From contig JAFWYF010000012.1 in assembly GCA_017522785.1 (NCBI GenBank), positions 1 through 64,000 of the forward strand: a stretch of DNA of 64,000 nucleotides. Direction: 5' to 3'. Made by a program: the position numbers and the translations under genes. The stretch's first letter is position 1. Every line of letters starts with the position of its first letter. Shown piece after piece: positions 1 through 64,000 of this stretch. The notes beneath the pieces were generated by a model. The model searched no databases. It was not told the origin of the DNA and saw only the letters and a program-made list of their open reading frames with translations. This DNA is from Bacteroidaceae bacterium (lineage in GTDB: Bacteria > Bacteroidota > Bacteroidia > Bacteroidales > Bacteroidaceae).

Positions 1-267
1 ACAGACAGCCGGAACTATGAGCCTTTGCGATTTCTCTTGTATGAATTTTAAAAAGGGCTTGTTCCTAATTTTATCCGTATTCATTAGATAACCCGATACA
101 ATGAAGAACAACGGCATGTGAAAAGCTATCAATTTGCCCCCCCCACCTAAGAAACATGGAAATGTTTCACCACTTATGCTTTGGGCGCAATGTCCCCATG
201 TTACCATCAACATAGCAAAGAATTTGCAAAAATCGAGGTAGGTTAATCGCTTTGTTATATGTTTCAT
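1..267 (-). CDS. Acyltransferase-3 family membrane protein, N-terminal part (runs off left edge)
   Basis: The first 89 residues of a membrane O-acyltransferase (acyltransferase 3/OafA-like family), which would transfer acetyl or similar groups to a surface sugar. I see the family start: an IDxxK-like segment (YLDFCKFFAML, residues 10-20), the conserved histidine His26 (WGHC) and the HMPLFFIVSGY segment (50-60), which is the second conserved block and a membrane helix. The ATG is at 265-267, 34 bases after the stop of the preceding gene on the same strand, so it belongs to the capsule operon. Codons 41-44 are four glycines containing an uninterrupted run of eight G. The present length of the run keeps the frame open to the window edge. 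The rest of the gene is outside the window, so integrity cannot be judged. Confidence 0.85.
   Translation of the reverse strand, partial: MKHITKRLTYLDFCKFFAMLMVTWGHCAQSISGETFPCFLGGGGKLIAFHMPLFFIVSGYLMNTDKIRNKPFLKFIQEKSQRLIVPAVC
137..144 (-). repeat. G8 homopolymer tract inside an acyltransferase gene
   Basis: Eight consecutive C on the plus strand (G8 in the coding strand) inside codons 42-44 of the acyltransferase. Gain or loss of one base would truncate the protein soon after residue 44. Such tracts are classic slipped-strand phase-variation sites in surface-sugar genes; here that role is inferred. Confidence 0.6.
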
Positions 268-301
268 ATGAATTTGTTAATATGAATTCTTCAGTAAAAT
301 A

Positions 302-1291
302 TTATAGGAATTTAGGTAATAATTTATGTAATAATATTGCAATTAGATAGCCTATAATTACTGTGAATAATAATTGGAAAATAAATGTTCCAAAAATATT
401 TGATGAAAATAGATTGAAAATATTTTTGGAGATTCCTAATAATGGCATTTGTAAGCAAAATATTGTTAATGAACGCTTACCTATATGCTTTAATATATTT
501 CCAAAATAAGTTCTTTCTATTTTTTTTGATAGAAATATTATACAATATGATGATGCAATGCCTCCAATGAATATATATATTATTCCCTTTCCATATACAC
601 CCAATGATAAATTTGTTGTATAGTTTGATGCAAGAAAATAATAGATTATATATATAAATATTGTTATAAAAAATAAGAAATAATTGAATGGAATATTTTT
701 CTTATTCATAATATGCCCTGCAAGAATAAATAATGCAAATAAAAATGAAGAATCAATACTCCAAGGTAAAAATAATGGACTATATTCAAATAAATATGTA
801 ATTGCAAAAAAGGATATACAAAGTAGAACGGCTTTTTTCAAGGTTTTTACATAGTGTATAAATATTAGGAACCAGTAGAATGACACAAGTAATGCTGTTA
901 AAAACCATGTTGGTCCGTTATAACATGTAAATAAATATATATCATCGCATATTGTATATCTAGAATATAGAAAACCAAATATATCAATTAAAGATATTTG
1001 CCCCCCTTTTATTTCTCTAATTATATATGTATAAGAAACTAATATAAGATTAAAAATGAAATATGGAATTATGAGCCTTTTAAATTTTTTAATACATTCT
1101 TCTTTATATGATAGATTTTGATATTTATAGGTATAACCAGTTAGAATAAAGAATATCGGTATCATATAAGCATATGCAAAAGATGTGTAGCTTGCATATA
1201 CACTATGTGATGCTATAACAGTAATAATGCCTATGGCTTTCGCTATATCTATAAAATCGATTCTTTTATTTTTACTTTCAATAGCATTCAT
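302..1291 (-). CDS. Acyltransferase-3 family membrane protein
   Basis: A 329-residue polytopic membrane protein of the acyltransferase 3 family, likely O-acetylating or otherwise acylating a capsule sugar. The N terminus has RIDFIDIAKAIGI (10-22), His29 in the ASHSV context and YMIPIFFILTGY (42-53), matching the family's two conserved N-terminal blocks. The rest is a succession of about ten hydrophobic helices. The length is normal for the family (about 330-360). It follows the GT2 gene by about 50 bases and precedes a second acyltransferase by 34 bases, so it is co-transcribed with the glycosyltransferases. Base composition is very AT-rich, like the other distal genes of the locus. The substrate cannot be inferred. 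Confidence 0.85.
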   Translation of the reverse strand: MNAIESKNKRIDFIDIAKAIGIITVIASHSVYASYTSFAYAYMIPIFFILTGYTYKYQNLSYKEECIKKFKRLIIPYFIFNLILVSYTYIIREIKGGQISLIDIFGFLYSRYTICDDIYLFTCYNGPTWFLTALLVSFYWFLIFIHYVKTLKKAVLLCISFFAITYLFEYSPLFLPWSIDSSFLFALFILAGHIMNKKNIPFNYFLFFITIFIYIIYYFLASNYTTNLSLGVYGKGIIYIFIGGIASSYCIIFLSKKIERTYFGNILKHIGKRSLTIFCLQMPLLGISKNIFNLFSSNIFGTFIFQLLFTVIIGYLIAILLHKLLPKFL

Positions 1292-1342
1292 TTTATTTAT
1301 TTGTATTTGTATAATTATTTGATAAATATATAATTACCAAAA

Positions 1343-2299
1343 TTATTTGGTTTTAAAATTTAAATACTTATATTTTATCGTAAAGTAAAGAAATAACATA
1401 CTGCGATATATTGCTCCTAGGCGAAACATATACATAGTTTTTTGTTTATTACTAACATGAAAACCTATTTGTTCGATTTTCTTAAAAATTAATTTGCATT
1501 TATTATATTCACCAAGGATTAAATAATAATTTAAGAGTTGTGTATATTGCTTATATAGAATATAAGTTTGTTTTAATCTAATATATTCGTTCTCAAACCA
1601 ATTAATTTTAATTTCAATAGCTTTAATATTATTAAGTATAATATTTTTATTTATTGTAATATACTCTTTGCTGACACTATCGTTTCTACCTCTTTCTCTT
1701 ATTGTTACAATGGTGTTGTTAAAATAAATTTCTTGTGCTTCTTTGTAGAAACGCAAGAAAAAAACTCCTTCATGTATTCTGAGACTTTCATCAAATAAAT
1801 TATTTTGCATTATCTCTGTTCTAATAATATGAATAAAATCACCAGTTATTTTTTCTGATAAAAAGTCTGCATATTTAAATATGTTATTCTCTTTAAATAT
1901 GCTACTATTACAAAACACCTCATATCTGTCATCAGGAGTAAATAAATAGTGTTTGTAGTTTTTATTTTTAATACACTCGTTTATCTTGTAAAGTGCATCT
2001 TCTATAAAATAATCATCACTATCCAATATAATACAATAATTTCCAGTTGCAACTTTTATTGCTGTATTTCTAGCTGTATTCGTACCTTTGTTCTCTGCTA
2101 GTTTAATGAATTTTATATGATTATATTTTTTTGTATATTCTGATACAATGTTAGCTGTATTATCTCTAGAACCGTCATCTACTATGATATGCTCATATTC
2201 TAGTTCGTTTGTGTTTATTTGATTAATTACACTTTCGATGCACCTTGTTATGCAGTCGGCTCTATTGAATACGGGAGTTATTACTGAGTATTTAATCAT
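1343..2299 (-). CDS. Family 2 glycosyltransferase (GT-A fold)
   Basis: A 318-residue cytoplasmic glycosyltransferase that would add one sugar to the lipid-linked capsule repeat unit. The GT2 signature is clear: SVITPVFNRADCITRCIES at the N terminus (5-23), nucleotide-binding DDGS (41-44), NKGTNTARN (70-78) and the metal-binding DSDD (93-96). The C-terminal third, from about residue 220, is lysine- and tyrosine-rich with no recognised domain. The gene starts 11 bases after the preceding stop, which is operon spacing. Donor and acceptor sugars cannot be told from sequence. Confidence 0.9.
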   Translation of the reverse strand: MIKYSVITPVFNRADCITRCIESVINQINTNELEYEHIIVDDGSRDNTANIVSEYTKKYNHIKFIKLAENKGTNTARNTAIKVATGNYCIILDSDDYFIEDALYKINECIKNKNYKHYLFTPDDRYEVFCNSSIFKENNIFKYADFLSEKITGDFIHIIRTEIMQNNLFDESLRIHEGVFFLRFYKEAQEIYFNNTIVTIRERGRNDSVSKEYITINKNIILNNIKAIEIKINWFENEYIRLKQTYILYKQYTQLLNYYLILGEYNKCKLIFKKIEQIGFHVSNKQKTMYMFRLGAIYRSMLFLYFTIKYKYLNFKTK

Positions 2300-2309
2300 A
2301 ACAATATTC

Positions 2310-3233
2310 TTATGCTAGTTTTTTTATTACAATCTCTCCATTTTTATAGAAGTATAGTTTTCGTGGATATTGTTGAAAATCTAGGATAATTTCAGGAATG
2401 GGATAATTTAAGGTATAACCATCAAGATACATTTTATTAAGCATTTCACAACTTACCCCTAAACTCTCATTATTTGCAACAGTTTGCACCATATTAATAG
2501 GATAACTTAATAAGTATGGTTTGTCAGACGCTTTTCCCCTACCTAAAAGTGTTTTTCTATAGACTTGCGAGTTTATTGCACCCTCTAATGTGTTTGGGTT
2601 ACAGAATATATATTTTTTAAACAATGATAAGACAACTTCTTTTGAGTAGATATGTGCATCGACCGAAAATGGATATCCCCAATTAGTATTACTTGCACAT
2701 TCATAAAAATTCCAATCTAAGGTATGCTCATTTTGTTCTATTTTGTTTTCATTGAAACTATTCATGTCCACTCCACATCGAAGTGAATATTGTCTATCTT
2801 TTGCCCCTTCATTTACCCATTCTAAAGTGTTATCAGTTATGTCTACCTTTCGTATAAACATTGCATCATCAGTCATAAACATGACATTATTAGAATTACT
2901 CCCTTTAATTATATCTATACATAAAGAGCGAAAATTTGATTTAGGCTTAAATTTATTGCCATACTTAAAGTAACGAATAAAGTTATGAATGTTGCTTAAC
3001 TCTTGAAAGCTCCATTGGTCGGGTATAGGATTTTCTTTATGAAACCTAATGTTCTTATATCCTGATAATTTCTTAATTAAAATCTCATATCCTTTTTGAA
3101 ACTCAATATTTGTTGTGTTATATAATATGTCAATTTCGTATCTAGGATTTTCCCAATTGCTTATTAGAGAATTAACAAGAGTATCAAGTTGTAATGCTCT
3201 ATTAAATGAGAAAATAATAATTTGTAGTATCAT
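2310..3233 (-). CDS. Putative glycosyltransferase, GT-A-like, poorly characterised family
   Basis: A 307-residue protein that begins like a GT2 enzyme: ILQIIIFSFNRALQLDTL near the start, then a strand ending in a TDD motif (VMFMTDDAMF, about residue 122 of the protein) where GT-A enzymes carry the DxD metal site. The rest does not resemble a standard GT2, so the function is inferred from fold hints and from its place between a GT2 and a GT11 gene. I place the start at the ATG at 3231-3233. A longer reading would need a TTG at 3252-3254 that overlaps the upstream stop region. It is probably translated from the same mRNA as its neighbours. Confidence 0.65.
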   Translation of the reverse strand: MILQIIIFSFNRALQLDTLVNSLISNWENPRYEIDILYNTTNIEFQKGYEILIKKLSGYKNIRFHKENPIPDQWSFQELSNIHNFIRYFKYGNKFKPKSNFRSLCIDIIKGSNSNNVMFMTDDAMFIRKVDITDNTLEWVNEGAKDRQYSLRCGVDMNSFNENKIEQNEHTLDWNFYECASNTNWGYPFSVDAHIYSKEVVLSLFKKYIFCNPNTLEGAINSQVYRKTLLGRGKASDKPYLLSYPINMVQTVANNESLGVSCEMLNKMYLDGYTLNYPIPEIILDFQQYPRKLYFYKNGEIVIKKLA

Positions 3234-3247
3234 ATTATTATAATTTA

Positions 3248-4306
3248 TTAGCAATGATATGTCGTATCTATTGTTATTTCGGGTGAGATAGTTATTTTAT
3301 TTGGATTTTCAATAAAGTATGCTCCCCACCAACCAAATGAACTTGATGTAATTATAGCATGCTTGCAACATCCCATAAGTTGCATATCTCTATAACTGTC
3401 TTCTCCAATGTTCCAATCAACAAATATTACTTTATCTTTTTTGAAGTTCAATCCAAATATCTTTTCATTTTCTTTACACCATTCAATACTACCCGTATTT
3501 GTAAAAAATACAAAAACTGGATTTTCTACATTTTTACGTATATGCGATACTGCCCTTTTGAAATATCCATATTTGTAACACCATGCAAGGCTAGATTCCA
3601 TGTCGCCACGACGTGCATGGATGGCAACAGAGTTACAACTCTTTAATTCTCTCTCTAAATCAAGATTTCTTTTGTCTGTAAATTGGGGAAATGTAAATAC
3701 CTTTCTAATATAATCATCAATGAGAAATCTATCGTTGCCTTTTAATTTAAAACTGAGCCATTGACCGGTAAATATATTTTTATCGGTTTTTATAAATAAA
3801 ATATCTCGCTTGTTTTGGGACTTAATAATCTCATCCTTTTTAAATTTATAGTACCAACGTTTTATGGTATACGCAATTGGTGTAGAATATAATATTTTTT
3901 TTATAATATTCAGTTTCTCAGGCTCTCCTGTTATAATATTATTGTTAGGATCGAAATCTCCACGAATATTCTCTAAATAAATACCAATCTTCTTGAATGC
4001 ATTGGTAAAAGCAATAGGATAGTTCCAATTGTGTACCCAAAAATAACTAGAACGTATCTCTCTCATCAACTCCTGCCATTTATCATTGGGGATTATGTCT
4101 CGTATATTTTTAGGCTCTTTAATACCAAATATACGTTCTAGTTCATAACCATTCCATTGACATATATAATCATTACATTCCGGAATGTCGTATATGATGG
4201 TCTCTAAATAAATATCATCGTTTGGATTCATTTTGCGTAGAGCCAAGTATTCGCAGTAACTAAGCATTTGATTTCCTAGCCCTGATTCAATATGTACTAT
4301 TTTCAT
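3248..4306 (-). CDS. Family 11 glycosyltransferase (alpha-1,2-fucosyltransferase-like)
   Basis: A 352-residue GT11-type enzyme, the family of bacterial alpha-1,2-fucosyltransferases and related transferases. Visible signatures are GLGNQMLSY at 9-17, the nucleotide-sugar motif HARRGD at 230-235, DMQLMGCCKHAI (308-319) and the family's SSSFGWWGAY (321-330). An insert of charged residues around 110-205 makes it longer than the common ~290-residue members. It lies 11 bases downstream of a GT4 gene. A fucose-containing (or related 6-deoxy-sugar) capsule side branch is plausible, but no GDP-fucose synthesis genes are visible in this window. Confidence 0.85.
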   Translation of the reverse strand: MKIVHIESGLGNQMLSYCEYLALRKMNPNDDIYLETIIYDIPECNDYICQWNGYELERIFGIKEPKNIRDIIPNDKWQELMREIRSSYFWVHNWNYPIAFTNAFKKIGIYLENIRGDFDPNNNIITGEPEKLNIIKKILYSTPIAYTIKRWYYKFKKDEIIKSQNKRDILFIKTDKNIFTGQWLSFKLKGNDRFLIDDYIRKVFTFPQFTDKRNLDLERELKSCNSVAIHARRGDMESSLAWCYKYGYFKRAVSHIRKNVENPVFVFFTNTGSIEWCKENEKIFGLNFKKDKVIFVDWNIGEDSYRDMQLMGCCKHAIITSSSFGWWGAYFIENPNKITISPEITIDTTYHC

Positions 4307-4317
4307 ATCTACAATGT

Positions 4318-5358
4318 TTAAGATTTATATGCATCTAAATAATCCTTTACAATTTTCTCTATTGAAAACCTGTTGTTTACATATTCAAATGCTTTTTCTG
4401 TGTATGCAAATGTTTCGGAATAATTGTTATATATATATTCAATTTTATTTGCACAATCAACAATATTTTCCATCTCAAATGTATATCCTAATTCTCCATG
4501 TTTTATTATTTCGTATGGGCCACCTTCGTTTGGAACAAGAGTTGGAAGCATCGCCGCAATACCTTCGGCAACGGCTAAGCCAAACCCTTCATGGCGTGCC
4601 GGATGACACATTAAATCGTAGTCTTTTAAATGTTTATAAATATATTCCCTATCTTTTAAACCCCTGAAATGTATTTGTTCTGCAACACCTCTTTCTTTTG
4701 CTAATTGTTTCAACTCTTCTTCATGCACACCTGTTCCAAAGAAATCGACCTCTATGTTTGAGTATCCACGTTTTTTTAAGATTGCTATAGCATTTATAAG
4801 AATATCTTGTCCTTTGATATTATAATTAATTCGTGCAACTTCAATTATTCTCATTCGTTCTTTCGGTACAATTTCATGCTTTGAGCGTTTAACTATATTA
4901 TGTAATGCTATTCCATTTGGAATGGTTCTTACATTAAATTTACCTCGTTTTAGCATATCCTCTTTTACAGCATCGGATATAGCAAAAATACAATCAGCAC
5001 GAGACACAAATCTTACTGAATTATTTAAAGCATGGTTTGTTAGAAACAATTTACGACCAAACTTGGGAAAAATCAGTGGAATTGTATTATATTTATGTAC
5101 ATGGACACAATAAGGGCCTATTTTCCATATATGCCAATTTAGTTTAATAAACGGTATTATTGAATGGCTACCACATTTACGATTTAGTAATATGATATTC
5201 GCTCTATTGTCGATACTATTAATGAGTTCTTGTGAATAATCATTATTAATAATGATTAGAGTTACTTCATTTGTCTTTATTTGCTCATTAATAATATCGA
5301 CTAAAAGAGATTCGGCTCCTCCTAATTTAAATCCAGTTATAACATGTACTATTTTCAT
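4318..5358 (-). CDS. Family 4 glycosyltransferase (GT-B fold)
   Basis: A 346-residue retaining glycosyltransferase of the GT4 type. The N-terminal domain begins VITGFKLGGAESLLVDI (6-22), with the glycine-rich loop typical of GT-B enzymes. The C-terminal donor domain holds the EX7E motif in RHEGFGLAVAEGIA, followed by PNEGGPYEII. It likely uses a nucleotide sugar to extend the capsule repeat on the cytoplasmic side of the membrane. It lies between the acyltransferase remnant and the GT11 gene, with short gaps on both sides. Confidence 0.9.
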   Translation of the reverse strand: MKIVHVITGFKLGGAESLLVDIINEQIKTNEVTLIIINNDYSQELINSIDNRANIILLNRKCGSHSIIPFIKLNWHIWKIGPYCVHVHKYNTIPLIFPKFGRKLFLTNHALNNSVRFVSRADCIFAISDAVKEDMLKRGKFNVRTIPNGIALHNIVKRSKHEIVPKERMRIIEVARINYNIKGQDILINAIAILKKRGYSNIEVDFFGTGVHEEELKQLAKERGVAEQIHFRGLKDREYIYKHLKDYDLMCHPARHEGFGLAVAEGIAAMLPTLVPNEGGPYEIIKHGELGYTFEMENIVDCANKIEYIYNNYSETFAYTEKAFEYVNNRFSIEKIVKDYLDAYKS

Positions 5359-5375
5359 AATTAATTTGTTGTTTT

Positions 5376-5972
5376 TTAAATTTTTGCACCAAACAGATAA
5401 TATCCAATAGTAGGACTAAGTCGTAATATATATCCAATGCATAGACATGCTATAATTATAATAATACTACAGAATGTTGAGAAACTAAATTCAAATAGAG
5501 GTATATTATAATCTTTAAAATATGGATATATCAATTTCATATCATGATGTAAGAAAAAGTAATGTATAAAATAAATGTCTAAAGTTCTTTTACCAATAAA
5601 TTTTAAAGATTTTTGCACTATGTTATCATTAATAAAATATTTTTCGTTTTTATAAAAGAAGGTAAATAATATTATAATACCAAAGACTCCAAGTAATAGT
5701 TCTTTAATTCTAATAATTATTTTCTCACCATTTCCTGCTAGGTATATAATGTCGTTAAGTGTATGGCTAAATATGTTTATAACAAAAATACAAAACCACT
5801 TATAAAAAAGAATAATAGCATTCTGAAATGTTTTATAAAACTATGAAGGGAGCTATCATCAACACCTCTAATCCCAAATAAATCAGCTGCAACATGATTT
5901 AATACAACTAGGAACATCGTATATCCTCTTAAAGCATCTATATATTCAATTCGTGTTTGTTTGTTTGTTCAT
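5376..5972 (-). pseudogene. Degraded acyltransferase-3 gene with AAAC repeat frameshift and internal deletion
   Basis: The remnant begins with an ATG at 5970-5972 followed at once by three AAAC tetranucleotide units. As written, this frame stops after eight codons. Removing one unit would give MNKQTRIEYIDALRGYTMFL, then His in LNHVAA and FFFISGFVF, the conserved N terminus of acyltransferase-3 proteins. That frame ends at TAA shortly after FVFLL. A different frame then continues to the C-terminal family block (FIGKRTLDIYFIHYFFLHH) and ends AKI at 5376. About 200 residues are present against roughly 330-350 in the family, so the middle is deleted as well as shifted. It lies between the polymerase (gap 8 bases) and GT4 genes. 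It is non-functional as it stands. Confidence 0.8.
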
Positions 5973-5980
5973 AGATTCTA

Positions 5981-7249
5981 TTATTTTTTATTATAACATA
6001 TAAGTGTTGTACACAATATTGGTAATATTAAAAAATATGATGTTGCATATCTGCTACCAGCAAATGAATTAATTAAAATACAGACAAATATATACGTGAA
6101 TAATGCAAGTGATAATGGGGTGTATTTCGCTTTAATAGCAATATATGCAATTTTGTAATGAATTATAAGGAAAATAATTAGACCGATTATTCCTAGTCTT
6201 AATATTATTAAGGGCCATGTGATATCTCCTGTATCAAGTTGTGTTATACGACCAGTTTTAGAGTCTCCCAATCCTATATGAAATATTTGTGGAAAATCTT
6301 CTTCAATTATATTTCCTATTCCAAATAAGTAATATTGTGCATCAGTCTTCAAATAGTCATATCTTTCTTTAAGCATATATAGTCTGAATGTAGCGTTTCC
6401 TTCTACTTGTGAAGAACTATCTTTAGTAGTTGATAATTCTTCAAACATTTCATTAAATCTTTGATTAAGCGTTGTTAGAAAAAATGAAGAAAGATACATA
6501 ATAGATATAACTCCTATTACTTTCAAAATTGATTTAACTCTATTTTTCGAAATAAACCAAGTACAAATAATTACTGCAACAATCAAACCTAATGCTATTG
6601 AACGTGTAGATGAAATTAATAAAGAAGTACATAATATAGTAAAGTATAAAATGTTCTTTCTTTTAGAGTTGTTGTAGTAGTTTGAGTACAATAAAATTAC
6701 ATAAAAGAAAGCATAATAACTCGGTAATATACCCCTAATAATTCCCATGTGTTCTTTGCTTTCCGGTGTAAAATAATGTATATTTGTAAAATGCTCTACT
6801 ACAATAATAGTAGAAAGTATCAATGTTATTTTAAAAACAATATCGATTGCTTTTTTTATACTATTTATCGGCAACTTTGTAATGGTAAAGGCAAATATTA
6901 ATGCAATCCAATGTCGTGAAGTCTTTAGAATGCTTATAATTGATGTTCCATTTATAAACAAATCAATTATTGTAATTAATCCGATATATATAAGAAATAG
7001 CTTTATTATCTGCTTAAAACTTTGGTATTCTTCAGAGTATATTTCTTTTATTTTATAATTGTAGAGGTATAAGACAATAATAAGTACAAGTGCACCATCG
7101 CTTATATTTGGAAATAGAAATATTCCTGTATAATATGACGCTGTAGAAAAAATATTAGTGGATAGTGCCATTATTATGACCAATACCCATTCAAACTTAC
7201 TTTGCTTAATAATGAGAATTACAGCTATTAAAAATAGTATTAAATCCAT
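5981..7249 (-). CDS. Wzy-like O-antigen/capsule polymerase
   Basis: A 422-residue integral membrane protein with about eleven or twelve hydrophobic segments and one large extracytoplasmic loop (about residues 255-330, rich in charged and polar residues). That topology is characteristic of Wzy/O-antigen ligase family proteins. The STRSIALGL stretch near residue 213 lies just before a helix, as in the family's conserved core. It would polymerise lipid-linked repeat units on the periplasmic face. The call rests on topology, length and neighbours (Wzx directly upstream on the same strand, gap 10 bases), because Wzy sequences diverge widely. Confidence 0.8.
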   Translation of the reverse strand: MDLILFLIAVILIIKQSKFEWVLVIIMALSTNIFSTASYYTGIFLFPNISDGALVLIIVLYLYNYKIKEIYSEEYQSFKQIIKLFLIYIGLITIIDLFINGTSIISILKTSRHWIALIFAFTITKLPINSIKKAIDIVFKITLILSTIIVVEHFTNIHYFTPESKEHMGIIRGILPSYYAFFYVILLYSNYYNNSKRKNILYFTILCTSLLISSTRSIALGLIVAVIICTWFISKNRVKSILKVIGVISIMYLSSFFLTTLNQRFNEMFEELSTTKDSSSQVEGNATFRLYMLKERYDYLKTDAQYYLFGIGNIIEEDFPQIFHIGLGDSKTGRITQLDTGDITWPLIILRLGIIGLIIFLIIHYKIAYIAIKAKYTPLSLALFTYIFVCILINSFAGSRYATSYFLILPILCTTLICYNKK

Positions 7250-7259
7250 ATTTTAAATA

Positions 7260-8699
7260 TTATCTATGTGATATTGATTTCAATAGTGATATTGTTAACT
7301 TAAAATATATATAGTTCCTAAACATAATGAATGCTGTAATACAGCCGGCAGTTAATGAAATAGCAACCCTTAATATTATTTGTATGTCTGATGTCAAATA
7401 ATTTGTTAGTATTTGAACGGATATTATGATAGCTAATCTTGTAAAGATAGGCAAACAATCTTTTAACTGCTCTTTTATAGTATAATTGATGGGTTTACCA
7501 CAAAAGTAAAGATTGGGGAACAGTAATATAATAGAATAAATACTTAACCCTAATATAAAAATATGTATATCAAAAAATGATGTTATGGCAATAACCAATA
7601 TCATGAAACCTCTTCGTATTATTTCCAATAGTAAAACGGTTCTAGAGTCCCCCTTAACCATTAAAATGTTTTGGTTAATACTATGTAATGGAAATAGAAT
7701 ACCATTTATACCTAAAAGGATAAAAAAAGTTCCTGCTACTCGCCAAATTTTATTACCCATGAGCAACTCAAAAATGTCGCATGCGCATCCCATGAAAAGT
7801 GCCATGAGTAAGCCAACACACATCAGTGTTATACATATAATTTTCTTGTATGCTTCTCTGATATCGCCGGTTTCATTATTGATTTTTGCTAGTATCGGGT
7901 ATGTTACACTTTGTACCACCGATGTCATGGTAATTGACAAGGTCGATTTGACTCTATATGCCTGCGAGTAAAATCCCAATTCTGCAGGTGTATATATTTT
8001 CCCTATTGTAAGTGTATAAATGTTGTTAAAAAAAGTACCTATTAATCCCGATATCAACAAGTTTTTTGAGAAACCGAAATACTTCTTTAAAGAATTAACA
8101 GAAAACTTTAGATTAGGGATAAAATCTCCGGTCAACCATAACAGAATTGCTTTTAGCAAGTTCATTATTATGCCTTGAAATACTAATGCCCATACATTAC
8201 GATATATATATGCCAATATAATTGTGATGATGCATGACAATAGTGATGAAATAAGTGTGATTATACACAATTTTTTAAATCTTATCTCTTTCTGTAGTTT
8301 GGTACTTTGTACTATAGAAATTGCACTTAGAGGTAGGGCTAAAAATGTTACTTTACATACATCGTTAAGTATTTCCTGATTATAAAAATCGGCAATTACT
8401 CCAGACATCATATATAGTAATAGATATAGCAACAGAGAGACAAGCAGATTAAAATATAGGATTGTGGAATAGTCGGTTTTTGTTACCTCTTTCTCTCTAA
8501 TTAGTGCCTGCCCAAATCCGGAGTCAATAATAACATTCGCAAACGAGGAGAATACTACCACCATTCCCATTATTCCATAATCACTAGGACTAAGAAAACG
8601 GGCAAGGATAAATGTTGTCAATAGTTGTATACCAGTATGTGAATATGATTCGATATACTTCCATATAATATTTTTTGTAACCTGCTTACCGGTGCTCAT
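7260..8699 (-). CDS. Wzx-type polysaccharide flippase (MOP superfamily)
   Basis: A 479-residue polytopic membrane protein of the polysaccharide biosynthesis/WzxC type, which moves lipid-linked repeat units across the inner membrane. The N terminus KNIIWKYIESYSHTGIQLL, followed by ARFLSPSDYGIMGM, is the standard opening of this family, and about 14 helices follow. I choose the ATG at 8697-8699. Its ATGA overlaps the TGA of the upstream acyltransferase, which suggests translational coupling. A 15-codon extension is possible, but it would read through the neighbour's 3' end. It is a different subfamily from the second flippase at 27314. Confidence 0.9.
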   Translation of the reverse strand: MSTGKQVTKNIIWKYIESYSHTGIQLLTTFILARFLSPSDYGIMGMVVVFSSFANVIIDSGFGQALIREKEVTKTDYSTILYFNLLVSLLLYLLLYMMSGVIADFYNQEILNDVCKVTFLALPLSAISIVQSTKLQKEIRFKKLCIITLISSLLSCIITIILAYIYRNVWALVFQGIIMNLLKAILLWLTGDFIPNLKFSVNSLKKYFGFSKNLLISGLIGTFFNNIYTLTIGKIYTPAELGFYSQAYRVKSTLSITMTSVVQSVTYPILAKINNETGDIREAYKKIICITLMCVGLLMALFMGCACDIFELLMGNKIWRVAGTFFILLGINGILFPLHSINQNILMVKGDSRTVLLLEIIRRGFMILVIAITSFFDIHIFILGLSIYSIILLFPNLYFCGKPINYTIKEQLKDCLPIFTRLAIIISVQILTNYLTSDIQIILRVAISLTAGCITAFIMFRNYIYFKLTISLLKSISHR

Positions 8700-9487
8700 G
8701 ATTCTATAATTTTTGCTATTTCTGCTTCTATTGTAGGTCTCCAACCATTACTCATCTCAACCCCTTTCTTTTTTACTTTTGCAGGGTTGCCTACGAGTAA
8801 AAGGTTTTCCCCTTCTTCGCTGAAATTACCAGAAACCTTTGAAATACATGACACAACGCATCCGCTGGGTATAACAGTTCCTTTGCCTATTGTACAACCG
8901 TTGCCAATAAATACGTTGTTCCCAATATAAATGGGTTTTGTCCTTTGGTAGTATTTATCTGTAATTATGTTATGTAGAAAATGAAAATCGGTGTCAAAGA
9001 TTTGACTATTCCACGAAATACGTACATCATTTCCAATTGATATGTTTTTATAACATATAATTTTACTGTCAGCACCAAAACCTACATGGTTGCCTGCTTT
9101 CATAGTTGCATTGTTATTGATATATAATGTGCATCCGGGATGCAATTTTACATTTCCACCAATTGAAAGAGTTCCTCTATTATTGAAAAGTGTTTGTTTA
9201 TAATTTGTCTCCCATTGTGTTATTTTAATTACTCCAATAGACAGCATACCGGGGTGTATATGCTTTACATCGAAAATAATCGTTCCAATATTTTTTATTT
9301 TAACATTGTAGGATATAATTATTGGACATTTGATTGCATCTTTGAATGTTTGTGTTTTTAGATTGTACCAAATGGTCTTAACCCAATTAATCTTCCAAAA
9401 ATTATTTTTTATAACGAGTAGTGAGAATAATGTATCGCTATTTATTTTTTCTTTTATTTGTTTTTTTATTTTTTTTAAAATATTCAT
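8696..9487 (-). CDS. Hexapeptide-repeat (left-handed beta-helix) acyltransferase
   Basis: A 263-residue cytoplasmic O-acetyltransferase of the LbetaH/WbbJ type. Imperfect hexapeptide repeats run from about residue 95 to 225 (examples: VKLHPGCTLYINNNATM, NVFIGNGCTIGKGTVIPSG), with the loop HFLHN near residue 170 supplying the usual catalytic histidine. The N-terminal 90 residues are basic and not repeat-like. It should acetylate a sugar or nucleotide sugar used in the capsule. It is the first gene downstream of repeat copy A, whose 3' edge lies about 40 bases before the ATG. Its stop overlaps the flippase start by four bases. Confidence 0.85.
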   Translation of the reverse strand: MNILKKIKKQIKEKINSDTLFSLLVIKNNFWKINWVKTIWYNLKTQTFKDAIKCPIIISYNVKIKNIGTIIFDVKHIHPGMLSIGVIKITQWETNYKQTLFNNRGTLSIGGNVKLHPGCTLYINNNATMKAGNHVGFGADSKIICYKNISIGNDVRISWNSQIFDTDFHFLHNIITDKYYQRTKPIYIGNNVFIGNGCTIGKGTVIPSGCVVSCISKVSGNFSEEGENLLLVGNPAKVKKKGVEMSNGWRPTIEAEIAKIIES

Positions 9488-9527
9488 GCGTAAAGCCTTT
9501 TAATTGAATGAGTTATTTATGTAGATA

Positions 9528-9734
9528 TAAATCGTTTCCTAAAGAAGAGGTGTAGACAAACGTCGGTTGCTTACCGGTGGGTATCGCCAAACACCCTTAA
9601 ACTACACAACCAATGATGCCTACACCTCGTATGTAGGCATTCACTCTCTTTGGGTGCATAGTTTTTTGTCTGTTTAAATTTGGCGAATTTAACCGGTAAA
9701 CTACCCTCTAAGAAGCAAATACTATGTTTCTTAT
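9528..9734 (-). repeat. Structured intergenic element, copy A
   Basis: One of three near-identical ~200-bp elements. Compared by eye with copy C it differs at about one position over the shared length. It contains a perfect 9-bp hairpin (ATGCCTACA/TGTAGGCAT with a 7-base loop) plus the same alternative pairing arms described under copy C. Its 3' edge, reading the minus strand, is about 40 bases upstream of the LbetaH acyltransferase ATG, so on the operon transcript it would be a 5' leader or intergenic RNA element. No open reading frame is evident. Confidence 0.8.
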
Positions 9735-9743
9735 ACTATTTTA

Positions 9744-9934
9744 AGAAGCTGTTTAAATTTATGTCCTTGAAATTTTTATAGGTCTTTTTTAGGATGTTTT
9801 TTCATTTTTCAAAGGCGCATAGCAGGCTATGTAACTGCGAAAAAGGGGAAAACAGACAAAAAAGAGCATAAAAAGGCAAGAACAACTCGCGGGCAATGTA
9901 ATCATTTTTTTCGAAAGAAATTTAAACAGTTTCT
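9744..9934. mobile_element. MITE-like element with 17-bp terminal inverted repeats
   Basis: The segment begins AGAAGCTGTTTAAATTT (9744-9760) and ends with the inverse, AAATTTAAACAGTTTCT (9918-9934), with one mismatch in 17. The ~190-bp body has no coding potential and contains a CATAGC/GCTATG mini-hairpin. No clear target-site duplication is visible. The core CTGTTTAAATTT also occurs inside all three copies of the neighbouring structured element, so the two may be related. The call as a non-autonomous transposable element rests only on its ends and size. Confidence 0.45.
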
Positions 9935-9989
9935 AATTATATATAATTTATTTTTTGTTTTTCACTGCCCCGTCGGCGCTTTGCCCGAC

Positions 9990-10009
9990 ACTCCCACGTT
10001 GTAACTAAC
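9990..10009 (-). repeat. 20-bp intergenic repeat (first copy), downstream of the GT26 gene
   Basis: The sequence matches 17 of 20 bases of 12846-12865. Both copies lie about 35 bases downstream of a minus-strand stop codon and within GC-richer sequence than the surroundings. Here a GTCGG/CCGAC hairpin (9972-9989) is adjacent. A transcription-termination or mRNA 3'-end role is possible. Confidence 0.4.
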
Positions 10010-10028
10010 AGGGCGGAATATAATATTA

Positions 10029-10048
10029 ATTAGCCACAAATGGCTAAT
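10029..10048 (-). terminator. Hairpin at the end of the GT26 gene
   Basis: ATTAGCCA/TGGCTAAT forms a perfect 8-bp stem with a 4-base loop. The GT26 TAG stop lies inside the stem, and a TA-rich but not strongly U-rich stretch follows. The same TTAGCCA...TGGCTAA stem recurs at 10833-10851 and 11170-11188, next to copies B and C. It could be a weak terminator or mRNA-stabilising hairpin. Confidence 0.45.
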
Positions 10049-10802
10049 CGCGCGTGGTAACAATTCCCCTCTTCTTTTTTATCTCCTTGTATAGTATTTG
10101 TGGCAGTGTTAATAGTATGTTGCCACAACGTTTAATCTGTTTTTTAGGTTCGGCAAAAATGCGATGCAAAAACTCCAAATGACAGCGACGCATCCATGCT
10201 GGGGCTCGGTTTGGTGCATTCTCTGCACCACTGTTAAAGTTAAATGCTGCACCAACAGCAATAGCCACTCCCTTTTTTAGATGGGGCAACAGGTGGTGCA
10301 TGAATTTCTCCTGTTTGGGTGCTCCCAAGGCAATCCAAATAATGTCGGCTCCATCGTTTTGTATATCCTGCGCAATTGTGGGATAGTCGAAATCTTCGAC
10401 ATTACAATAGGGTAGTTCGCGAAATAGCATGTTGGCAACATCGGGGTTTTTGCTTTGCAGGTTGTTTTGTAAAGCATCTAATGTGTTCTGCGATGTGCCA
10501 AGAAATATCATTCGATATTTTTTACTGCTGATAATATCGTTGAAAATATCGTTTCCACAATAATGTTGATAGCTTCTGCCATATATCCATTTGATGAAAA
10601 TAGGCACCCAACTGCTATCACAAATAGAAAAAATGCTTTTGTTTATCTCATTACGATAGGTCGGTGATTGGTGAACCATGGTTAATATGTTACCATCGGC
10701 AACACATATATAGCCGGCTTTTTCCTCTCGTATATGTTCTGCAATATTATTGTGTATGCTATTTTTATCGAATTCGTATTTTATACCGAAATACTCTTCC
10801 AT
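10044..10802 (-). CDS. WecG/TagA/CpsF family glycosyltransferase (GT26)
   Basis: A 252-residue GT26 enzyme, the family of N-acetylmannosaminuronic acid and N-acetylmannosamine transferases that act early on lipid-linked glycans. The family core is clear: YICVADGNILTMVHQSP (31-47), then ADIIWIALGAPKQEKFM around 150-168, GVAIAVGAAFNFNSG, and a C-terminal APAWMRRCHLEFLHRIFAEPKK segment that is usually membrane-associated. It is preceded by two copies of the structured element (10831-11410) and followed by a hairpin and copy A. It is therefore an island between repeats rather than tightly packed with other genes. Confidence 0.9.
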   Translation of the reverse strand: MEEYFGIKYEFDKNSIHNNIAEHIREEKAGYICVADGNILTMVHQSPTYRNEINKSIFSICDSSWVPIFIKWIYGRSYQHYCGNDIFNDIISSKKYRMIFLGTSQNTLDALQNNLQSKNPDVANMLFRELPYCNVEDFDYPTIAQDIQNDGADIIWIALGAPKQEKFMHHLLPHLKKGVAIAVGAAFNFNSGAENAPNRAPAWMRRCHLEFLHRIFAEPKKQIKRCGNILLTLPQILYKEIKKKRGIVTTRD

Positions 10803-10830
10803 GTTAAATATTTATTCGGTTTTGTTTTTT

Positions 10831-11066
10831 TGTTAGCCAAAAAATGGCTAATTGTTTTGTCCTCTTTAAATCGTTTCCAAAAGAAGAGGTGTAGACAAAC
10901 GTCGGTTGCTTACCGGTGGGTATCGCCAAACACCCTTAAACTACGCAACCAATGATGCCTACACCTCGTATGTAGGCATTCACTCTCTTTGGGTGCATAG
11001 TTCTTGTCTGTTTAAATTTGGCGAATTTAACCGGTAACTACCCTCTAAGTGTAAACACTATGTTTG
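10831..11066 (-). repeat. Structured intergenic element, copy B (extended)
   Basis: The core at 10867-11066 matches copies A and C with a few substitutions and single-base indels. Its left part (10831-10866), with the TTAGCCA/TGGCTAA hairpin, is shared only with copy C. The last ~20 bases (11046-11066) differ from A and C, which read AAGAAGC...TTTCTT there. It ends about 29 bases from the GT26 start codon, so it would be in that gene's 5' leader. Confidence 0.8.
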
Positions 11067-11167
11067 TTAATTATAAATATATCTTTTATTTATTGCTAAT
11101 TAGTATTATAATATAATTAGTCTGCACTTACCAATGCGGTATCTATCCATTTTCTTTATTTTATCAT

Positions 11168-11410
11168 TGTTAGCCAAAAAATGGCTAATTGCTTTATCCT
11201 CTTTAAATCGTTTCCTAAAGAAGAGGTGTAGACAAACGTCGGTTGCTTACCGGTGGGTATCGCCAAACACCCTTAAACTACGCAACCAATGATGCCTACA
11301 CCTCGTATGTAGGCATTCACTCTCTTTGGGTGCATAGTTTTTTGTCTGTTTAAATTTGGCGAATTTAACCGGTAAACTACCCTCTAAGAAGCAAATACTA
11401 TGTTTCTTAT
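11168..11410 (-). repeat. Structured intergenic element, copy C (extended)
   Basis: Reading the minus strand, arm ACCGGTTAAATTCGCCAAA (11355-11373) can pair with TTTGGCGATACCCACCGGT (11249-11267): six plus eight base pairs around a 5x5 internal loop. This encloses hairpin ATGCCTACA/TGTAGGCAT (11292-11316). Alternatively GAGGTGTAGGCA (11293-11304) can pair with TGTCTACACCTC (11223-11234) over 12 positions, one of them a G-U. The two folds exclude each other. The G-U pair would be an A-C mismatch if the plus strand were transcribed, which favours an RNA in the operon direction. Between copies B and C (11067-11167) there is only AT-rich sequence with no gene. Confidence 0.8.
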
Positions 11411-11436
11411 ATTTTATAATGTGTTTCTTATTCTTC

Positions 11437-12348
11437 TTATTTTTGCGAAACTATATAACCTATTATTATACCCAGAATTCCAATGACAAATCCGGCCCAA
11501 CCAATTTGTATGCCTTTAAGACTATATTTAATGGATTTTTCTGTTACGGTATGTTGCCACTCTGCAAGGGCTTTCATTTGTAAATGGTTAATACTTTCAA
11601 TTGTATTTTTTATATTGAAACAGCATTGGCGCTCTACCTTATATTCCTCATTATTGTGTGCAAGTGAGAATCGTTCATTATATATGGAATTATATAATGC
11701 ATTAAAATATAATTCTTCTCCCTTTGCATTTAAATATAATCCCTCAATGGTTCTAATATGTTTACCGCGTGTAACGAAATCGTTCTTAGAATCGCTTTTA
11801 TCAAAGAATTTATTGGATATTTCTTTTATCCTCGTTTTGTATGTATCGAAAATAATTTCGTATTGAGTTAAATAGAATAGTAGTGCCGGGTTATTTGTTG
11901 CGTTTAGGTTTATCTTTTCCCATTTATCGTTTACATAGACTCTGAGATTGCCATCGGCCGATTGGTCGTTGTTGAACTCGTGATTGTGATAGAACTCTTT
12001 GAGTTTGTGATAAATGGCAGGTGGAAATGTGTTATTACGAAAAAGTGGAGACTCTATTTTACGTAAAAACTTGTATTGGTGTAATCCATTGCCACTTTTA
12101 CTGTCAAGTAAAAAGTCGAATGAATATTCGGTGGGCGCTCCATTTCCATCTTTTACTATTATTCTGAAATCTTCTCTGTCCTCGTTAATGAGTGAAATTT
12201 CTATGAATAATTTTTCATCGATAGACTTTTCCATGCCATCGGAAAAATCGTTAATTTTAATAACTTTATCTTTGTCCAATATATTATGTATTCCATGTGA
12301 TGAACAAGGCATCCATAATACACAATACGACTCTTTTATGTCTTTCAT
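11437..12348 (-). CDS. Hypothetical protein with C-terminal transmembrane anchor
   Basis: A 303-residue protein I do not recognise. It has no N-terminal signal. The body is hydrophilic and mixed alpha/beta in character, with a charged, probably helical central part (about 165-270). A single strong hydrophobic helix lies at about 281-299, preceded by a lysine-containing segment and followed by SQK, so it is probably tail-anchored in the inner membrane with its domain in the cytoplasm. It starts 21 bases after the 98-residue gene, so the two form a pair. The pair lies beside an AbiH-family gene inside the capsule locus. A defence or toxin role can only be inferred from this context. Confidence 0.7.
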   Translation of the reverse strand: MKDIKESYCVLWMPCSSHGIHNILDKDKVIKINDFSDGMEKSIDEKLFIEISLINEDREDFRIIVKDGNGAPTEYSFDFLLDSKSGNGLHQYKFLRKIESPLFRNNTFPPAIYHKLKEFYHNHEFNNDQSADGNLRVYVNDKWEKINLNATNNPALLFYLTQYEIIFDTYKTRIKEISNKFFDKSDSKNDFVTRGKHIRTIEGLYLNAKGEELYFNALYNSIYNERFSLAHNNEEYKVERQCCFNIKNTIESINHLQMKALAEWQHTVTEKSIKYSLKGIQIGWAGFVIGILGIIIGYIVSQK

Positions 12349-12369
12349 AGAGGCTGGTTGCTAAGGAAC

Positions 12370-12666
12370 TTATATACCAAGTATATACTTAAAGATGAAA
12401 TTATGTATTTTTTCTTTTATCGTTAGACGTGGATTTAAATCGTCGTTGAATGTTATTGCATATTTTGTAACTTTCCATGTCGAGGATGTTAGGGTTGCAC
12501 CATAAGCTATGAAGCCTGCGGCCGCTAATTCTGTTATACATCTTTCGGTTATGCTTGCGTGTAGTTCATCGAGTGTGCCTCGTTCTTTTTGGCAAACATA
12601 CTCAAGAGCAGGGATTAACTCATTAATTTTTTTTGAGCTGCTGTTCGATAAGATTTCCTTTTTCAT
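12370..12666 (-). CDS. Small hypothetical protein (98 aa)
   Basis: A 98-residue soluble protein I do not recognise. Its middle reads like a small winged-helix fold: a helix around LDELHASITERCITELAAAG, then alternating hydrophobic strands (TWKVTKYAITF), then a basic C-terminal helix. This is an impression of secondary structure, not a family match. It has a perfect -7 box (TATATTTG) about 100 bases upstream and is followed at 21 bases by the tail-anchored protein gene. If the pair is a toxin-antitoxin or regulator-effector unit, this would be the small partner. Confidence 0.6.
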   Translation of the reverse strand: MKKEILSNSSSKKINELIPALEYVCQKERGTLDELHASITERCITELAAAGFIAYGATLTSSTWKVTKYAITFNDDLNPRLTIKEKIHNFIFKYILGI

Positions 12667-12767
12667 GACAATATATGCATTTGTGTGTAATATGCTTTTT
12701 TGTGTGCTATTACACTTGTTTATTTATATTCAACAATTTACGTATGTTGCTTGTACTATTGTTTTTA

Positions 12768-12775
12768 CAAATATA
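12768..12775 (-). promoter_or_regulatory. -7 promoter box of the 98-aa/303-aa gene pair
   Basis: TATATTTG on the minus strand matches the Bacteroidota -7 consensus TAnnTTTG exactly. It lies about 100 bases before the ATG. No good TTTG-like -33 element is seen at the usual 19-base spacing. It implies that the pair can be transcribed separately from the capsule operon. Confidence 0.45.
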
Positions 12776-12845
12776 GGTTAATTGTTATTACTTAAAATGA
12801 AAAAAAATAATAATGTTATTTAAGTATCTAATATTTTTTACAGCC

Positions 12846-12865
12846 ACTCCCGCATTGCAACTAAC
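12846..12865 (-). repeat. 20-bp intergenic repeat (second copy), downstream of the AbiH gene
   Basis: This matches 9990-10009 at 17 of 20 positions. Here it forms part of a possible stem, CTCCCG at 12847-12852 against CGGGAG at 12871-12876, followed on the minus strand by TAAAAAAT. It is probably a weak terminator for the AbiH gene. Confidence 0.4.
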
Positions 12866-12898
12866 CGAGACGGGAGAGTATTTATCTTTCTTATTCTT

Positions 12899-13858
12899 CT
12901 AATAGAGATTGTTGTTTTGTCTGTAATGTGAAAACAATATACTCTCTCGTTCGCTACTTGTTTGCCACTCATATTCTATGAACCTTTTAACCTGCTCTGT
13001 TACACCGTCCTTTGTGCAAATGACCTCGAACTTGTTAAGGCCAAACAGCAGTTCGGTGCTTTTCTCGTTCATGTTGCGCAGTTGGCGCATTATCTCTATG
13101 CGCGATGCATTGTCGTAGGTGAATATGGTAACTCGCTTGCTCTCCTTGCGGCTTTTACTGCTACGGCACAACTCCACGAAAAAGTCGCTGAAGTAGGTGT
13201 AGTCGATGGGGCTCAACGAGTGCCCGAAAATTGTTATCTCATCGGCCTCGGCAATGTCGTAGCGAAGGGTGTTCGAACGGTAGTGGGGGCTAAAGGTCTT
13301 GTACATGCATTGAAGGTCGTCGGGAACATCGGTCTGTTCGTTGAAACCTATTATTATATTGTTCTCCTTTATGCTTCCATGTACGTGGGTTATTTTTTCA
13401 CCTGTATTGGCCGGCAAGTCCAATTTCTGTTTTATTGTGGCTAGGTCGGTATAGTTAAATGTGTATATATTCTCGTATTTCCCGTTTTTAACTATTGCTT
13501 GCAACACCATGGCGGCTATGCTATCTTTATTTATACAGGCTTGTGCCTCTTCGTTCTTCAGATAATCGTGCAACGATGTTACAAGGCTGTGATAGTCGGC
13601 AATGCAGTTGTTGAAATAGCCTTGTGAGTATCTGACGGGCAATGATTGCCTGAAAAACTTACGGGAATAGTTCTCCAGTGTCTGCTCTATGTCGAACCAG
13701 TTGCTGTTCGACGATGCTTTGTCCAACTCCACTCCCAAACCGCTTTTGCTATTGCCCTCGCTAAAAGGCCAATAGGTGCTTTTGGCATAATCGCTATAGC
13801 GGGTGTTAAGCCCCAAATCGATGTCGAAACCGTTGCCTAATATCGCTATCTTCTTCAT
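12899..13858 (-). CDS. AbiH-family protein (putative phage abortive infection)
   Basis: A 319-residue cytoplasmic protein matching the AbiH family, founded by a lactococcal abortive-infection gene. The family landmarks are present: ILGNGFDIDLGLNTRYSDY at the N terminus (GNGFD 8-12), FNYTD (134-138), HVHG (158-161) followed by IIIGFNEQ, and FGHSLSPID (211-219). The GNGFD loop resembles a nucleotide-binding site, but the biochemical activity is not something I can read from the sequence. It follows ugd by 50 bases, with a perfect palindrome in the gap, and is separated by 232 bases from the downstream unknown pair. Base composition is closer to ugd than to the AT-rich distal capsule genes. Confidence 0.8.
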   Translation of the reverse strand: MKKIAILGNGFDIDLGLNTRYSDYAKSTYWPFSEGNSKSGLGVELDKASSNSNWFDIEQTLENYSRKFFRQSLPVRYSQGYFNNCIADYHSLVTSLHDYLKNEEAQACINKDSIAAMVLQAIVKNGKYENIYTFNYTDLATIKQKLDLPANTGEKITHVHGSIKENNIIIGFNEQTDVPDDLQCMYKTFSPHYRSNTLRYDIAEADEITIFGHSLSPIDYTYFSDFFVELCRSSKSRKESKRVTIFTYDNASRIEIMRQLRNMNEKSTELLFGLNKFEVICTKDGVTEQVKRFIEYEWQTSSERESILFSHYRQNNNLY

Positions 13859-13887
13859 TGTGTGCTTGTGCTGTATGTGGAGTGTAC

Positions 13888-13905
13888 ACCTTATATATAT
13901 AAGGT
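13888..13905. promoter_or_regulatory. 18-bp perfect palindrome between ugd and the AbiH gene
   Basis: ACCTTATATATATAAGGT is a perfect palindrome, 30 bases upstream of the AbiH start and 3 bases after the ugd stop. It could be an operator for AbiH or a weak terminator for ugd; nothing in the sequence decides between them. Confidence 0.4.
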
Positions 13906-13908
13906 ATG

Positions 13909-15183
13909 TCAGTCGCGACGAAATATGTCGCGTGTGTAAACCTTTTCGTTCACATCGTCGAGTATGGTATCGTAGCGGTTGGCTATGATGGCCTGCGACT
14001 GTTGTTTGAACTGCTCGATGTCGTTTACTACGCGACTGCCAAAGAAGGTGCTTCCGTCGGGCAGGGTGGGCTCGTAGATAATTACCTCGGCACCTTTGGC
14101 TTTTATGCGTTTCATGACACCTTGAATAGACGATTGACGGAAATTGTCGCTATTGCTCTTCATGGTTAAACGGTAGACGCCTATGGTGCAGTGGTGCTCG
14201 CGTGTGGCATCGTAGTTGCCTTGGCTGTAGTAGTCGTAGTAGCCGGCTTTGTGCAACACTTGGTCGGCAACGAAGTCCTTGCGTGTGCGGTTGCTCTCTA
14301 CAATGGCCGACATCATGTCTTGGGGCACATCGCGGTAGTTGGCAAGCAGTTGCTTGGTGTCTTTTGGCAGGCAGTAGCCTCCGTAGCCAAACGATGGGTT
14401 GTTGTAGTGGGTGCCAATGCGCGGGTCGAGTCCTACACCTTCTATAATATCTTGTGTGTCCAGTCCCTTTATCTCGGCATACGTGTCCAGCTCGTTAAAG
14501 TAGCTTACACGCAATGCTAGGTAGGTGTTGGCAAACAGCTTTACGGCTTCGGCCTCGGTGAGTCCCATGAACAGCGTGGGCACATCCTGTTTAATGGCGC
14601 CTTGTTGCAACAGCCCGGCAAAGGTGTGGGCTGCTTGTTGCAGTTGCTCGTCGTCCTTGGGATAGCCAACTATTATGCGGCTTGGGTAAAGGTTGTCGTA
14701 CAACGCTTTGCTCTCGCGCAGGAACTCGGGCGAGAAGAGTAGGTTGAACTTCTTACCCTTCAACTGCTCGTTGCATGCAAAGCGTTGGGAATATTTTGCA
14801 TAGAGGCTGTTGCAGTAACCTACAGGAATGGTGCTCTTGATGACCATTACTGCAGTGGGGTTGGTTGCTATCACAAGGTCTATTACTGCTTCTACGGCCG
14901 TTGTGTCGAAGAAATTCTTCTGTGGGTCGTAGTTGGTGGGGGCCGCTATCACCACAAAGTCGGCATCGCGGTAGGCCGATGCTCCGTCGAGTGTTGCTGT
15001 GAGGCGTAAATCCTCTTTTGCAAGGTATTTCTCGATGTACTCGTCTTGTATGGGCGATTGACGACGGTTAATCATATCTACCTTTTCGGGTATGATATCT
15101 ACTGCTGTTACGTCGTTGTGTTGTGCCAACAATGTGGCTATGCTAAGGCCTACGTAGCCTGTTCCTGCTACTGCAATCTTCAT
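13909..15183 (-). CDS. ugd: UDP-glucose 6-dehydrogenase
   Basis: A 424-residue enzyme of the UDP-glucose/GDP-mannose dehydrogenase family, which oxidises UDP-glucose (or a related UDP-sugar) to the uronic acid with NAD. The Rossmann motif GTGYVGL lies at 7-13, STIPVGYC near 117-124, SPEFLRE at 151-157, and the catalytic cysteine is Cys271 in [14 protein letters not shown]. The C-terminal nucleotide-sugar domain is complete. I use the ATG at 15181-15183. A longer frame would extend into the kinase's tyrosine-repeat tail and is spurious. The start is 4 bases after the kinase stop, so ugd is the third gene of the capsule operon. It supplies UDP-glucuronate-type precursor. Confidence 0.93.
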
Positions 15184-15187
15184 ATCT

Positions 15188-17620
15188 TTAGTTTTTATCA
15201 TGATAGTGATATCCGTAACCATAACTGTATCCGTAACGGTAGCCATAGCGGTAGCCGTAACGTCCGTTTCTTGCCTCGATACCGTTGATGATTATTGAGA
15301 AGTTCTTGAAACGACCTTGGTTGTAGATATTACTCATTTCGGTTATCATGCTACGCTCCAACAATCCGCAACGTACAAGGAAGAGGGTGCGGTCGGCCTG
15401 TTTTTCAATGATGCTTGTGTCGGCTACAATGTCAATAGGAGGACAGTCGATGAGCACATAATCGTACTGCTCGCGCACCTTTTGTATCAACTTTGCAAAA
15501 CGGTCGTCTTCCAATAACTCGGTGGGGTTGGGAGGAATGGTTCCAACGGGCAACACGTGAAGGCCTTTTGTATCTTTGTCTTCTACCAACAATTGCTCGT
15601 AGTTGTCGTTCATGCCTGCAAGGTAGTTGCTGAGTCCCTCTTTTGGAGAATTAATGTATGTAGACAGTGATGCGTGGCGCATATCTCCATCGATGAGCAA
15701 CACTTTGTTGCCTTTGAGTGTAAGTGATTTCGCAAGGTTGATGATTGTGAAGCTCTTACCACTACCGGGGTTGAACGACGTGGTGATTACAACTTTTTGT
15801 TTGTTGTCCTTGCTCATGAACTCGAGGTTGGTACGTAGCACGCGGAACGCCTCGTTAATGATGTTGCGGTTTCCATCGCTGACAACAATGTCGAGTTTCT
15901 CCTCCTTCTTCTTGAAGTTGAAACGGCTCTTCTCGCTAATGGCAAGAGGAATTTCACCGATAATGGGAATGTTCACACCTTCGAAGTCTTTGTGTCCGCG
16001 TATCTTGGTGTCGGTGTACTCGCGCAACAGAATTAAACCGGCAGGAACAACCAAACCAATGGCAAATGCTATGAGCCATATCTTTTTGCGTACAGGAGAG
16101 GTGGGTGAAATGCTACCTGTTGCGGGGGTGATGATACGCGTGTTGTAGGCTGTGAAGGCTTTTGACAATTGGCTCTCCTCGCGTTTCTGCAACAAGAACA
16201 GGTACAAAGTCTCTTTTACCTTCTGCTCACGTCCCTCCGATACAAGATATTTCGATTGTGTGGGGTTTTGTGCAATACGTTGGTTGGTCTGTTCCTCTTC
16301 TCTTTGCAGGTTGGCCATCTGTGTGCTCAATGCCTGTATCTGGTTGGCGATTGATGCTATGATTGCCTGACGAAGCGATGCCAAAGTGTTGTCCAACTCA
16401 ATGACCAATGGGTTCTGGCTGCTGCTGGCTGCCACAAGGTTGTTGCGTTGCAACATGTTACGGTTGTAGTTTGCTATCTGCTCGTTTATTCCGTTGTCTT
16501 TAATTCCTACATTTACAGGAAGTATCTTGTTCTTTGTTGTCTCGTCGGTGAGATATTTGCTCACCGCACGTGACATCTCGAGTTCGTTGTTAAGGTCGAG
16601 TATCTTGCTGTTAATCTCGCGTGTTTGCGACATGTAGAGGCTTGTTGCAACAGATACGTCGGGCAACAAGTGCTTACTCTTGTAACTCGAAATGTTGCTA
16701 TCGACAGTCTCCAATTCACGACCAATGTATTCCAAACGTTCGTTAATGAAACGCTCGGTCTCTACTGCAACGGTGTTTTTGTCCTCCATCCACTTTTCGT
16801 TGTATACGTTGATGAGGGTCTTCAGTACATCGTCGGCACGCTCAATGGAGTTGTCGCTTATGGAAATTGTTATAATGTCGGCATCTTTGTCTTTCAAATT
16901 GTATGACAATTTTCCGGAATACATAGATGTGGTTCCAAACATGTTGTAGCGGTTTACATATATTGTGATGTCGTCGCCTTGTACATAGTGCGGGCTGGGT
17001 GCTATATGTATATTACCTATTGGGGTGGAAACGGTGTCCTGCGACAGGGTGCCGTCCTCTTGAGTTATAGACAATTGTCCTTTTACTTTGACATTCTCGT
17101 CTATCTCATCTTCAATGGCACTGCTTGCAAAATCGTAAAGTGTGTATGTTCCGTCTTTGTGCAGGTCTATTGTGAATTTTGCCGAAACAGCATCGGAAAT
17201 GTCGCAAATGGTTGCTTTGATTGGCAAAGTGCTACCATAGAGAACTGTGCGGTGGAACATTCCGTCGCAAGCGTAATTCATGTCCAAATTGAGCTTTTTT
17301 ACTACTTCGGCTATGTTTGCAGGAGATTGTATTGCATACATCTCATTGAAAACCGATGTGTTGCCTGAATATGTTCCCATAGATGCGAACTTCTCCATTT
17401 GTCCGCTCATGCTTCCCTGCTCCGATGTTTTTATCATAATATCGGTGTAACGGGTGTATCCGGGGTGGGTTGTCGCAATTTTATATGTTGCTATTCCCAG
17501 AGTGATTGCAAGTGAAATTACAAACCAATACCACCTGCCAAGGCAATCTTTTAAGAACGATAATACCTGATCTTCTTCGTGCTGACGATTGACGTTGTTG
17601 TATGTGTTGTTTGTATCCAT
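15188..17620 (-). CDS. Wzc-like polysaccharide co-polymerase / BY-type tyrosine kinase
   Basis: An 810-residue inner-membrane protein that controls capsule chain length and export. Order: cytoplasmic N terminus, first membrane helix (about 31-49), long periplasmic Wzz-type domain with coiled coil (about 270-490), second helix (about 514-532), then the kinase domain. The kinase domain has Walker [11 protein letters not shown] (615-624, Lys622), Walker A' IDGDMR (643-648) and Walker B YVLIDCPP (721-728). The C terminus is a tail of ten tyrosines at alternate positions from 788 to 806, the autophosphorylation cluster, encoded by ~12-bp tandem DNA repeats. It starts 5 bases after the Wza-like gene. 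Kinase and co-polymerase are fused, as usual in Bacteroidota. Confidence 0.93.
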
Positions 17621-17625
17621 GGTGT

Positions 17626-18459
17626 TTATCGGGTTACTAGTGTTATAACTGAAGTTAGTAGCGAAGCAAATGAAATCCAGAACGATGATGAACGCACGTT
17701 GTTGCCGTTTACGGTTGATTGACGGGCACGCATCTTGTTGGGCTCAACATAAACAATGTCGTTCTGTTGCAAATAGTAGGCAGGGGAGTTGTACAACTCT
17801 TCGAGGGACAATAGGCTCACTGTGTATGTCTTTTGGCTGTTGCCTTCGTTACGCAACACTCGTATGTTGTCGCGACGGCCATGTATGTTCAGGTCGCCTG
17901 CAAGGCTGATAGCCTCGAGCAGTGTTAATGCGTCGCGGTCTATTTTGTAACGTCCCGGCGACTTAACCTCACCCAGAACCGAAATGGATAGATTTGCATA
18001 TTCTACCGTTACAATGTGGTCTTTTATCAGGTTCGATGCGGTTAGCTTGTTCTTAATGTGCTCTGCCACTTCCTGACGTGTCATTCCGGCAACTTTCACT
18101 TTTCCTAATTCGGGAAAATCTATCTCGCCATTTTTGTCAACGGTGTAGCAAGATATTCCCTGCGAAGATAAATATGTGCTGTTAGTGCTTCCTAACTGTC
18201 GCGATATGTAGGGTAGGTTGAACATGTTAGAGAGTTCTTGATTTCTGGAATTAACCACAATGGTAATCTTGTCCTCGGGTTGCAACGTGATGTGCTTGGG
18301 AGTTGTTTCGACTCGATTGCCATTTTGGGCATCCTGAAAATAGGCAATCTCTTTTGTTGACTGGCATGATGTTGGTAGAATCATTACCAATGAAACTGTG
18401 GCGGCAGTAATAAATTTGCATGCAGAATTTATTAGCCTTTTGATAACTAATTTTTTCAT
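17626..18459 (-). CDS. Wza-like polysaccharide export outer-membrane lipoprotein
   Basis: A 277-residue polysaccharide export protein with a lipoprotein signal: basic start, hydrophobic core, then LPTSC with Cys32 as the likely lipidated residue. The poly-export domain follows (LQPEDKITIVVNSRNQELS), then an SLBB domain (ISVLGEVKSPGRYKI and LTLLEAISLAGDL), and a C-terminal hydrophobic segment after about residue 255. It forms the outer-membrane pore for the polymer with the Wzc-like partner. I start at the ATG at 18457-18459; a TTG eight codons upstream is less likely. It is the first gene of the operon, behind a leader of about 200 bases. Confidence 0.92.
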   Translation of the reverse strand: MKKLVIKRLINSACKFITAATVSLVMILPTSCQSTKEIAYFQDAQNGNRVETTPKHITLQPEDKITIVVNSRNQELSNMFNLPYISRQLGSTNSTYLSSQGISCYTVDKNGEIDFPELGKVKVAGMTRQEVAEHIKNKLTASNLIKDHIVTVEYANLSISVLGEVKSPGRYKIDRDALTLLEAISLAGDLNIHGRRDNIRVLRNEGNSQKTYTVSLLSLEELYNSPAYYLQQNDIVYVEPNKMRARQSTVNGNNVRSSSFWISFASLLTSVITLVTR

Positions 18460-18525
18460 ATCTAATTTTGTTTTGTTTTTCAAAAAGAAGAATATGTTTT
18501 TAACTAAATTGTATAATCTGGGGAC

Positions 18526-18557
18526 ATTGATAATGGTATAAGTAATTCATTATCAAT
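18526..18557. promoter_or_regulatory. 10-bp inverted repeat in the capsule operon leader
   Basis: ATTGATAATG (18526-18535) and CATTATCAAT (18548-18557) are exact inverse copies 12 bases apart, between the predicted promoter and the Wza-like start codon. It could be an operator, a transcript hairpin or a recombination site. A smaller stem, GCTGCA/TGCAGC, lies upstream at 18633-18654. Confidence 0.5.
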
Positions 18558-18664
18558 TAGTTAGCTGTAAATTATTTTTGCGAGTGGTTTTGTTGTGATG
18601 TCATAAACCTTGCTTCTCCCGCAAAAAATGATGCTGCATTTGTGTGTTTGCAGCCTTTCTGTTG

Positions 18665-18695
18665 CGAAGTTATTGTTTTATTTTGACAACACAAA
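18665..18695 (-). promoter_or_regulatory. Predicted promoter of the capsule operon
   Basis: On the minus strand a TTTG (18692-18695) is followed after exactly 19 bases by TAACTTCG (18665-18672), one mismatch from TAnnTTTG. Spacing and boxes fit the Bacteroidota primary sigma-factor consensus. Transcription would start near 18658, giving a ~200-base untranslated leader before the Wza-like gene. Confidence 0.55.
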
Positions 18696-19110
18696 ATAAA
18701 TTTTCTTTTTTATTAAGGTATAATAAGTGAACTTTGTTTTTTATTAAACGAATGTTCCTTTTATAAAGTTTTGTGAAAATATTGTTGTGTAAAATAAATT
18801 TACCAAACACCGGTTGTGCTCTCTTCTCTCCTGTTCTTGTGCTTGATACGGCCTGTTCCGCGGAATGTTATAATAAGGTAAAATGTTAGAGAAATTTATC
18901 CATTTGGGCTGTATATGTTCATTTTGTTTTGCCTGTTTCTTTGCTTACGCTCTGTTTATACTCCTATAAATGAGGGTTCTTTTACTCCTTTTATCCTTTT
19001 TTGGTATATAAAAATGTACAAAACGGTATAATATTTTGGTCTATATGTGAACTTTTTTGCTGTTTTTGCAAAAAAAAATGGTTGAGATTATATTTTATAA
19101 TGTTTTTTGT
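18696..19110. other. AT-rich intergenic region between divergent loci, no gene seen
   Basis: No open reading frame with plausible codon use on either strand. The sequence is AT-rich with scattered T tracts. Apart from the two predicted promoters at its edges I see no repeat or strong hairpin. Confidence 0.5.
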
Positions 19111-19118
19111 TATCTTTG
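19111..19118 (+). promoter_or_regulatory. -7 promoter box of the Hc1 gene
   Basis: TATCTTTG matches TAnnTTTG exactly, 31 bases before the ATG. The -33 region is poor (no TTTG at the 19-base spacing). Confidence 0.5.
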
Positions 19119-19149
19119 TGCATCGTTAAACCATTAACAAATAAATATT

Positions 19150-19326
19150 ATGAAAGAACTTATTGAGAAAATTCAGGCAGTTTACGCTGCATTTGAGGCT
19201 GACGCTAATTCACAAGTAGAAAAAGGTAACAAAGCAGCTGGTACTCGTGCACGTAAGGCTTCTTTGGAGCTCGAGAAAATGATGAAGAGCTTCCGTAAAG
19301 CTTCTTTGGAGGCTGCTAAAAACTAA
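19150..19326 (+). CDS. Histone H1-like protein Hc1
   Basis: A 58-residue basic protein of the Hc1/histone-H1-like family common in Bacteroidota, presumably a DNA-binding nucleoid protein. It starts MKELIEKIQAVYAAFEAD and contains the family's NKAAGTRARKASLELEK core followed by MMKSFRKASLEAAKN. It is nearly all helical, lysine/alanine-rich, and has no cysteine or tryptophan. It is a single-gene unit with an exact -7 box upstream and a strong palindromic terminator downstream. It separates the two divergent polysaccharide loci but has no evident link to them. Confidence 0.88.
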   Translation: MKELIEKIQAVYAAFEADANSQVEKGNKAAGTRARKASLELEKMMKSFRKASLEAAKN

Positions 19327-19374
19327 TTCTGCCTCGAAAAAGGGTTATTGGAGTGCTATTCTGCTCTCCATTTG

Positions 19375-19410
19375 AAATAAAAGTCGCTAGCGACTTTTAT
19401 TTCTTTTTTT
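19375..19410 (+). terminator. Rho-independent terminator after the Hc1 gene
   Basis: AAATAAAAGTCGC is followed by its exact inverse across a TA centre (near-perfect 28-base palindrome), then a T-rich run. The following 260 bases to the GH2 start contain a TAACTTTA box at 19527-19534 (one mismatch from the -7 consensus) but nothing else recognisable. Confidence 0.75.
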
Positions 19411-19672
19411 ATACAAGTCTGATTATGTAAAAAATATTTACTATCATGCTGAGTTGTCTGCCCAATCTTGATGTTTTTCTGTGAAAATTAGAGTGTTTTT
19501 TTAGGTATCCATAATGCTTTTTTTTGTAACTTTACAAAGTTGTGCTTATTATATATAATATTTTTAATATAAAATTTTAATATAAAAAATTAATCTTTAA
19601 TCGGTTATACACTTTTTGATATCTAAACTACGAAAATTTCTAATTAATCTAAAATAATTAACAAACCAAATC

Positions 19673-22600
19673 ATGAGAAAACAATCTATTTCTATTGCTT
19701 TAGCATGCCTTTTTGTTTCTGTTGCTTCTATGGCACAAAACCTAAAGGGATTTGCTTATGGCGATGTTGAAGCACCCAGAGGTTACAACTATCAGCAGGG
19801 ACAACCTTCAGGAGCTGTGGAATGGGAGTCGCCAACAGAACTTGCTCTTAACAAAGAACAACCAAAAGGGTGGTTCTTTACTTTTGCAAGTGAAGAGAAC
19901 GCACGCAAAGTGTTGCCAGAAAACAGCGAATACTATTTGTCGCTCGATGGCACATGGAGTTTTAATTGGGTTGCCAACCCTTGGGAACGTCCGGTTGATT
20001 TCTTTAAAGCCGACTACGATGTTTCTGCTTGGGATAAAGTGCAAGTGCCTATGAACTGGAATGTCTATGGATTGCAAAAAGATGGTAGCCAAAAATATGG
20101 TACTCCAATCTACGTTAATCAACCGGTCATTTTTAAACACTCTGTTGCTGTTGGCGACTGGAAGGGTGGTGTAATGCGTGAACCGGCTAAGCATCATACA
20201 ACCTATAAGTATCGTAACGAGGTTGGTTCCTACCGTCGCACATTCACTATTCCTCAAAATTGGGAAGGACGTCAGGTATATATAAATTTTGACGGTGTAG
20301 ACTCATTCTTCTATTTGTGGATAAATGGCCGATATGTAGGTTTCTCAAAAAACTCTCGTAATCTCGCGGCATTTAATATTACAAAATATTTGGTGGAAGG
20401 AGAAAACTCTGTTGCTGTTGAGGTTTATCGCAATAGCGATGCATCGTATCTCGAAGCACAAGATATGTTCCGTCTGCCGGGTATCTTCCGTACAGTTTCA
20501 TTGACATCAACCAACCCTGTCGAACTACGCGATATACGTGTAACAACAGAACTCGACGATGACTATCGCGATGCTGTTGCAAATATTGCAGTAGATGTAA
20601 GAAACTTGTCAGAGAAAAAAGCTAAGGGCTATAAAGTAAAGGCACAACTCTATAAAAACACTCTTTATAGCGATGATAACGTATTAGTTGCCAATGCAAA
20701 CGTCTCTACCGATGTGGCAATAGTAGAATCAGGTGCAAAAAACACCACAACATTGGCTCTTGCGGTTGAAAACCCCGCAAAGTGGAGTGCCGAAGAACCA
20801 AACAGATATACATTGCTTGTACAATTGCTCGATAAAAAGAACAGAGTTGTTGAGACTGCATCTACATATATAGGTTTCCGCGAAGTTGAGATACGCGATA
20901 CAAAAGCAGAGGACGATGAGTTTGGCTTGGCGGGTCGCTACTACTATCTCAATGGTAAACCTATCAAAATGAAGGGAGTGAACCGCCACGAAAGCAATCT
21001 CGAGCGCGGACATGCTGTTACCCGCGAGCAAATGTTCAAAGAGGTCATGTTAATGTTGCAAGGAAACATTAACCATGTACGTAATTCTCACTATCCCGAT
21101 GCTCCCTATTGGTACTATTTGTGCGATAAGTATGGTATTTATCTTGAAGATGAGGCCAATATCGAGAGTCATGAGTATTACTATGGCGATGCTTCGCTCT
21201 CACACGTTCCCGAATATGAGGATGCTCATGTTGCACGTGTAATGGAAATGGCATACGCAACAATGAATTGCCCATCGGTTGTTATATGGTCATTAGGTAA
21301 CGAGGCAGGTCCCGGTGTGAATTTTGTAAAGGCATACGAAGCTTTGCATGCATTCGATACTTCGCGTCCGGTACAGTATGAACGTAACAACGACATTGTA
21401 GACATGGGCTCTAACCAGTATCCCTCGGTGGGCTGGGTACAGTACGCTGTTCAAGGTAAGGCAAACATAAAATATCCTTTCCACATATCGGAGTATGCAC
21501 ACTCAATGGGTAATGCTGTTGGTAACCTCAAAGATTATTGGGATGCAATGGAGAGCACTAACTTCTTTATGGGTGGTGCTATTTGGGATTGGGCCGACCA
21601 ATCATTCTGGAACTACGATTCAAAAACAGGCGATAGATATATGGGATATGGTGGCGACTTCGGCGACCGTCCAAACGACCACATGTTCTGTATGAACGGT
21701 ATTGTATTTGCCGATCACACTCCCAAACCTCAGTATCGCGAGGTGAAGAAAGTATATCAGAATGTAGGTGTTAAGTTGTTGGGAGATGGCAAGGTTGAAA
21801 TCTTTAACAAACGCTATTTCAACACTCTTAGCGACATGGATATACGTCTCTCTTTGTGGGAAGATGGTAAAGAAATTGCACACTCTTTCCTTCCCGATTT
21901 AGCTATTGCTCCACGTGAACACAAGGTTATAAACCACGATTTTGATGCTTCATCGCTCAAAGCCGACAAAGAGTATTTCCTAAAAGTACAGTTCTTGCTC
22001 AAGAAAGATATGCCATGGGCAAAGAAAGGATATGTTCAAATGGAAGAGCAACTATCTTTGAAAGAGGCTGTTAAGAATATATACATAGCAAATGTGGCAC
22101 AAGGTGGTAAAATAGCATTTGAGAAAGCGACCCAAAACAATATGTCGGTATTGAAAGGTGCTGACAATAAATTCGAAATAGTATTCGACAACAACAAGGG
22201 AGTTCTTTACAGTGTAGCATATGATGGCAAAGTGGTGTTTGCTCCCGGTAACGTTATGAAAATTGGCGCATATCGCGCACCTGTCGATAATGACAACTGG
22301 GCATGGAATAATTGGTATTCAAATGGCTTGCACAACCTCAAAGACAGTGTAATGTCGTTTGTTTCAAAAGTGAATAAGAACGATGGCAGTGTAGTTCTTC
22401 AATACATCGTATATTCACAGGCCGACAATGCAGTACGTCGTGTTAAACATGATGACAACAGCTGGTCTTTGGTTGATGATTCTCGTGAGTTTGGCGCCGG
22501 AGATTTTCATATAATATCTAATCGCATCTATACTGTATATCCCGACGGTTCAATTGAACTTAACAGTAGTCTATCGGGTAGCAAGGCAGTTGATATGGCA

Positions 22601-23728
22601 CGTGTAGGATATGAATTACAGTTGCCAACAGAGTATAAAAACTACACCTATTATGGTCGTGGTCCTTGGAATAACTACAACGACCGTTGCACAGGCTCGT
22701 TCATTGAGCAGTACAGTACAACAGTTGATAAACAATTTGAGAAATTCCCTAAACCACAAGAAATGGCAAACCACGAAAATGTACGTTGGGCCGCATTGAC
22801 AAATGACAATGGCGAAGGTGTTATTTTTATAGCAACAGAGGGCATGTCTACTACAGCATTACCTTGGAACGATGTTGAACTTACTCTTGCCGCGCATCCC
22901 TATCAGTTGCCAAAATCATCGGGTACATGGTTGCACTTAGACAAAAAAGTAACCGGACTCGGTGGAAACAGTTGTGGACAGGGTGGTCCGTTGGAGTATG
23001 ACCGTGCGAAATCGGTAGAGAATACAATGGGCTTCATTATGCGTCCCGTAAAAGCCGGTCAATATGTAGAAAAGGCAAATGTACTCTCTTCGGGTGTTGT
23101 ACCGGTAGTGCTCTCACGCAGTTTGAAGGGTTTGGTAACAATGACATGCAAAAAAGAGGGGGCAGAAATATACTACAAGATTGGTAAACGTGGCAAGAAA
23201 ACAAAATATACAGAGCCCGTAGACATGAGCAAGGGTGGCGACATTGTCGTATGGGAAAAAGCAACACCCGAACTGGCCGCTACATACAGTTATGCCGAGG
23301 TTACCGCAATACCTGTAACAGTTGTATTCACATCGAGTCAGGAATTAGGAAGCGAAGGTGCAAAACTTGTAGATGGAGACCCTTCAACTATTTGGCACAC
23401 AATGTATTCTGTAACTGTTGCAGGATATCCTCACTATATCGACTTTGATGCAGCCGATGAAACCATGATTAAAGGATTTAAATATCTGCCACGTCAGGAT
23501 GGTGGAAACAACGGTAACATCAAAGACTATAGAATTCAGGTGAGCAACGATGGTAAGACATGGAGCGACCCTGTTGCCGAAGGAACATTCGAGAACAACA
23601 GCAAGATACAGGTTGTCAATTTCTCAAAACCTGTTAAAGCACGCTATGTGCGTTTCACCGGTTTGAATTCGCAAAATGGTCAGGATTTTGGCTCCGGTGC
23701 AGAATTTGAACTCATAAAAGTTAATTAA
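19673..23728 (+). CDS. Secreted GH2 beta-galactosidase with C-terminal discoidin-type domain
   Basis: A 1351-residue LacZ-type glycoside hydrolase. A signal peptide covers 1-21 (cut near SMAQ). The GH2 sugar-binding domain is about 85-285, the immunoglobulin-like domain about 287-405 and the TIM barrel from about 407, with GVNRHE (435-440), acid/base Glu544 in SLGNEAG and nucleophile Glu607 in ISEYAHSMGN. A second beta-sandwich and the large LacZ C-terminal domain (about 830-1105, RAPVDNDNW) follow. LacZ normally ends there. Here a CHB_HEX_C-like segment (about 1125-1190) and an F5/8 type C (discoidin) domain (about 1200-1351) are added, probably for carbohydrate binding. It likely releases terminal beta-galactose in the periplasm or outside. 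No SusC/SusD pair lies next to it. Confidence 0.93.
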   Translation: MRKQSISIALACLFVSVASMAQNLKGFAYGDVEAPRGYNYQQGQPSGAVEWESPTELALNKEQPKGWFFTFASEENARKVLPENSEYYLSLDGTWSFNWVANPWERPVDFFKADYDVSAWDKVQVPMNWNVYGLQKDGSQKYGTPIYVNQPVIFKHSVAVGDWKGGVMREPAKHHTTYKYRNEVGSYRRTFTIPQNWEGRQVYINFDGVDSFFYLWINGRYVGFSKNSRNLAAFNITKYLVEGENSVAVEVYRNSDASYLEAQDMFRLPGIFRTVSLTSTNPVELRDIRVTTELDDDYRDAVANIAVDVRNLSEKKAKGYKVKAQLYKNTLYSDDNVLVANANVSTDVAIVESGAKNTTTLALAVENPAKWSAEEPNRYTLLVQLLDKKNRVVETASTYIGFREVEIRDTKAEDDEFGLAGRYYYLNGKPIKMKGVNRHESNLERGHAVTREQMFKEVMLMLQGNINHVRNSHYPDAPYWYYLCDKYGIYLEDEANIESHEYYYGDASLSHVPEYEDAHVARVMEMAYATMNCPSVVIWSLGNEAGPGVNFVKAYEALHAFDTSRPVQYERNNDIVDMGSNQYPSVGWVQYAVQGKANIKYPFHISEYAHSMGNAVGNLKDYWDAMESTNFFMGGAIWDWADQSFWNYDSKTGDRYMGYGGDFGDRPNDHMFCMNGIVFADHTPKPQYREVKKVYQNVGVKLLGDGKVEIFNKRYFNTLSDMDIRLSLWEDGKEIAHSFLPDLAIAPREHKVINHDFDASSLKADKEYFLKVQFLLKKDMPWAKKGYVQMEEQLSLKEAVKNIYIANVAQGGKIAFEKATQNNMSVLKGADNKFEIVFDNNKGVLYSVAYDGKVVFAPGNVMKIGAYRAPVDNDNWAWNNWYSNGLHNLKDSVMSFVSKVNKNDGSVVLQYIVYSQADNAVRRVKHDDNSWSLVDDSREFGAGDFHIISNRIYTVYPDGSIELNSSLSGSKAVDMARVGYELQLPTEYKNYTYYGRGPWNNYNDRCTGSFIEQYSTTVDKQFEKFPKPQEMANHENVRWAALTNDNGEGVIFIATEGMSTTALPWNDVELTLAAHPYQLPKSSGTWLHLDKKVTGLGGNSCGQGGPLEYDRAKSVENTMGFIMRPVKAGQYVEKANVLSSGVVPVVLSRSLKGLVTMTCKKEGAEIYYKIGKRGKKTKYTEPVDMSKGGDIVVWEKATPELAATYSYAEVTAIPVTVVFTSSQELGSEGAKLVDGDPSTIWHTMYSVTVAGYPHYIDFDAADETMIKGFKYLPRQDGGNNGNIKDYRIQVSNDGKTWSDPVAEGTFENNSKIQVVNFSKPVKARYVRFTGLNSQNGQDFGSGAEFELIKVN

Positions 23729-23741
23729 TAACTAACTTTTA

Positions 23742-23771
23742 GCCTACATGGGGTGGGAACTCCATGTAGGC
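23742..23771 (+). terminator. Hairpin between the GH2 gene and rfbA
   Basis: GCCTACATGG (23742-23751) and CCATGTAGGC (23762-23771) form a perfect 10-bp stem with a 10-base loop. A mixed AT stretch, not a U run, follows. It may be an attenuator or mRNA boundary between the hydrolase and the rhamnose genes. It shares GCCTACA/TGTAGGC with the hairpin of the capsule-locus repeats. Confidence 0.5.
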
Positions 23772-23794
23772 ACAATAATTTAATTAAATATAAG

Positions 23795-24685
23795 ATGAAA
23801 GGAATTGTATTGGCCGGTGGTTCCGGAACACGTTTATATCCCATTACTAAGGGTGTAAGTAAGCAGTTGTTGCCAATCTACGATAAGCCTATGGTGTATT
23901 ATCCCATATCGACGTTGATGCTTGCAGGAATACGCGAAATACTCATAATCTCGACACCACAGGATTTGCCGGGCTTTAAACGATTATTGGGCGATGGTAG
24001 CGATTACGGTGTGCGCTTTGAGTATGCAGAACAACCCTCCCCCGATGGCTTGGCACAAGCATTTATCATAGGCGAGGAGTTTATAGGTAACGATAGCGTG
24101 TGCCTTGTATTGGGCGACAATATATTCTATGGCGCGGGTTTCACTGCCATGCTCAAAGAGGCTGTTCGCACAGCCGAGGAGGATGCTAAGGCAACAGTTT
24201 TTGGTTACTGGGTAAATGACCCGGAGCGTTACGGCGTTGCAGAATTCGATGACGAGGGTAATTGCCTTTCTATAGAAGAGAAACCCCAGTCTCCAAAATC
24301 AAATTATGCAGTGGTTGGCCTCTATTTCTATCCCAATAGGGTGGTTGATATTGCTAAAAATATTAAACCATCGGCACGTGGTGAACTGGAGATAACAACC
24401 GTCAATCAGCAATTCCTCGACGATGCAGAACTAAAGGTGCAGAAATTGTGTCGTGGATTTGCTTGGCTCGATACCGGAACACACGATTCGCTTAGCGAAG
24501 CCTCTACCTTTGTCGAAGTGATAGAGAAACGTCAAGGTTTGAAAATTGCATGTCTCGAAGGTATTGCTTATCGTAAAGGGTGGATTGACGATGAGAAAAT
24601 GCGTCAGTTAGCACAACCTATGATAAAAAACCAATACGGACAGTATCTGTTAAAAGTAGTTGAAGAGCTCAAAGATAAAAAATAG
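23795..24685 (+). CDS. rfbA: Glucose-1-phosphate thymidylyltransferase
   Basis: A 296-residue RmlA/RfbA enzyme that makes dTDP-glucose from dTTP and glucose 1-phosphate, the first step of dTDP-L-rhamnose synthesis. The nucleotidyltransferase signature is near the start ([20 protein letters not shown]), followed by [21 protein letters not shown], the [19 protein letters not shown] segment and LDTGTHDSL. Length matches the family (about 290-300). I use the ATG at 23795. The upstream in-frame ATG at 23753 lies in the hairpin loop and adds non-homologous residues. It is first in the order rfbA-rfbC-rfbD-rfbB. Confidence 0.96.
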
Positions 24686-24709
24686 TCCGAAATATTTAGA
24701 AATAGATTG

Positions 24710-25282
24710 ATGGAAGTTATAAAAACCGAGATAGATGGAGTGGTAATCATAGAGCCACGAATCTTTAATGATGATAGAGGCTATTTCTTTGAGTCGTTTT
24801 CACAACGTGAATTTGAAGAAAAGGTACGTCCCATTAAATTTGTACAAGACAATGAGTCAAAATCGTCATACGGAGTGTTGCGAGGTTTGCATTTCCAAAA
24901 AGGAGAGCATGCACAGAGCAAACTTGTTCGTGTGATAAAAGGAGCTGTTCTCGATGTAGCAGTAGATATACGCAAAGGCTCTCCAACCTTTGGAAAATAT
25001 GTAGCAGTAGAACTTACAGAAGATAATCATCGTCAGTTTTTTGTTCCTCGTGGTTTTGCTCACGGGTTCTCTGTTCTCACCCCCGAGGCAATATTTCAAT
25101 ATAAGTGCGATAACTTCTATTGTCGAGAGAGTGAAGGCGCTGTAGCATGGGACGACCCACAACTGGCAATAGATTGGAAAATACCTTTTGATAAAGTAAT
25201 CCTCTCCGAAAAAGACAAATATCATAAATGTTTGGCAGAGGCCGATTACTTGTTTGATTATAACGACGATTTATATAAATGA
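24710..25282 (+). CDS. rfbC: dTDP-4-dehydrorhamnose 3,5-epimerase
   Basis: A 190-residue cupin-fold epimerase acting on dTDP-4-keto-6-deoxyglucose, the third step to dTDP-rhamnose. Recognised by IEPRIFNDDRGYFFESFS (about 15-32), SYGVLRGLHFQ with the catalytic histidine, GAVLDVAVDIRKGSPTFGK and FFVPRGFAHGF. Length is typical. I choose the ATG at 24710 rather than the TTG one codon earlier. It lies 24 bases after rfbA, and its TGA overlaps the ATG of rfbD, so the two are probably translationally coupled. Confidence 0.95.
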   Translation: MEVIKTEIDGVVIIEPRIFNDDRGYFFESFSQREFEEKVRPIKFVQDNESKSSYGVLRGLHFQKGEHAQSKLVRVIKGAVLDVAVDIRKGSPTFGKYVAVELTEDNHRQFFVPRGFAHGFSVLTPEAIFQYKCDNFYCRESEGAVAWDDPQLAIDWKIPFDKVILSEKDKYHKCLAEADYLFDYNDDLYK

Positions 25283-26151
25283 AAACAATACTCATAACAG
25301 GAGCAAACGGGCAACTTGGTAGCGAAATGCATCGTCTGGGTATGCTTTCGTCAAATAACTACCTGTTCACAGACGTTGCGGAACTTGATATTACAAACAA
25401 AGATGCTGTAATGCAGTATGTTACTGATAACAATGTACAGGTTATTGTGAATTGTGCCGCATATACAAATGTCGATAAGGCCGAAAATGATGAGGCTGTA
25501 GCTCTGTTGATAAATTCTACTGCAGTGCGCAATCTTGCCGAGTCGGCAAAGTCGGTTGATGCCACACTCTTTCATGTCTCTACCGACTATGTATTTGGGC
25601 ACGAAGGAAACATTCCGCGCACCGAAGATATGCCAATTAACCCTTTGGGGGTCTATGGACGCACAAAACTACAAGGCGAAGAGGCTATCAAAGAGGTTGG
25701 TTGCAAAGCAATAATAATACGAACAGCATGGCTCTATTCCGAATTTGGCAATAACTTTGTAAAAACAATGCTACGTCTTACATCCGAAAAGGAGAGCCTA
25801 AACGTTGTGTTCGACCAAGTGGGTACACCAACTTATGCAGGAGATCTAGCTTTAACAATCTTCTCAATCATAGAGGGAGACGTGTACAACGGCAATGAGG
25901 GAATCTACCATTTCAGCGACGAAGGTGTTTGCTCGTGGTACGATTTCGCAGTAGAAATTGCGTGCATTGCCGGACACAGGAATTGTAAAATCAATCCATG
26001 TCATAGCAGTGAGTTCCCATCGCCGGTAACACGTCCGCCATATTCAGTACTCGATAAGACAAAGATTAAACATACATTTGGGGTAGATATCCCTCATTGG
26101 AGAGAATCACTTGTATATTGCATGAAAAGAATATTAACCCAACAAAAATAG
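25279..26151 (+). CDS. rfbD: dTDP-4-dehydrorhamnose reductase
   Basis: A 290-residue short-chain dehydrogenase that completes dTDP-L-rhamnose using NAD(P)H. Motifs: ITGANGQLGSEM at 6-17, DITNKDAV, NCAAYTNVDKAE, the STDYVF serine segment, and the catalytic tyrosine in GVYGRTKLQGE. The C-terminal substrate domain carries RPPYSVLDKTK. It shares four bases with rfbC and ends 7 bases before rfbB. Confidence 0.95.
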   Translation: MKTILITGANGQLGSEMHRLGMLSSNNYLFTDVAELDITNKDAVMQYVTDNNVQVIVNCAAYTNVDKAENDEAVALLINSTAVRNLAESAKSVDATLFHVSTDYVFGHEGNIPRTEDMPINPLGVYGRTKLQGEEAIKEVGCKAIIIRTAWLYSEFGNNFVKTMLRLTSEKESLNVVFDQVGTPTYAGDLALTIFSIIEGDVYNGNEGIYHFSDEGVCSWYDFAVEIACIAGHRNCKINPCHSSEFPSPVTRPPYSVLDKTKIKHTFGVDIPHWRESLVYCMKRILTQQK

Positions 26152-26158
26152 TTATATC

Positions 26159-27295
26159 ATGAAACGTAACATACTAATAACAGGTGGAGCCGGTTTCATA
26201 GGAAGCCACGTTGTGCGTCTGTTTGTTAATAAATATCCCGAATATAATATCATTAACCTCGACAAACTAACATACGCCGGCAATCTTGCCAACCTTAAAG
26301 ATATTGAGCAAGCACCTAACTACACATTTGTGAAAGCAGATATCTGTGATTTTGATACTATACTTTCGTTGATGGAGGAGCATAAAATAGACGGTGTAAT
26401 ACATCTCGCAGCAGAGAGTCATGTCGATCGCTCGATTAAAGACCCCTTTACCTTTGCATGCACAAATGTAATGGGTACATTGTCGCTTCTGCAAGCAGCA
26501 AAACTCTATTGGGAGTCGCTTCCCGATAAGTATGCTGGTAAACTCTTCTATCACATATCTACCGACGAGGTGTATGGTGCACTGGAACTCACAAATCCCG
26601 AAGGTGTTGAACCGCCATTCACAACAACAGCATCATCGAGCGAACACCATCTGGCCTATGGCACCGATTTCTTCTACGAAACGACAAAATATAATCCACA
26701 TAGCCCCTATTCTGCATCAAAGGCAAGTAGCGACCATTTTGTTCGTGCCTATCACGATACATACGGCATGCCCACATTGGTAACCAACTGTTCAAACAAT
26801 TATGGTCCCTATCAGTTCCCTGAGAAACTGATTCCGCTGTTCATAAATAATATACGTCATCGTAAACCACTGCCGGTATATGGCAAGGGCGAGAATGTAC
26901 GTGATTGGCTATACGTAGAGGACCACGCTCGTGCTATAGATGTAATTTTCCACAAAGGAAAAGTTGCCGATACATATAACATTGGTGGTTTCAATGAGTG
27001 GAAGAATATAGACCTCATAAAGGTTATGATTAAAACAGTAGATAGGCTTCTGGGCAATCCCGAGGGAACTTCTCTAAACCTAATAACCTATGTAACCGAC
27101 CGCGCAGGACACGATTTGCGCTATGCAATTGATAGTTCTAAACTACAGAAAGAGTTGGGTTGGGAACCAAGCCTGCAGTTCGAAGAGGGAATAGAAAAGA
27201 CTGTACGTTGGTATCTCGATAATCAGGAGTGGGTCGATAACATCACAAGTGGTGAGTACGAAAAGTACTACGAGGATATGTATAAAAACAGATAA
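26159..27295 (+). CDS. rfbB: dTDP-glucose 4,6-dehydratase
   Basis: A 378-residue extended short-chain dehydrogenase that converts dTDP-glucose to the 4-keto-6-deoxy sugar. Motifs: ITGGAGFIGSHVVRLF (6-21), HLAAESHVDRSI, ISTDEVYG with the catalytic acid residues, and YSASKASSDHFVRAYH containing the active-site tyrosine and lysine. A short insertion after the STDEVYG block (about 145-180) makes it slightly longer than the common ~350-residue form; this is often seen in Bacteroidota. It is last of the four rhamnose genes, 18 bases before the flippase. Confidence 0.96.
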   Translation: MKRNILITGGAGFIGSHVVRLFVNKYPEYNIINLDKLTYAGNLANLKDIEQAPNYTFVKADICDFDTILSLMEEHKIDGVIHLAAESHVDRSIKDPFTFACTNVMGTLSLLQAAKLYWESLPDKYAGKLFYHISTDEVYGALELTNPEGVEPPFTTTASSSEHHLAYGTDFFYETTKYNPHSPYSASKASSDHFVRAYHDTYGMPTLVTNCSNNYGPYQFPEKLIPLFINNIRHRKPLPVYGKGENVRDWLYVEDHARAIDVIFHKGKVADTYNIGGFNEWKNIDLIKVMIKTVDRLLGNPEGTSLNLITYVTDRAGHDLRYAIDSSKLQKELGWEPSLQFEEGIEKTVRWYLDNQEWVDNITSGEYEKYYEDMYKNR

Positions 27296-27313
27296 AGTTG
27301 TAATAACCTCTTT

Positions 27314-28747
27314 ATGGGTATAAGACAAAACTTTGGATACAATCTGATACTTACTCTATGTAACTATCTATGTCCCCTTATAACATTTCCATATGTGTCG
27401 CGTGTGTTAGGCGAGATACAGGTGGGTGTGTGTGGCTTTGTCGATGCTATAGTGAACTATTTTGTTATTTTCTCTATGCTAGGTGTAGGTAGCTACGGGA
27501 TACGCGAAATAGCTCGTTGTGGCGATAATAAAGAACAACGAAATATTGTTTTTACAAATCTAATGCTTATAAACATCATACTAACAATATTTGCAGTTGC
27601 TATATTGTTAGTATGTACCTTCTATATCCCACAGCTGCAACAACATAAGGAACTATTGGGAGTAGGTATTATAAAAATAGTATTCAGTGTTTTCATTATA
27701 GAGTGGTTGTTTCAAGGTGTTGAAAGGTTTAAGTATATAACACTTCGCTCTGTAACTGTAAACATCTTATATGTTTTGTCTGTATTACTCTTTGTGAGAA
27801 ATAGTAGTGATACATTGATATATTACTTCTTGACAACACTTGTGGTTGCTGTTAATGCTCTACTTAATTGGTATAATAGTAGAAGATTTAGAGAGTGGAA
27901 TTTTAAGTCAATAGACATCAGAACTTATCTCAAACCTGTACTTACATTTGGTTATTATAAGATTCTGACATCTATGTATACAACGTTTAATGTTATATTT
28001 CTTGGTTTTGTTTCGGGTGATGCTCAAGCTGGTTATTTTGTTACGGCGACAAAACTATATACAATATTGATGGCAGCCTTTACTGCATTTACAACAATAA
28101 TGATTCCTCGCGTTAGTGTTATGTTGGCATCAAAAGAATATACAAAATTACAACGTTTATCAGATGAAATTTTTGAGATACTATTTTCGATTACACTACC
28201 TGTAATATTTTTTGCTCTCTTTTATGCTTCACAGATAATTGATATTGTTGCAGGTGATGGATATGAAGGAGCAGTCTTGCCTTTCCGAATAGTTATATTC
28301 TTGCTTACTATAATAGGGATGGAACAAATTGTTATTCAACAATTTTTAATGGCGTCATCATCTAATCGTTCTATTATGATGGTCTCTACCATAGGAGCAA
28401 TAACTGGTGTTGGAATTAATATTTTATTTACTCCATCATTGGGCGCTGTTGGCTCTGCAATTGCTTGGTCTGTTTCAGAGGTTATGGTACTGCTTGTAGG
28501 TGTATATTTTATGAAAATATGTACAACCGTTACATTGAACTACAAAAACTTATTGAATGCTCTATTCTGGTGCCTACCATATATAGTTCTTGATCTATTT
28601 CTGTATTTAACAGTTATTCCATCAATAGGTATTTGGCTTGCATTGCTATCAAATATAATGTTGTTTATTGTGCTTAATTTCGTGTTGAATAGGAATGCTG
28701 TATTTATTAAGTTGTTGCAACCCTTATTAAATAAACTGAAACTATGA
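27314..28747 (+). CDS. Wzx-type oligosaccharide flippase (second locus)
   Basis: A 477-residue, roughly 14-helix membrane protein of the polysaccharide transporter family. The start (NFGYNLILTLCNYLCPLIT, then FPYVSRVLGEIQVG) is the typical RfbX/Wzx opening. It should flip a rhamnose-containing lipid-linked glycan to the periplasm. It is co-oriented with the rfb genes, and its TGA overlaps the ATG of the next glycosyltransferase. It is only distantly similar to the flippase at 7260, so the two loci look like separate assembly systems. No polymerase is visible in this second cluster. Confidence 0.9.
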   Translation: MGIRQNFGYNLILTLCNYLCPLITFPYVSRVLGEIQVGVCGFVDAIVNYFVIFSMLGVGSYGIREIARCGDNKEQRNIVFTNLMLINIILTIFAVAILLVCTFYIPQLQQHKELLGVGIIKIVFSVFIIEWLFQGVERFKYITLRSVTVNILYVLSVLLFVRNSSDTLIYYFLTTLVVAVNALLNWYNSRRFREWNFKSIDIRTYLKPVLTFGYYKILTSMYTTFNVIFLGFVSGDAQAGYFVTATKLYTILMAAFTAFTTIMIPRVSVMLASKEYTKLQRLSDEIFEILFSITLPVIFFALFYASQIIDIVAGDGYEGAVLPFRIVIFLLTIIGMEQIVIQQFLMASSSNRSIMMVSTIGAITGVGINILFTPSLGAVGSAIAWSVSEVMVLLVGVYFMKICTTVTLNYKNLLNALFWCLPYIVLDLFLYLTVIPSIGIWLALLSNIMLFIVLNFVLNRNAVFIKLLQPLLNKLKL

Positions 28748-29640
28748 GTAGTATACCGGAACGAACAATAGGTGTTGTTATATTGAATTATAAGTCTTAT
28801 GTCGATACTGAGACTTTGGTATTTGAACTATTGAGTAATAAAACAAAACATAGGTTAATAATTCAAATTGTTGACAATGCCTCTCCTAATGACTCTTTCT
28901 CATATTTGTGGGATAAGTTTAAAGATGTTCCCGACGTATATGTAAATAAAAATAATGAAAATTCAGGCTTTGCTTGTGGTAATAATTTCGGTCTTAAACT
29001 GCTTGCAAAGTATAGTCCTGATTATGCTTTGGTTTTAAATAATGATGTGCATTTTGATACATCTATTTTGGATAAACTTGTTACGGTTTATGAGAGTATC
29101 AATAATGTTGGTGCTGTGGCTCCATTACAATGTTATCCCTCGGGACAATATGACAAAAGAGGATTGGCTATTCCCAACTTTATAAATGACTTTTTCTCAT
29201 ATACATATATATATTATAGACTATGGCGGGATTCCCTCGATATTGTGGAAAATACCGATTATAAGGGTGTTAGAAAAGTTGGTATTATACCGGGCTGTTT
29301 CATTTTTATCGACTATGCTTTATTTGAGAGCATTGGATTCTTCTCTGAAGATACGTTCCTCTTCTGTGAAGAGCGTTTTCTTGCACGTAAGCTAAAAGAT
29401 ATTGGTCGTAGCAACTATCTGTTGTTGGATTGTCATTTTATTCACGACCATTCAAAAACAATTAATGATGAGGCTTCTTTTTTACGTCAGTTGGGCTTGT
29501 TGCATGATGGACGTGTAGCATATACTAGAAGATATCGCAAATTTGCTTCTCTTAAAGTCGCCCTTTTAAATTTGATGTGGTTTTATCAAAGTAATAGGGT
29601 GAAGCTAATAGCGTTTCTACGTAAGAATCTTTTCAAATAA
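28744..29640 (+). CDS. Family 2 glycosyltransferase, rhamnosyltransferase-like
   Basis: A 298-residue GT2 enzyme: VVILNYKSYVDTETLV (11-26), VDNASPNDS (43-51), NSGFACGNNFG (73-83), metal-binding NND (99-101) and the later PGCFIFIDYALFESIGFF plus EERFLARKLKDIG acceptor-side segment. This arrangement is typical of the rhamnosyltransferase-like subgroup. Its position directly after the dTDP-rhamnose genes and a flippase makes a rhamnose transfer role plausible. The C terminus contains a basic, hydrophobic tail. It overlaps the flippase by four bases and converges on the PorT-like gene. Confidence 0.9.
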   Translation: MSSIPERTIGVVILNYKSYVDTETLVFELLSNKTKHRLIIQIVDNASPNDSFSYLWDKFKDVPDVYVNKNNENSGFACGNNFGLKLLAKYSPDYALVLNNDVHFDTSILDKLVTVYESINNVGAVAPLQCYPSGQYDKRGLAIPNFINDFFSYTYIYYRLWRDSLDIVENTDYKGVRKVGIIPGCFIFIDYALFESIGFFSEDTFLFCEERFLARKLKDIGRSNYLLLDCHFIHDHSKTINDEASFLRQLGLLHDGRVAYTRRYRKFASLKVALLNLMWFYQSNRVKLIAFLRKNLFK

Positions 29641-29654
29641 AAGACTTTTATATT

Positions 29655-30344
29655 CTATTTGTTGAATATAGGTATTGAATATCCTAGTCTGGCATAAATG
29701 GTTGTGTTAGCGGAGCGTCCAAAATCATCGGTTTTGGAGTTGCTGAATATATCGCTAAGACCATAATAATATCTTCCTTCAATAAAAAAGTTTCCGGCCT
29801 TGGTTTTTAATTCCAATCCCAACCCTCCGGCAATACCATATTCAAATTTGTTTTGTATCTCTTTGCCATATATTGGCTGTATTGTCGAAGGACGACTCTC
29901 AATGGCCCATTCGCCTTTGTAATCTTCACTGTCGCTAATCAGGAATCCAATCTGAGGACCCAGATTTATAAAGAACTGCACACCACGAGGCTCTTTTCCA
30001 AAAGCCAAATGTGCAAAGAATGGAATTTCTATATAGTTAAGAGTGCGACTATATCCATTTTTTGTTTCATCATCAAAATCTTCATCCCAACCTCGTTGCG
30101 AGAAATTCACTTCCAATTGTGCCGCACATATCATTTTGAAATATTTCTCACTTGTGTAGCGTATGCTTAAGCCTCCATTTATGCCGTTTAGCAGGTTTTG
30201 ACGTATCGTTGGTTGAACATCCATTTTGCTCATGTTCAATCCACCGGCAACGCCAATCTCCAATATATTACGAGGCGATTCTATCTGTGCATATGCATTT
30301 AACGATAGAAACAAAATTGCTATGAAGGGAATAAATTTTTTCAT
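29655..30344 (-). CDS. PorT-like outer-membrane beta-barrel protein
   Basis: A 229-residue exported protein with a clear signal peptide (KKFIPFIAILFLSLNAYAQ, cut after AYA) and alternating aromatic/hydrophobic strands typical of a small outer-membrane barrel. Segments such as EIGVAGGLNMSKM, NYIEIPFFAHLAFG and FINLGPQIGFLIS match the PorT/outer-membrane beta-barrel families of Bacteroidota. Its start overlaps the stop of the LysM protein gene by four bases, so the two are expressed together. A role in envelope biogenesis or type IX secretion is suggested by the family name only. Confidence 0.8.
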   Translation of the reverse strand: MKKFIPFIAILFLSLNAYAQIESPRNILEIGVAGGLNMSKMDVQPTIRQNLLNGINGGLSIRYTSEKYFKMICAAQLEVNFSQRGWDEDFDDETKNGYSRTLNYIEIPFFAHLAFGKEPRGVQFFINLGPQIGFLISDSEDYKGEWAIESRPSTIQPIYGKEIQNKFEYGIAGGLGLELKTKAGNFFIEGRYYYGLSDIFSNSKTDDFGRSANTTIYARLGYSIPIFNK

Positions 30345-32176
30345 TTCTTGTCGAAATCAATTTTCTCGATATTGTAATCGGGTGTATAGTGTATAAAATA
30401 TATTTTTTTGTTTATCATACCACCCCAATTATTAACTCTCTCAAACTTAAATCCTGTTTGAACCGGATTGAATGAGACTTGATTTATGCGATTGGGCATC
30501 TCTGTTCCAAACTTGCTTATAGCAAGCAAGAAAACATAGCCGGTATCATAACCTAACATCCCGTATCGGGGGTAAATATTCTGAATATTACGATTATACC
30601 ATTTTATGTAGTCGTTTTGGAACATTGACGTCTCGGGCAATGTCGGGTGGCTGAAGAATGATGCATAGAAATATGTATCTACTTCATATATTCTACTATC
30701 CATGTTACCGGCATATATTTGCCACTCGGGGTATCCAAACAGTTTGTACTCCGGTAGGTTAATTGTGTCGTTATTTAAAAGTATCAATGTGGGGAGCATT
30801 GTGCTCAACACAACTTCGCTCGAAGAGGTTGGTATAAAGATATTATCTTTACCCTCTTGTAGAATTTCTGATAAAGCCACTTCGTTAGTCTCGTGGTTTG
30901 TAAGCGAGTCTATGTGAATGGTTGTATGTGTTACAGCTCTTTTGTCCAACTTCTCTGTTAGAGCATTGACAAACTCCTTCTTATTGTCGTTACCATCGCT
31001 CACAAACACTACATTTGGATTTGGAAAGGCTTTAAAGAAATGGTCTGTAACCTCAGAGAAAAAATATGATTGCATGGTGTTTACAACATAAACCATTGGG
31101 TTACGGAATATCTCATCTTCCTTGGAGGTAAATGGAATGACCAATGGTATCTCTTTCTCTTTGGCAAATTTTGCCAACTCCTTGTTGTGCGAAGGATACA
31201 ATGCACCAATTATGATATCCATATTATCCAATTCGCCACTATTTAGGAGTGAAGCCAAACTCTTGTTCTCACTACCGGAATCGAATGTGTTTATTTCAAA
31301 TGAATAGCCATATTGCTTTAGCTTGTTTACTGCGAGCAAGAAACCCTCGTAATACTCAATCATGCGTGCTTGCTCATTTGGGGAGTAGCTATCCAGTAGA
31401 AATGGCAATATCAGCGCAACCTTAATCCCATGGAATGTGCTTACAGAAGCAATGGAATCTTTCATCTCCTGTATCTGTTTGAAAATCTCGGCATTGCTCT
31501 TTTCTGCCTTCTCAACCTCTTTTACAATTTGGACTTTTTTGGGGTAGGGGATGTTAAGTATCGTTTTTCTCTTAAGTTTTTTATGCCCAAGTTCTGCTGT
31601 TGGGTTTGCCTCTTTAAGAGCCTCTTCTGTTATTTCATATTTACGTGTAATGCTATATATGGTTTCTCCACGCTCCACTTTGTGTGTGGTACGAATCTTT
31701 AATTTATCTTCTTCAACAATCTCCTTTTGTGGAGTAACAGTTTGCTCAACTATGGGTTGCGATTTTCGTCTGGGTATGAATATCACCTCACCACTGCGGA
31801 AATTAGATATATTTAATCCGGGGTTTGCCGCGCAAATCTCCTGAGGAGTAATCTTGTATATCTGCCCTAAACGATAGAGTGTTTCTCCCGATTTAATGGT
31901 GTGAAACCTTCCCTCGTTGCTATTGCTTTGTGTATCAAGCTCCTCGATACTTTGCTTTTGACGTATCTTTAGTTGTTGTCCAACAGCAATTTTTGTTGTG
32001 CTTTCCGGGTTTAAATCGATAATCTCCTTAACCGTAGTGTTGTACATACGCGATATTGAATATAGCGTTTGCCCTTTGCTGACGGTGTGAATGAAATAGT
32101 CGTTACTTTGTGCAAGTGTAACTATTGAGCTACATAGAAATAGCAGCAGTATAGATATATATTTATGTATTTTCAT
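30341..32176 (-). CDS. LysM repeats fused to a type 1 periplasmic-binding domain
   Basis: A 611-residue periplasmic protein. Signal peptide 1-22. Three LysM peptidoglycan-binding repeats at about 29-72 (KGQTLYSISRMYN), 91-135 (SGETLYRLGQIYKIT) and 165-210 (RGETIYSITRKYEIT). A charged linker follows, then from about 250 a Leu/Ile/Val-binding-protein-like fold (VALILPFLLDSYSP, NTFDSGSENKSL, VVFVSDGNDNKKEFV). The fusion is a Bacteroidota-typical architecture whose ligand is unknown. It would sit on the cell wall and sense or bind something, perhaps in concert with the co-encoded barrel protein. A -7 box is just upstream. Confidence 0.88.
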   Translation of the reverse strand: MKIHKYISILLLFLCSSIVTLAQSNDYFIHTVSKGQTLYSISRMYNTTVKEIIDLNPESTTKIAVGQQLKIRQKQSIEELDTQSNSNEGRFHTIKSGETLYRLGQIYKITPQEICAANPGLNISNFRSGEVIFIPRRKSQPIVEQTVTPQKEIVEEDKLKIRTTHKVERGETIYSITRKYEITEEALKEANPTAELGHKKLKRKTILNIPYPKKVQIVKEVEKAEKSNAEIFKQIQEMKDSIASVSTFHGIKVALILPFLLDSYSPNEQARMIEYYEGFLLAVNKLKQYGYSFEINTFDSGSENKSLASLLNSGELDNMDIIIGALYPSHNKELAKFAKEKEIPLVIPFTSKEDEIFRNPMVYVVNTMQSYFFSEVTDHFFKAFPNPNVVFVSDGNDNKKEFVNALTEKLDKRAVTHTTIHIDSLTNHETNEVALSEILQEGKDNIFIPTSSSEVVLSTMLPTLILLNNDTINLPEYKLFGYPEWQIYAGNMDSRIYEVDTYFYASFFSHPTLPETSMFQNDYIKWYNRNIQNIYPRYGMLGYDTGYVFLLAISKFGTEMPNRINQVSFNPVQTGFKFERVNNWGGMINKKIYFIHYTPDYNIEKIDFDKK

Positions 32177-32196
32177 TTTAAAAGTTATATTCGATG

Positions 32197-32204
32197 CAAA
32201 TATA
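32197..32204 (-). promoter_or_regulatory. -7 promoter box of the LysM/PorT-like operon
   Basis: TATATTTG on the minus strand matches TAnnTTTG exactly, about 21 bases before the ATG, so the leader would be very short. No matching -33 box at the normal spacing. Confidence 0.45.
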
Positions 32205-32257
32205 CTATTTTACTTTTCAAAATCATAAAAAAGAGCTGTGATTTCGAGTTTAAACAC

Positions 32258-32265
32258 TATTTTTG
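32258..32265 (+). promoter_or_regulatory. Candidate -7 box of the CHU_C/uvrA operon
   Basis: TATTTTTG fits TAnnTTTG and lies about 110 bases before the CHU_C ATG. A second near-match follows downstream (TATTTTG around 32330), so the true start is uncertain. Confidence 0.35.
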
Positions 32266-32374
32266 CAAAAATTTACGGATAATGCAAATGAGTATCGATA
32301 TTGAACAATTTTATCTGTGTCGATGCACTATTTTGTGGCTTTACACGTTTAATTTATAAATAATAGTACCTGAT

Positions 32375-33109
32375 ATGAGTAAATATTATACATGCATTAT
32401 TTTTTTGATATTAATGCTCCTGACACCATTTAATCTCCATTCGCAAGAGAGTGTTCTGCCTCAAGCACCGCAGCCTGTAGCGACGCTAATCGACAAGGAT
32501 GGTAATAGTGAAGAACTTGTTCCGGGATATGAATACACCGGGGAGGCTCCATTTAGTATATTGTTTAAAATGAATGCCGATGAGTATGAGCGCTTCTCCC
32601 TTGTTTGTACTTGGAGCTTCATACGCAACGATGAGCAAGAGCCATTTCTCACTCGTTACGATGCCGATGTCGATTATGAATTTCGTGAGTCGGGTACATA
32701 TACGGTTCTGCCTATAGTAACATATACAAGTAGAGACAATTCCGACGTTGTGTGGGAGTTCGAAAACGACCCATTTACTATAATAATCAGTGAATCGTCG
32801 CTAAAGGTTCCTAATGCATTTTCGCCCAATGGAGATGGCATAAACGACTATTTCAATGTATATGATGTTAAGTCAATAGTGTCATTTAATGCTGCTATAT
32901 ACAATCGCTGGGGGCAACAATTATATTCATGGGGTATAGACGAAATAAACTGCGAAGATTGTGGTTGGGATGGCACATATAAAGGTAAACCGGTAAAAGA
33001 TGGTACATATTTTGTTGTTGTTAATGCACGTGGTGCCGATGGCATAAAATATGAATTTAAGAAAGATGTGAATCTGCTTAGAGGGTTTACAGAAAATACA
33101 AATCCATAA
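32375..33109 (+). CDS. Exported protein with CHU_C (gliding-motility C-terminal) domain
   Basis: A 244-residue secreted protein. Signal peptide about 1-24 (TPFNLHSQ). An immunoglobulin/PKD-like region follows (about 30-145, [19 protein letters not shown]). A CHU_C domain (about 150-240) begins [16 protein letters not shown] and contains [12 protein letters not shown] and [19 protein letters not shown]. In Bacteroidota this domain is often the C-terminal sorting signal of type IX secretion cargo. Here it makes up half of a small protein, so the mature part is short. It lies 17 bases upstream of uvrA on the same strand, probably in one transcript, without a known functional link. Confidence 0.88.
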
Positions 33110-33126
33110 ACAACTGTTGTAACAGA

Positions 33127-35955
33127 ATGAAAAAGGATATTAAAAGCAATATAGAGGTATATGGTGCAAAAGTACATAATCTCAAAAATATAGATGTTGA
33201 GATACCGCATAACTCTCTAACTGTTATAACAGGGCTCAGTGGCAGTGGAAAATCTTCATTAGCCTTTGATACGATATTTGCCGAAGGGCAAAGACGCTAT
33301 TTAGAGACATTTTCCACCTATGCGCGAAACTTTTTAGGTGGCATGGAACGTCCCGATGTAGACAAAATTACAGGCTTGGGACCGGTTATTTCCATTGAAC
33401 AAAAAACAACAAATAAGAATCCACGTTCTACCGTTGGAACAACAACTGAAATATACGACTATTTACGTTTGCTCTATTCTCGTGCATCCGAGGCCTATTC
33501 CTATCTATCGGGTGAAAAAATGGTAAAATATACAGAAGAGCAAATTTTGGAACTTGTTCTGAATGAATATGACGGAAAACGCATATACATGTTGGCGCCT
33601 CTTGTCAAAGCACGTAAAGGACACTATAAGGAGTTGTTTGAGCAATTGATGCGCAAGGGCTACCTAAATGTGCGCATCGATGGTGAAATGTGCGAAATGG
33701 TTCGTGGCATGAAACTCGAACGTTACAAGAATCACGATATTGAGGTTGTTGTAGATAAGATGGTGGTAAATAAACAAGATACCCAACGTCTTAAGCAGAG
33801 TCTTGCAACAACAATGCATCAAGGAGATGGCTTGGTAATGATAATGGAGATGCCATCGGGTAATATACGTCATTATAGTAAGCGTCTAATGTGCCCGGTA
33901 ACAGGTCTTTCCTATAAAGAGCCCGACCCTCACAACTTTTCATTTAATTCTCCACAGGGTGCTTGCCCAAAGTGTAAGGGATTGGGTGTTGTCAGTATGG
34001 TAGATGCAGACAAGGTTATTCCTAATCGCGAATTATCTGTATATGATGGTGCTCTGGCTCCATTGGGCAAGTATCGTCGTTCGTCAATATTCCGACAGAT
34101 AGAGGCTGTGCTTGCTCGCTACGATGCCGACTTAAAAACTCCAGTAAATGAACTACCCGAAGAGGCAATAGATGAAATACTATATGGTTCAACAACACCG
34201 CTACATTTTACCGATAGCACAGAGGTGTTCTACGATAGTATATCAACCTATGATGGCTTGGTTGAATACATACAACTACAAAAAGATACAAGCGATTCTG
34301 TTAAAGAGCAACGTTGGGCAGAACAATTTTCAATGTTACATAGTTGCCCGGAATGTGGCGGAGCACGTCTTAACAAAGAGGCGCTACACTATCGTATCAA
34401 TGGCCGTAATATCTACGAATTGGCTTCAATGGATATTTCGCAATTGTATGCTTGGTTGGGTGAACTCGACAATCATCTCACCGATAAACAACGTAATATT
34501 GCGAGTGAAATAATTAAAGAGATAAAATCTCGTCTAAAATTTCTTCTCGACGTTGGCTTGGGATATCTTTCTCTTAATCGTGCATCGGCATCATTGTCGG
34601 GTGGTGAGGGGCAACGTATTCGTTTGGCTACACAAGTTGGTTCACAGTTGGTAAATGTATTTTATATTCTCGATGAGCCGAGTATTGGATTACATTCACG
34701 CGATAATGACAGGCTAATATCTTCGTTAAAGGCTTTGCGTGATAGTGGAAATACTGTAATTGTGGTGGAACACGACCGCGATATTATGCTCTCTTCCGAC
34801 TATATAATAGACCTAGGTCCAAAAGCCGGGCGTAAAGGAGGAAATATAGTATTTGCCGGTACACCCAAAGCGATGATGCTTAGCAACACGCTAACAGCCA
34901 ATTATTTAAAAAATATAGAAGTTATACCTGTTCCATCGGAGCGACGTGCCGGCAATGGAAAATATATTAAACTATTTGGTGCGCGTGGAAACAACCTTAA
35001 AAATATTAACGTAGAGTTTCCACTAGGCAAATTAATATGTGTAACAGGTGTCTCAGGTGGAGGAAAATCAACACTCATCAACGATACGTTGCAACCTATT
35101 CTTGCAAAACATTTTTATCGTGCCCTGCGAGAACCGTTGCCATACGATAGAATAGAGGGAATAGAAAATATTGACAAAATAGTGGATGTCGATCAATCTC
35201 CACTTGGTCGCACTCCGCGCTCTAATCCTGCCACCTATACCGGTGTATTCTCCGATATTCGAAATCTCTTTGTCGATTTGCCCGAGGCAAAAATACGCGG
35301 ATATAAACCCGGTCGCTTCTCTTTCAATGTGTCAGGCGGACGTTGTGATGCATGTAGTGGAAATGGCTACAAAACATTGGAAATGAATTTCCTCCCCGAT
35401 GTAATGGTGCCTTGTGAGGTTTGTAATGGTAAGCGATATAACCGCGAAACATTAGAGGTGCGATATAAAGGAAAATCTATTGCCGATGTCCTTGATATGA
35501 CAATAAATATGGCTGTTGAGTTTTTCGAGAATGTTCCTACAATCCTAAACAAAATAAAGGTGTTGCAAGACGTTGGACTGGGTTATATAAAATTAGGACA
35601 GCCTTCCTCTACGTTGTCGGGTGGAGAGAGTCAGCGTGTTAAATTAGCCACAGAACTTTCTAAGCGTGATACAGGAAAAACGCTTTATCTGCTTGACGAA
35701 CCTACAACAGGTCTCCATTTCGAAGATATACGTGTTCTAATGGAGGTGATAAACAGATTAGTAGACAAGGGAAACACAGTCGTGATAATAGAACATAATC
35801 TGGATGTCATAAAAATGGCCGATTATATCATAGATATGGGACCCGAAGGTGGTAGAGAGGGTGGAGTAGTTGTGGCAACAGGAACTCCCGAAGAGGTGGC
35901 CTCTGCCGGTATTGGATACACTGCTCCTTATCTTGCTAAAGAGCTAGAGCGATAA
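33127..35955 (+). CDS. uvrA: Excinuclease ABC subunit A
   Basis: A 942-residue UvrA, the damage-recognition ATPase of nucleotide excision repair. Two ABC-type ATPase modules are complete: Walker A GLSGSGKS (36-43) and GVSGGGKST in the second half; signature motifs [15 protein letters not shown] and [15 protein letters not shown]; Walker B/D-loop [10 protein letters not shown] and [10 protein letters not shown]. Zinc-binding cysteine pairs appear as CPKCKG/CPECGG in the first half and [16 protein letters not shown] in the second. Length is typical. It ends in a 44-base palindrome that also serves the convergent carboxyltransferase gene. Confidence 0.97.
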
Positions 35956-35994
35956 AAAAAGATTGTGCTTTTAAAAGCACAATCTTTTTTTATC
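35951..35994. terminator. Bidirectional terminator between uvrA and the carboxyltransferase gene
   Basis: A perfect 44-base palindrome (arm GATAAAAAAAGATTGTGCTT, four-base centre TTAA). Each strand ends in a run of seven T, as expected of a terminator shared by convergent genes. The uvrA TAA stop lies within its first bases. Confidence 0.85.
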
Positions 35995-36023
35995 GTCAAT
36001 TAATTTACTTACAGATATTAATC

Positions 36024-37799
36024 TTAATTGAATAGTTCATCGCGTTGTATGTATGCGATAATATCTCCACGATTAACATGGGCACCTTGGTTAGCACATA
36101 TTTCAACAACACGACCACCAAGTCCTGTCGCAACGGGTTGTAACTCTCCCCAAGATGTAATTATTGTGCAGAACTGCTCGTCGGCCGCAAATTGCTTTCC
36201 TATTGCAGGAGCAACAGATTCACCCTCTAGTGCAACTTCCCAGACTAACTGTCCTTTTACAGGGGCAACAATTGGGTCGGCTTTTGCATGTTTGATAGCT
36301 TTGATATCGTCAATGCTCACACCTTGTTTTGCCATCTCTGCCTCTTTTGCTTTCTCAATGTCTGCTAAGAAACGTTCTTTGGCAATGCCACTACGGTAGT
36401 CGCGATATTGACGTTCGTGCATAGCAAACTCGAATAGTTCTTCTTCGTCTTCTCCGACATCCCATCCAAGTTTTTCCATCTCCATACGATAATTCTCCAA
36501 AGCATCGGGATAGAAACTTTGTGGGTCTGCTGTAGTGAACTCAAATCCTTTCTCTTTCGCAAGTTCTACAATTTCAGGTGCCAACTCTCCCGGTAGTTTG
36601 CCACTCTTCCCTAGAATCATACCCCACATACTATCATCCATGCGACTGAATCGAGGCTCATCTTGTGCGCTACTTAACAGGTTCATCAGTGCAATATTTT
36701 TCACGTATTGACTGAACGGTGTAACAAGTGGGGGATATCCTACACGTGGCCACACATAGGCAACTTCGTTGAATAACTCAACCATAAGTTCGTCGAGAGT
36801 ATAAGTTGGTTTACCTTTGCTTGCTAGAATACCGTTTATACCTTTATGTACACCTGCTAGGTCGGACATCATAGAACCCATCATTCCGCCGGGCAATCCA
36901 CTGGTGAGCAAAAGTGAACTCATAAGCTTGTTGTTGTTATCCATGAATACACCCAGCCATTCGTCAATGAACTCCTGTGTCAAACTACGAGCTTTCATGT
37001 ATGCATTCATGTTAATCTCCGGGACATCGAAACCGGCATCTTTAAGCATCGCTTGAACACTTATAATGTCCGGGTGAACTTTACCCCATGATAATGGCTC
37101 GATAGCAGTATCGATTATGTCGCATCCATTTTTGCACACCTCTAGGATAGATGCCATAGAAAGCCCCGGGCCACTATGTCCATGGTATTGTATTATAATT
37201 TCAGGATGTTTCTCTTTTATGCTCTTTACAAGTTTGCCAAGGAAATCGGGACGTCCTATTCCTGCCATGTCTTTTAGACAAATTTCTGTTGCACCGGCCG
37301 ATATCAACTCATCTGCCATGTTGCTGTAGTATTCAACAGTGTGTATTGGTGATGAAGTTATACAGAGTGTTGCTTGCGGTATCATTCCTGCTTCGAGGGC
37401 ATATTTAATAGAAGGAATGATATTTCGTGTATCGTTCAAACCACAGAATATACGAGTGATGTCTACGCCTTGTGCTTTCTTTACCTTGTACATTAAACGA
37501 CGTACGTCTGCAGGTACAGGGAACATCCTGAGTGCATTTAATGCTCTGTCGAGCATGTGAGTCTGTATACCGGCTTCGTTAAAATATTTAGTGAATTTAC
37601 GTACTGCGTTGTTGGGGTTCTCGCCGGCCATTAGGTTTACCTGTTCAAAGGCACCTCCGTTGGTCTCTACACGTGCAAAACATCCCATTTCAACTATCAC
37701 AGGAGCAATCTTCTCTAATTGATCTGCTAATGGCTGAAATTTACCCGACGATTGAAACATGTCGCGATACACTAAGCTGAATTTAATCTCTTTTCCCAT
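36024..37799 (-). CDS. Carboxyltransferase (pyruvate carboxylase B / oxaloacetate decarboxylase alpha type) with degenerate biotinyl domain
   Basis: A 591-residue enzyme of the family that moves CO2 between carboxybiotin and a keto acid. The TIM-barrel carboxyltransferase domain spans about 5-300, with CLKDMAGIGRPD (Lys176, Asp177) and the metal-binding YHGHSGPG (His206, His208). A conserved PYC_OADA domain follows (about 310-480). The C terminus (about 508-591) folds like a biotinyl/lipoyl domain: VAPVKGQLVWEVALEGESV ... GGRVVEICANQGAHVNRGD. The usual A-M-K-M biotin site is absent; that position reads ITSWGELQPV. It may therefore not be biotinylated itself and may use a separate carrier, or have another activity. 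A single-gene unit with an exact -7 box upstream. Confidence 0.88.
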   Translation of the reverse strand: MGKEIKFSLVYRDMFQSSGKFQPLADQLEKIAPVIVEMGCFARVETNGGAFEQVNLMAGENPNNAVRKFTKYFNEAGIQTHMLDRALNALRMFPVPADVRRLMYKVKKAQGVDITRIFCGLNDTRNIIPSIKYALEAGMIPQATLCITSSPIHTVEYYSNMADELISAGATEICLKDMAGIGRPDFLGKLVKSIKEKHPEIIIQYHGHSGPGLSMASILEVCKNGCDIIDTAIEPLSWGKVHPDIISVQAMLKDAGFDVPEINMNAYMKARSLTQEFIDEWLGVFMDNNNKLMSSLLLTSGLPGGMMGSMMSDLAGVHKGINGILASKGKPTYTLDELMVELFNEVAYVWPRVGYPPLVTPFSQYVKNIALMNLLSSAQDEPRFSRMDDSMWGMILGKSGKLPGELAPEIVELAKEKGFEFTTADPQSFYPDALENYRMEMEKLGWDVGEDEEELFEFAMHERQYRDYRSGIAKERFLADIEKAKEAEMAKQGVSIDDIKAIKHAKADPIVAPVKGQLVWEVALEGESVAPAIGKQFAADEQFCTIITSWGELQPVATGLGGRVVEICANQGAHVNRGDIIAYIQRDELFN

Positions 37800-37874
37800 A
37801 GCTTTGGTTGTTTATGTTATTTTTTAAAGTTGTTTACAAGTGAAAATGATTTTATTTAATATATGGTATAGTTG

Positions 37875-37882
37875 CAAAGTTA
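37875..37882 (-). promoter_or_regulatory. -7 promoter box of the carboxyltransferase gene
   Basis: TAACTTTG on the minus strand is an exact TAnnTTTG, about 75 bases before the ATG. The -33 region is not recognisable. Confidence 0.5.
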
Positions 37883-37990
37883 GTCTCTTAATTTAAATTT
37901 CCTATTTTTCCGATAATCTTTTTTTTGAAAATATCCTATTTTGAAAAAACCGCCTTTGTCTTGTACTTTTTCACCATTTTTACTCTTTAA

Positions 37991-38045
37991 TTTTTGCCAC
38001 TATATGTAAAATTTCGCCACAGTATTTCGATTTTTGCCACTATAA
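37991..38045. repeat. Three direct repeats at exact 20-bp spacing in a divergent intergenic region
   Basis: TTTTTGCCAC (37991), ATTTCGCCAC (38011) and TTTTTGCCAC (38031) start exactly 20 bases apart; the outer two continue TATA. They lie in the 455-bp gap between the divergent carboxyltransferase and acyl-CoA synthetase genes, so all sites face the same side of the helix at roughly two-turn spacing. This is an arrangement expected of a multi-site operator. The rest of the gap is AT-rich with no gene; a CAACTTTG near 38090 is one mismatch from a -7 box for the plus-strand gene. Confidence 0.55.
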
Positions 38046-38254
38046 ACCCCTCTGTATGTAGTAAATTCCTCAATTTGAGAAAAAAGTTTCAACTTTGCAT
38101 CGGAATGTTGTAGATGGAGTATTTATATGTAAACAATAGAATAAAGTTGCTACTGTTTTATTATGATTAATATGCCATAATATTTATAATGTATATTACA
38201 ATACTTTTTATAAAATAGAGTAGATTATTTACTTTTTGAAACCCGAATACAGTT

Positions 38255-39934
38255 ATGACACATTATCTAACGTTTATTGACGATGCTATAAAAAAGCATT
38301 GGGATTTACCTGCTATAACCAATTATGGTAGTAATACGTATAAATTTGGTGAAATTGCAGCCGGAATAGAGCGTTATCATATACTTTTTGAAAAGTGTGG
38401 TATTAAAAAAGGAGATAAAATTGCAATATGTGCCAAAAATTCAGCAGAATGGTGTATTGCTTTTTTAGGCATAGTAACATACGATGCGGTAGCAGTGCCT
38501 TTGCTCGCCGATTTCTTGCCTCAAAACTTGGTTTATCTTACAAAAGTATCGGACAGTCGTTTGCTGTTGCTCGATAAATTTGTATTAAATGGCTTTAAAC
38601 GTAGCGATATTTTAGGACAATTTAATGAGTGTGAAAACTTTTGTGGTTTGGTAAATGTTGTAGATTTTGTAACCGAATTAGACTGCGATGGTAGTTTAGA
38701 TGGTGTCGCAGAATATATCAATACTGAATTTGCTAAACGTTTCCCGGCAGGAGTAACAGCAAATGATGTAAACTATAGAAAAGATAGGGAGGAGGATTTA
38801 GAGGCTTTGACTGTAATCAGCTACACATCTGGTACCAGTAGTGCGCCTAAAGGCGTTATGTTGCCGGCTAAATCGTTATCCGGTAACTTGCGCTTTGCAC
38901 GCGACTATGTTCCTACGCTCCCGGGTGGTAACACTTTCTCTATATTGCCATTAGCACACATATTTGGATTGTCTCTCGATTTCCTATTCCTATTCTCTAA
39001 AGGTTGTCATATACATATATTCAGTGCAAAACCGGTACCTGCACTGTTGCTAAAAGCTTTAGCCGATGTAAAACCATTCTTGTTCCTTACAGTTCCATTG
39101 CTGGTAGAGAAAATATTCCGCGCAAAGGTTATCCCTGTATTGAATAAGCCTGCAATGCGTATTCTGACAGCGATACCCGGTCTTCGTAGCATAATATATA
39201 ATAAGATTCGTAAGACTGTATTGTCGGCATTTGGTGGTAATTTGCATATTTCCGGCTTTTTTATAGGTGGCGCAGCCATAAGCAAAGATGTAGATAAGGT
39301 TATGAGAAAAATAAAGATACCTTATGCTGTTGGCTATGGTATGACAGAGTGTGGTCCTCTTATCAGCTATAAAGGATGGAACCATCCTGCATTAAAAAAT
39401 GATGCAGGTATTATACGTCCCGATATTGAAGTTCGCATCGATTCAACCGAACCCGCAGAAATACCCGGTGAAATTCAGGTACGTGGAAATCATGTAACTC
39501 TTGGCTATTATAAGAACGAAGAGGCAACAAAGGCCGCTTTTACCGACGATGGTTGGTTTAAAACCGGAGATATGGGTACAATGGAGGGTGAGTATGTCAT
39601 CATAAGAGGTCGTTGCAAAAATATGATTCTCACCGGTAGCGGTCAGAATATATATCCCGAAGAAATCGAGGAACTAATAAATCGTCAGCCAATGGTTTTG
39701 GAGTCTTTAGTGGTTGGTCGCAAACATGGATTGGTAGCTTTGGTTGTTGTAAATGCCGAAGAGGCTAAAGCCGCAGGTATTGCTGGAGAGGAATTAAAAC
39801 GCGTAATAGAAGAGAATATATTTGCTTTGAACGACAGTCTGCCTGTTTATAGCAAAATATCTAAATGTGAACTTCGCGAAATTCCTTTTGAGAAAACTCC
39901 TAAACTAAGTATCAAACGTTTTATGTATCAATAA
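38255..39934 (+). CDS. AMP-forming acyl-CoA synthetase, paralog 1
   Basis: A 559-residue ANL-superfamily ligase of the long-chain fatty acid-CoA ligase type, activating a carboxylic acid with ATP and joining it to CoA. Motifs: P-loop YTSGTSSAPKG (190-200), GYGMTECGPLIS (A5), GWFKTGDMG (A7 region), RGRCKNMILTGSGQNIYPEE (A8) and the C-terminal FEKTPKLSIKRFMY, whose first lysine is the probable catalytic lysine (A10). No signal or membrane segment. It is shorter than E. coli FadD but complete. It is the first of three adjacent homologues with the same opening (TFIDDAIKKHW) and ending, 9 bases before paralog 2. Confidence 0.93.
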   Translation: MTHYLTFIDDAIKKHWDLPAITNYGSNTYKFGEIAAGIERYHILFEKCGIKKGDKIAICAKNSAEWCIAFLGIVTYDAVAVPLLADFLPQNLVYLTKVSDSRLLLLDKFVLNGFKRSDILGQFNECENFCGLVNVVDFVTELDCDGSLDGVAEYINTEFAKRFPAGVTANDVNYRKDREEDLEALTVISYTSGTSSAPKGVMLPAKSLSGNLRFARDYVPTLPGGNTFSILPLAHIFGLSLDFLFLFSKGCHIHIFSAKPVPALLLKALADVKPFLFLTVPLLVEKIFRAKVIPVLNKPAMRILTAIPGLRSIIYNKIRKTVLSAFGGNLHISGFFIGGAAISKDVDKVMRKIKIPYAVGYGMTECGPLISYKGWNHPALKNDAGIIRPDIEVRIDSTEPAEIPGEIQVRGNHVTLGYYKNEEATKAAFTDDGWFKTGDMGTMEGEYVIIRGRCKNMILTGSGQNIYPEEIEELINRQPMVLESLVVGRKHGLVALVVVNAEEAKAAGIAGEELKRVIEENIFALNDSLPVYSKISKCELREIPFEKTPKLSIKRFMYQ

Positions 39935-39943
39935 ATAATATAA

Positions 39944-41617
39944 ATGAAGCATTTTCTTTCGTACATAGATGATTCTATTAAGCAGAACTGGAACAGGCCT
40001 GCTTTAACCAATTATGGAGCAAACACTTATACATACGGTGATGTTGCGTCGTTAATTGAAAGGATGCATGTCATGTTTGAAAGAGCTGGCATTAAAAAAG
40101 GCGAAAATATTGCCTTGTGTGCAAAAAACTCTGCCGAATGGTGTATAGCATATTTTGCAATTGTAACATACGATGCAGTTGCGGTTCCTTTGTTAGCCGA
40201 TTTTTTGCCAAGAAATGTTTTCGATTTAACAAAACTCTCCGATAGTCGTCTTTTGCTTGTAGACAAAAGCATAATGCAAGGCTTGAGCAAGAATGGTGTA
40301 ACTCCTGAATTCTCAACGATTAAAGACTTTTGCGGATTGGTTAATATTGCAGGTTTGAACGTAGAACTGAATTGTAATTCCTCTCTCGATAATCTACTCG
40401 AAGATGTTGAAAAAACTTTTGCAGTGCGCTTCCCCAATGGTGTTACTCCTAAACGTGTAAACTATAGTAAGAGTAATTTAGATGCTCTTGCTGTTATAAG
40501 TTACACATCGGGTACGAGCAGTTCACCAAAAGGTGTAATGTTGCCTGCGCGAGCAATTTCTGCCAATTTGGAGTTTGCACGTGCGCACATGCTTACAAAC
40601 GATGACAGCAAAATCCTCTCTATATTGCCCTTGGCGCACATCTTTGGACAAGCGTTCGACTTTATATTTCCCTTCTCAAAAGGATGCCACATATACATAT
40701 ACACGGAAAAACCGATTCCTGCACGCCTTTTAAAAGCATTGAGCGAAGTAAAGCCATTTATGTTTCTTACTGTGCCTCTTTTGGTTGAGAAAATTTTCAA
40801 ATCGAAAGTTATACCAATGTTAAGCAAGCCATCAATGCGTGTAATGCTCGCAATTCCGGGACTTAAAAATATAATATTGAGCAAGGTGCGTAAAACCCTC
40901 ATAGATGTATTTGGTGGAAATGTAGAGCACGGTGGACTTTTAATAGGTGGAGCAGCGATAAATAAAGAGGTAGAAGAGGTACTATGCAAAATTAAGTTCC
41001 CCTATCTTGTCGGTTATGGTATGACAGAGTGTGCTCCACTAGTCAGTTATACACGTTGGCAAGACTTTATACCTCGTACATGTGGTGCTGTAGCTCAGCC
41101 CTATGTCGATGCACGTATCGACTCCGAAGACCAAGCAAACGTTCCCGGTGAAATACAAATAAAGGGCGATTCTGTTACTATCGGATACTATAAAAATGAA
41201 AAAGCAACAAAGGATGCATATACTTCCGATGGTTGGTTTCGTACAGGTGATATGGGCACTTTGGACGCAAACAAAAATGTTGTAATTCGTGGTCGTTGCA
41301 AGAATATGATTCTCACTGCTAGTGGACAAAATATATATCCCGAAGAGATTGAAGAGCTTATAAACCAAGAACCTTATGTTCTGGAATCTTTGGTGGTGGG
41401 TAGAAAAAATGCTCTTATAGCATTAGTCGTTCCCAATTTTGATACAGCTAAAGAGGTTGGAATAGATGAGGATGAGCTAGGCAGAATAATTGAACAGAAT
41501 ATTTTTGCTTTGAATGATAAATTGCCTGTTTATAGCAAAATTACATCGTGCGAAATAATGAAAGAGCCATTTGAGAAAACACCTAAACTAAGCATAAAAA
41601 GATTTATGTATAGATGA
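39944..41617 (+). CDS. AMP-forming acyl-CoA synthetase, paralog 2
   Basis: A 557-residue homologue of the preceding gene with all ANL motifs intact: YTSGTSSSPKG, GYGMTECAPLVS, GWFRTGDMG, RGRCKNMILTASGQNIYPEE and FEKTPKLSIKRFMY at the C terminus. Similarity to paralog 1 is visible along the whole length. Differences are concentrated in the segment before the P-loop and in the middle region that forms the acyl pocket, so substrate preference may differ. It is presumably on the same transcript as paralog 1, with a hairpin terminator 24 bases after its stop. Confidence 0.93.
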   Translation: MKHFLSYIDDSIKQNWNRPALTNYGANTYTYGDVASLIERMHVMFERAGIKKGENIALCAKNSAEWCIAYFAIVTYDAVAVPLLADFLPRNVFDLTKLSDSRLLLVDKSIMQGLSKNGVTPEFSTIKDFCGLVNIAGLNVELNCNSSLDNLLEDVEKTFAVRFPNGVTPKRVNYSKSNLDALAVISYTSGTSSSPKGVMLPARAISANLEFARAHMLTNDDSKILSILPLAHIFGQAFDFIFPFSKGCHIYIYTEKPIPARLLKALSEVKPFMFLTVPLLVEKIFKSKVIPMLSKPSMRVMLAIPGLKNIILSKVRKTLIDVFGGNVEHGGLLIGGAAINKEVEEVLCKIKFPYLVGYGMTECAPLVSYTRWQDFIPRTCGAVAQPYVDARIDSEDQANVPGEIQIKGDSVTIGYYKNEKATKDAYTSDGWFRTGDMGTLDANKNVVIRGRCKNMILTASGQNIYPEEIEELINQEPYVLESLVVGRKNALIALVVPNFDTAKEVGIDEDELGRIIEQNIFALNDKLPVYSKITSCEIMKEPFEKTPKLSIKRFMYR

Positions 41618-41640
41618 TTGATTGTAGATTGTTAAATTTA

Positions 41641-41680
41641 GGATGCCGACGAGCCGTGATGGTTGGTCGGCATTCGTCTT
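41641..41680 (+). terminator. Hairpin terminator after acyl-CoA synthetase paralog 2
   Basis: ATGCCGAC (41643-41650) pairs with GTCGGCAT (41666-41673), extended by a G-U and a G-C pair, and is followed by TCGTCTTTAAT. The U tract is modest. Confidence 0.55.
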
Positions 41681-41993
41681 TAATCTGCTTAATACTTTTG
41701 GGTTTATCGTCCAATATGTAAATATTTGTTAAATAGGCGTTCAGTTATGACTTTTTTTACTTTAAAATCGGAGCAGAAATTGTTAATTTGTTCAGTTTTG
41801 TTATGATTAGAAAAAAATAATAAACATATTTGCAAAAATATAAACTATAAATAAAAAAAATATAATTATTTTAGTACCTTAAAATTCTTGATATACACAT
41901 TCTTGTTGTTTTACGACATGAAAAACAAGAGTTTATATTTTTAATATTTTAATAAATAAAAGTAAAAATAACTATCATTAAATATTACTATTT
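41681..41993 (+). other. AT-rich intergenic region upstream of paralog 3
   Basis: No coding potential. The sequence is very AT-rich. I could not identify a convincing promoter pair, though independent transcription of paralog 3 is implied by the terminator just upstream. Confidence 0.5.
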
Positions 41994-43667
41994 ATGAAAC
42001 ATTATTTGACGCAAATTAGCGATTCTATTAAGAAACATTGGGATAACCCTGCATTATCAAATTTTGGTGCAGAAACCTATACTTATGGTCAATTAGCAGA
42101 AGGTATAGAAAAATATCATATCCTTTTTAAAGAGTGTGGAATAAAGAAAGGAGATAACGTAGCATTGTATGCCCGTAACTCGGCAGAATGGGGTATAGCG
42201 TATCTTGCAATTGTTACATATAATGCAACAGTAGTGCCATTCCTTCCCGATTTCCTTGCAAGTGCAGTTGTTGAACTAGGTACATTCTCAGAATGCAAAA
42301 TGTTAATTGTAGACACACCTGCTTTTAATGCTTTGCAAAATGGAGATGCTTTGCTCGATAAATTAAAAGCATCTTCGGGTTTTACTGCTGTAGTTAATGT
42401 AAAGGATTACAGTATATTAGATGCAGTGGATGAAAGTATGGCGAATGCTAATGAAAAAATGCAGTCGCAGTATAATTCGCAGTATGCTAATGGCCTAAAA
42501 GCAGATATGATAGACTATAGTAATGACGACCAAGAGTCTATTGCTGTAATCAGTTTTACATCGGGTACAACAAGTGCTGTATCTAAAGGTGTTGTTTTAC
42601 CTTCCCGCAGCCTTTCAGCTAATGTCGATTTTGCAATACGCGAAATCCCTGCTTGTAGCGGAGATACCATTTTCTCTGTTTTGCCAATGGCTCACATGTT
42701 CGGACAGACATTCGATTTCCTATTCCCACTTTCAAGTGGTTGTCATGTAACAATTTTGAATGGTAAACCTACTCCGGTGCGTTTGCTTGCTGGTTTAGCT
42801 GCTGTTAAGCCTTTCATGTTCCTGACAGTACCTATGGTAATCGAAAAAATATTCAAATCAAAGGTTATACCAACCCTTCGCAAGCCTGTAATGCGTGTTT
42901 TAATGGCTATACCGGGAATAAATACTCTGCTTCTCAGCACAATCCGCAAGAAGTTGGTTGCCGCGTTGGGAGGTGGCCTTACAACGGGTGTAATCATTGG
43001 TGGAGCCGCTTTGAATAAAGAGATAGAGGATATAATGAAGAAAATGAAGTTCCCCTATACAGTTGGATATGGTATGACCGAGGTTGGTCCACTTATCTCT
43101 TATTGCGACCGTTCTAAATATGCAAAATATTCATGTGGTTTGCCTGCAACACCTTTGGAAGTTCGTATCGACTCATCTAACCCAAGACGTGTTCTTGGCG
43201 AGATACAGTGTAAAGGTGATGCTGTGATGCTCGGTTATTATAAAAATGAAGAGGCTACAAAAGCTACATTTACAAAAGATGGCTGGTTGAGAACAGGTGA
43301 TATGGGTATCATGGATTCAAAGGGTAATATATACATTAAGGGTCGTTGCAAAAACATGATTCTTACCGGTAGTGGGCAGAATATATATCCAGAAGAAATT
43401 GAAGATAAGGTAAACAATCTTCCCTATGTTGTGGAGTCGCTTGTTGTAGGTAGAAAGAATGCAATTGTTGCTCTTGTAGTAGCAGATTACGAAGGTGCTT
43501 CAAAAGATGGTATATCAGAAGAGGAACTTAATAAGATGATAGATGCAAATGTTAAAGGACTTAACATTGAACTTCCCAATTACAGCCAGATAGCTTTGAC
43601 AGAATTGCGTCATGAACCATTCGAAAAGACTCCAAAACAGAGTATTCGCCGTTTTATGTATTCATAA
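41994..43667 (+). CDS. AMP-forming acyl-CoA synthetase, paralog 3
   Basis: A 557-residue third homologue. ANL motifs: FTSGTTSAVSKG (one residue longer than in paralogs 1 and 2, with Val-Ser in place of Pro before the Lys), GYGMTEVGPLIS, GWLRTGDMG, KGRCKNMILTGSGQNIYPEE and FEKTPKQSIRRFMY. Paralogs 1 and 2 share more with each other (VAVPLLADFLP against VVPFLPDFLA here), so this copy is the outlier. It is separated from the first two by 376 bases and a terminator, and ends in an unusually strong terminator of its own. It is probably expressed independently. Confidence 0.92.
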   Translation: MKHYLTQISDSIKKHWDNPALSNFGAETYTYGQLAEGIEKYHILFKECGIKKGDNVALYARNSAEWGIAYLAIVTYNATVVPFLPDFLASAVVELGTFSECKMLIVDTPAFNALQNGDALLDKLKASSGFTAVVNVKDYSILDAVDESMANANEKMQSQYNSQYANGLKADMIDYSNDDQESIAVISFTSGTTSAVSKGVVLPSRSLSANVDFAIREIPACSGDTIFSVLPMAHMFGQTFDFLFPLSSGCHVTILNGKPTPVRLLAGLAAVKPFMFLTVPMVIEKIFKSKVIPTLRKPVMRVLMAIPGINTLLLSTIRKKLVAALGGGLTTGVIIGGAALNKEIEDIMKKMKFPYTVGYGMTEVGPLISYCDRSKYAKYSCGLPATPLEVRIDSSNPRRVLGEIQCKGDAVMLGYYKNEEATKATFTKDGWLRTGDMGIMDSKGNIYIKGRCKNMILTGSGQNIYPEEIEDKVNNLPYVVESLVVGRKNAIVALVVADYEGASKDGISEEELNKMIDANVKGLNIELPNYSQIALTELRHEPFEKTPKQSIRRFMYS

Positions 43668-43674
43668 TGCATTT

Positions 43675-43727
43675 ACATTAAACAGTGCGAGCCCCAAAGA
43701 AACTTTGGGGCTCGCACTGTTTAATGT
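43675..43727 (+). terminator. Very strong hairpin terminator after acyl-CoA synthetase paralog 3
   Basis: A perfect 25-bp inverted repeat (arm starts ACATTAAACAGTGCGAGCCC) with an AAA loop, followed by CGGGTTTTCGCTT. The stem is much longer than a usual bacterial terminator. Confidence 0.75.
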
Positions 43728-43902
43728 CGGGTTTTCGCTTATATATAAAAACTATTTTTAAATTATTTTTGTCTATAATTGGATTTTCTTAAATAATTAT
43801 GTTTATTTTGTATGGTAATTATATTATACAGTATAGAGACTATATGAGCCCTCTGTGGTAATTATCGTACTCTATTAATGGCAGAAATTAAATTAACAAA
43901 AT

Positions 43903-44985
43903 ATGAAAAAATATTTGATTAAAGGAGGAGTGTGCGTTATTGTTCTCGCTGTTGCAATTTTTTTGGGAATACGCGCATTTGTTCCACAAGTAAACAAGGA
44001 TTTAAAAGAGGCTCCGGTTTCGGTGCAGGGAAAGCAAAGCAGAGTTCTTAATGTTAAAGCTGTAGTTCTTAAAGAGTCAAGAATTACCGATGAATTTTAT
44101 GTCAGTGGAAATGTGCTTCCCGACGAAGAGGTAAATCTCTCTTTCGAAACATCGGGAAAGATAACAGATATCCTTTTCCGTGAAGGCTCAAGAGTGGCTA
44201 AAGGCGATTTGCTCGCAAAAATAAATGATGCACCTCTGCAAGCAGAACTTCGCAAGTTGGAATCACAATTAAAATTATATACCGACCGATTGCATCGTCA
44301 GAATGTGTTGCTCGAGAAAGAGGCTGTCAGTCAAGAGGCATTTCAGGAAGCACAAACTAATCTTGCCGGTTTGCAAGCCGAAATAGACGGTGTGAAAGCG
44401 AAAATTGCTCAAACAGAACTGCGTGCTTCATTCGATGGCATTATAGGTTTGCGACAAGTGAGTGTCGGCACCTATGCATCTCCAACAACTACTGTTGCAA
44501 AATTGACAAAAACAAATCCTCTTAAAATAGAATTTCCTCTGCCCGAACTCTATGCAGGAATAGTTAAAGAGGGTACAGTTCTCTCTTTCACTGTTGATGG
44601 TGATTTAAAATCGCGTGAAATGAAAATTTACGCATTCGATTCGTATGTCGATTCCGAAACACGTAAATTTACTGTACGTGGTTTGTATGATAATTCCGAA
44701 GGCGACCTCTATCCCGGACGTTTTGCCACTGTGAATTTTGTAACACAAACATTCCAAAATTCTTTGCTAGTACCCAGTGAGGCTATTGTTTCCGAGATGG
44801 GTATAGATAAAGTATTTCTATACAAGAGTGGTTTAGCTACACCTGTAGAGATAGTTAAGGGCATGCGTAACGAAACATATGTTCAGGTGTTGCAAGGTGT
44901 TGAAGTTGGTGATACTGTAATCACTACAGGTACCATGCAGTTGCGTACAGGTCAAAAAGTGAAATTGGATAGTGTAATTGAATAA
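43903..44985 (+). CDS. RND efflux periplasmic adaptor (membrane fusion protein)
   Basis: A 360-residue HlyD/AcrA-type adaptor. An N-terminal membrane anchor or uncleaved signal lies at about 7-27. A lipoyl-like half follows (VNLSFETSGKITDILFREGSRVAKGDLLAKIND), then a helical hairpin (about 115-165), the returning lipoyl half (ASFDGIIGLRQVSVGTYASP), a beta-barrel domain and a membrane-proximal domain. No lipobox cysteine is evident. It bridges the inner-membrane pump to the outer-membrane channel. First gene of a three-gene efflux operon; 9 bases separate it from the pump gene. Confidence 0.92.
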   Translation: MKKYLIKGGVCVIVLAVAIFLGIRAFVPQVNKDLKEAPVSVQGKQSRVLNVKAVVLKESRITDEFYVSGNVLPDEEVNLSFETSGKITDILFREGSRVAKGDLLAKINDAPLQAELRKLESQLKLYTDRLHRQNVLLEKEAVSQEAFQEAQTNLAGLQAEIDGVKAKIAQTELRASFDGIIGLRQVSVGTYASPTTTVAKLTKTNPLKIEFPLPELYAGIVKEGTVLSFTVDGDLKSREMKIYAFDSYVDSETRKFTVRGLYDNSEGDLYPGRFATVNFVTQTFQNSLLVPSEAIVSEMGIDKVFLYKSGLATPVEIVKGMRNETYVQVLQGVEVGDTVITTGTMQLRTGQKVKLDSVIE

Positions 44986-44994
44986 TCTGTATTT

Positions 44995-47900
44995 ATGAAT
45001 ATTTCCGAATTAAGTATACGCCGTCCGGTACTAGCAACAGTTTTAACGCTGATAATAGTACTTTTTGGTCTTGTTGGTTATATCGGCCTTGGAGTTCGTG
45101 AATATCCATCCGTTGATAAACCAATTATATCGGTTTCATGCTCATATCCCGGTGCAAATGCCGATGTTATTGAGAACCAGATAACAGAGCCGTTGGAGCA
45201 AAATATAAACGGTATTCCGGGTATTCGCTCACTCACAAGTATAAGTCAGCAAGGGCAAAGTCGCATAACAGTTGAATTTGAACTTTCTGTCGATTTGGAA
45301 ACAGCAGCCAACGATGTTCGCGACAAAGTTTCTCGTGCACAACGTAATTTGCCTCGCGATTGCGACCCTCCTACAGTCTCTAAGGCAGATGCCGATGCTA
45401 TGCCAATCCTCATGGTGGCAATAAGAAGCGACAAGCGCTCGTTGTTGGAACTGAGCGAAATAGCCGATTTGACGCTAAAGGAACAACTACAGACAATTCC
45501 CGAGGTTAGTAGTGTAACTATTTGGGGTGAAAAGCGCTATTGTATGCGTCTGTGGCTCGACCCTGTAAAGATGGCAGGCTATGGTGTTACTCCCATGGAT
45601 GTGAAAAATGCACTCGACAAAGAGAATGTTGAGCTACCATCGGGAAGCATTGAAGGCGATAATATTGAACTTGCCATTAGAACTTTAGGTCTGTTACATA
45701 CAACTGAGGAGTTTAACAACCTTGTGATTAAAGTTAATGAAGGTAGGGTAGTTCGCTTTAGCGATATTGGTCGTGCTGAACTCAGTGCACGTGATTTAAA
45801 GAGTTATATGAAAATGAATGGTGTTCCCATGGTTGGTGTAGTTGTTGTACCTCAACCGGGAGCAAACCATATTAATATAGCTGAGGCTGTTTATGAGCGT
45901 ATGGAGTCTATGAAAAAAGACCTTCCCGAAGATGTAAATTACAGCTATGGTTTCGATAACACAAAGTTCATTCGTGCCTCTATCGACGAAGTAAAAACAA
46001 CTGTTTATGAGGCATTTGTACTCGTTATCATAATTATTTTCCTCTTTTTACGTGATTGGCGAGTTACGTTGGTACCATGTATTGTCATTCCTGTATCACT
46101 CATTGGTGCCTTTTTCATAATGTACATTCTCGGTTTCTCAATAAATGTATTGTCAATGCTTGCAATAGTGCTCTCTGTGGGTTTGGTTGTTGACGATGCT
46201 ATTGTGATGACCGAAAACATATATATACGAATAGAACGTGGTATGCGTCCGCGTGCAGCCGGTATAGAGGGTGCAAAAGAAATCTTCTTTGCAGTCATCT
46301 CTACAACAATAACCTTGTTGGCGGTTTTCTTGCCTATTGTATTTATGGAGGGAACTACAGGACGCCTTTTCCGCGAATTCTGTTTTGTGGTAGCAGGTTC
46401 TGTAATTATTTCATCATTTGCTGCTCTTACAATAACCCCAATGTTAGCAACGAAACTTTTGGTACGTCGCGAAAAACAGGGGTGGTTCTATAGAAAGACC
46501 GAACCATTCTTTTTAGGTCTTAATCATTGCTATTCTGTTACTCTCGATTTCTTCCTAAAGTATCGATTCATCTCAATAATAGTGATGATAATTGCATTTA
46601 TTGCAAGTGTGTGGATGTGGAACGCAATTCCTGCCGAAATGGCTCCGCTCGAAGACCGTTCAATGATTACAATACGTACTTCGGGTGCCGAAGGTGTAAC
46701 ATATGAATATATGCGCGATTACACCGAAGATATAAATCGTATGGCCGATTCTATAGTTCCCGATGCGGAATTTATTACAGCACGTGTATCAAGTGGCTCC
46801 GGTAATGTTCAGATAACATTGAAAAATATAAGGGAACGCGATTACACTCAAATGGAGGTTGCCGAGAAACTATCTAAAGCGGTACGTTCAAAGAATGATG
46901 CTCGTGCTTTTGTACAGCAACAATCTACCTTTGGTAGTCAAAGAGGTGGTATGCCAATACAATATGTCCTGCAGGCTACAAATATAGAAAAACTGCAAGA
47001 GGTGTTGCCAACCTTCTTAGCAAAGGTCTATGACAATCCTATCTTCCAAATGGCCGATGTCGATTTAAAATTCAGCAAACCCGAACTACAAGTAGAGATA
47101 AGTCGCGAAAAAGCCAATCTCTTGGGTGTCAGCACAAGTGATATTGCAAAGACATTGCAGTATGGACTAAGTGGTCAGCGACTTGGCTATCTCTATCTCA
47201 ATGGAAAGCAATATGAGATTGTTGGTGAAATTAACAGACAGCAACGTAATTCGCCATCAAATCTAAAAGCTATTTATGTTCGTAGCAGTAATGGCGAGAT
47301 GATTCAATTAGCTAACCTTGTAAATCTCATAGAGAGCATTGCACCTCCGAAGTTGTATCGATATAATCGTTTTGCCTCGGCTACAATCTCGGCAGGTCTT
47401 GCCGAAGGAAAGACAATTGGAGATGGTTTGGATGCGATGGATGAGATAGCCGCATCAACCCTCGATGATACCTTCCGCACAGCGTTGTCGGGCGATTCCA
47501 AAGAGTTCCGTGAGAGTTCATCGAGTCTGTTCTTTGCATTTGCCTTGGCTCTTTTGCTCATATATTTAATTCTTGCTGCACAGTTCGAAAGTTTCAAAGA
47601 CCCATTTGTGATAATGCTAACAGTGCCTTTGGCAGTTTGTGGAGCATTGATATTTATGGCTGTTGAAGGAGAAACAATGAACATATTCAGCCAGATTGGA
47701 ATTATTATGCTCATAGGTCTTGTAGCAAAAAATGGTATTCTCATTGTGGAGTTTGCCAATCAAAGACAAAAGGCCGGTGCCGATAAGATGACTGCCATAC
47801 GCGAAGCATCGGTACAGCGTCTTCGTCCAATTTTAATGACCAGTGCATCTACGATACTTGGTTTGTTACCACTTATGTTTGCTTCGGGCGAAGGATGTAA

Positions 47901-48027
47901 TGGCCGTATAGCAATGGGTACAGCAGTTGTTGGTGGAATGCTCTTCTCTACAGTGCTGACAATGTATGTTGTCCCTGCAATATATTCATACGTTTCAACA
48001 AACCTTGCAAATAAAGAACAAGAATGA
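44995..48027 (+). CDS. RND efflux pump, inner-membrane permease (AcrB/MexB-like)
   Basis: A 1010-residue proton-driven transporter of the hydrophobe/amphiphile efflux family. It starts with the family block SELSIRRPVLATVLTLIIVL, followed by large periplasmic porter loops (about 30-335 and 545-850) and twelve membrane helices. The proton-relay aspartates are in VGLVVDDAIVMTENI (around residue 400), and GLVAKNGILIVEFANQ occurs in the second half. Length is close to AcrB (about 1050). The single-pump operon with its own TolC-like gene suggests export of drugs, bile salts or lipids. Its TGA overlaps the ATG of the outer-membrane factor. Confidence 0.95.
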   Translation: MNISELSIRRPVLATVLTLIIVLFGLVGYIGLGVREYPSVDKPIISVSCSYPGANADVIENQITEPLEQNINGIPGIRSLTSISQQGQSRITVEFELSVDLETAANDVRDKVSRAQRNLPRDCDPPTVSKADADAMPILMVAIRSDKRSLLELSEIADLTLKEQLQTIPEVSSVTIWGEKRYCMRLWLDPVKMAGYGVTPMDVKNALDKENVELPSGSIEGDNIELAIRTLGLLHTTEEFNNLVIKVNEGRVVRFSDIGRAELSARDLKSYMKMNGVPMVGVVVVPQPGANHINIAEAVYERMESMKKDLPEDVNYSYGFDNTKFIRASIDEVKTTVYEAFVLVIIIIFLFLRDWRVTLVPCIVIPVSLIGAFFIMYILGFSINVLSMLAIVLSVGLVVDDAIVMTENIYIRIERGMRPRAAGIEGAKEIFFAVISTTITLLAVFLPIVFMEGTTGRLFREFCFVVAGSVIISSFAALTITPMLATKLLVRREKQGWFYRKTEPFFLGLNHCYSVTLDFFLKYRFISIIVMIIAFIASVWMWNAIPAEMAPLEDRSMITIRTSGAEGVTYEYMRDYTEDINRMADSIVPDAEFITARVSSGSGNVQITLKNIRERDYTQMEVAEKLSKAVRSKNDARAFVQQQSTFGSQRGGMPIQYVLQATNIEKLQEVLPTFLAKVYDNPIFQMADVDLKFSKPELQVEISREKANLLGVSTSDIAKTLQYGLSGQRLGYLYLNGKQYEIVGEINRQQRNSPSNLKAIYVRSSNGEMIQLANLVNLIESIAPPKLYRYNRFASATISAGLAEGKTIGDGLDAMDEIAASTLDDTFRTALSGDSKEFRESSSSLFFAFALALLLIYLILAAQFESFKDPFVIMLTVPLAVCGALIFMAVEGETMNIFSQIGIIMLIGLVAKNGILIVEFANQRQKAGADKMTAIREASVQRLRPILMTSASTILGLLPLMFASGEGCNGRIAMGTAVVGGMLFSTVLTMYVVPAIYSYVSTNLANKEQE

Positions 48028-49343
48028 TGGTTAGAAAATTCATATATATATCACTCTGCATACTTTCCTCTGTCAATATATTTGGACAGAACGCAGTAAC
48101 ATTAAAAGAGTGCCTCGAACTAGGTCTTCAGAGCAACTATTCTCTGCGCATCGTGCGTAACGAGGAGCAGATGGCCACAAATGATGCGACTTGGGCCAAT
48201 GCCGGAATGTTACCAAAGATTGATGTTACAGCTGGTTATAGCGGAACTATCGATAACACCGATTCAAAAGCACGTGGTGGTGAAACAACCTCGGAACGCA
48301 ATGTGAACGATAATACATTAAGAGCCGGAATAGATTTGCAATGGACAATTTTTGATGGCTTTAAGATGCAGGCCGATTATGCACGTTTGCGTGAATTACG
48401 CTTAATGAGTCAAACTCAAACACGAATTGCAGTCGAGGACTTCATTGCAAACTTTACAGCAGAATATTACAACTATGTGCAACAGTTGTTACGTTTACAG
48501 AACTTTCAATATGCAGTAAAACTATCACGTGAACGCATGCGCATTGTTCAAGAACGTTATATAATAGGTGAGAATTCGCGTCTTGACCTGTTGCAAGCCC
48601 GTGTCGATTTTAATGCCGATAGTGCAGAAAGTGTTAAACAAAGCGAATTACTTGCAACGTCCCGTATCAGGTTGCATGAACTTATGGCAAAAAGAGAAAT
48701 TGATAATAGTTTCTGTGTTGCCGATTCCTCTATACATGTAGACCGCACCCTTAGTTTCGATGAATTATGGAGTGCAACCTTACAACATAATACAACCCTC
48801 ATAGAGGTTTCACAAAATAAACGTCTTGCCGAAATAGACTTGCGTAGCATACGTTCACGCGATTATCCCTATTTGCGCCTTAATGCAGGGTATGGATATA
48901 CACAAAATATATACGACGGCGGAGCGATAGATAACAGAAAAGAGTGGGGGGCAGACTTTGGTCTTACATTGGGTTTCCGTTTGTTTGACGGCACACGTAG
49001 CAATGAACGTAAGAATGCTAAATTGTCGCTCTTGAATGCCGAACTACAGCAACAAGATATAGAACTTTCGCTATATGCCGATTTATCAAACTTGTGGCAG
49101 GCATTCGAGAATAACAAACGTCTGCTTTCATTGGAGCGCCAAAACGTTGTTGCAGCACGAGAGAACTACGAAATAGCCTATGAGCGTTACATGCTTGGCG
49201 ACCTATCGGGAATAGAGATGCGAGAGGCGCAAAAGAGTCTTCTCGATGCCGAAGAACGTATTTTGGTTGCTCGTTATAATACAAAATTGTGTGAGATTTC
49301 TCTGTTGCAATTAAGTGGAAACATATCGAAGTATTTAGAATAA
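48024..49343 (+). CDS. TolC-family outer-membrane efflux protein
   Basis: A 439-residue outer-membrane factor that forms the exit channel for the RND pump. Signal peptide about 1-21 (ISLCILSSVNIFG). Two repeated halves of long amphipathic helices with the OEP pattern: VTLKECLELGLQSNYSLRI and the later ARENYEIAYERYMLGDLSGIE, each with short barrel segments between. Length is normal (420-490). It shares four bases with the pump gene, so it is translationally coupled. Confidence 0.92.
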   Translation: MMVRKFIYISLCILSSVNIFGQNAVTLKECLELGLQSNYSLRIVRNEEQMATNDATWANAGMLPKIDVTAGYSGTIDNTDSKARGGETTSERNVNDNTLRAGIDLQWTIFDGFKMQADYARLRELRLMSQTQTRIAVEDFIANFTAEYYNYVQQLLRLQNFQYAVKLSRERMRIVQERYIIGENSRLDLLQARVDFNADSAESVKQSELLATSRIRLHELMAKREIDNSFCVADSSIHVDRTLSFDELWSATLQHNTTLIEVSQNKRLAEIDLRSIRSRDYPYLRLNAGYGYTQNIYDGGAIDNRKEWGADFGLTLGFRLFDGTRSNERKNAKLSLLNAELQQQDIELSLYADLSNLWQAFENNKRLLSLERQNVVAARENYEIAYERYMLGDLSGIEMREAQKSLLDAEERILVARYNTKLCEISLLQLSGNISKYLE

Positions 49344-49362
49344 AATCTATAGGATAGGGAGT

Positions 49363-50661
49363 ATGCAAATAGTAAAACGTATATATTATATGTTACGCTC
49401 TTTTGAGAAGAAGATGCGTGTTAAATATTATCGTCAGGTGCGCGAACACCGTTTTATGTGGTCTATATTCAATTTAATATCGGGTTTTTCACATTTGAAA
49501 CAGGCTTCGGCAGCACTCACTTATCACACTATATTTGCAATAGTCCCTGTTCTCTCTTTAATGATTGCAATTGCAAAAGGACTTGGTTACGACCAGCAGT
49601 TTAAATTGCAGTTACAATCTTTTTTTCATGGTCAAGAAGAGGTTTCCAACAGATTATTGGATTTCGCGGGCAGTTATCTCAGTAATACGCAAGTGAGTGT
49701 ATGGTGGGGAGTCGGAATAGGTATTATTTTGCTTCTATATTCTGTTTTTTCAATATTCCAAACAATTGATGTTACATTCAATCTTTTGTGGAACGAGAGT
49801 GGCCGTAGCTTCAAAACCCTGCTAAAGACATTCGCTTTTGTCATGGTAATACCATTTGTGGTAATTATCGCGTTGGGACTATGGTGGAGCATCTCATCAA
49901 TTTTTAATGATACCCCAATAAAAGAACTGCACATATTCATTATATCAGTAGCCTCATATATATTAGTTCTGCTTGGAGTATACAAGTTTATACCTAAAAC
50001 CTATGTAAAATTAAAATATGCAGCACTCTCTGCAGTTGTTTGTGGAGTAATTTTTGGTGTAATGCAATATTTCGGCTACACAATCATCTCCATGTTCAGT
50101 AGTTATAGAAATGTATATGGCGACCTTGCAACAATGATAATATTCCTATTATGGATATATTTGTCATGGACAATATGTCTTGCAGGTTCTCGATGGAACT
50201 ACTTCTTGCAAAAAGCCGATGAGCAAGAGGAAGAGAACAAGTATAACGGAATAAGTTATAAATATTTCAAATTCATAATGTTGCTCATAATAGAGCGTGT
50301 AGAATCGGTCTATCCCTTCTCTGGGCAATTCGATGCCGATTTGTTGGCCGAAAATGTCTATAAAGTATATGGTATACCATCGCATGTTGTTATGGATATG
50401 TTGCAACATCTTCGTCTGCATAAAGTTCTTTTTAATGGAAGTAAAGGTACACTATATCTGAATCCAAAATATTCCGAGTTTACAGTTAAGGAGTTCCTCG
50501 AAGAACTCGATTACGCTGGTAGAAATTCTGATGTCATAGCTCTCTCTACTAAAATTCATGAGAATACTGCGTTAAATAATCTTTGGCAGGTAATTAATGG
50601 TGATGCAGAAAATGTAACATGTATGAATGTTCAGGTACGCGATATCCTAGGACTAAAGTAA
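49363..50661 (+). CDS. YihY/BrkB family integral membrane protein
   Basis: A 432-residue protein of the YihY/virulence factor BrkB family, once called ribonuclease BN. The N-terminal part (about 30-290) has six membrane helices with the family landmarks ASAALTYHTIFAIVPVLSLM, FQTIDVTFNLLW and MIIFLLWIYLSWTICLAGS. The remaining ~140 residues are soluble and winged-helix-like (LLAENVYKVYGIPSHVVMDMLQHL), an extension common in Bacteroidota members. Function is unsettled; a lipid or transport role is often proposed. It follows the efflux operon by 19 bases and converges on the helicase gene with 1 base between them. Confidence 0.88.
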   Translation: MQIVKRIYYMLRSFEKKMRVKYYRQVREHRFMWSIFNLISGFSHLKQASAALTYHTIFAIVPVLSLMIAIAKGLGYDQQFKLQLQSFFHGQEEVSNRLLDFAGSYLSNTQVSVWWGVGIGIILLLYSVFSIFQTIDVTFNLLWNESGRSFKTLLKTFAFVMVIPFVVIIALGLWWSISSIFNDTPIKELHIFIISVASYILVLLGVYKFIPKTYVKLKYAALSAVVCGVIFGVMQYFGYTIISMFSSYRNVYGDLATMIIFLLWIYLSWTICLAGSRWNYFLQKADEQEEENKYNGISYKYFKFIMLLIIERVESVYPFSGQFDADLLAENVYKVYGIPSHVVMDMLQHLRLHKVLFNGSKGTLYLNPKYSEFTVKEFLEELDYAGRNSDVIALSTKIHENTALNNLWQVINGDAENVTCMNVQVRDILGLK

Positions 50662-50662
50662 T

Positions 50663-53605
50663 CTACTCAATTACTATAGTGCCAAGTTCTTTAATCAGTT
50701 CCTTGTATATATTTGATTCGGATAGGGCGTAGCAATTACCAAAAATAAACATCTGTTTACGTGCACGGGTAATAGCAACATTTAATTTACGGTCAATTGG
50801 TGTGTCATCGACATCGGTTGTGAGGGATGATAACATTCCTAGTTCTTCTCGATTGGATATAGTTGTTCCAAATAAGATAAGGTCTCTTTGTGAGCCTTGG
50901 AACCGTTCTACTGTATCTATAACAATATCCTTGCTATTAGGAATATTAAGTTTAGCTATTTCGCGTGTAACCATTGCAATTTGGTTACGGAAAGGTACTA
51001 TTATTCCTATATCTTTCGATGGGCAACATTCTATTCCGTTTAGATGGTGTAGTTTGTGGTATGCTTCAACAAAACGGGCTATTGCTACAGCCTCGTGCTT
51101 GTTTGTTTTTTGTTGCTCTTTCTCCTCGCTTCTTTCAACTGCAATAAATGCAGTTCGTTTTGTTGCAATTGTACTTTGATAAATATCGTTTTCGTCGTAT
51201 TGCTCAAAAGAAAGTTCCTCTGTTTGGTGTTGCAGTGGAACAGATTGCAGAATACTCTTGTAAAAATGTTTATTAGCAAACGAGCCAACTTCGGGATGCA
51301 TGCGCCCTTGTCTGTTCAATGTTGCTATAATTCCTTTAACCGGGTGTTTGTGATACCATGTATAGAGTCTTTCGAAAAGGGATATTCCATAGTTGACAAT
51401 CCCTGCTTCTTGCAACCTTTCACTCTTTGTGGCAGACATACTTGCCGGTTGCGTTACAACTGCAGGCAACTGTTTGGGGTCGCCAATGAGAATAAATCGT
51501 TCAATGGCACATGTCCCGTTAGGTGTTGTCGCTGTCATTAATCCGGCCATTTGCGACTCCAGAATTTGCGATGCTTCATCTATTATTGCTGTTGTGAACT
51601 TCTTCAGTGTAAATAGTTCCTTGCGCGATGTAAGTGAAGCCAATGTTCCAACCACAATATGTTTTTCCTTCAAAACATCGTGTATCTCATCACGTTTTTT
51701 ACAATGTGCAATAACGTTCTTCAATAGTCTATGTCGGTATTCTGCCGAACAACTCTGCTCGCTACCAATTCTAATATATGTGGGTTTTTCCGGTAATCGT
51801 TCAAGTGTTTGACATATCTCATCAACAGCACGGTTTGTATAAGCACCTAAGAGAATATCTTCACCATCATTGTAAAATTCACGTACCATTCCACTAAGCG
51901 CCTGAGATGTTTTGCCGGTTCCCGGTGGTCCCACCAGCATAAATAACTCTTTCGCCTGCTTTGCCTTAAGTATAATATCATTTATATATTCATTGCCATA
52001 GTTCCCACAAAGTGTTCGTTCATAGTCGAATTGTGGCACACGTTGCGATAGCAACAACGCAATTCTTTCTTGTGGCGCGGTCAGCAAACTATAAATGTCG
52101 CGGAATGTAGCGCGGAATGTACTGTCCATGTGGTCGTGCTCAATAGCATATCGTCCCTCTTTGGGGAATATTACTTTATTGCGTTGTTTATGGCGTAAAT
52201 GCAATGTCAATTGTGTAGGAGTTATCTCAGTTAGTGTACCTCTTGTTACCTGTCTGTTAATCGCTGTGTCATATTCTGTATCGCGACGATACATAAATAT
52301 TGTATCTCCGGCTCGAAAATTTGGGTAGAAGTTGTCGGAATATTCAGGAATTGACAAAATAATATTATAAATACCCTCATCTTCGTCAAAACGTATAATC
52401 TCTAGGTCTGTAAGAATATTCCCGTTACTCTGTTTCTCCTCTACCGAAGAGCGCCAAACATCGGCAAAGCAACGTCCGCTTTCGCGTTTTATCTCTCCGG
52501 TTTTTGCATATAACATCTCTCTGGCCACAAAAGCAATGTTACCAAAGAAATAGTCCTTTAAAAGCAAAGATGCCTCTTTTATAGGTGTTAAAATCTTTTC
52601 AAATCTTGGACGAAGGTAATTTGTCCATAGGCGCGATGTATCGCCGTTTTCGTTTAGCTCGTCCGGGGTTATGCTCTCTATCATTGTGCGCAAGCCATCT
52701 TGTGCCATTCTGTATATCAAAGCAACAATCTTGTTTCTTAACATCAGAGCATTGCTTATATCTGTTGAATTTGATTCTTCGTTATAGAAACGTGGATAGC
52801 GCGAATAGAATAGATGTACTCGTATGTTATTGCGTGGTATAGAAAGATTATAGCATAGCATCTCTTTGTAGAGTGTCATCTGTAATCGATGTTCCTCTTT
52901 GGCTCCGCCTCGGAATTCATCAGCTTTACCCGATTTCAACTCAATCAAGTGTTGAAAGTTGTTTTGTAAAAGGTCTATACGACCTTGTAGACCTAATGCT
53001 TCGCAAAAGAACGAAGGTTCTAGTTGAGTGTTATCGCGACGATATCCTCCATCAGTCTCAATGCCAACATTGCCAATCTTCATCTGTATATTGGCAAATT
53101 GTGTAGCCAACTGCTCAAAGAATTTATTATCAATATCCTTGCATGCCGATAGTTGTAATGAGTACTCGCGAAAAAACTTAGCTGTAGAACGTTGGAATGT
53201 AGCCGGCTCCTCTATGCTTTCATTTGCACAATCGTCGAGAAAAAGGTTGGCGGCTTCTCCCAATAATCGCGGAGCACTCTCTTCGCTATTTTCGAACATG
53301 TTAAGAATAAATCCAATAGCAGGTGCACCATAGGGTTGTACGCAACGTGCAAGCGATGAAACATCTATCAAATAGTCGGGCTCAAAAATAACATCTTTAG
53401 GGTATAAAACATCCTCCTCGTTAATTGCACTCGATAGAAGATTTAATTTGCATCCATCGTATAGTATGGTTGGGAGAGTCTTATATGACGATATCTGGGG
53501 TAGAATGGCTTTAACCGGTCCTCCATTTTTATCTATGCCATGCAGATAAACTCCATCATAGCTTTTGAATATTATCTGTTTTCTAAGAAATCCTTTTGCA
53601 GTCAT
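50663..53605 (-). CDS. Dna2-like nuclease-helicase (PD-(D/E)XK nuclease fused to SF1 helicase)
   Basis: A 980-residue fusion. The N-terminal half contains a Cas4/RecB-type nuclease core: GRID (Asp211), HLIELKSGK (Glu222, Lys224) and QMTLYKEML (Gln242, Tyr246), the canonical D...ExK...QxxxY order. The C-terminal half is a Dna2/Upf1-like SF1 helicase: Walker A VGPPGTGKTSQAL (558-570), ILLGAYTNRAVDEI, AIIDEASQILE (motif II), LIGDPKQLPAV (III), and the late VERFQGSQRDLILF and LNVAITRARKQ motifs (V/VI). The iron-sulphur cysteine set of Dna2/Cas4 is not obvious. It probably processes DNA ends, flaps or stalled forks. Its start overlaps the stop of the lytic transglycosylase gene by four bases. Confidence 0.88.
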   Translation of the reverse strand: MTAKGFLRKQIIFKSYDGVYLHGIDKNGGPVKAILPQISSYKTLPTILYDGCKLNLLSSAINEEDVLYPKDVIFEPDYLIDVSSLARCVQPYGAPAIGFILNMFENSEESAPRLLGEAANLFLDDCANESIEEPATFQRSTAKFFREYSLQLSACKDIDNKFFEQLATQFANIQMKIGNVGIETDGGYRRDNTQLEPSFFCEALGLQGRIDLLQNNFQHLIELKSGKADEFRGGAKEEHRLQMTLYKEMLCYNLSIPRNNIRVHLFYSRYPRFYNEESNSTDISNALMLRNKIVALIYRMAQDGLRTMIESITPDELNENGDTSRLWTNYLRPRFEKILTPIKEASLLLKDYFFGNIAFVAREMLYAKTGEIKRESGRCFADVWRSSVEEKQSNGNILTDLEIIRFDEDEGIYNIILSIPEYSDNFYPNFRAGDTIFMYRRDTEYDTAINRQVTRGTLTEITPTQLTLHLRHKQRNKVIFPKEGRYAIEHDHMDSTFRATFRDIYSLLTAPQERIALLLSQRVPQFDYERTLCGNYGNEYINDIILKAKQAKELFMLVGPPGTGKTSQALSGMVREFYNDGEDILLGAYTNRAVDEICQTLERLPEKPTYIRIGSEQSCSAEYRHRLLKNVIAHCKKRDEIHDVLKEKHIVVGTLASLTSRKELFTLKKFTTAIIDEASQILESQMAGLMTATTPNGTCAIERFILIGDPKQLPAVVTQPASMSATKSERLQEAGIVNYGISLFERLYTWYHKHPVKGIIATLNRQGRMHPEVGSFANKHFYKSILQSVPLQHQTEELSFEQYDENDIYQSTIATKRTAFIAVERSEEKEQQKTNKHEAVAIARFVEAYHKLHHLNGIECCPSKDIGIIVPFRNQIAMVTREIAKLNIPNSKDIVIDTVERFQGSQRDLILFGTTISNREELGMLSSLTTDVDDTPIDRKLNVAITRARKQMFIFGNCYALSESNIYKELIKELGTIVIE

Positions 53606-54357
53606 CTCTTTGCACTCTCTCTAAAAACCTCCACTGTACTGTCGTTTTGTAGAATCTCAAAAATGGAGTCGTTATATATCTCTTGCAATCTTTTGTATTT
53701 TTCCCAAGTACGTTTCACTTTTTTTATAAACTGAAAAGTCTGTTTCCAGTCCTTGAAACTACCATTTTTGCATACACTGTCGTTGTAATATTCAGGTTCG
53801 CTTTTTAGAATAAGAAATGTATCCACACTGTTTTCCCAAACATATCTGTTTCTCCCATATTTCTCTGCAAGGCGCATAGCATCGCTAACCTCTCCAATAC
53901 CGGCATTATACGATGCTAAAATAAAGTTTGAACGTTCGTCGAAATCCTTAATTCTGCGAAAAATATGATTTAAATCTTTAATAAGCCCCGACGCGGCCAT
54001 TATATTACTCTCAGGGTCCATGTGCAAAGAATCGGGCACACCTTGTTGTCGCAAGGTTCGTGGCATTACCTGCATCACACCACATGCTCCTACACCTGAA
54101 CGTGCCATACTGTCGAAACGCGATTCAGTGAATGCTATAGCTGCTATAAACTTCCAGTCGATTTTAAGGCTATCGGCCGCTTTCCTAAAATGCTTGTCAA
54201 ATGGAGAAATTTCTATATACGGCGATACATATCTTTTTTTCATAACAACCTCCTCTTTAATGGGTTGGGTAGGTTTGTGAAAAATGATATCGCCTTTCGA
54301 TACAACAATAGTGAATATTGCTATCAGTAATAGAGGATAAGCAAGCCTTCTTGTCAT
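53602..54357 (-). CDS. Lytic transglycosylase (SLT, MltF-like)
   Basis: A 251-residue exported murein hydrolase. An N-terminal hydrophobic signal/anchor (LAYPLLLIAIFTIVVS) and a short linker precede an SLT domain (about 60-190). Catalytic Glu78 is in AFTESRFDSMARSGVGACGVMQVMP, and LASYNAGIGEVSDAMRLA is the second conserved block. The C-terminal ~50 residues are a basic helix. It cleaves peptidoglycan glycan strands. It is coupled to the downstream helicase gene by an ATGA overlap, a pairing that looks like shared expression rather than shared function, and lies 4 bases after udk. Confidence 0.9.
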   Translation of the reverse strand: MTRRLAYPLLLIAIFTIVVSKGDIIFHKPTQPIKEEVVMKKRYVSPYIEISPFDKHFRKAADSLKIDWKFIAAIAFTESRFDSMARSGVGACGVMQVMPRTLRQQGVPDSLHMDPESNIMAASGLIKDLNHIFRRIKDFDERSNFILASYNAGIGEVSDAMRLAEKYGRNRYVWENSVDTFLILKSEPEYYNDSVCKNGSFKDWKQTFQFIKKVKRTWEKYKRLQEIYNDSIFEILQNDSTVEVFRESAKR

Positions 54358-54361
54358 GTAA

Positions 54362-54973
54362 TTATTTGTTGAGGAAATAACTTATAGCCATTTGCAGTGC
54401 CTTTATAGCTTTTTCGTTGTTTCCTCCCTGTGTAATTATTATATCGGCATACTGTTTTGTCGGCTCTATAAATTTGTTGTGCATGGCCTTAACATTGCGC
54501 TCGTAACGCGACAAAGCCTTTTCGTATGTACGTCCACGCTCAACAATATCTCGTCTTATAAGACGTATCAAACGTTCATCGGCATCGGCATCAACAAAAA
54601 CCTTTAAATCCATCAGTTCACGTAGCTCTGGGTTTACAAAAGCCATAATACCCTCAATGATAATTATTTTACGCGGTTCAATATGTATAGTTTCGGGTTG
54701 TCGCGTACATGTAATATATGAATAAGTAGGTTGTTCGATTGGTTTACCACTACGCAACATCGTAATCTGTTCTGAGAGTAACTCCCAATCAAACGCATCG
54801 GGGTGGTCAAAGTTTATAAACTGACGCTCCTCTACCGGAATATGGCCACTGTCTTTATAGTAAGAATCTTGAGGAATTACAACAACTTCGTCTTGAGGCA
54901 TTGATTCAACAATTTTGCGCACAACTGTTGTCTTTCCCGATGCAGTTCCACCTGCTATTCCTATTATATACAT
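54362..54973 (-). CDS. udk: Uridine kinase
   Basis: A 203-residue P-loop kinase phosphorylating uridine/cytidine in pyrimidine salvage. Walker A GGTASGKTTVV lies at 7-17, followed by IPQDSYYKDS, NFDHPDAFDWELL, the YSYITCTRQPETI substrate segment, IIIEGIMAF and RLIRRDIVERGR. Length is normal for the family (about 205-215). It heads a minus-strand operon udk - lytic transglycosylase - helicase with 4-base spacing or overlap, and its leader starts at a perfect 25-base palindrome. Confidence 0.95.
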   Translation of the reverse strand: MYIIGIAGGTASGKTTVVRKIVESMPQDEVVVIPQDSYYKDSGHIPVEERQFINFDHPDAFDWELLSEQITMLRSGKPIEQPTYSYITCTRQPETIHIEPRKIIIIEGIMAFVNPELRELMDLKVFVDADADERLIRLIRRDIVERGRTYEKALSRYERNVKAMHNKFIEPTKQYADIIITQGGNNEKAIKALQMAISYFLNK

Positions 54974-55001
54974 ATCTTCTTAATTTAAAGTTTTTGTTTT
55001 C

Positions 55002-55026
55002 TATCTTTGCGGTTACCGCAAAGATA
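55002..55026. promoter_or_regulatory. 25-bp palindrome carrying -7 boxes on both strands, upstream of udk
   Basis: TATCTTTGCGG and its exact inverse flank a TTA centre. Each arm contains a perfect TATCTTTG, so the two -7 boxes face each other. The minus-strand box (55019-55026) suits udk, with a start point near the centre of the palindrome. It could also be a repressor site or form a 5' hairpin in the transcript. Confidence 0.5.
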
Positions 55027-55105
55027 ACAAGAAACGGGCGAGAAATATGAATTTTACTTCAATATTTTTAAAAGATAGTGTGATGAGTATGATATAATGC
55101 TTGTA

Positions 55106-55759
55106 CTATGAAAATAAAATATCATTAAGTTGCATCGCATTATCTGCAATGTGATTTGGTGTACATTCAACCAACTTATAGCGTTTGCAGAACCCCCAAG
55201 AAACAGCAACAGATTCTACTTCGGCATTTTTTGCAGTAGTCATATCTACAACAGAATCACCAATATACATAACATCCTCTTTTGTACACTGGGCTATAGT
55301 CAGTATATTCTCCACTATTGCAGGGTGGGGTTTAATAGGAATACCTTCGCGTTGCCCCAATATTGCGGTAAATGCTATTTGTGGGAAAAAATGCTTTATA
55401 AGTTCCTCAGTAGCTAGTTGATATTTGTTTGATGCAACAGCAATCATCGCCTCTTTATTTTGTAATCTCTCTAGTATTTCCGGTATGCCGTCGTATGGAA
55501 TCGTCTCGTCTGCTTTGTGTATATTATAATATTCGCGGAACTTTGGCAATATGCGTTCAACCTCCTCTTTTGTGGCCTTCTCAGCAGGCAATGCACGTTC
55601 TATTAATTTAGCTATTCCGTTTCCAACAAAACCATAATATTTTTCTATTGGATGAGCTGGATATCCCTCTGTGGATAGTATATGATTGGCACTTTTCCCT
55701 AAATCTTTAACGGTATCGAGCAGTGTACCGTCTAAGTCGAATATAAATAGTTCCTTCAT
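55106..55759 (-). CDS. HAD-superfamily phosphatase, phosphoglycolate phosphatase-like
   Basis: A 217-residue Gph-type haloacid dehalogenase. Motif I FDLDGTLLDTVKDLG starts at residue 7 with the nucleophile aspartate; the four-helix cap follows (about 15-85), then motif II VASNKYQ, motif III lysine in IPIKPHPAIV and motif IV MYIGDSVVDMTTAKNAE. Phosphoglycolate formed during repair of oxidised DNA ends is the usual substrate, but the family is promiscuous. It is a single-gene minus-strand unit, divergent from the RsmI-like gene 90 bases away. Confidence 0.9.
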   Translation of the reverse strand: MKELFIFDLDGTLLDTVKDLGKSANHILSTEGYPAHPIEKYYGFVGNGIAKLIERALPAEKATKEEVERILPKFREYYNIHKADETIPYDGIPEILERLQNKEAMIAVASNKYQLATEELIKHFFPQIAFTAILGQREGIPIKPHPAIVENILTIAQCTKEDVMYIGDSVVDMTTAKNAEVESVAVSWGFCKRYKLVECTPNHIADNAMQLNDILFS

Positions 55760-55849
55760 TATTTTCCTCTTTTTGCATGCTAAGATAACTATATTTTGCT
55801 CTATTTTCGCTATCTTCGCAAAATAATATTTATAATAGTTTTTTTGTAA

Positions 55850-56554
55850 ATGGAAAACGCACTCTATCTGTTGCCGGTTACATTGGGCGATACTCCTCTT
55901 GAGAATGTTTTACCCTCATATAATGCAAAGATAATATCAGGGATACGCCATTTTATAGTGGAGAATGTACGTACTGCGCGTCGTTTCTTGCGCAGTGTCG
56001 ATTCACAATTCGACATAGATGGCTCTCATTTTTTTGAACTCAATAAACATACAACCCCTGAGGCTGTAGCCGAATACTTAAAACCACTAATAGATGGTAA
56101 ACCAATGGGTGTTATCTCCGAGGCCGGTTGTCCTGCTGTTGCCGACCCGGGTGCCGATGTTGTTGCTATTGCGCAGCGCAAGGGACTCAAAGTTGTGCCG
56201 TTGGTTGGTCCCTCTAGTATCATCCTATCTGTAATGGCATCGGGGTTTAACGGGCAGAGTTTTGCATTTCATGGATATTTACCAATTAAACCCGAAGAGA
56301 GAACAAAAAAACTTCGTCAATTGGAGCAAAGAGTATACAATGAGCACCAAACACAACTCTTCATCGAAACTCCATATCGCAACGATAAAATGGTTGAGGA
56401 TATCTTGAAAACTTGCCGTCAGCAAACAAAACTATGTATAGCTGCCAACCTCACTTGTCCCAACGAATATGTGCGTACACGTACTGTAAAAGAGTGGCAG
56501 GGTAAAGTTCCCGAACTTTCCAAAATACCCTGTATCTTTTTGCTGTATAAATAA
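55850..56554 (+). CDS. SAM-dependent methylase of the tetrapyrrole methylase fold (RsmI-like)
   Basis: A 234-residue protein of the TP_methylase fold, closest to RsmI (16S rRNA C1402 2'-O-methyltransferase) among well-known members. It starts LYLLPVTLGDTPLENVLPS and has MGVISEAGCPAVADPGADVV (the S-adenosylmethionine site), LVGPSSIILSVMASGF and FHGYLPIKPEERTKKL. The start differs from canonical RsmI (which has GTPLGN), and it is shorter than most (about 280 residues), so it may be a Bacteroidota paralog with a different RNA target. It precedes the NhaC-type antiporter gene by 11 bases. Confidence 0.82.
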   Translation: MENALYLLPVTLGDTPLENVLPSYNAKIISGIRHFIVENVRTARRFLRSVDSQFDIDGSHFFELNKHTTPEAVAEYLKPLIDGKPMGVISEAGCPAVADPGADVVAIAQRKGLKVVPLVGPSSIILSVMASGFNGQSFAFHGYLPIKPEERTKKLRQLEQRVYNEHQTQLFIETPYRNDKMVEDILKTCRQQTKLCIAANLTCPNEYVRTRTVKEWQGKVPELSKIPCIFLLYK

Positions 56555-56565
56555 TACTTTTTACT

Positions 56566-57864
56566 ATGAATAAAAGACAATTATTAGCCGGCTTGTTAGC
56601 TGTTTCACCGGTTATTGTGCTACTTGTTACATACTTAGCCGGTGCAATGGTAGCCGGCGACTTCTATAAACTATCAATAGCAGTAGCCTTTGTTGTAGCA
56701 TCGATATATGCGATTGCCATTTTACGTGGAAAGAGCATTGATGAACGGGTAGACTCTTTTTCTGCAGGTGCCTCTAATTCGCGTATAATGTACATGGTAT
56801 GGATTTTTGTGCTTGCAGGTGCTTTTGCTTCTACTGCAAAGGCCATGGGCGCAGTCGATTCCACAGTGAATCTTACGTTACATTTTATACCTAGCAATTT
56901 CCTTCCTGCAGGTATTTTCATTGCAACATGTTTCATCTCCATGTCCATAGGCACATCTGTTGGTACAATTGTTGCATTAACACCTGTTGTAACGGCTTTG
57001 GCACCACAAATAGGCTGTGATGTTGCATGGCTTGTGGCAATAGTTGTCGGTGGTGCATTTTTTGGCGACAATCTCTCTTTTATTTCAGATACAACCATTG
57101 CTGCAACGCAAACACAAGGCTGTTCTATGCGCTCCAAGTTTTGTGAGAACTTCTTGCTTGTAACACCGGCCGCCATTGTAACATTGCTCTTATATGCATT
57201 CAGTGCAACAACATTGTCTGCAACAACTCCACCCGATATTACTTTTATCGATTGGATAAAAGTAATCCCATATGTAATAGTTATTATAGCGGCTCTTTGT
57301 GGCGTGAATGTACTTTTGGTGCTTGTTATAGGAACTGTTTCTACACTTGTTATAGGTGTTGCATGTAGCTCATTTGATGTTCTTACATTCTTTGACGCTT
57401 CGGGCAAGGGCATTGTTTCAATGGGAGAACTAATAATTGTAACCATGTTGGCCGGTGGCTTGTTGGAAATAGTTCGTATTAATGGTGGTATAGATTTTGT
57501 AATACGAATAATAACCTCTCGTCTACGCTCAAAACGTGTTGCCGAGCTTGCAATCGTATCTATTACAGCATTAGCCAATATGTGTACAGCAAATAATACA
57601 ATAGCAATTTTAACTGTTGGAGAAATCTCGCACGACATTGCTACCAAGTTTGCGATTTCGCCACGCAGGTCGGCAAGTTTGCTCGATACAACATCGTGTG
57701 TTGTTCAAGGCATAATACCTTATGGTGCACAATTGCTCATGGCATCGGGTCTTGCATCAATCTCGCCAATAGCAATAATACCGCACCTATACTATCCAAT
57801 GTGCGTAGCGATAATTGTTGTATTGTCAATCATAATTAAACCCAAAATAAAGTCTAAATTATAA
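56566..57864 (+). CDS. NhaC-family Na+/H+ antiporter
   Basis: A 432-residue membrane protein with about eleven helices, of the NhaC antiporter family (ion transporter superfamily). Features: MSIGTSVGTIVALTPVVTAL in the first third, VVGGAFFGDNLSFISDTTIAATQTQGC (the family's most conserved stretch with Asp and Asn in a helix break), and NMCTANNTIAILTVGEISHDIA plus RSASLLDTTSCVVQGIIPYG in the second half, mirroring the first as an inverted repeat. It exchanges sodium or another small ion for protons at the inner membrane. Confidence 0.9.
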   Translation: MNKRQLLAGLLAVSPVIVLLVTYLAGAMVAGDFYKLSIAVAFVVASIYAIAILRGKSIDERVDSFSAGASNSRIMYMVWIFVLAGAFASTAKAMGAVDSTVNLTLHFIPSNFLPAGIFIATCFISMSIGTSVGTIVALTPVVTALAPQIGCDVAWLVAIVVGGAFFGDNLSFISDTTIAATQTQGCSMRSKFCENFLLVTPAAIVTLLLYAFSATTLSATTPPDITFIDWIKVIPYVIVIIAALCGVNVLLVLVIGTVSTLVIGVACSSFDVLTFFDASGKGIVSMGELIIVTMLAGGLLEIVRINGGIDFVIRIITSRLRSKRVAELAIVSITALANMCTANNTIAILTVGEISHDIATKFAISPRRSASLLDTTSCVVQGIIPYGAQLLMASGLASISPIAIIPHLYYPMCVAIIVVLSIIIKPKIKSKL

Positions 57865-57915
57865 ATCTTTTTTCCACTTTCTTGTAAAAAATTGAACCAA
57901 CAGCCTGCGTGTTTG

Positions 57916-57941
57916 TTTAACGGAATAAATAATCCGTTAAA
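57916..57941 (+). promoter_or_regulatory. Hairpin directly before the MFS transporter start codon
   Basis: TTTAACGGA (57916-57924) and TCCGTTAAA (57933-57941) form a perfect 9-bp stem with loop ATAAATAA, ending two bases before the ATG at 57944. It would bury or structure the translation start region, or be an operator half-site pair. Confidence 0.45.
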
Positions 57942-57943
57942 TT

Positions 57944-59131
57944 ATGAACTATAAAACAGGAAAAGGCAATATTAGTCTTGTCGCTTTGTTGGGAGTATGG
58001 TCTGTCTCTGCGCTAACATCGTTGCCGGGCCTTGCAGTATCGCCAATCTTAGCTAATCTGACACATATCTTTACCCATGCAACCGATTTAGATATTCAGA
58101 TGCTCACATCATTACCTTCGTTAATGATAATACCATTTGTTTTGTTGTCAGGTTGGTTCACAGAGCATGTAGGCTACATGCGTCTTCTCTATTGGGGATT
58201 ATGGCTCTTTTTGCTTAGCGGTCTTTTATATCTCTTTTGTAGAAGCATGAAAGAACTAATCCTTGTCAGTGCCTTGCTTGGAGTAGGGGCGGGTATCATC
58301 ATTCCATTGTCTACTTCGTTAATATCCCGTCTTTTTATTGGAGAATATCGAACACGACAGTTTGGATACGCTTCGGCAATAACCAATATTACTTTGGTAA
58401 TTGCTACGGCTACTGTAGGATATTTGGCCGATATACAATGGCGTTTGCCCTTTGTTGTCTATTTGCTGCCCATCTTTTCAATACTTCTAATGCCAGCTGT
58501 TTCTCGTGCTATAAAAAATATTGATACTGTTGCTGTTCCTGACAAAACAATCTCTGTAAGCAGTTATATCAATTATATGCCTCTTCTTAGGTACATGCTC
58601 TACTATTTCCTTATAACATATCTCATTGTGGCGGTTAATGTGAATTTACCATTCTTAATGAGCGAATATGGACACGATAGCGGTAGTTCGGGGCTTATTA
58701 TTTCCCTATTTTTTCTTGCTATGATGTTGCCGGGCTTTTTCTTGAACTCAATAGTACACTTTATGAAAAAGAGGATTACAGCCTATTCACTTTTGATGAT
58801 TGGTTTGGGGTTGCTCATTATATATTTATATCGTTCTTTGCCACTAATATCATTGGGATGTATAATCTCAGGTGTTGGGTATGGAATAGCTCAGCCATAT
58901 ATATACGATAGGACATCATCTGTAGCCTCGCCCAACAAAGTATCTTTTGCAATGGCTCTGGTAATGGTAATGAACTATGTTGCGATTCTTGTGGCACCCT
59001 TCTTAATGGACCTCTTTCAAAAGTGGTTAAATCAGCCGTCTGAACGCTTTCCCTTTGCCTTCAATACATTAGTCTCTTTTGCCGTGTTTTTTGTTTTGTT
59101 AGTATATGGAGTAAAAAGGGAGTACAAATGA
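57944..59131 (+). CDS. Major facilitator superfamily transporter
   Basis: A 395-residue, 12-helix MFS permease. The loop 2-3 signature is recognisable as LSGWFTEHVGYMRLL (normally GxLaDrxGrr), and helix 4-5 has LLGVGAGIIIPLSTSLISRLF. No drug-specific motif beyond this, so the substrate is unknown. It is preceded by a hairpin at the start codon and overlaps the following EamA transporter gene by four bases (ATGA), so the two transporters are made from one transcript. Confidence 0.88.
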   Translation: MNYKTGKGNISLVALLGVWSVSALTSLPGLAVSPILANLTHIFTHATDLDIQMLTSLPSLMIIPFVLLSGWFTEHVGYMRLLYWGLWLFLLSGLLYLFCRSMKELILVSALLGVGAGIIIPLSTSLISRLFIGEYRTRQFGYASAITNITLVIATATVGYLADIQWRLPFVVYLLPIFSILLMPAVSRAIKNIDTVAVPDKTISVSSYINYMPLLRYMLYYFLITYLIVAVNVNLPFLMSEYGHDSGSSGLIISLFFLAMMLPGFFLNSIVHFMKKRITAYSLLMIGLGLLIIYLYRSLPLISLGCIISGVGYGIAQPYIYDRTSSVASPNKVSFAMALVMVMNYVAILVAPFLMDLFQKWLNQPSERFPFAFNTLVSFAVFFVLLVYGVKREYK

Positions 59132-60030
59132 AAATCGGTAATGGTTTAAAGGGGCATACAGCTCTTTTTATCGCTCGCTTGTTTAGTGGGTTGAATATAA
59201 ATGCACTAAAGTACCTGCTTCCTTTGTGGATAGCTCCTCTTAGTTGTGTAACTCTACGTCTGCTCTTCGGTCTGTTGCTTTTCTGGACAATTGGAATATT
59301 CGAGAAACCCGATACATCGTCAATATCCGACAGAGTGAAACTATTTTTCATAGGTGCTGTTGCTGTGTTCGGCTATATGTCTTTGTATGCAGTTGGTCTT
59401 AGTATGACTACACCTGTTAATTTGGCAATATTAAATTCCATGCAACCTATCTGGGTCTTCATTCTGTCGGCAATATTTTTAGGAGAAAAAGTTACCGGGA
59501 ATAAAATCATAGGTATATTGGTGGGGTTCATTGGAGCGATACTTTGTCTTTTGTCTCAACCCGAAAAGGGATTAGCAACCAATCCTTTATTGGGCAATAT
59601 ATTGGGGCTCTCATGTTCGGTCTGCTATGCCGTATACATCATATTATCGGGAAAAATATTACGCAGAGTGAGCAACATGACAATGTTGCGATATACTTTC
59701 CTAGGTGCCTCTGTATCCTCTTTGATAATGACGTTTGTCGTAGGTTTCGACGCACCGCTGTTCTCTTTGCACGTGAATGCAAAAGCTATTGTCGCATTTG
59801 TCTATATCTTGCTGTTCCCAACAGTGCTTAGCTATTTACTCATACCTATCGGTCTTAAATACCTTAATGCAACAGCAGTTTCCATTTATGGCTATATGAC
59901 TCTTTTTGTCGCGACAGTGGCATCTGTTATGTTAGGACAAGATAAACTCGACGATATACAACTGTCGGCATTAGCAATGATGTGTCTCAGTATATATTGG
60001 GTTAGTGTAGCCGAAAGTTCCTCAGAATAA
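59128..60030 (+). CDS. DMT superfamily transporter (EamA family)
   Basis: A 300-residue, ten-helix protein with two EamA repeats (about 10-140 and 155-290). Landmarks are YAVGLSMTTPVNLAILNSMQPIWVF with AIFLGEKVTGNKIIGILVGF in the first half and VLSYLLIPIGLKYLNATAVSIY in the second, both typical of the drug/metabolite transporter family. It probably exports amino acids or other small metabolites. Coupled to the MFS gene by a four-base overlap. Confidence 0.9.
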   Translation: MKIGNGLKGHTALFIARLFSGLNINALKYLLPLWIAPLSCVTLRLLFGLLLFWTIGIFEKPDTSSISDRVKLFFIGAVAVFGYMSLYAVGLSMTTPVNLAILNSMQPIWVFILSAIFLGEKVTGNKIIGILVGFIGAILCLLSQPEKGLATNPLLGNILGLSCSVCYAVYIILSGKILRRVSNMTMLRYTFLGASVSSLIMTFVVGFDAPLFSLHVNAKAIVAFVYILLFPTVLSYLLIPIGLKYLNATAVSIYGYMTLFVATVASVMLGQDKLDDIQLSALAMMCLSIYWVSVAESSSE

Positions 60031-60063
60031 ATATATTCTTTAACACAAATAAAATATGCTAAT

Positions 60064-60094
60064 TTTATAGATTGATAAAAAAATAGTACTTTTG
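60064..60094 (+). promoter_or_regulatory. Predicted promoter of the M6 protease gene
   Basis: TTTA (60064-60067, one mismatch from TTTG), 19 bases, then TACTTTTG (60087-60094), an exact TAnnTTTG. It lies about 70 bases before the ATG at 60165. Confidence 0.55.
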
Positions 60095-60164
60095 TCAAAT
60101 ATATTATATATGCTTTCATTATATGTAATTGTATTGTACTATAAAACAAACACATAATTATACT

Positions 60165-62705
60165 ATGAAGAAAATTCTACTTCTCTTCACAATCTTAGTA
60201 TTTGTGCTGAGTGCTTTTGCAGTTCCTGCCAGACGACAATTCTTTACAAATAATCAGTCCGATGGTACAACAATTGTTGTACGTCTTGTCGGAGACGAGG
60301 CTTTTCACTACTATGTAACCATGGATAATATCCCATTGGTAAAAGAGGATAATGGCGACTTCTCCTATGCAACATTAGATGCTGAAGGAAATTGGGTCTC
60401 AACAAACTGTCTGGCACACAATAGTGGCATGCGCTCCTATAAAGAGCAGGCTATAATAGATGCTAACGATTTCTCAAATATTCAGTCCGATATCAGAAAG
60501 TCGGCAAGAAGACGTTCTGCCATCATAAATCAAACACGTAGCACACGAAGCGCAAAGTTCGAAGGTGTTGTAAATATTCCTATACTTTTGGTTGAATTTG
60601 CCGATAAAAAATTTTCTTTTTCGAAGGATGATATTGAGCCAATGTTCATAGCCGAGAATTATGCAGGCCCTTACACCCCATACTTAAAAAAGATGGGAAT
60701 ATCTTCCACAAAAGGAAGTGTAAGAGACTATTTCGTTTCGCAGAGTGATGGCATTTTCCAACCCAATTTTGTTGTGATGGACATTGTTACTCTCGACAAA
60801 AACCTTTCATATTATGGAAAGAATAATAATTCGGGCAATGATAGCAATGTGTGCCAAATGATAATAGATGCATGTAGAAAATTGGATTCATCTGTAGATT
60901 TTTCCATGTTCGACAATGATAACAATGGAGTAATAGAACTACTACACTGCGTATATGCCGGATACTCCGAAGCAGCAGGTGCTTCTAGTGAAGCAATCTG
61001 GCCTCACCAATGGTATCTGTCGGTAGGCGCATCATCAATTAAACTCGATAATGTAAAAATAGATGCTTACTCATGTAGTAGTGAACTTGCTTTCAGTGAA
61101 GAAGTCATTGCAGAGAGTGGTGATGCCTATGCGAACAATCTCAATGGTATAGGTTCGTGTTGTCATGAATTCTCACATAGTCTGGGACTTCCCGATTTCT
61201 ATGATACAAGCGATGCGGACATCCCTGCTTTTGGTATGGACTATTGGGATGTTATGGATTATGGTTGCTACAATGTAGAAGGCTATGTGCCAATCGCCTA
61301 TGGTGCATACGAGCGCGATTTTATGGGTTGGCGCAGTTTACAAGAGATAAACGAGAAAGGTAAGTATACAATGGAGGCAGTTACATCGGGTGGAGTAGGC
61401 TACAAGGTGGTGAACAATGCTAATCCAAATGAATATTATATTATCGAAAATCGTCAGCAAGAGGGTTGGGATAAATATATATTTAACTCCGGTGTACTAA
61501 TTACTCATGTCGATTATTCATCAACCGCTTGGTTCGATAACGAGGTAAATGTGGATGCCAATCATCAGCGCTTTACAATTATTCCTGCCGATGGAGAGAG
61601 AACAAGCTACTACACTGCATCTTCATCATCGGAATACAGAACAGGTCTAAAGGGCGATGTGTGGCCGGGTATAGCAGGAAATACAGCTCTCACAAATACA
61701 TCTACTCCTGCTGCTAAAGTATTTAAAGGTGGGTACATGAGTAAACCTATAACAAATATCAAGTGCGAGAATGGTTTGGCTTCGTTCTTGTTCATGAGTA
61801 CTCCAATCGATGCTCCTAAAGCATTAGAGGCAACAGATGTAACAGGCAACTCTTTTACAGCCAATTGGACATCTGTAGGTGATGCAAATGAGTACATTGT
61901 TACCTTAGAACAAATTACAGAGAGCGAAAACGAGACAAAATCACATTCACTCCTTTTTGAAGATTTTATAAAATGTACATCTTCCAATATTGCAATAAAT
62001 ACTCCCGATGATTATTTTTCTGAGTCGGGTTGGAGTGTAGTTAATTGCTATGGCGAAACAGGAACACTGCGTGTAGGTTCATCCAATAACAAAGGAACAT
62101 GTGAAACACCGGTGATTAAAGAGAAAGGAAAATTCTCTCTATCGTTTAAAAATCGATTATATCGCGAGAGTGATACAGATGCACAACTCTCTGTTTTCCT
62201 AAAAAACAATATCACAAAAGAGGAGACTGAACTATTGTCTGTTATTCCTGAAAGTGATTGGGTTGCAACAGAAATAGTCTTTGAAGCCGATAGTGATTTT
62301 TCGCTTATCTTATCTACTGTAAATTCTACAGGTAATAAACGTGCTTCTATTGACGATGTTGAAATATCACTGTTGTCTAAAGAGAGTGTCTCTGTAGTTG
62401 AAACTATTACAACAACAGATACAAACTATAAGTTTACAGAACTGTCTGATGGTGCAAAATATCGCTATTCGGTTAAAGCACGAGATATATTGGAAGTTGA
62501 GTCGGTCCGTTCAAATTATATCTATGTAACGTTGCTCCCTACATCAATAGATAAAATTCACAATGCAGAAAATTCGATTGTTACTCTATATTCTTTGAAG
62601 GGACACTTGTTTTATAACGGTCCTCGTGGTCTTGTACCACAACAGCCCTCAGGAGTATATATAATGCGTAGTGGCAGTTCTGTTGAGAAGATTGTAATCC
62701 CATAA
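60165..62705 (+). CDS. Secreted M6-family (immune inhibitor A-like) metalloprotease
   Basis: An 846-residue exported protein. Signal peptide about 1-20 (LLFTILVFVLSAFA). A propeptide-like region of about 110 residues precedes the catalytic M6 domain, with zinc site HEFSHSLGLPDFYD (His334, Glu335, His338 and the downstream Asp) and a Met-turn-like DYWDVMDYG. An aspartate-rich FDNDNNGVIE (about 249-258) looks like a calcium loop. C-terminal to it are fibronectin-like segments (about 560-620 and 720-790) around a jelly-roll-like region. The last ~35 residues (LYSLKGHLFYNG, PSGVYIMRSGSSVEKIVI) resemble a type IX secretion sorting domain. I start at the ATG at 60165, just before the signal. Confidence 0.9.
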   Translation: MKKILLLFTILVFVLSAFAVPARRQFFTNNQSDGTTIVVRLVGDEAFHYYVTMDNIPLVKEDNGDFSYATLDAEGNWVSTNCLAHNSGMRSYKEQAIIDANDFSNIQSDIRKSARRRSAIINQTRSTRSAKFEGVVNIPILLVEFADKKFSFSKDDIEPMFIAENYAGPYTPYLKKMGISSTKGSVRDYFVSQSDGIFQPNFVVMDIVTLDKNLSYYGKNNNSGNDSNVCQMIIDACRKLDSSVDFSMFDNDNNGVIELLHCVYAGYSEAAGASSEAIWPHQWYLSVGASSIKLDNVKIDAYSCSSELAFSEEVIAESGDAYANNLNGIGSCCHEFSHSLGLPDFYDTSDADIPAFGMDYWDVMDYGCYNVEGYVPIAYGAYERDFMGWRSLQEINEKGKYTMEAVTSGGVGYKVVNNANPNEYYIIENRQQEGWDKYIFNSGVLITHVDYSSTAWFDNEVNVDANHQRFTIIPADGERTSYYTASSSSEYRTGLKGDVWPGIAGNTALTNTSTPAAKVFKGGYMSKPITNIKCENGLASFLFMSTPIDAPKALEATDVTGNSFTANWTSVGDANEYIVTLEQITESENETKSHSLLFEDFIKCTSSNIAINTPDDYFSESGWSVVNCYGETGTLRVGSSNNKGTCETPVIKEKGKFSLSFKNRLYRESDTDAQLSVFLKNNITKEETELLSVIPESDWVATEIVFEADSDFSLILSTVNSTGNKRASIDDVEISLLSKESVSVVETITTTDTNYKFTELSDGAKYRYSVKARDILEVESVRSNYIYVTLLPTSIDKIHNAENSIVTLYSLKGHLFYNGPRGLVPQQPSGVYIMRSGSSVEKIVIP

Positions 62706-62808
62706 TCTTTTGTGCTATTTCGGTCAATGGTTGCGATGTTATTTCTATTTAGTTATATGTAAATGTTCAACAAAACAGTTAGATAACATCGGTTTCTATA
62801 ATATAAAT

Positions 62809-62852
62809 AAAACATTCCCATGATAATCTACGTACTATCATGGGAATGTTTT
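62809..62852 (+). terminator. Terminator after the M6 protease gene
   Basis: AAAACATTCCCATGATA (62809-62825) and its inverse (62836-62852) form a 17-bp stem with a 10-base loop, followed by TTAG. The stem's own T run serves as the U tract. Confidence 0.75.
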
Positions 62853-63008
62853 TAGTAATTGTCTATGGGATATCACTCTGCTATGTCATGAAATTATGTT
62901 GAGTAATAGGCTTTTCATAGATGTAATTTATAATTTTAGCTAAGCACTAACTTTATGATTCCTCTATTCTCTGTTTGTATTTGATATAAATAATATAATT
63001 TGTAATAC
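62853..63008. other. AT-rich intergenic region, no gene seen
   Basis: The gap between the two convergent terminators has no plausible open reading frame, promoter or repeat. Confidence 0.5.
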
Positions 63009-63040
63009 AAAAAAGAGCGAACCGCGTTTGCGGTTCGCTC
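63009..63040 (-). terminator. Rho-independent terminator of rpsA
   Basis: GAGCGAACCGC pairs with GCGGTTCGCTC (63015-63025 with 63030-63040) around a four-base loop. On the minus strand TTTTTTG follows (63009-63014). A canonical terminator 25 bases after the rpsA stop. Confidence 0.88.
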
Positions 63041-63065
63041 AAATATGTCTCTTAGAAACACTCAA

Positions 63066-64000
63066 TTATTCTGCACCTTCGAGCTTGCTCTTCAATGCTG
63101 CAAGAGCATCGATGTCGCCCAAAGTTGTTGATGCAGCTTGGTTCTGGATTGCAGGAACCTCTTCTGCTGCTTTCTTGCTCTTACGAGCTGCTGCAGCAGC
63201 TTTCTTCTCCTGTTTCTCCTCCTCCTTAGCAGCATCCTCGAATATGCGGCTGTGTGAAAGGATAATTCTCTTAGCCTCTTTGTTGAACTCAATTACTTTG
63301 AACTCGAGTTTCTCGTCTGCTTTAGCTTGTGAGCCATCCTCTTTTACAAGGTGTTTGGGAGTTGCAAAACCTTCAACACCGTAGGGGAGTGATACAACAG
63401 CGCCTTTGTCGATAAGCTCAGTGATAACACCCTCGTGGATAGAACCAACGGTGAATACTGTCTCAAATACATCCCAAGGATTCTCCTCTAATTGTTTGTG
63501 GCCAAGGCTCAAACGACGGTTCTCTTTGTCTATCTCAAGAACCTGAACCTCGATAGTCTCACCAATCTGTGTGAACTCAGATGGGTGTTTAATCTTCTTA
63601 GTCCAAGAGAGGTCGCTGATGTGGATAAGACCATCTACGCCTTCCTCAATCTCAACGAAGATACCAAAGTTCGTGAAGTTGCGAACTTTTGCTGTGTGTT
63701 TAGAACCAACGGGATATTTATCCTCGATGCTTGCCCAAGGATCCTCTTTCAACTGTTTGATACCCAAAGACATCTTGCGCTCGTCGCGGTCGAGTGTAAG
63801 GATAACTGCCTCTACATCGTCGCCAACCTTCATGAAGTCCTGAGCAGAACGTAGGTGCTGGTTCCAAGACATCTCTGAAACGTGGATAAGACCCTCAACA
63901 CCGGGAGCAATCTCAATGAATGCACCATAATCGGCCATAACAACTACTTTACCCTTAACGATATCTCCAACCTTCAAGTTAGGATCGATAGCATCCCAAG
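63066..64000 (-). CDS. rpsA: 30S ribosomal protein S1, C-terminal part (runs off right edge)
   Basis: The last ~310 codons of S1, the ribosomal RNA/mRNA-binding protein. Three S1 (OB-fold) repeats are visible: GDIVKGKVVVMADYGAFIEI ... GLIHVSEMSW; GSKHTAKVRNFTNFGIFVEI ... GLIHISDLSW; and GSIHEGVITELIDKGAVVSL with a weaker end. An alanine/lysine-rich C-terminal tail follows. The reading frame stays open to 64000 (WDAIDPNLKVG directly precedes the first repeat), so the apparent start near 63977 is internal and the true start is outside the window. In organisms without Shine-Dalgarno sites S1 may matter especially for initiation. Confidence 0.95.
   Translation of the reverse strand, partial: WDAIDPNLKVGDIVKGKVVVMADYGAFIEIAPGVEGLIHVSEMSWNQHLRSAQDFMKVGDDVEAVILTLDRDERKMSLGIKQLKEDPWASIEDKYPVGSKHTAKVRNFTNFGIFVEIEEGVDGLIHISDLSWTKKIKHPSEFTQIGETIEVQVLEIDKENRRLSLGHKQLEENPWDVFETVFTVGSIHEGVITELIDKGAVVSLPYGVEGFATPKHLVKEDGSQAKADEKLEFKVIEFNKEAKRIILSHSRIFEDAAKEEEKQEKKAAAAARKSKKAAEEVPAIQNQAASTTLGDIDALAALKSKLEGAE

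Follow-up and report, generated by a model that had tools for sequence, protein, structure and literature searches.

A predicted transcription attenuator family with two exclusive leader RNA folds in Bacteroidota, found through three copies in a capsule gene cluster

What role could three nearly identical, highly structured stretches of non-coding DNA have inside a capsule gene cluster? The question is raised by a 64,000-nucleotide stretch of DNA from a Bacteroidaceae bacterium (hereafter referred to as the window; positions 1 to 64,000 of contig JAFWYF010000012.1, assembly GCA_017522785.1). A first-pass annotation, made from the letters alone, had described three such copies, here called A, B and C (Table 1), and had stated that each can form either a 14-pair long stem around a 5x5 loop or a 12-position stem that excludes it. 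Our examination bore out this description. Copies A and C are identical at all but 1 of 208 positions, copy B is 95-96% identical to the other copies with small gaps, and none of the three is overlapped by an ORF of at least 80 aa in the ORF list of the window. On the minus strand, the single mismatch between A and C, at 9606, replaces a C-G pair by a U-G one, so that the pairing is kept. Both stems were found as claimed, the long one as 6 + 8 pairs flanking the 5x5 loop and the exclusive one as 12 pairs, 1 of them G-U. An ACC inside the 5x5 loop is able to pair with a GGT beyond the loop helix, giving a pseudoknot whose closing pair covaries. The folding z-scores of the minus strand were -8.0 for copy C and -6.2 for each of copies A and B; in all three cases, 0 of 200 shuffles did as well. 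The plus strand of copy C scored -6.4.

The copies sit in a minus-strand capsule cluster, with genes for an export protein, a GNVR/AAA_31 protein (Wzc-like) and a UDP-sugar dehydrogenase on their upstream side and genes for the GT26 protein, the hexapeptide transferase, a flippase and a Wzy_C protein on their downstream side. Copy C is arranged in tandem with copy B, upstream of it, and lies just past the stop of the ORF at 11437-12348. The ORF coordinates confirm that copy A lies upstream of the LbetaH gene and copies B and C upstream of the GT26 gene, as had been noted before. Next to copy A, at 9737-9945, lies a MITE-like repeat with 13 matches in the same genome.

Table 1. Window coordinates of the three copies, of their parts and of the ORFs downstream of them
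Feature	Coordinates	Strand	Remarks
Copy A of leader RNA element	9528-9735	minus	R1 match E 3.3e-12; R1 includes copies B and C
Copy B of leader RNA element	10831-11069	minus	R1 match E 2.8e-12; itself part of R1
Copy C of leader RNA element	11168-11415	minus	R1 match E 8.4e-12; itself part of R1
P1 5' arm	C 11368-11374; A 9692-9698; B 11030-11036	minus	
Loop 1	C 11355-11362; A 9679-9686; B 11017-11024	minus	partner of loop 2
P3 5' arm	C 11308-11316; A 9632-9640; B 10971-10979	minus	antiterminator hairpin
P3 3' arm	C 11292-11304; A 9616-9628; B 10955-10967	minus	also terminator 5' arm
Hairpin B	C 11256-11271; A 9580-9595; B 10919-10934	minus	GGY-loop 2-RCC
P1 3' arm	C 11245-11254; A 9569-9578; B 10908-10917	minus	
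Terminator 3' arm	C 11223-11234; A 9547-9558; B 10886-10897	minus	
T-rich tail	C 11217-11222; A 9541-9546; B 10880-10885	minus	TTCTTT, following the terminator arm
Hexapeptide transferase ORF	8696-9487	minus	Pfam PF00132; downstream of copy A
WecG/TagA/CpsF (GT26) ORF	10044-10802	minus	Glyco_tran_WecG PF03808; downstream of copies C then B

In the genome of the element itself, BLAST detected only the three window copies, and a search of this genome and 60 relatives at an E-value of 1e-3 gave matches in its own genome only. When E-values up to 10 were allowed in 44 genomes of the genus, two short stretches recurred, which pointed to a diverged family. The pattern GGYATCGCCAAAYRCC had 64 matches in 35 of the 44 genus genomes, the four of the own genome being counted, as compared with 3 for the reversed pattern; of the eight letter combinations that it allows, GGC..GCC and GGT..ACC alone occur among the 64. 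A gapped pattern retrieved at least 120 stretches from named genomes, and 80 of these were used further. Among the matches listed, 75 of the 80 loci are assigned by title to Bacteroidota, the carriers being Paraprevotella, Parabacteroides, Bacteroides, Barnesiella, Coprobacter, Dysgonomonas, Alistipes, Chryseobacterium, Tenacibaculum and many MAGs, and the others were one uncultured bacterium, one Kiritimatiellae MAG, one Lentisphaerae MAG and two chance matches. Loci L160 (Chloroflexi) and L168 (Stutzerimonas), with E-values of 5.7 and 4.3 under the covariance model described below, were judged to be chance and dropped as members.

The covariance model R1, built on 49 members of the shorter class, recovered 28 of the 28 further loci supplied to it, 21 of which are of the longer class, with E-values of 2.4e-5 or lower. 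A search for the ~200-bp unit across the Bacteroidales, proposed as a check in the first-pass annotation, thereby turned up diverged homologues: R1 identified members in 92 of 247 genomes and 72 of 174 genera of the order (E 1e-3, own genome counted), in a scan that scored 11 candidates per genome, so that a count of 11 means at least 11. Phylum-wide, members were present in 23 of 296 genomes (E 1e-5, own genome counted). Fourteen genomes already known as carriers had 1 to 9 members each, with 9 in Parabacteroides sp. An277, 8 in Paraprevotella clara and 4 in Bacteroides timonensis, all cultured carriers, and the own genome has five, namely copies A, B and C, C15:114403-114633 (E 2.2e-5) and C35:41897-42076 (E 9.3e-4).

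We scanned all column pairs of alignment A3, which comprises 49 sequences, for covariation. The top two helices have columns 110-118 in common, which pair with columns 92-100 in one fold (the antiterminator hairpin P3) and with columns 196-204 in the other (the terminator stem). In P3, 95.0% of the cells are paired and double changes occur at 7 of 9 pairs; in the terminator stem, the corresponding values are 95.5% and 5 of 9. Sliding the partner lowered the paired cells to 32-48%, and, in the P3 and terminator tests, 0 of 500 shuffles matched the covariation score while 8 and 1 of 500, respectively, matched the number of double-changed pairs. In P2 and in the region 1:region 2 hairpin, all 6 pairs of each show double changes, and 75% and 80% of the cells, respectively, are paired. 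Homologues that differ without compensatory change had been named as a finding that would speak against the two folds; the homologues examined here, with a covariance model built as had been suggested, instead changed in a compensatory manner in both folds. The sequences show a small conserved core made up of GG, CC and the A-rich strand adjoining loop 1. G-U pairs are common in P3 and the terminator (U-G in 40 of 49 sequences at one P3 pair, for example), in keeping with the minus strand being the RNA, and the window copies are likely to be transcribed from this strand.

As an energetic assessment of the same helices, the partner arms were swapped among 133 of 139 elements, five elements without a T-run and one near a contig end being excluded from this and from the folding analyses below. 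The energies with own and swapped partners were -12.5 and -4.8 kcal/mol for P1, -23.6 and -14.9 kcal/mol for P2 (whose window overlaps P3), -19.8 and -15.4 kcal/mol for the terminator, and -10.4 and -7.9 kcal/mol for the region 1:2 hairpin. Two negative-control pairings showed no gain (-2.64 and -2.65; -4.30 and -4.97 kcal/mol). The own arm was better than the swapped median in 132, 129, 125 and 111 of the 133 elements for P1, P2, the terminator and region 1:2, respectively, in the weaker P0:terminator-end pairing in 89, and in the negative controls in 70 and 49, all of these counts, like those of covariation, including relatedness among the elements.

The loop 1:loop 2 helix is invariant in A3, an invariance that is uninformative because the members of A3 had been selected by a search pattern fixing those letters. 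Members found by R1 have more than 10 other sequences of this helix, with paired changes such as ATCACCAAA/TTTGGTGAT, CGACCAA/TTGGTCG, CTGGTA/TACCAG and CTGACAA/TTTGTCAG, and the C35 copy of the own genome has CCTAGGAAA/TTTCCTAGG, different yet paired. The six core pairs of the helix are formed in 62 of the 62 rows of alignment A5, with 27, 27, 3, 26, 21 and 1 double changes. In some rows, the three outer pairs are disrupted or absent. RNAalifold on alignment A4 returned the same long hairpin with double changes at 20 of 25 pairs. These counts keep opposite-strand matches of the same palindromes (2 in A4 and 3 in A5) and, for the loop helix, are biased toward pairing, because the helix is part of R1, to which A4 and A5 had been fitted. 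A loop sequence held invariant for the binding of a protein or ligand was considered and rejected, since the invariance comes partly from the search pattern and the R1-found members change their loops in pairs.

These elements, then, are probably a family of cis-acting transcription attenuators, in which a leader RNA of Bacteroidota is predicted to choose between two exclusive folds. As judged from the sequences, the element would combine what characterizes an intrinsic terminator, a conserved stem followed by a T-run, with a putative antiterminator that shares an arm of this stem. In fold 1, the predicted read-through state, P1, the loop 1:loop 2 helix, P2 and P3 would form one long hairpin, made a pseudoknot by the GGY/RCC pair, in which the terminator's 5' arm is sequestered. 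In fold 2, the predicted stop state, the 5' segment would fold into a hairpin of its own (region 1:region 2), and the released 3' arm of P3/P2 would form the terminator with the last arm before the T-run.

The predicted order of folding is compatible with such a choice. In staged folding, the region 1:2 hairpin appears first (127 of 133 elements), P2/P3 next and then the locked long hairpin; the loop helix is formed in 133 of 133 once the 3' arm of P1 is out and in 125 of 133 at full length. At the predicted equilibrium of the full-length RNA, the loop helix exceeds 0.5 in 126 of 133 elements (read-through) and the terminator does so in 2 of 133, so that termination would require a kinetic effect or a factor. 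Keeping the 5' domain apart during folding allowed the terminator to form in 126 of 133 elements, the median cost being 15 kcal/mol. In the staged folding and in this analysis alike, the window copies behave as the family does. The energy model used is nested and leaves the pseudoknot unscored. Under this model, read-through is the predicted default and holding the 5' hairpin apart is predicted to cause termination; the 5' hairpin is the likely sensor, and a protein, another RNA, a small molecule or translation could keep it apart. The window copies would tune transcription within the minus-strand capsule cluster, in front of the genes of GT26 and acetyltransferase type.

We then compared the placement of 110 elements with sufficient flank. 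A same-strand ATG ORF of at least 80 aa begins just downstream of 89 elements (32 in the divergent control), and a T-run occupies the expected site in 102 (56 in the control window, T-runs being frequent in AT-rich DNA). The box TAnnTTTG, which we take to be the Bacteroidota -7 box, lies upstream of 67 (6 with the reversed motif). In 117 ORF-bearing elements, from which opposite-strand matches had been removed, this box is upstream in 72 and in the gap between T-run and ATG in 3 (12 for the reversed motif in the gap), and the median spacing from T-run to ATG is 68 nt. The next ORF begins 171-265 nt off at eight loci of one genus, and no ORF of at least 55 aa was found at 6 of 90 R1-found loci. 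The element thus appears to be placed in a 5' leader, on the same strand, between a putative promoter recognized by its motif and a start codon. For the window copies, no exact TAnnTTTG box exists within 170 nt upstream of loop 1, copy C having a TAnnTTCG variant at -91, and the T-tail is interrupted; the strengths of their promoter and terminator are uncertain for these reasons, and they may be transcribed from further upstream within the capsule cluster.

A promoter-like box upstream and a terminal T-run, which delimit an RNA of roughly 200-300 nt, might equally be expected of a stand-alone, trans-acting small RNA with its own promoter and terminator, for which the position upstream of genes would be secondary; 21 of the 110 elements have no ORF of at least 80 aa close by, several of these having only a shorter one. 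We consider this explanation unlikely in view of the short distance at which co-directional genes follow the T-run and the rarity of the -7 box in the gap. A plain terminator would have no need of a conserved read-through fold sharing its arm, and loops that vary freely offer no shared seed. Known Bacteroidota small RNAs allow a direct comparison: the part of PMC11697453 covered here describes FopS, multicopy small RNAs of Bacteroides thetaiotaomicron with a single-stranded 5' seed stretch followed by a terminator, which are deposited in Rfam. As far as that description goes, FopS and our family are alike in being multicopy, in belonging to Bacteroidota and in having their own promoter, a terminator hairpin and a surface-protein theme, whereas the element has extensive conserved structure 5' of the terminator and no Rfam match.

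Rfam 15 at gathering score gave no match to the element in the window, in 17 genus loci or in 15 diverse loci, consistent with the first-pass annotation, which had not recognized it as a described RNA family; the tRNA and TPP riboswitch matches in the 15 diverse loci are both away from the element, and lax searches gave scattered sub-threshold matches only. A description of the family was not found in the literature listings and passages covered, which included passages of PMC11697453, PMC8040213, PMC7366714 and PMC2864571, and the articles retrieved with motif strings of the element were, among the matches listed, all unrelated by title. The family may be present, unnamed, within published candidate lists. 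Fremin and Bhatt 2021 (PMC8040213) predicted structured RNAs from human microbiomes, with 3161 candidates that include palindromic Bacteroidetes ones with terminators; parts of our family could be among them, and in the passages of this source that were covered, no such family is described. The EAR (epsC, RF01735) and JUMPstart (RF01707) elements are, according to the part of PMC2864571 covered, cis elements at polysaccharide genes tied to elongation or antitermination; our family differs from both in having no Rfam match, in being Bacteroidota-wide and in having polysaccharide genes as a minority of its downstream genes. The earlier suggestion that the copies belong to a family of riboswitch-like or antitermination leaders, or to a repeat with RNA function, gains support from the covariation of both folds, from the order of promoter-like box, element and gene on one strand and from the lack of an Rfam match.

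The put RNA and EAR are processive antiterminator RNAs. An element of this type would use its pseudoknotted hairpin to modify RNA polymerase, which would then pass the terminator of the element as well as later ones in accessory operons. The location of the window copies inside a capsule cluster, the polysaccharide-export protein found among the downstream genes (1 of 84, by sequence probably that of locus L277) and the predicted default of read-through are in line with such an activity. It is nevertheless improbable: the terminator of the element itself shares an arm of the hairpin, by which read-through is explained without any action on polymerase, and the Rfam searches did not match the element to EAR (epsC).

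Transcription-attenuating leaders include those with the trp-type 1:2/2:3/3:4 logic, T-boxes and riboswitch expression platforms. The element resembles them in having three conserved, exclusive pairings in order, the last being an intrinsic terminator, between a promoter-like box and a gene. It differs from them in that no leader peptide or known aptamer was found in the family, in that its antiterminator includes a loop-loop helix of freely changing sequence, and in that its downstream genes are metabolically unrelated and often exported-looking. The attenuator model could also take a ribosome-mediated form, in which translation is sensed through a minimal ORF or leader peptide located 5' of region 1. 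By eye, many members of the shorter class have CCTATG and a stop within a few codons between the -7 box and region 1. The ~40-50 nt that separate these start-stop ORFs from region 1 seem too great a distance for masking by a stalled ribosome, and, again by eye, the CCTATG context is absent in most members of the longer class; we regard the ribosome-mediated form as quite unlikely.

A palindromic, MITE-like mobile DNA element devoid of RNA function, which the three near-identical copies within 2 kb, the MITE-like repeat adjoining copy A and the presence of members in viral contigs might suggest, is very unlikely, since BLAST found the element in its own genome in three copies, all in the window, as against the 13 matches of the neighbouring repeat, the other two members in this genome differ in sequence (one with a different, still paired loop helix), the orientation of genes, -7 box and T-run is biased, and the numerous G-U pairs of P3 and the terminator can form on one strand only. 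Integron attC sites and retrons were dropped by judgement, as no integrase or reverse-transcriptase domain occurs in the 20 window ORFs scanned and the attenuator logic fits better.

The genes downstream of the predicted attenuators were characterized in three sets of 59, 53 and 84 proteins. BspA-type LRR domains (Pfam) occur in 12, 21 and 5 of them, respectively. TonB receptor plugs occur in 8 of the 84, which are by sequence eight similar proteins from one outlying genus, and singleton domains include EpsG, polysaccharide export, PEGA, restriction and methylase. A coherent metabolic target set, looked for as a test of a metabolite riboswitch, was not found, the Pfam domains of the three sets being scattered. 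Among downstream proteins of at least 150 aa, 37 of 46, 33 of 47 and 37 of 60 look exported; the corresponding values for the remaining ORFs at these loci are 39 of 161, 38 of 172 and 11 of 59, the call being made by a crude hydropathy rule in place of a dedicated signal-peptide predictor. By these sequence features, the downstream genes appear enriched for exported-looking products, which include BspA-type LRR proteins, lipoproteins and moron-like phage gene products, with some capsule and restriction genes.

BLAST of the element against phages and plasmids yielded nothing useful (four phage matches with an E-value of 0.3 were judged to be chance), an exact 19-base search of viral contigs gave no match, and neither did a plasmid search using another family member. 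The gapped pattern retrieved 51 stretches from viral contigs, with a downstream ORF of at least 45 aa in 51 of 51, the box in 48 and the T-run in 45; the downstream ORFs are of 32 kinds distinct by N-terminus, 19 of which are signal-like.

Bacteroidota dominate the gut, and, to our knowledge, few of their regulatory RNAs are known. We raise, tentatively and as something short of an even prospect, the idea that the family is a portable, phylum-wide RNA switch placed before accessory genes of Bacteroidota and their phages (surface LRR, lipoprotein morons, restriction and capsule), through which the 5' hairpin and the pseudoknot core would read one cellular signal and so set the transcription of the whole accessory surface repertoire together. 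A conserved switch that is biased toward exported-looking products, occurs in viral contigs too and has no Rfam match would give a handle on how accessory surface genes are coordinated in Bacteroidota; if no ligand exists, the family would be an unusual class of attenuator, defined by a freely varying loop-loop lock.

Two of the viral contigs show how the unit can be situated among phage genes. In L352, it lies on the strand opposite to the neighbouring head-morphogenesis, portal and terminase genes, a moron-like arrangement, and in L375 it follows an endolysin gene and leads an HsdR_N-like endonuclease gene.

At eight loci of the outlying genus g179 (L305, L306, L309, L312, L315, L321, L329 and L330), the open reading frame that follows the element encodes, as judged by sequence, a TonB-dependent receptor; the g179 elements and these receptor genes may represent a single-target case. 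The start of the next reading frame lies 171–265 nt from the element at these loci. Elsewhere, similar proteins of ~70–90 amino acids are encoded repeatedly, in different genomes, directly 3′ of the elements (L245, L255, L259, L301, L130, L189 and L192), and share the pattern HIG..I...L......W(F/L)A....C.R...Y.IF. The L255 protein matched Pfam HTH_3, and a Pfam scan of those of L245 and L259 returned no match.

In the 5′ region of the element, ACATA occurs 40–90 nt before loop 1, the 5′ strand of the loop-loop helix, in 46 of the 136 members, as compared with 6 of 136 for the reversed string. By eye, short reading frames running from CCTATG to a stop codon often accompany it upstream.

Family members were also found in records labelled as non-Bacteroidota, with covariance model E values of 1e-6 to 1e-8: L183 in a Kiritimatiellae MAG and L196 in a Lentisphaerae MAG, the two genomes carrying three and two members, respectively. 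Either transfer or binning error would account for them.

Further features of the window, by position
Feature	Position	Location
MITE-like repeat with inverted ends	9737–9945	first base 2 nt past the end of copy A
TTAGCCA..TGGCTAA hairpin	10030–10047	end of GT26 gene
TTAGCCA..TGGCTAA hairpin	10833–10851	3′ part of copy B
TTAGCCA..TGGCTAA hairpin	11170–11188	3′ part of copy C
AbiH-type phage-defence gene	12899–13858	within the capsule cluster

Shuffling gave an expectation of 0 for the three hairpins. The MITE-like repeat has 13 matches across its own genome, itself included and several of them partial, and the AbiH-type gene adjoins two reading frames without a Pfam match.
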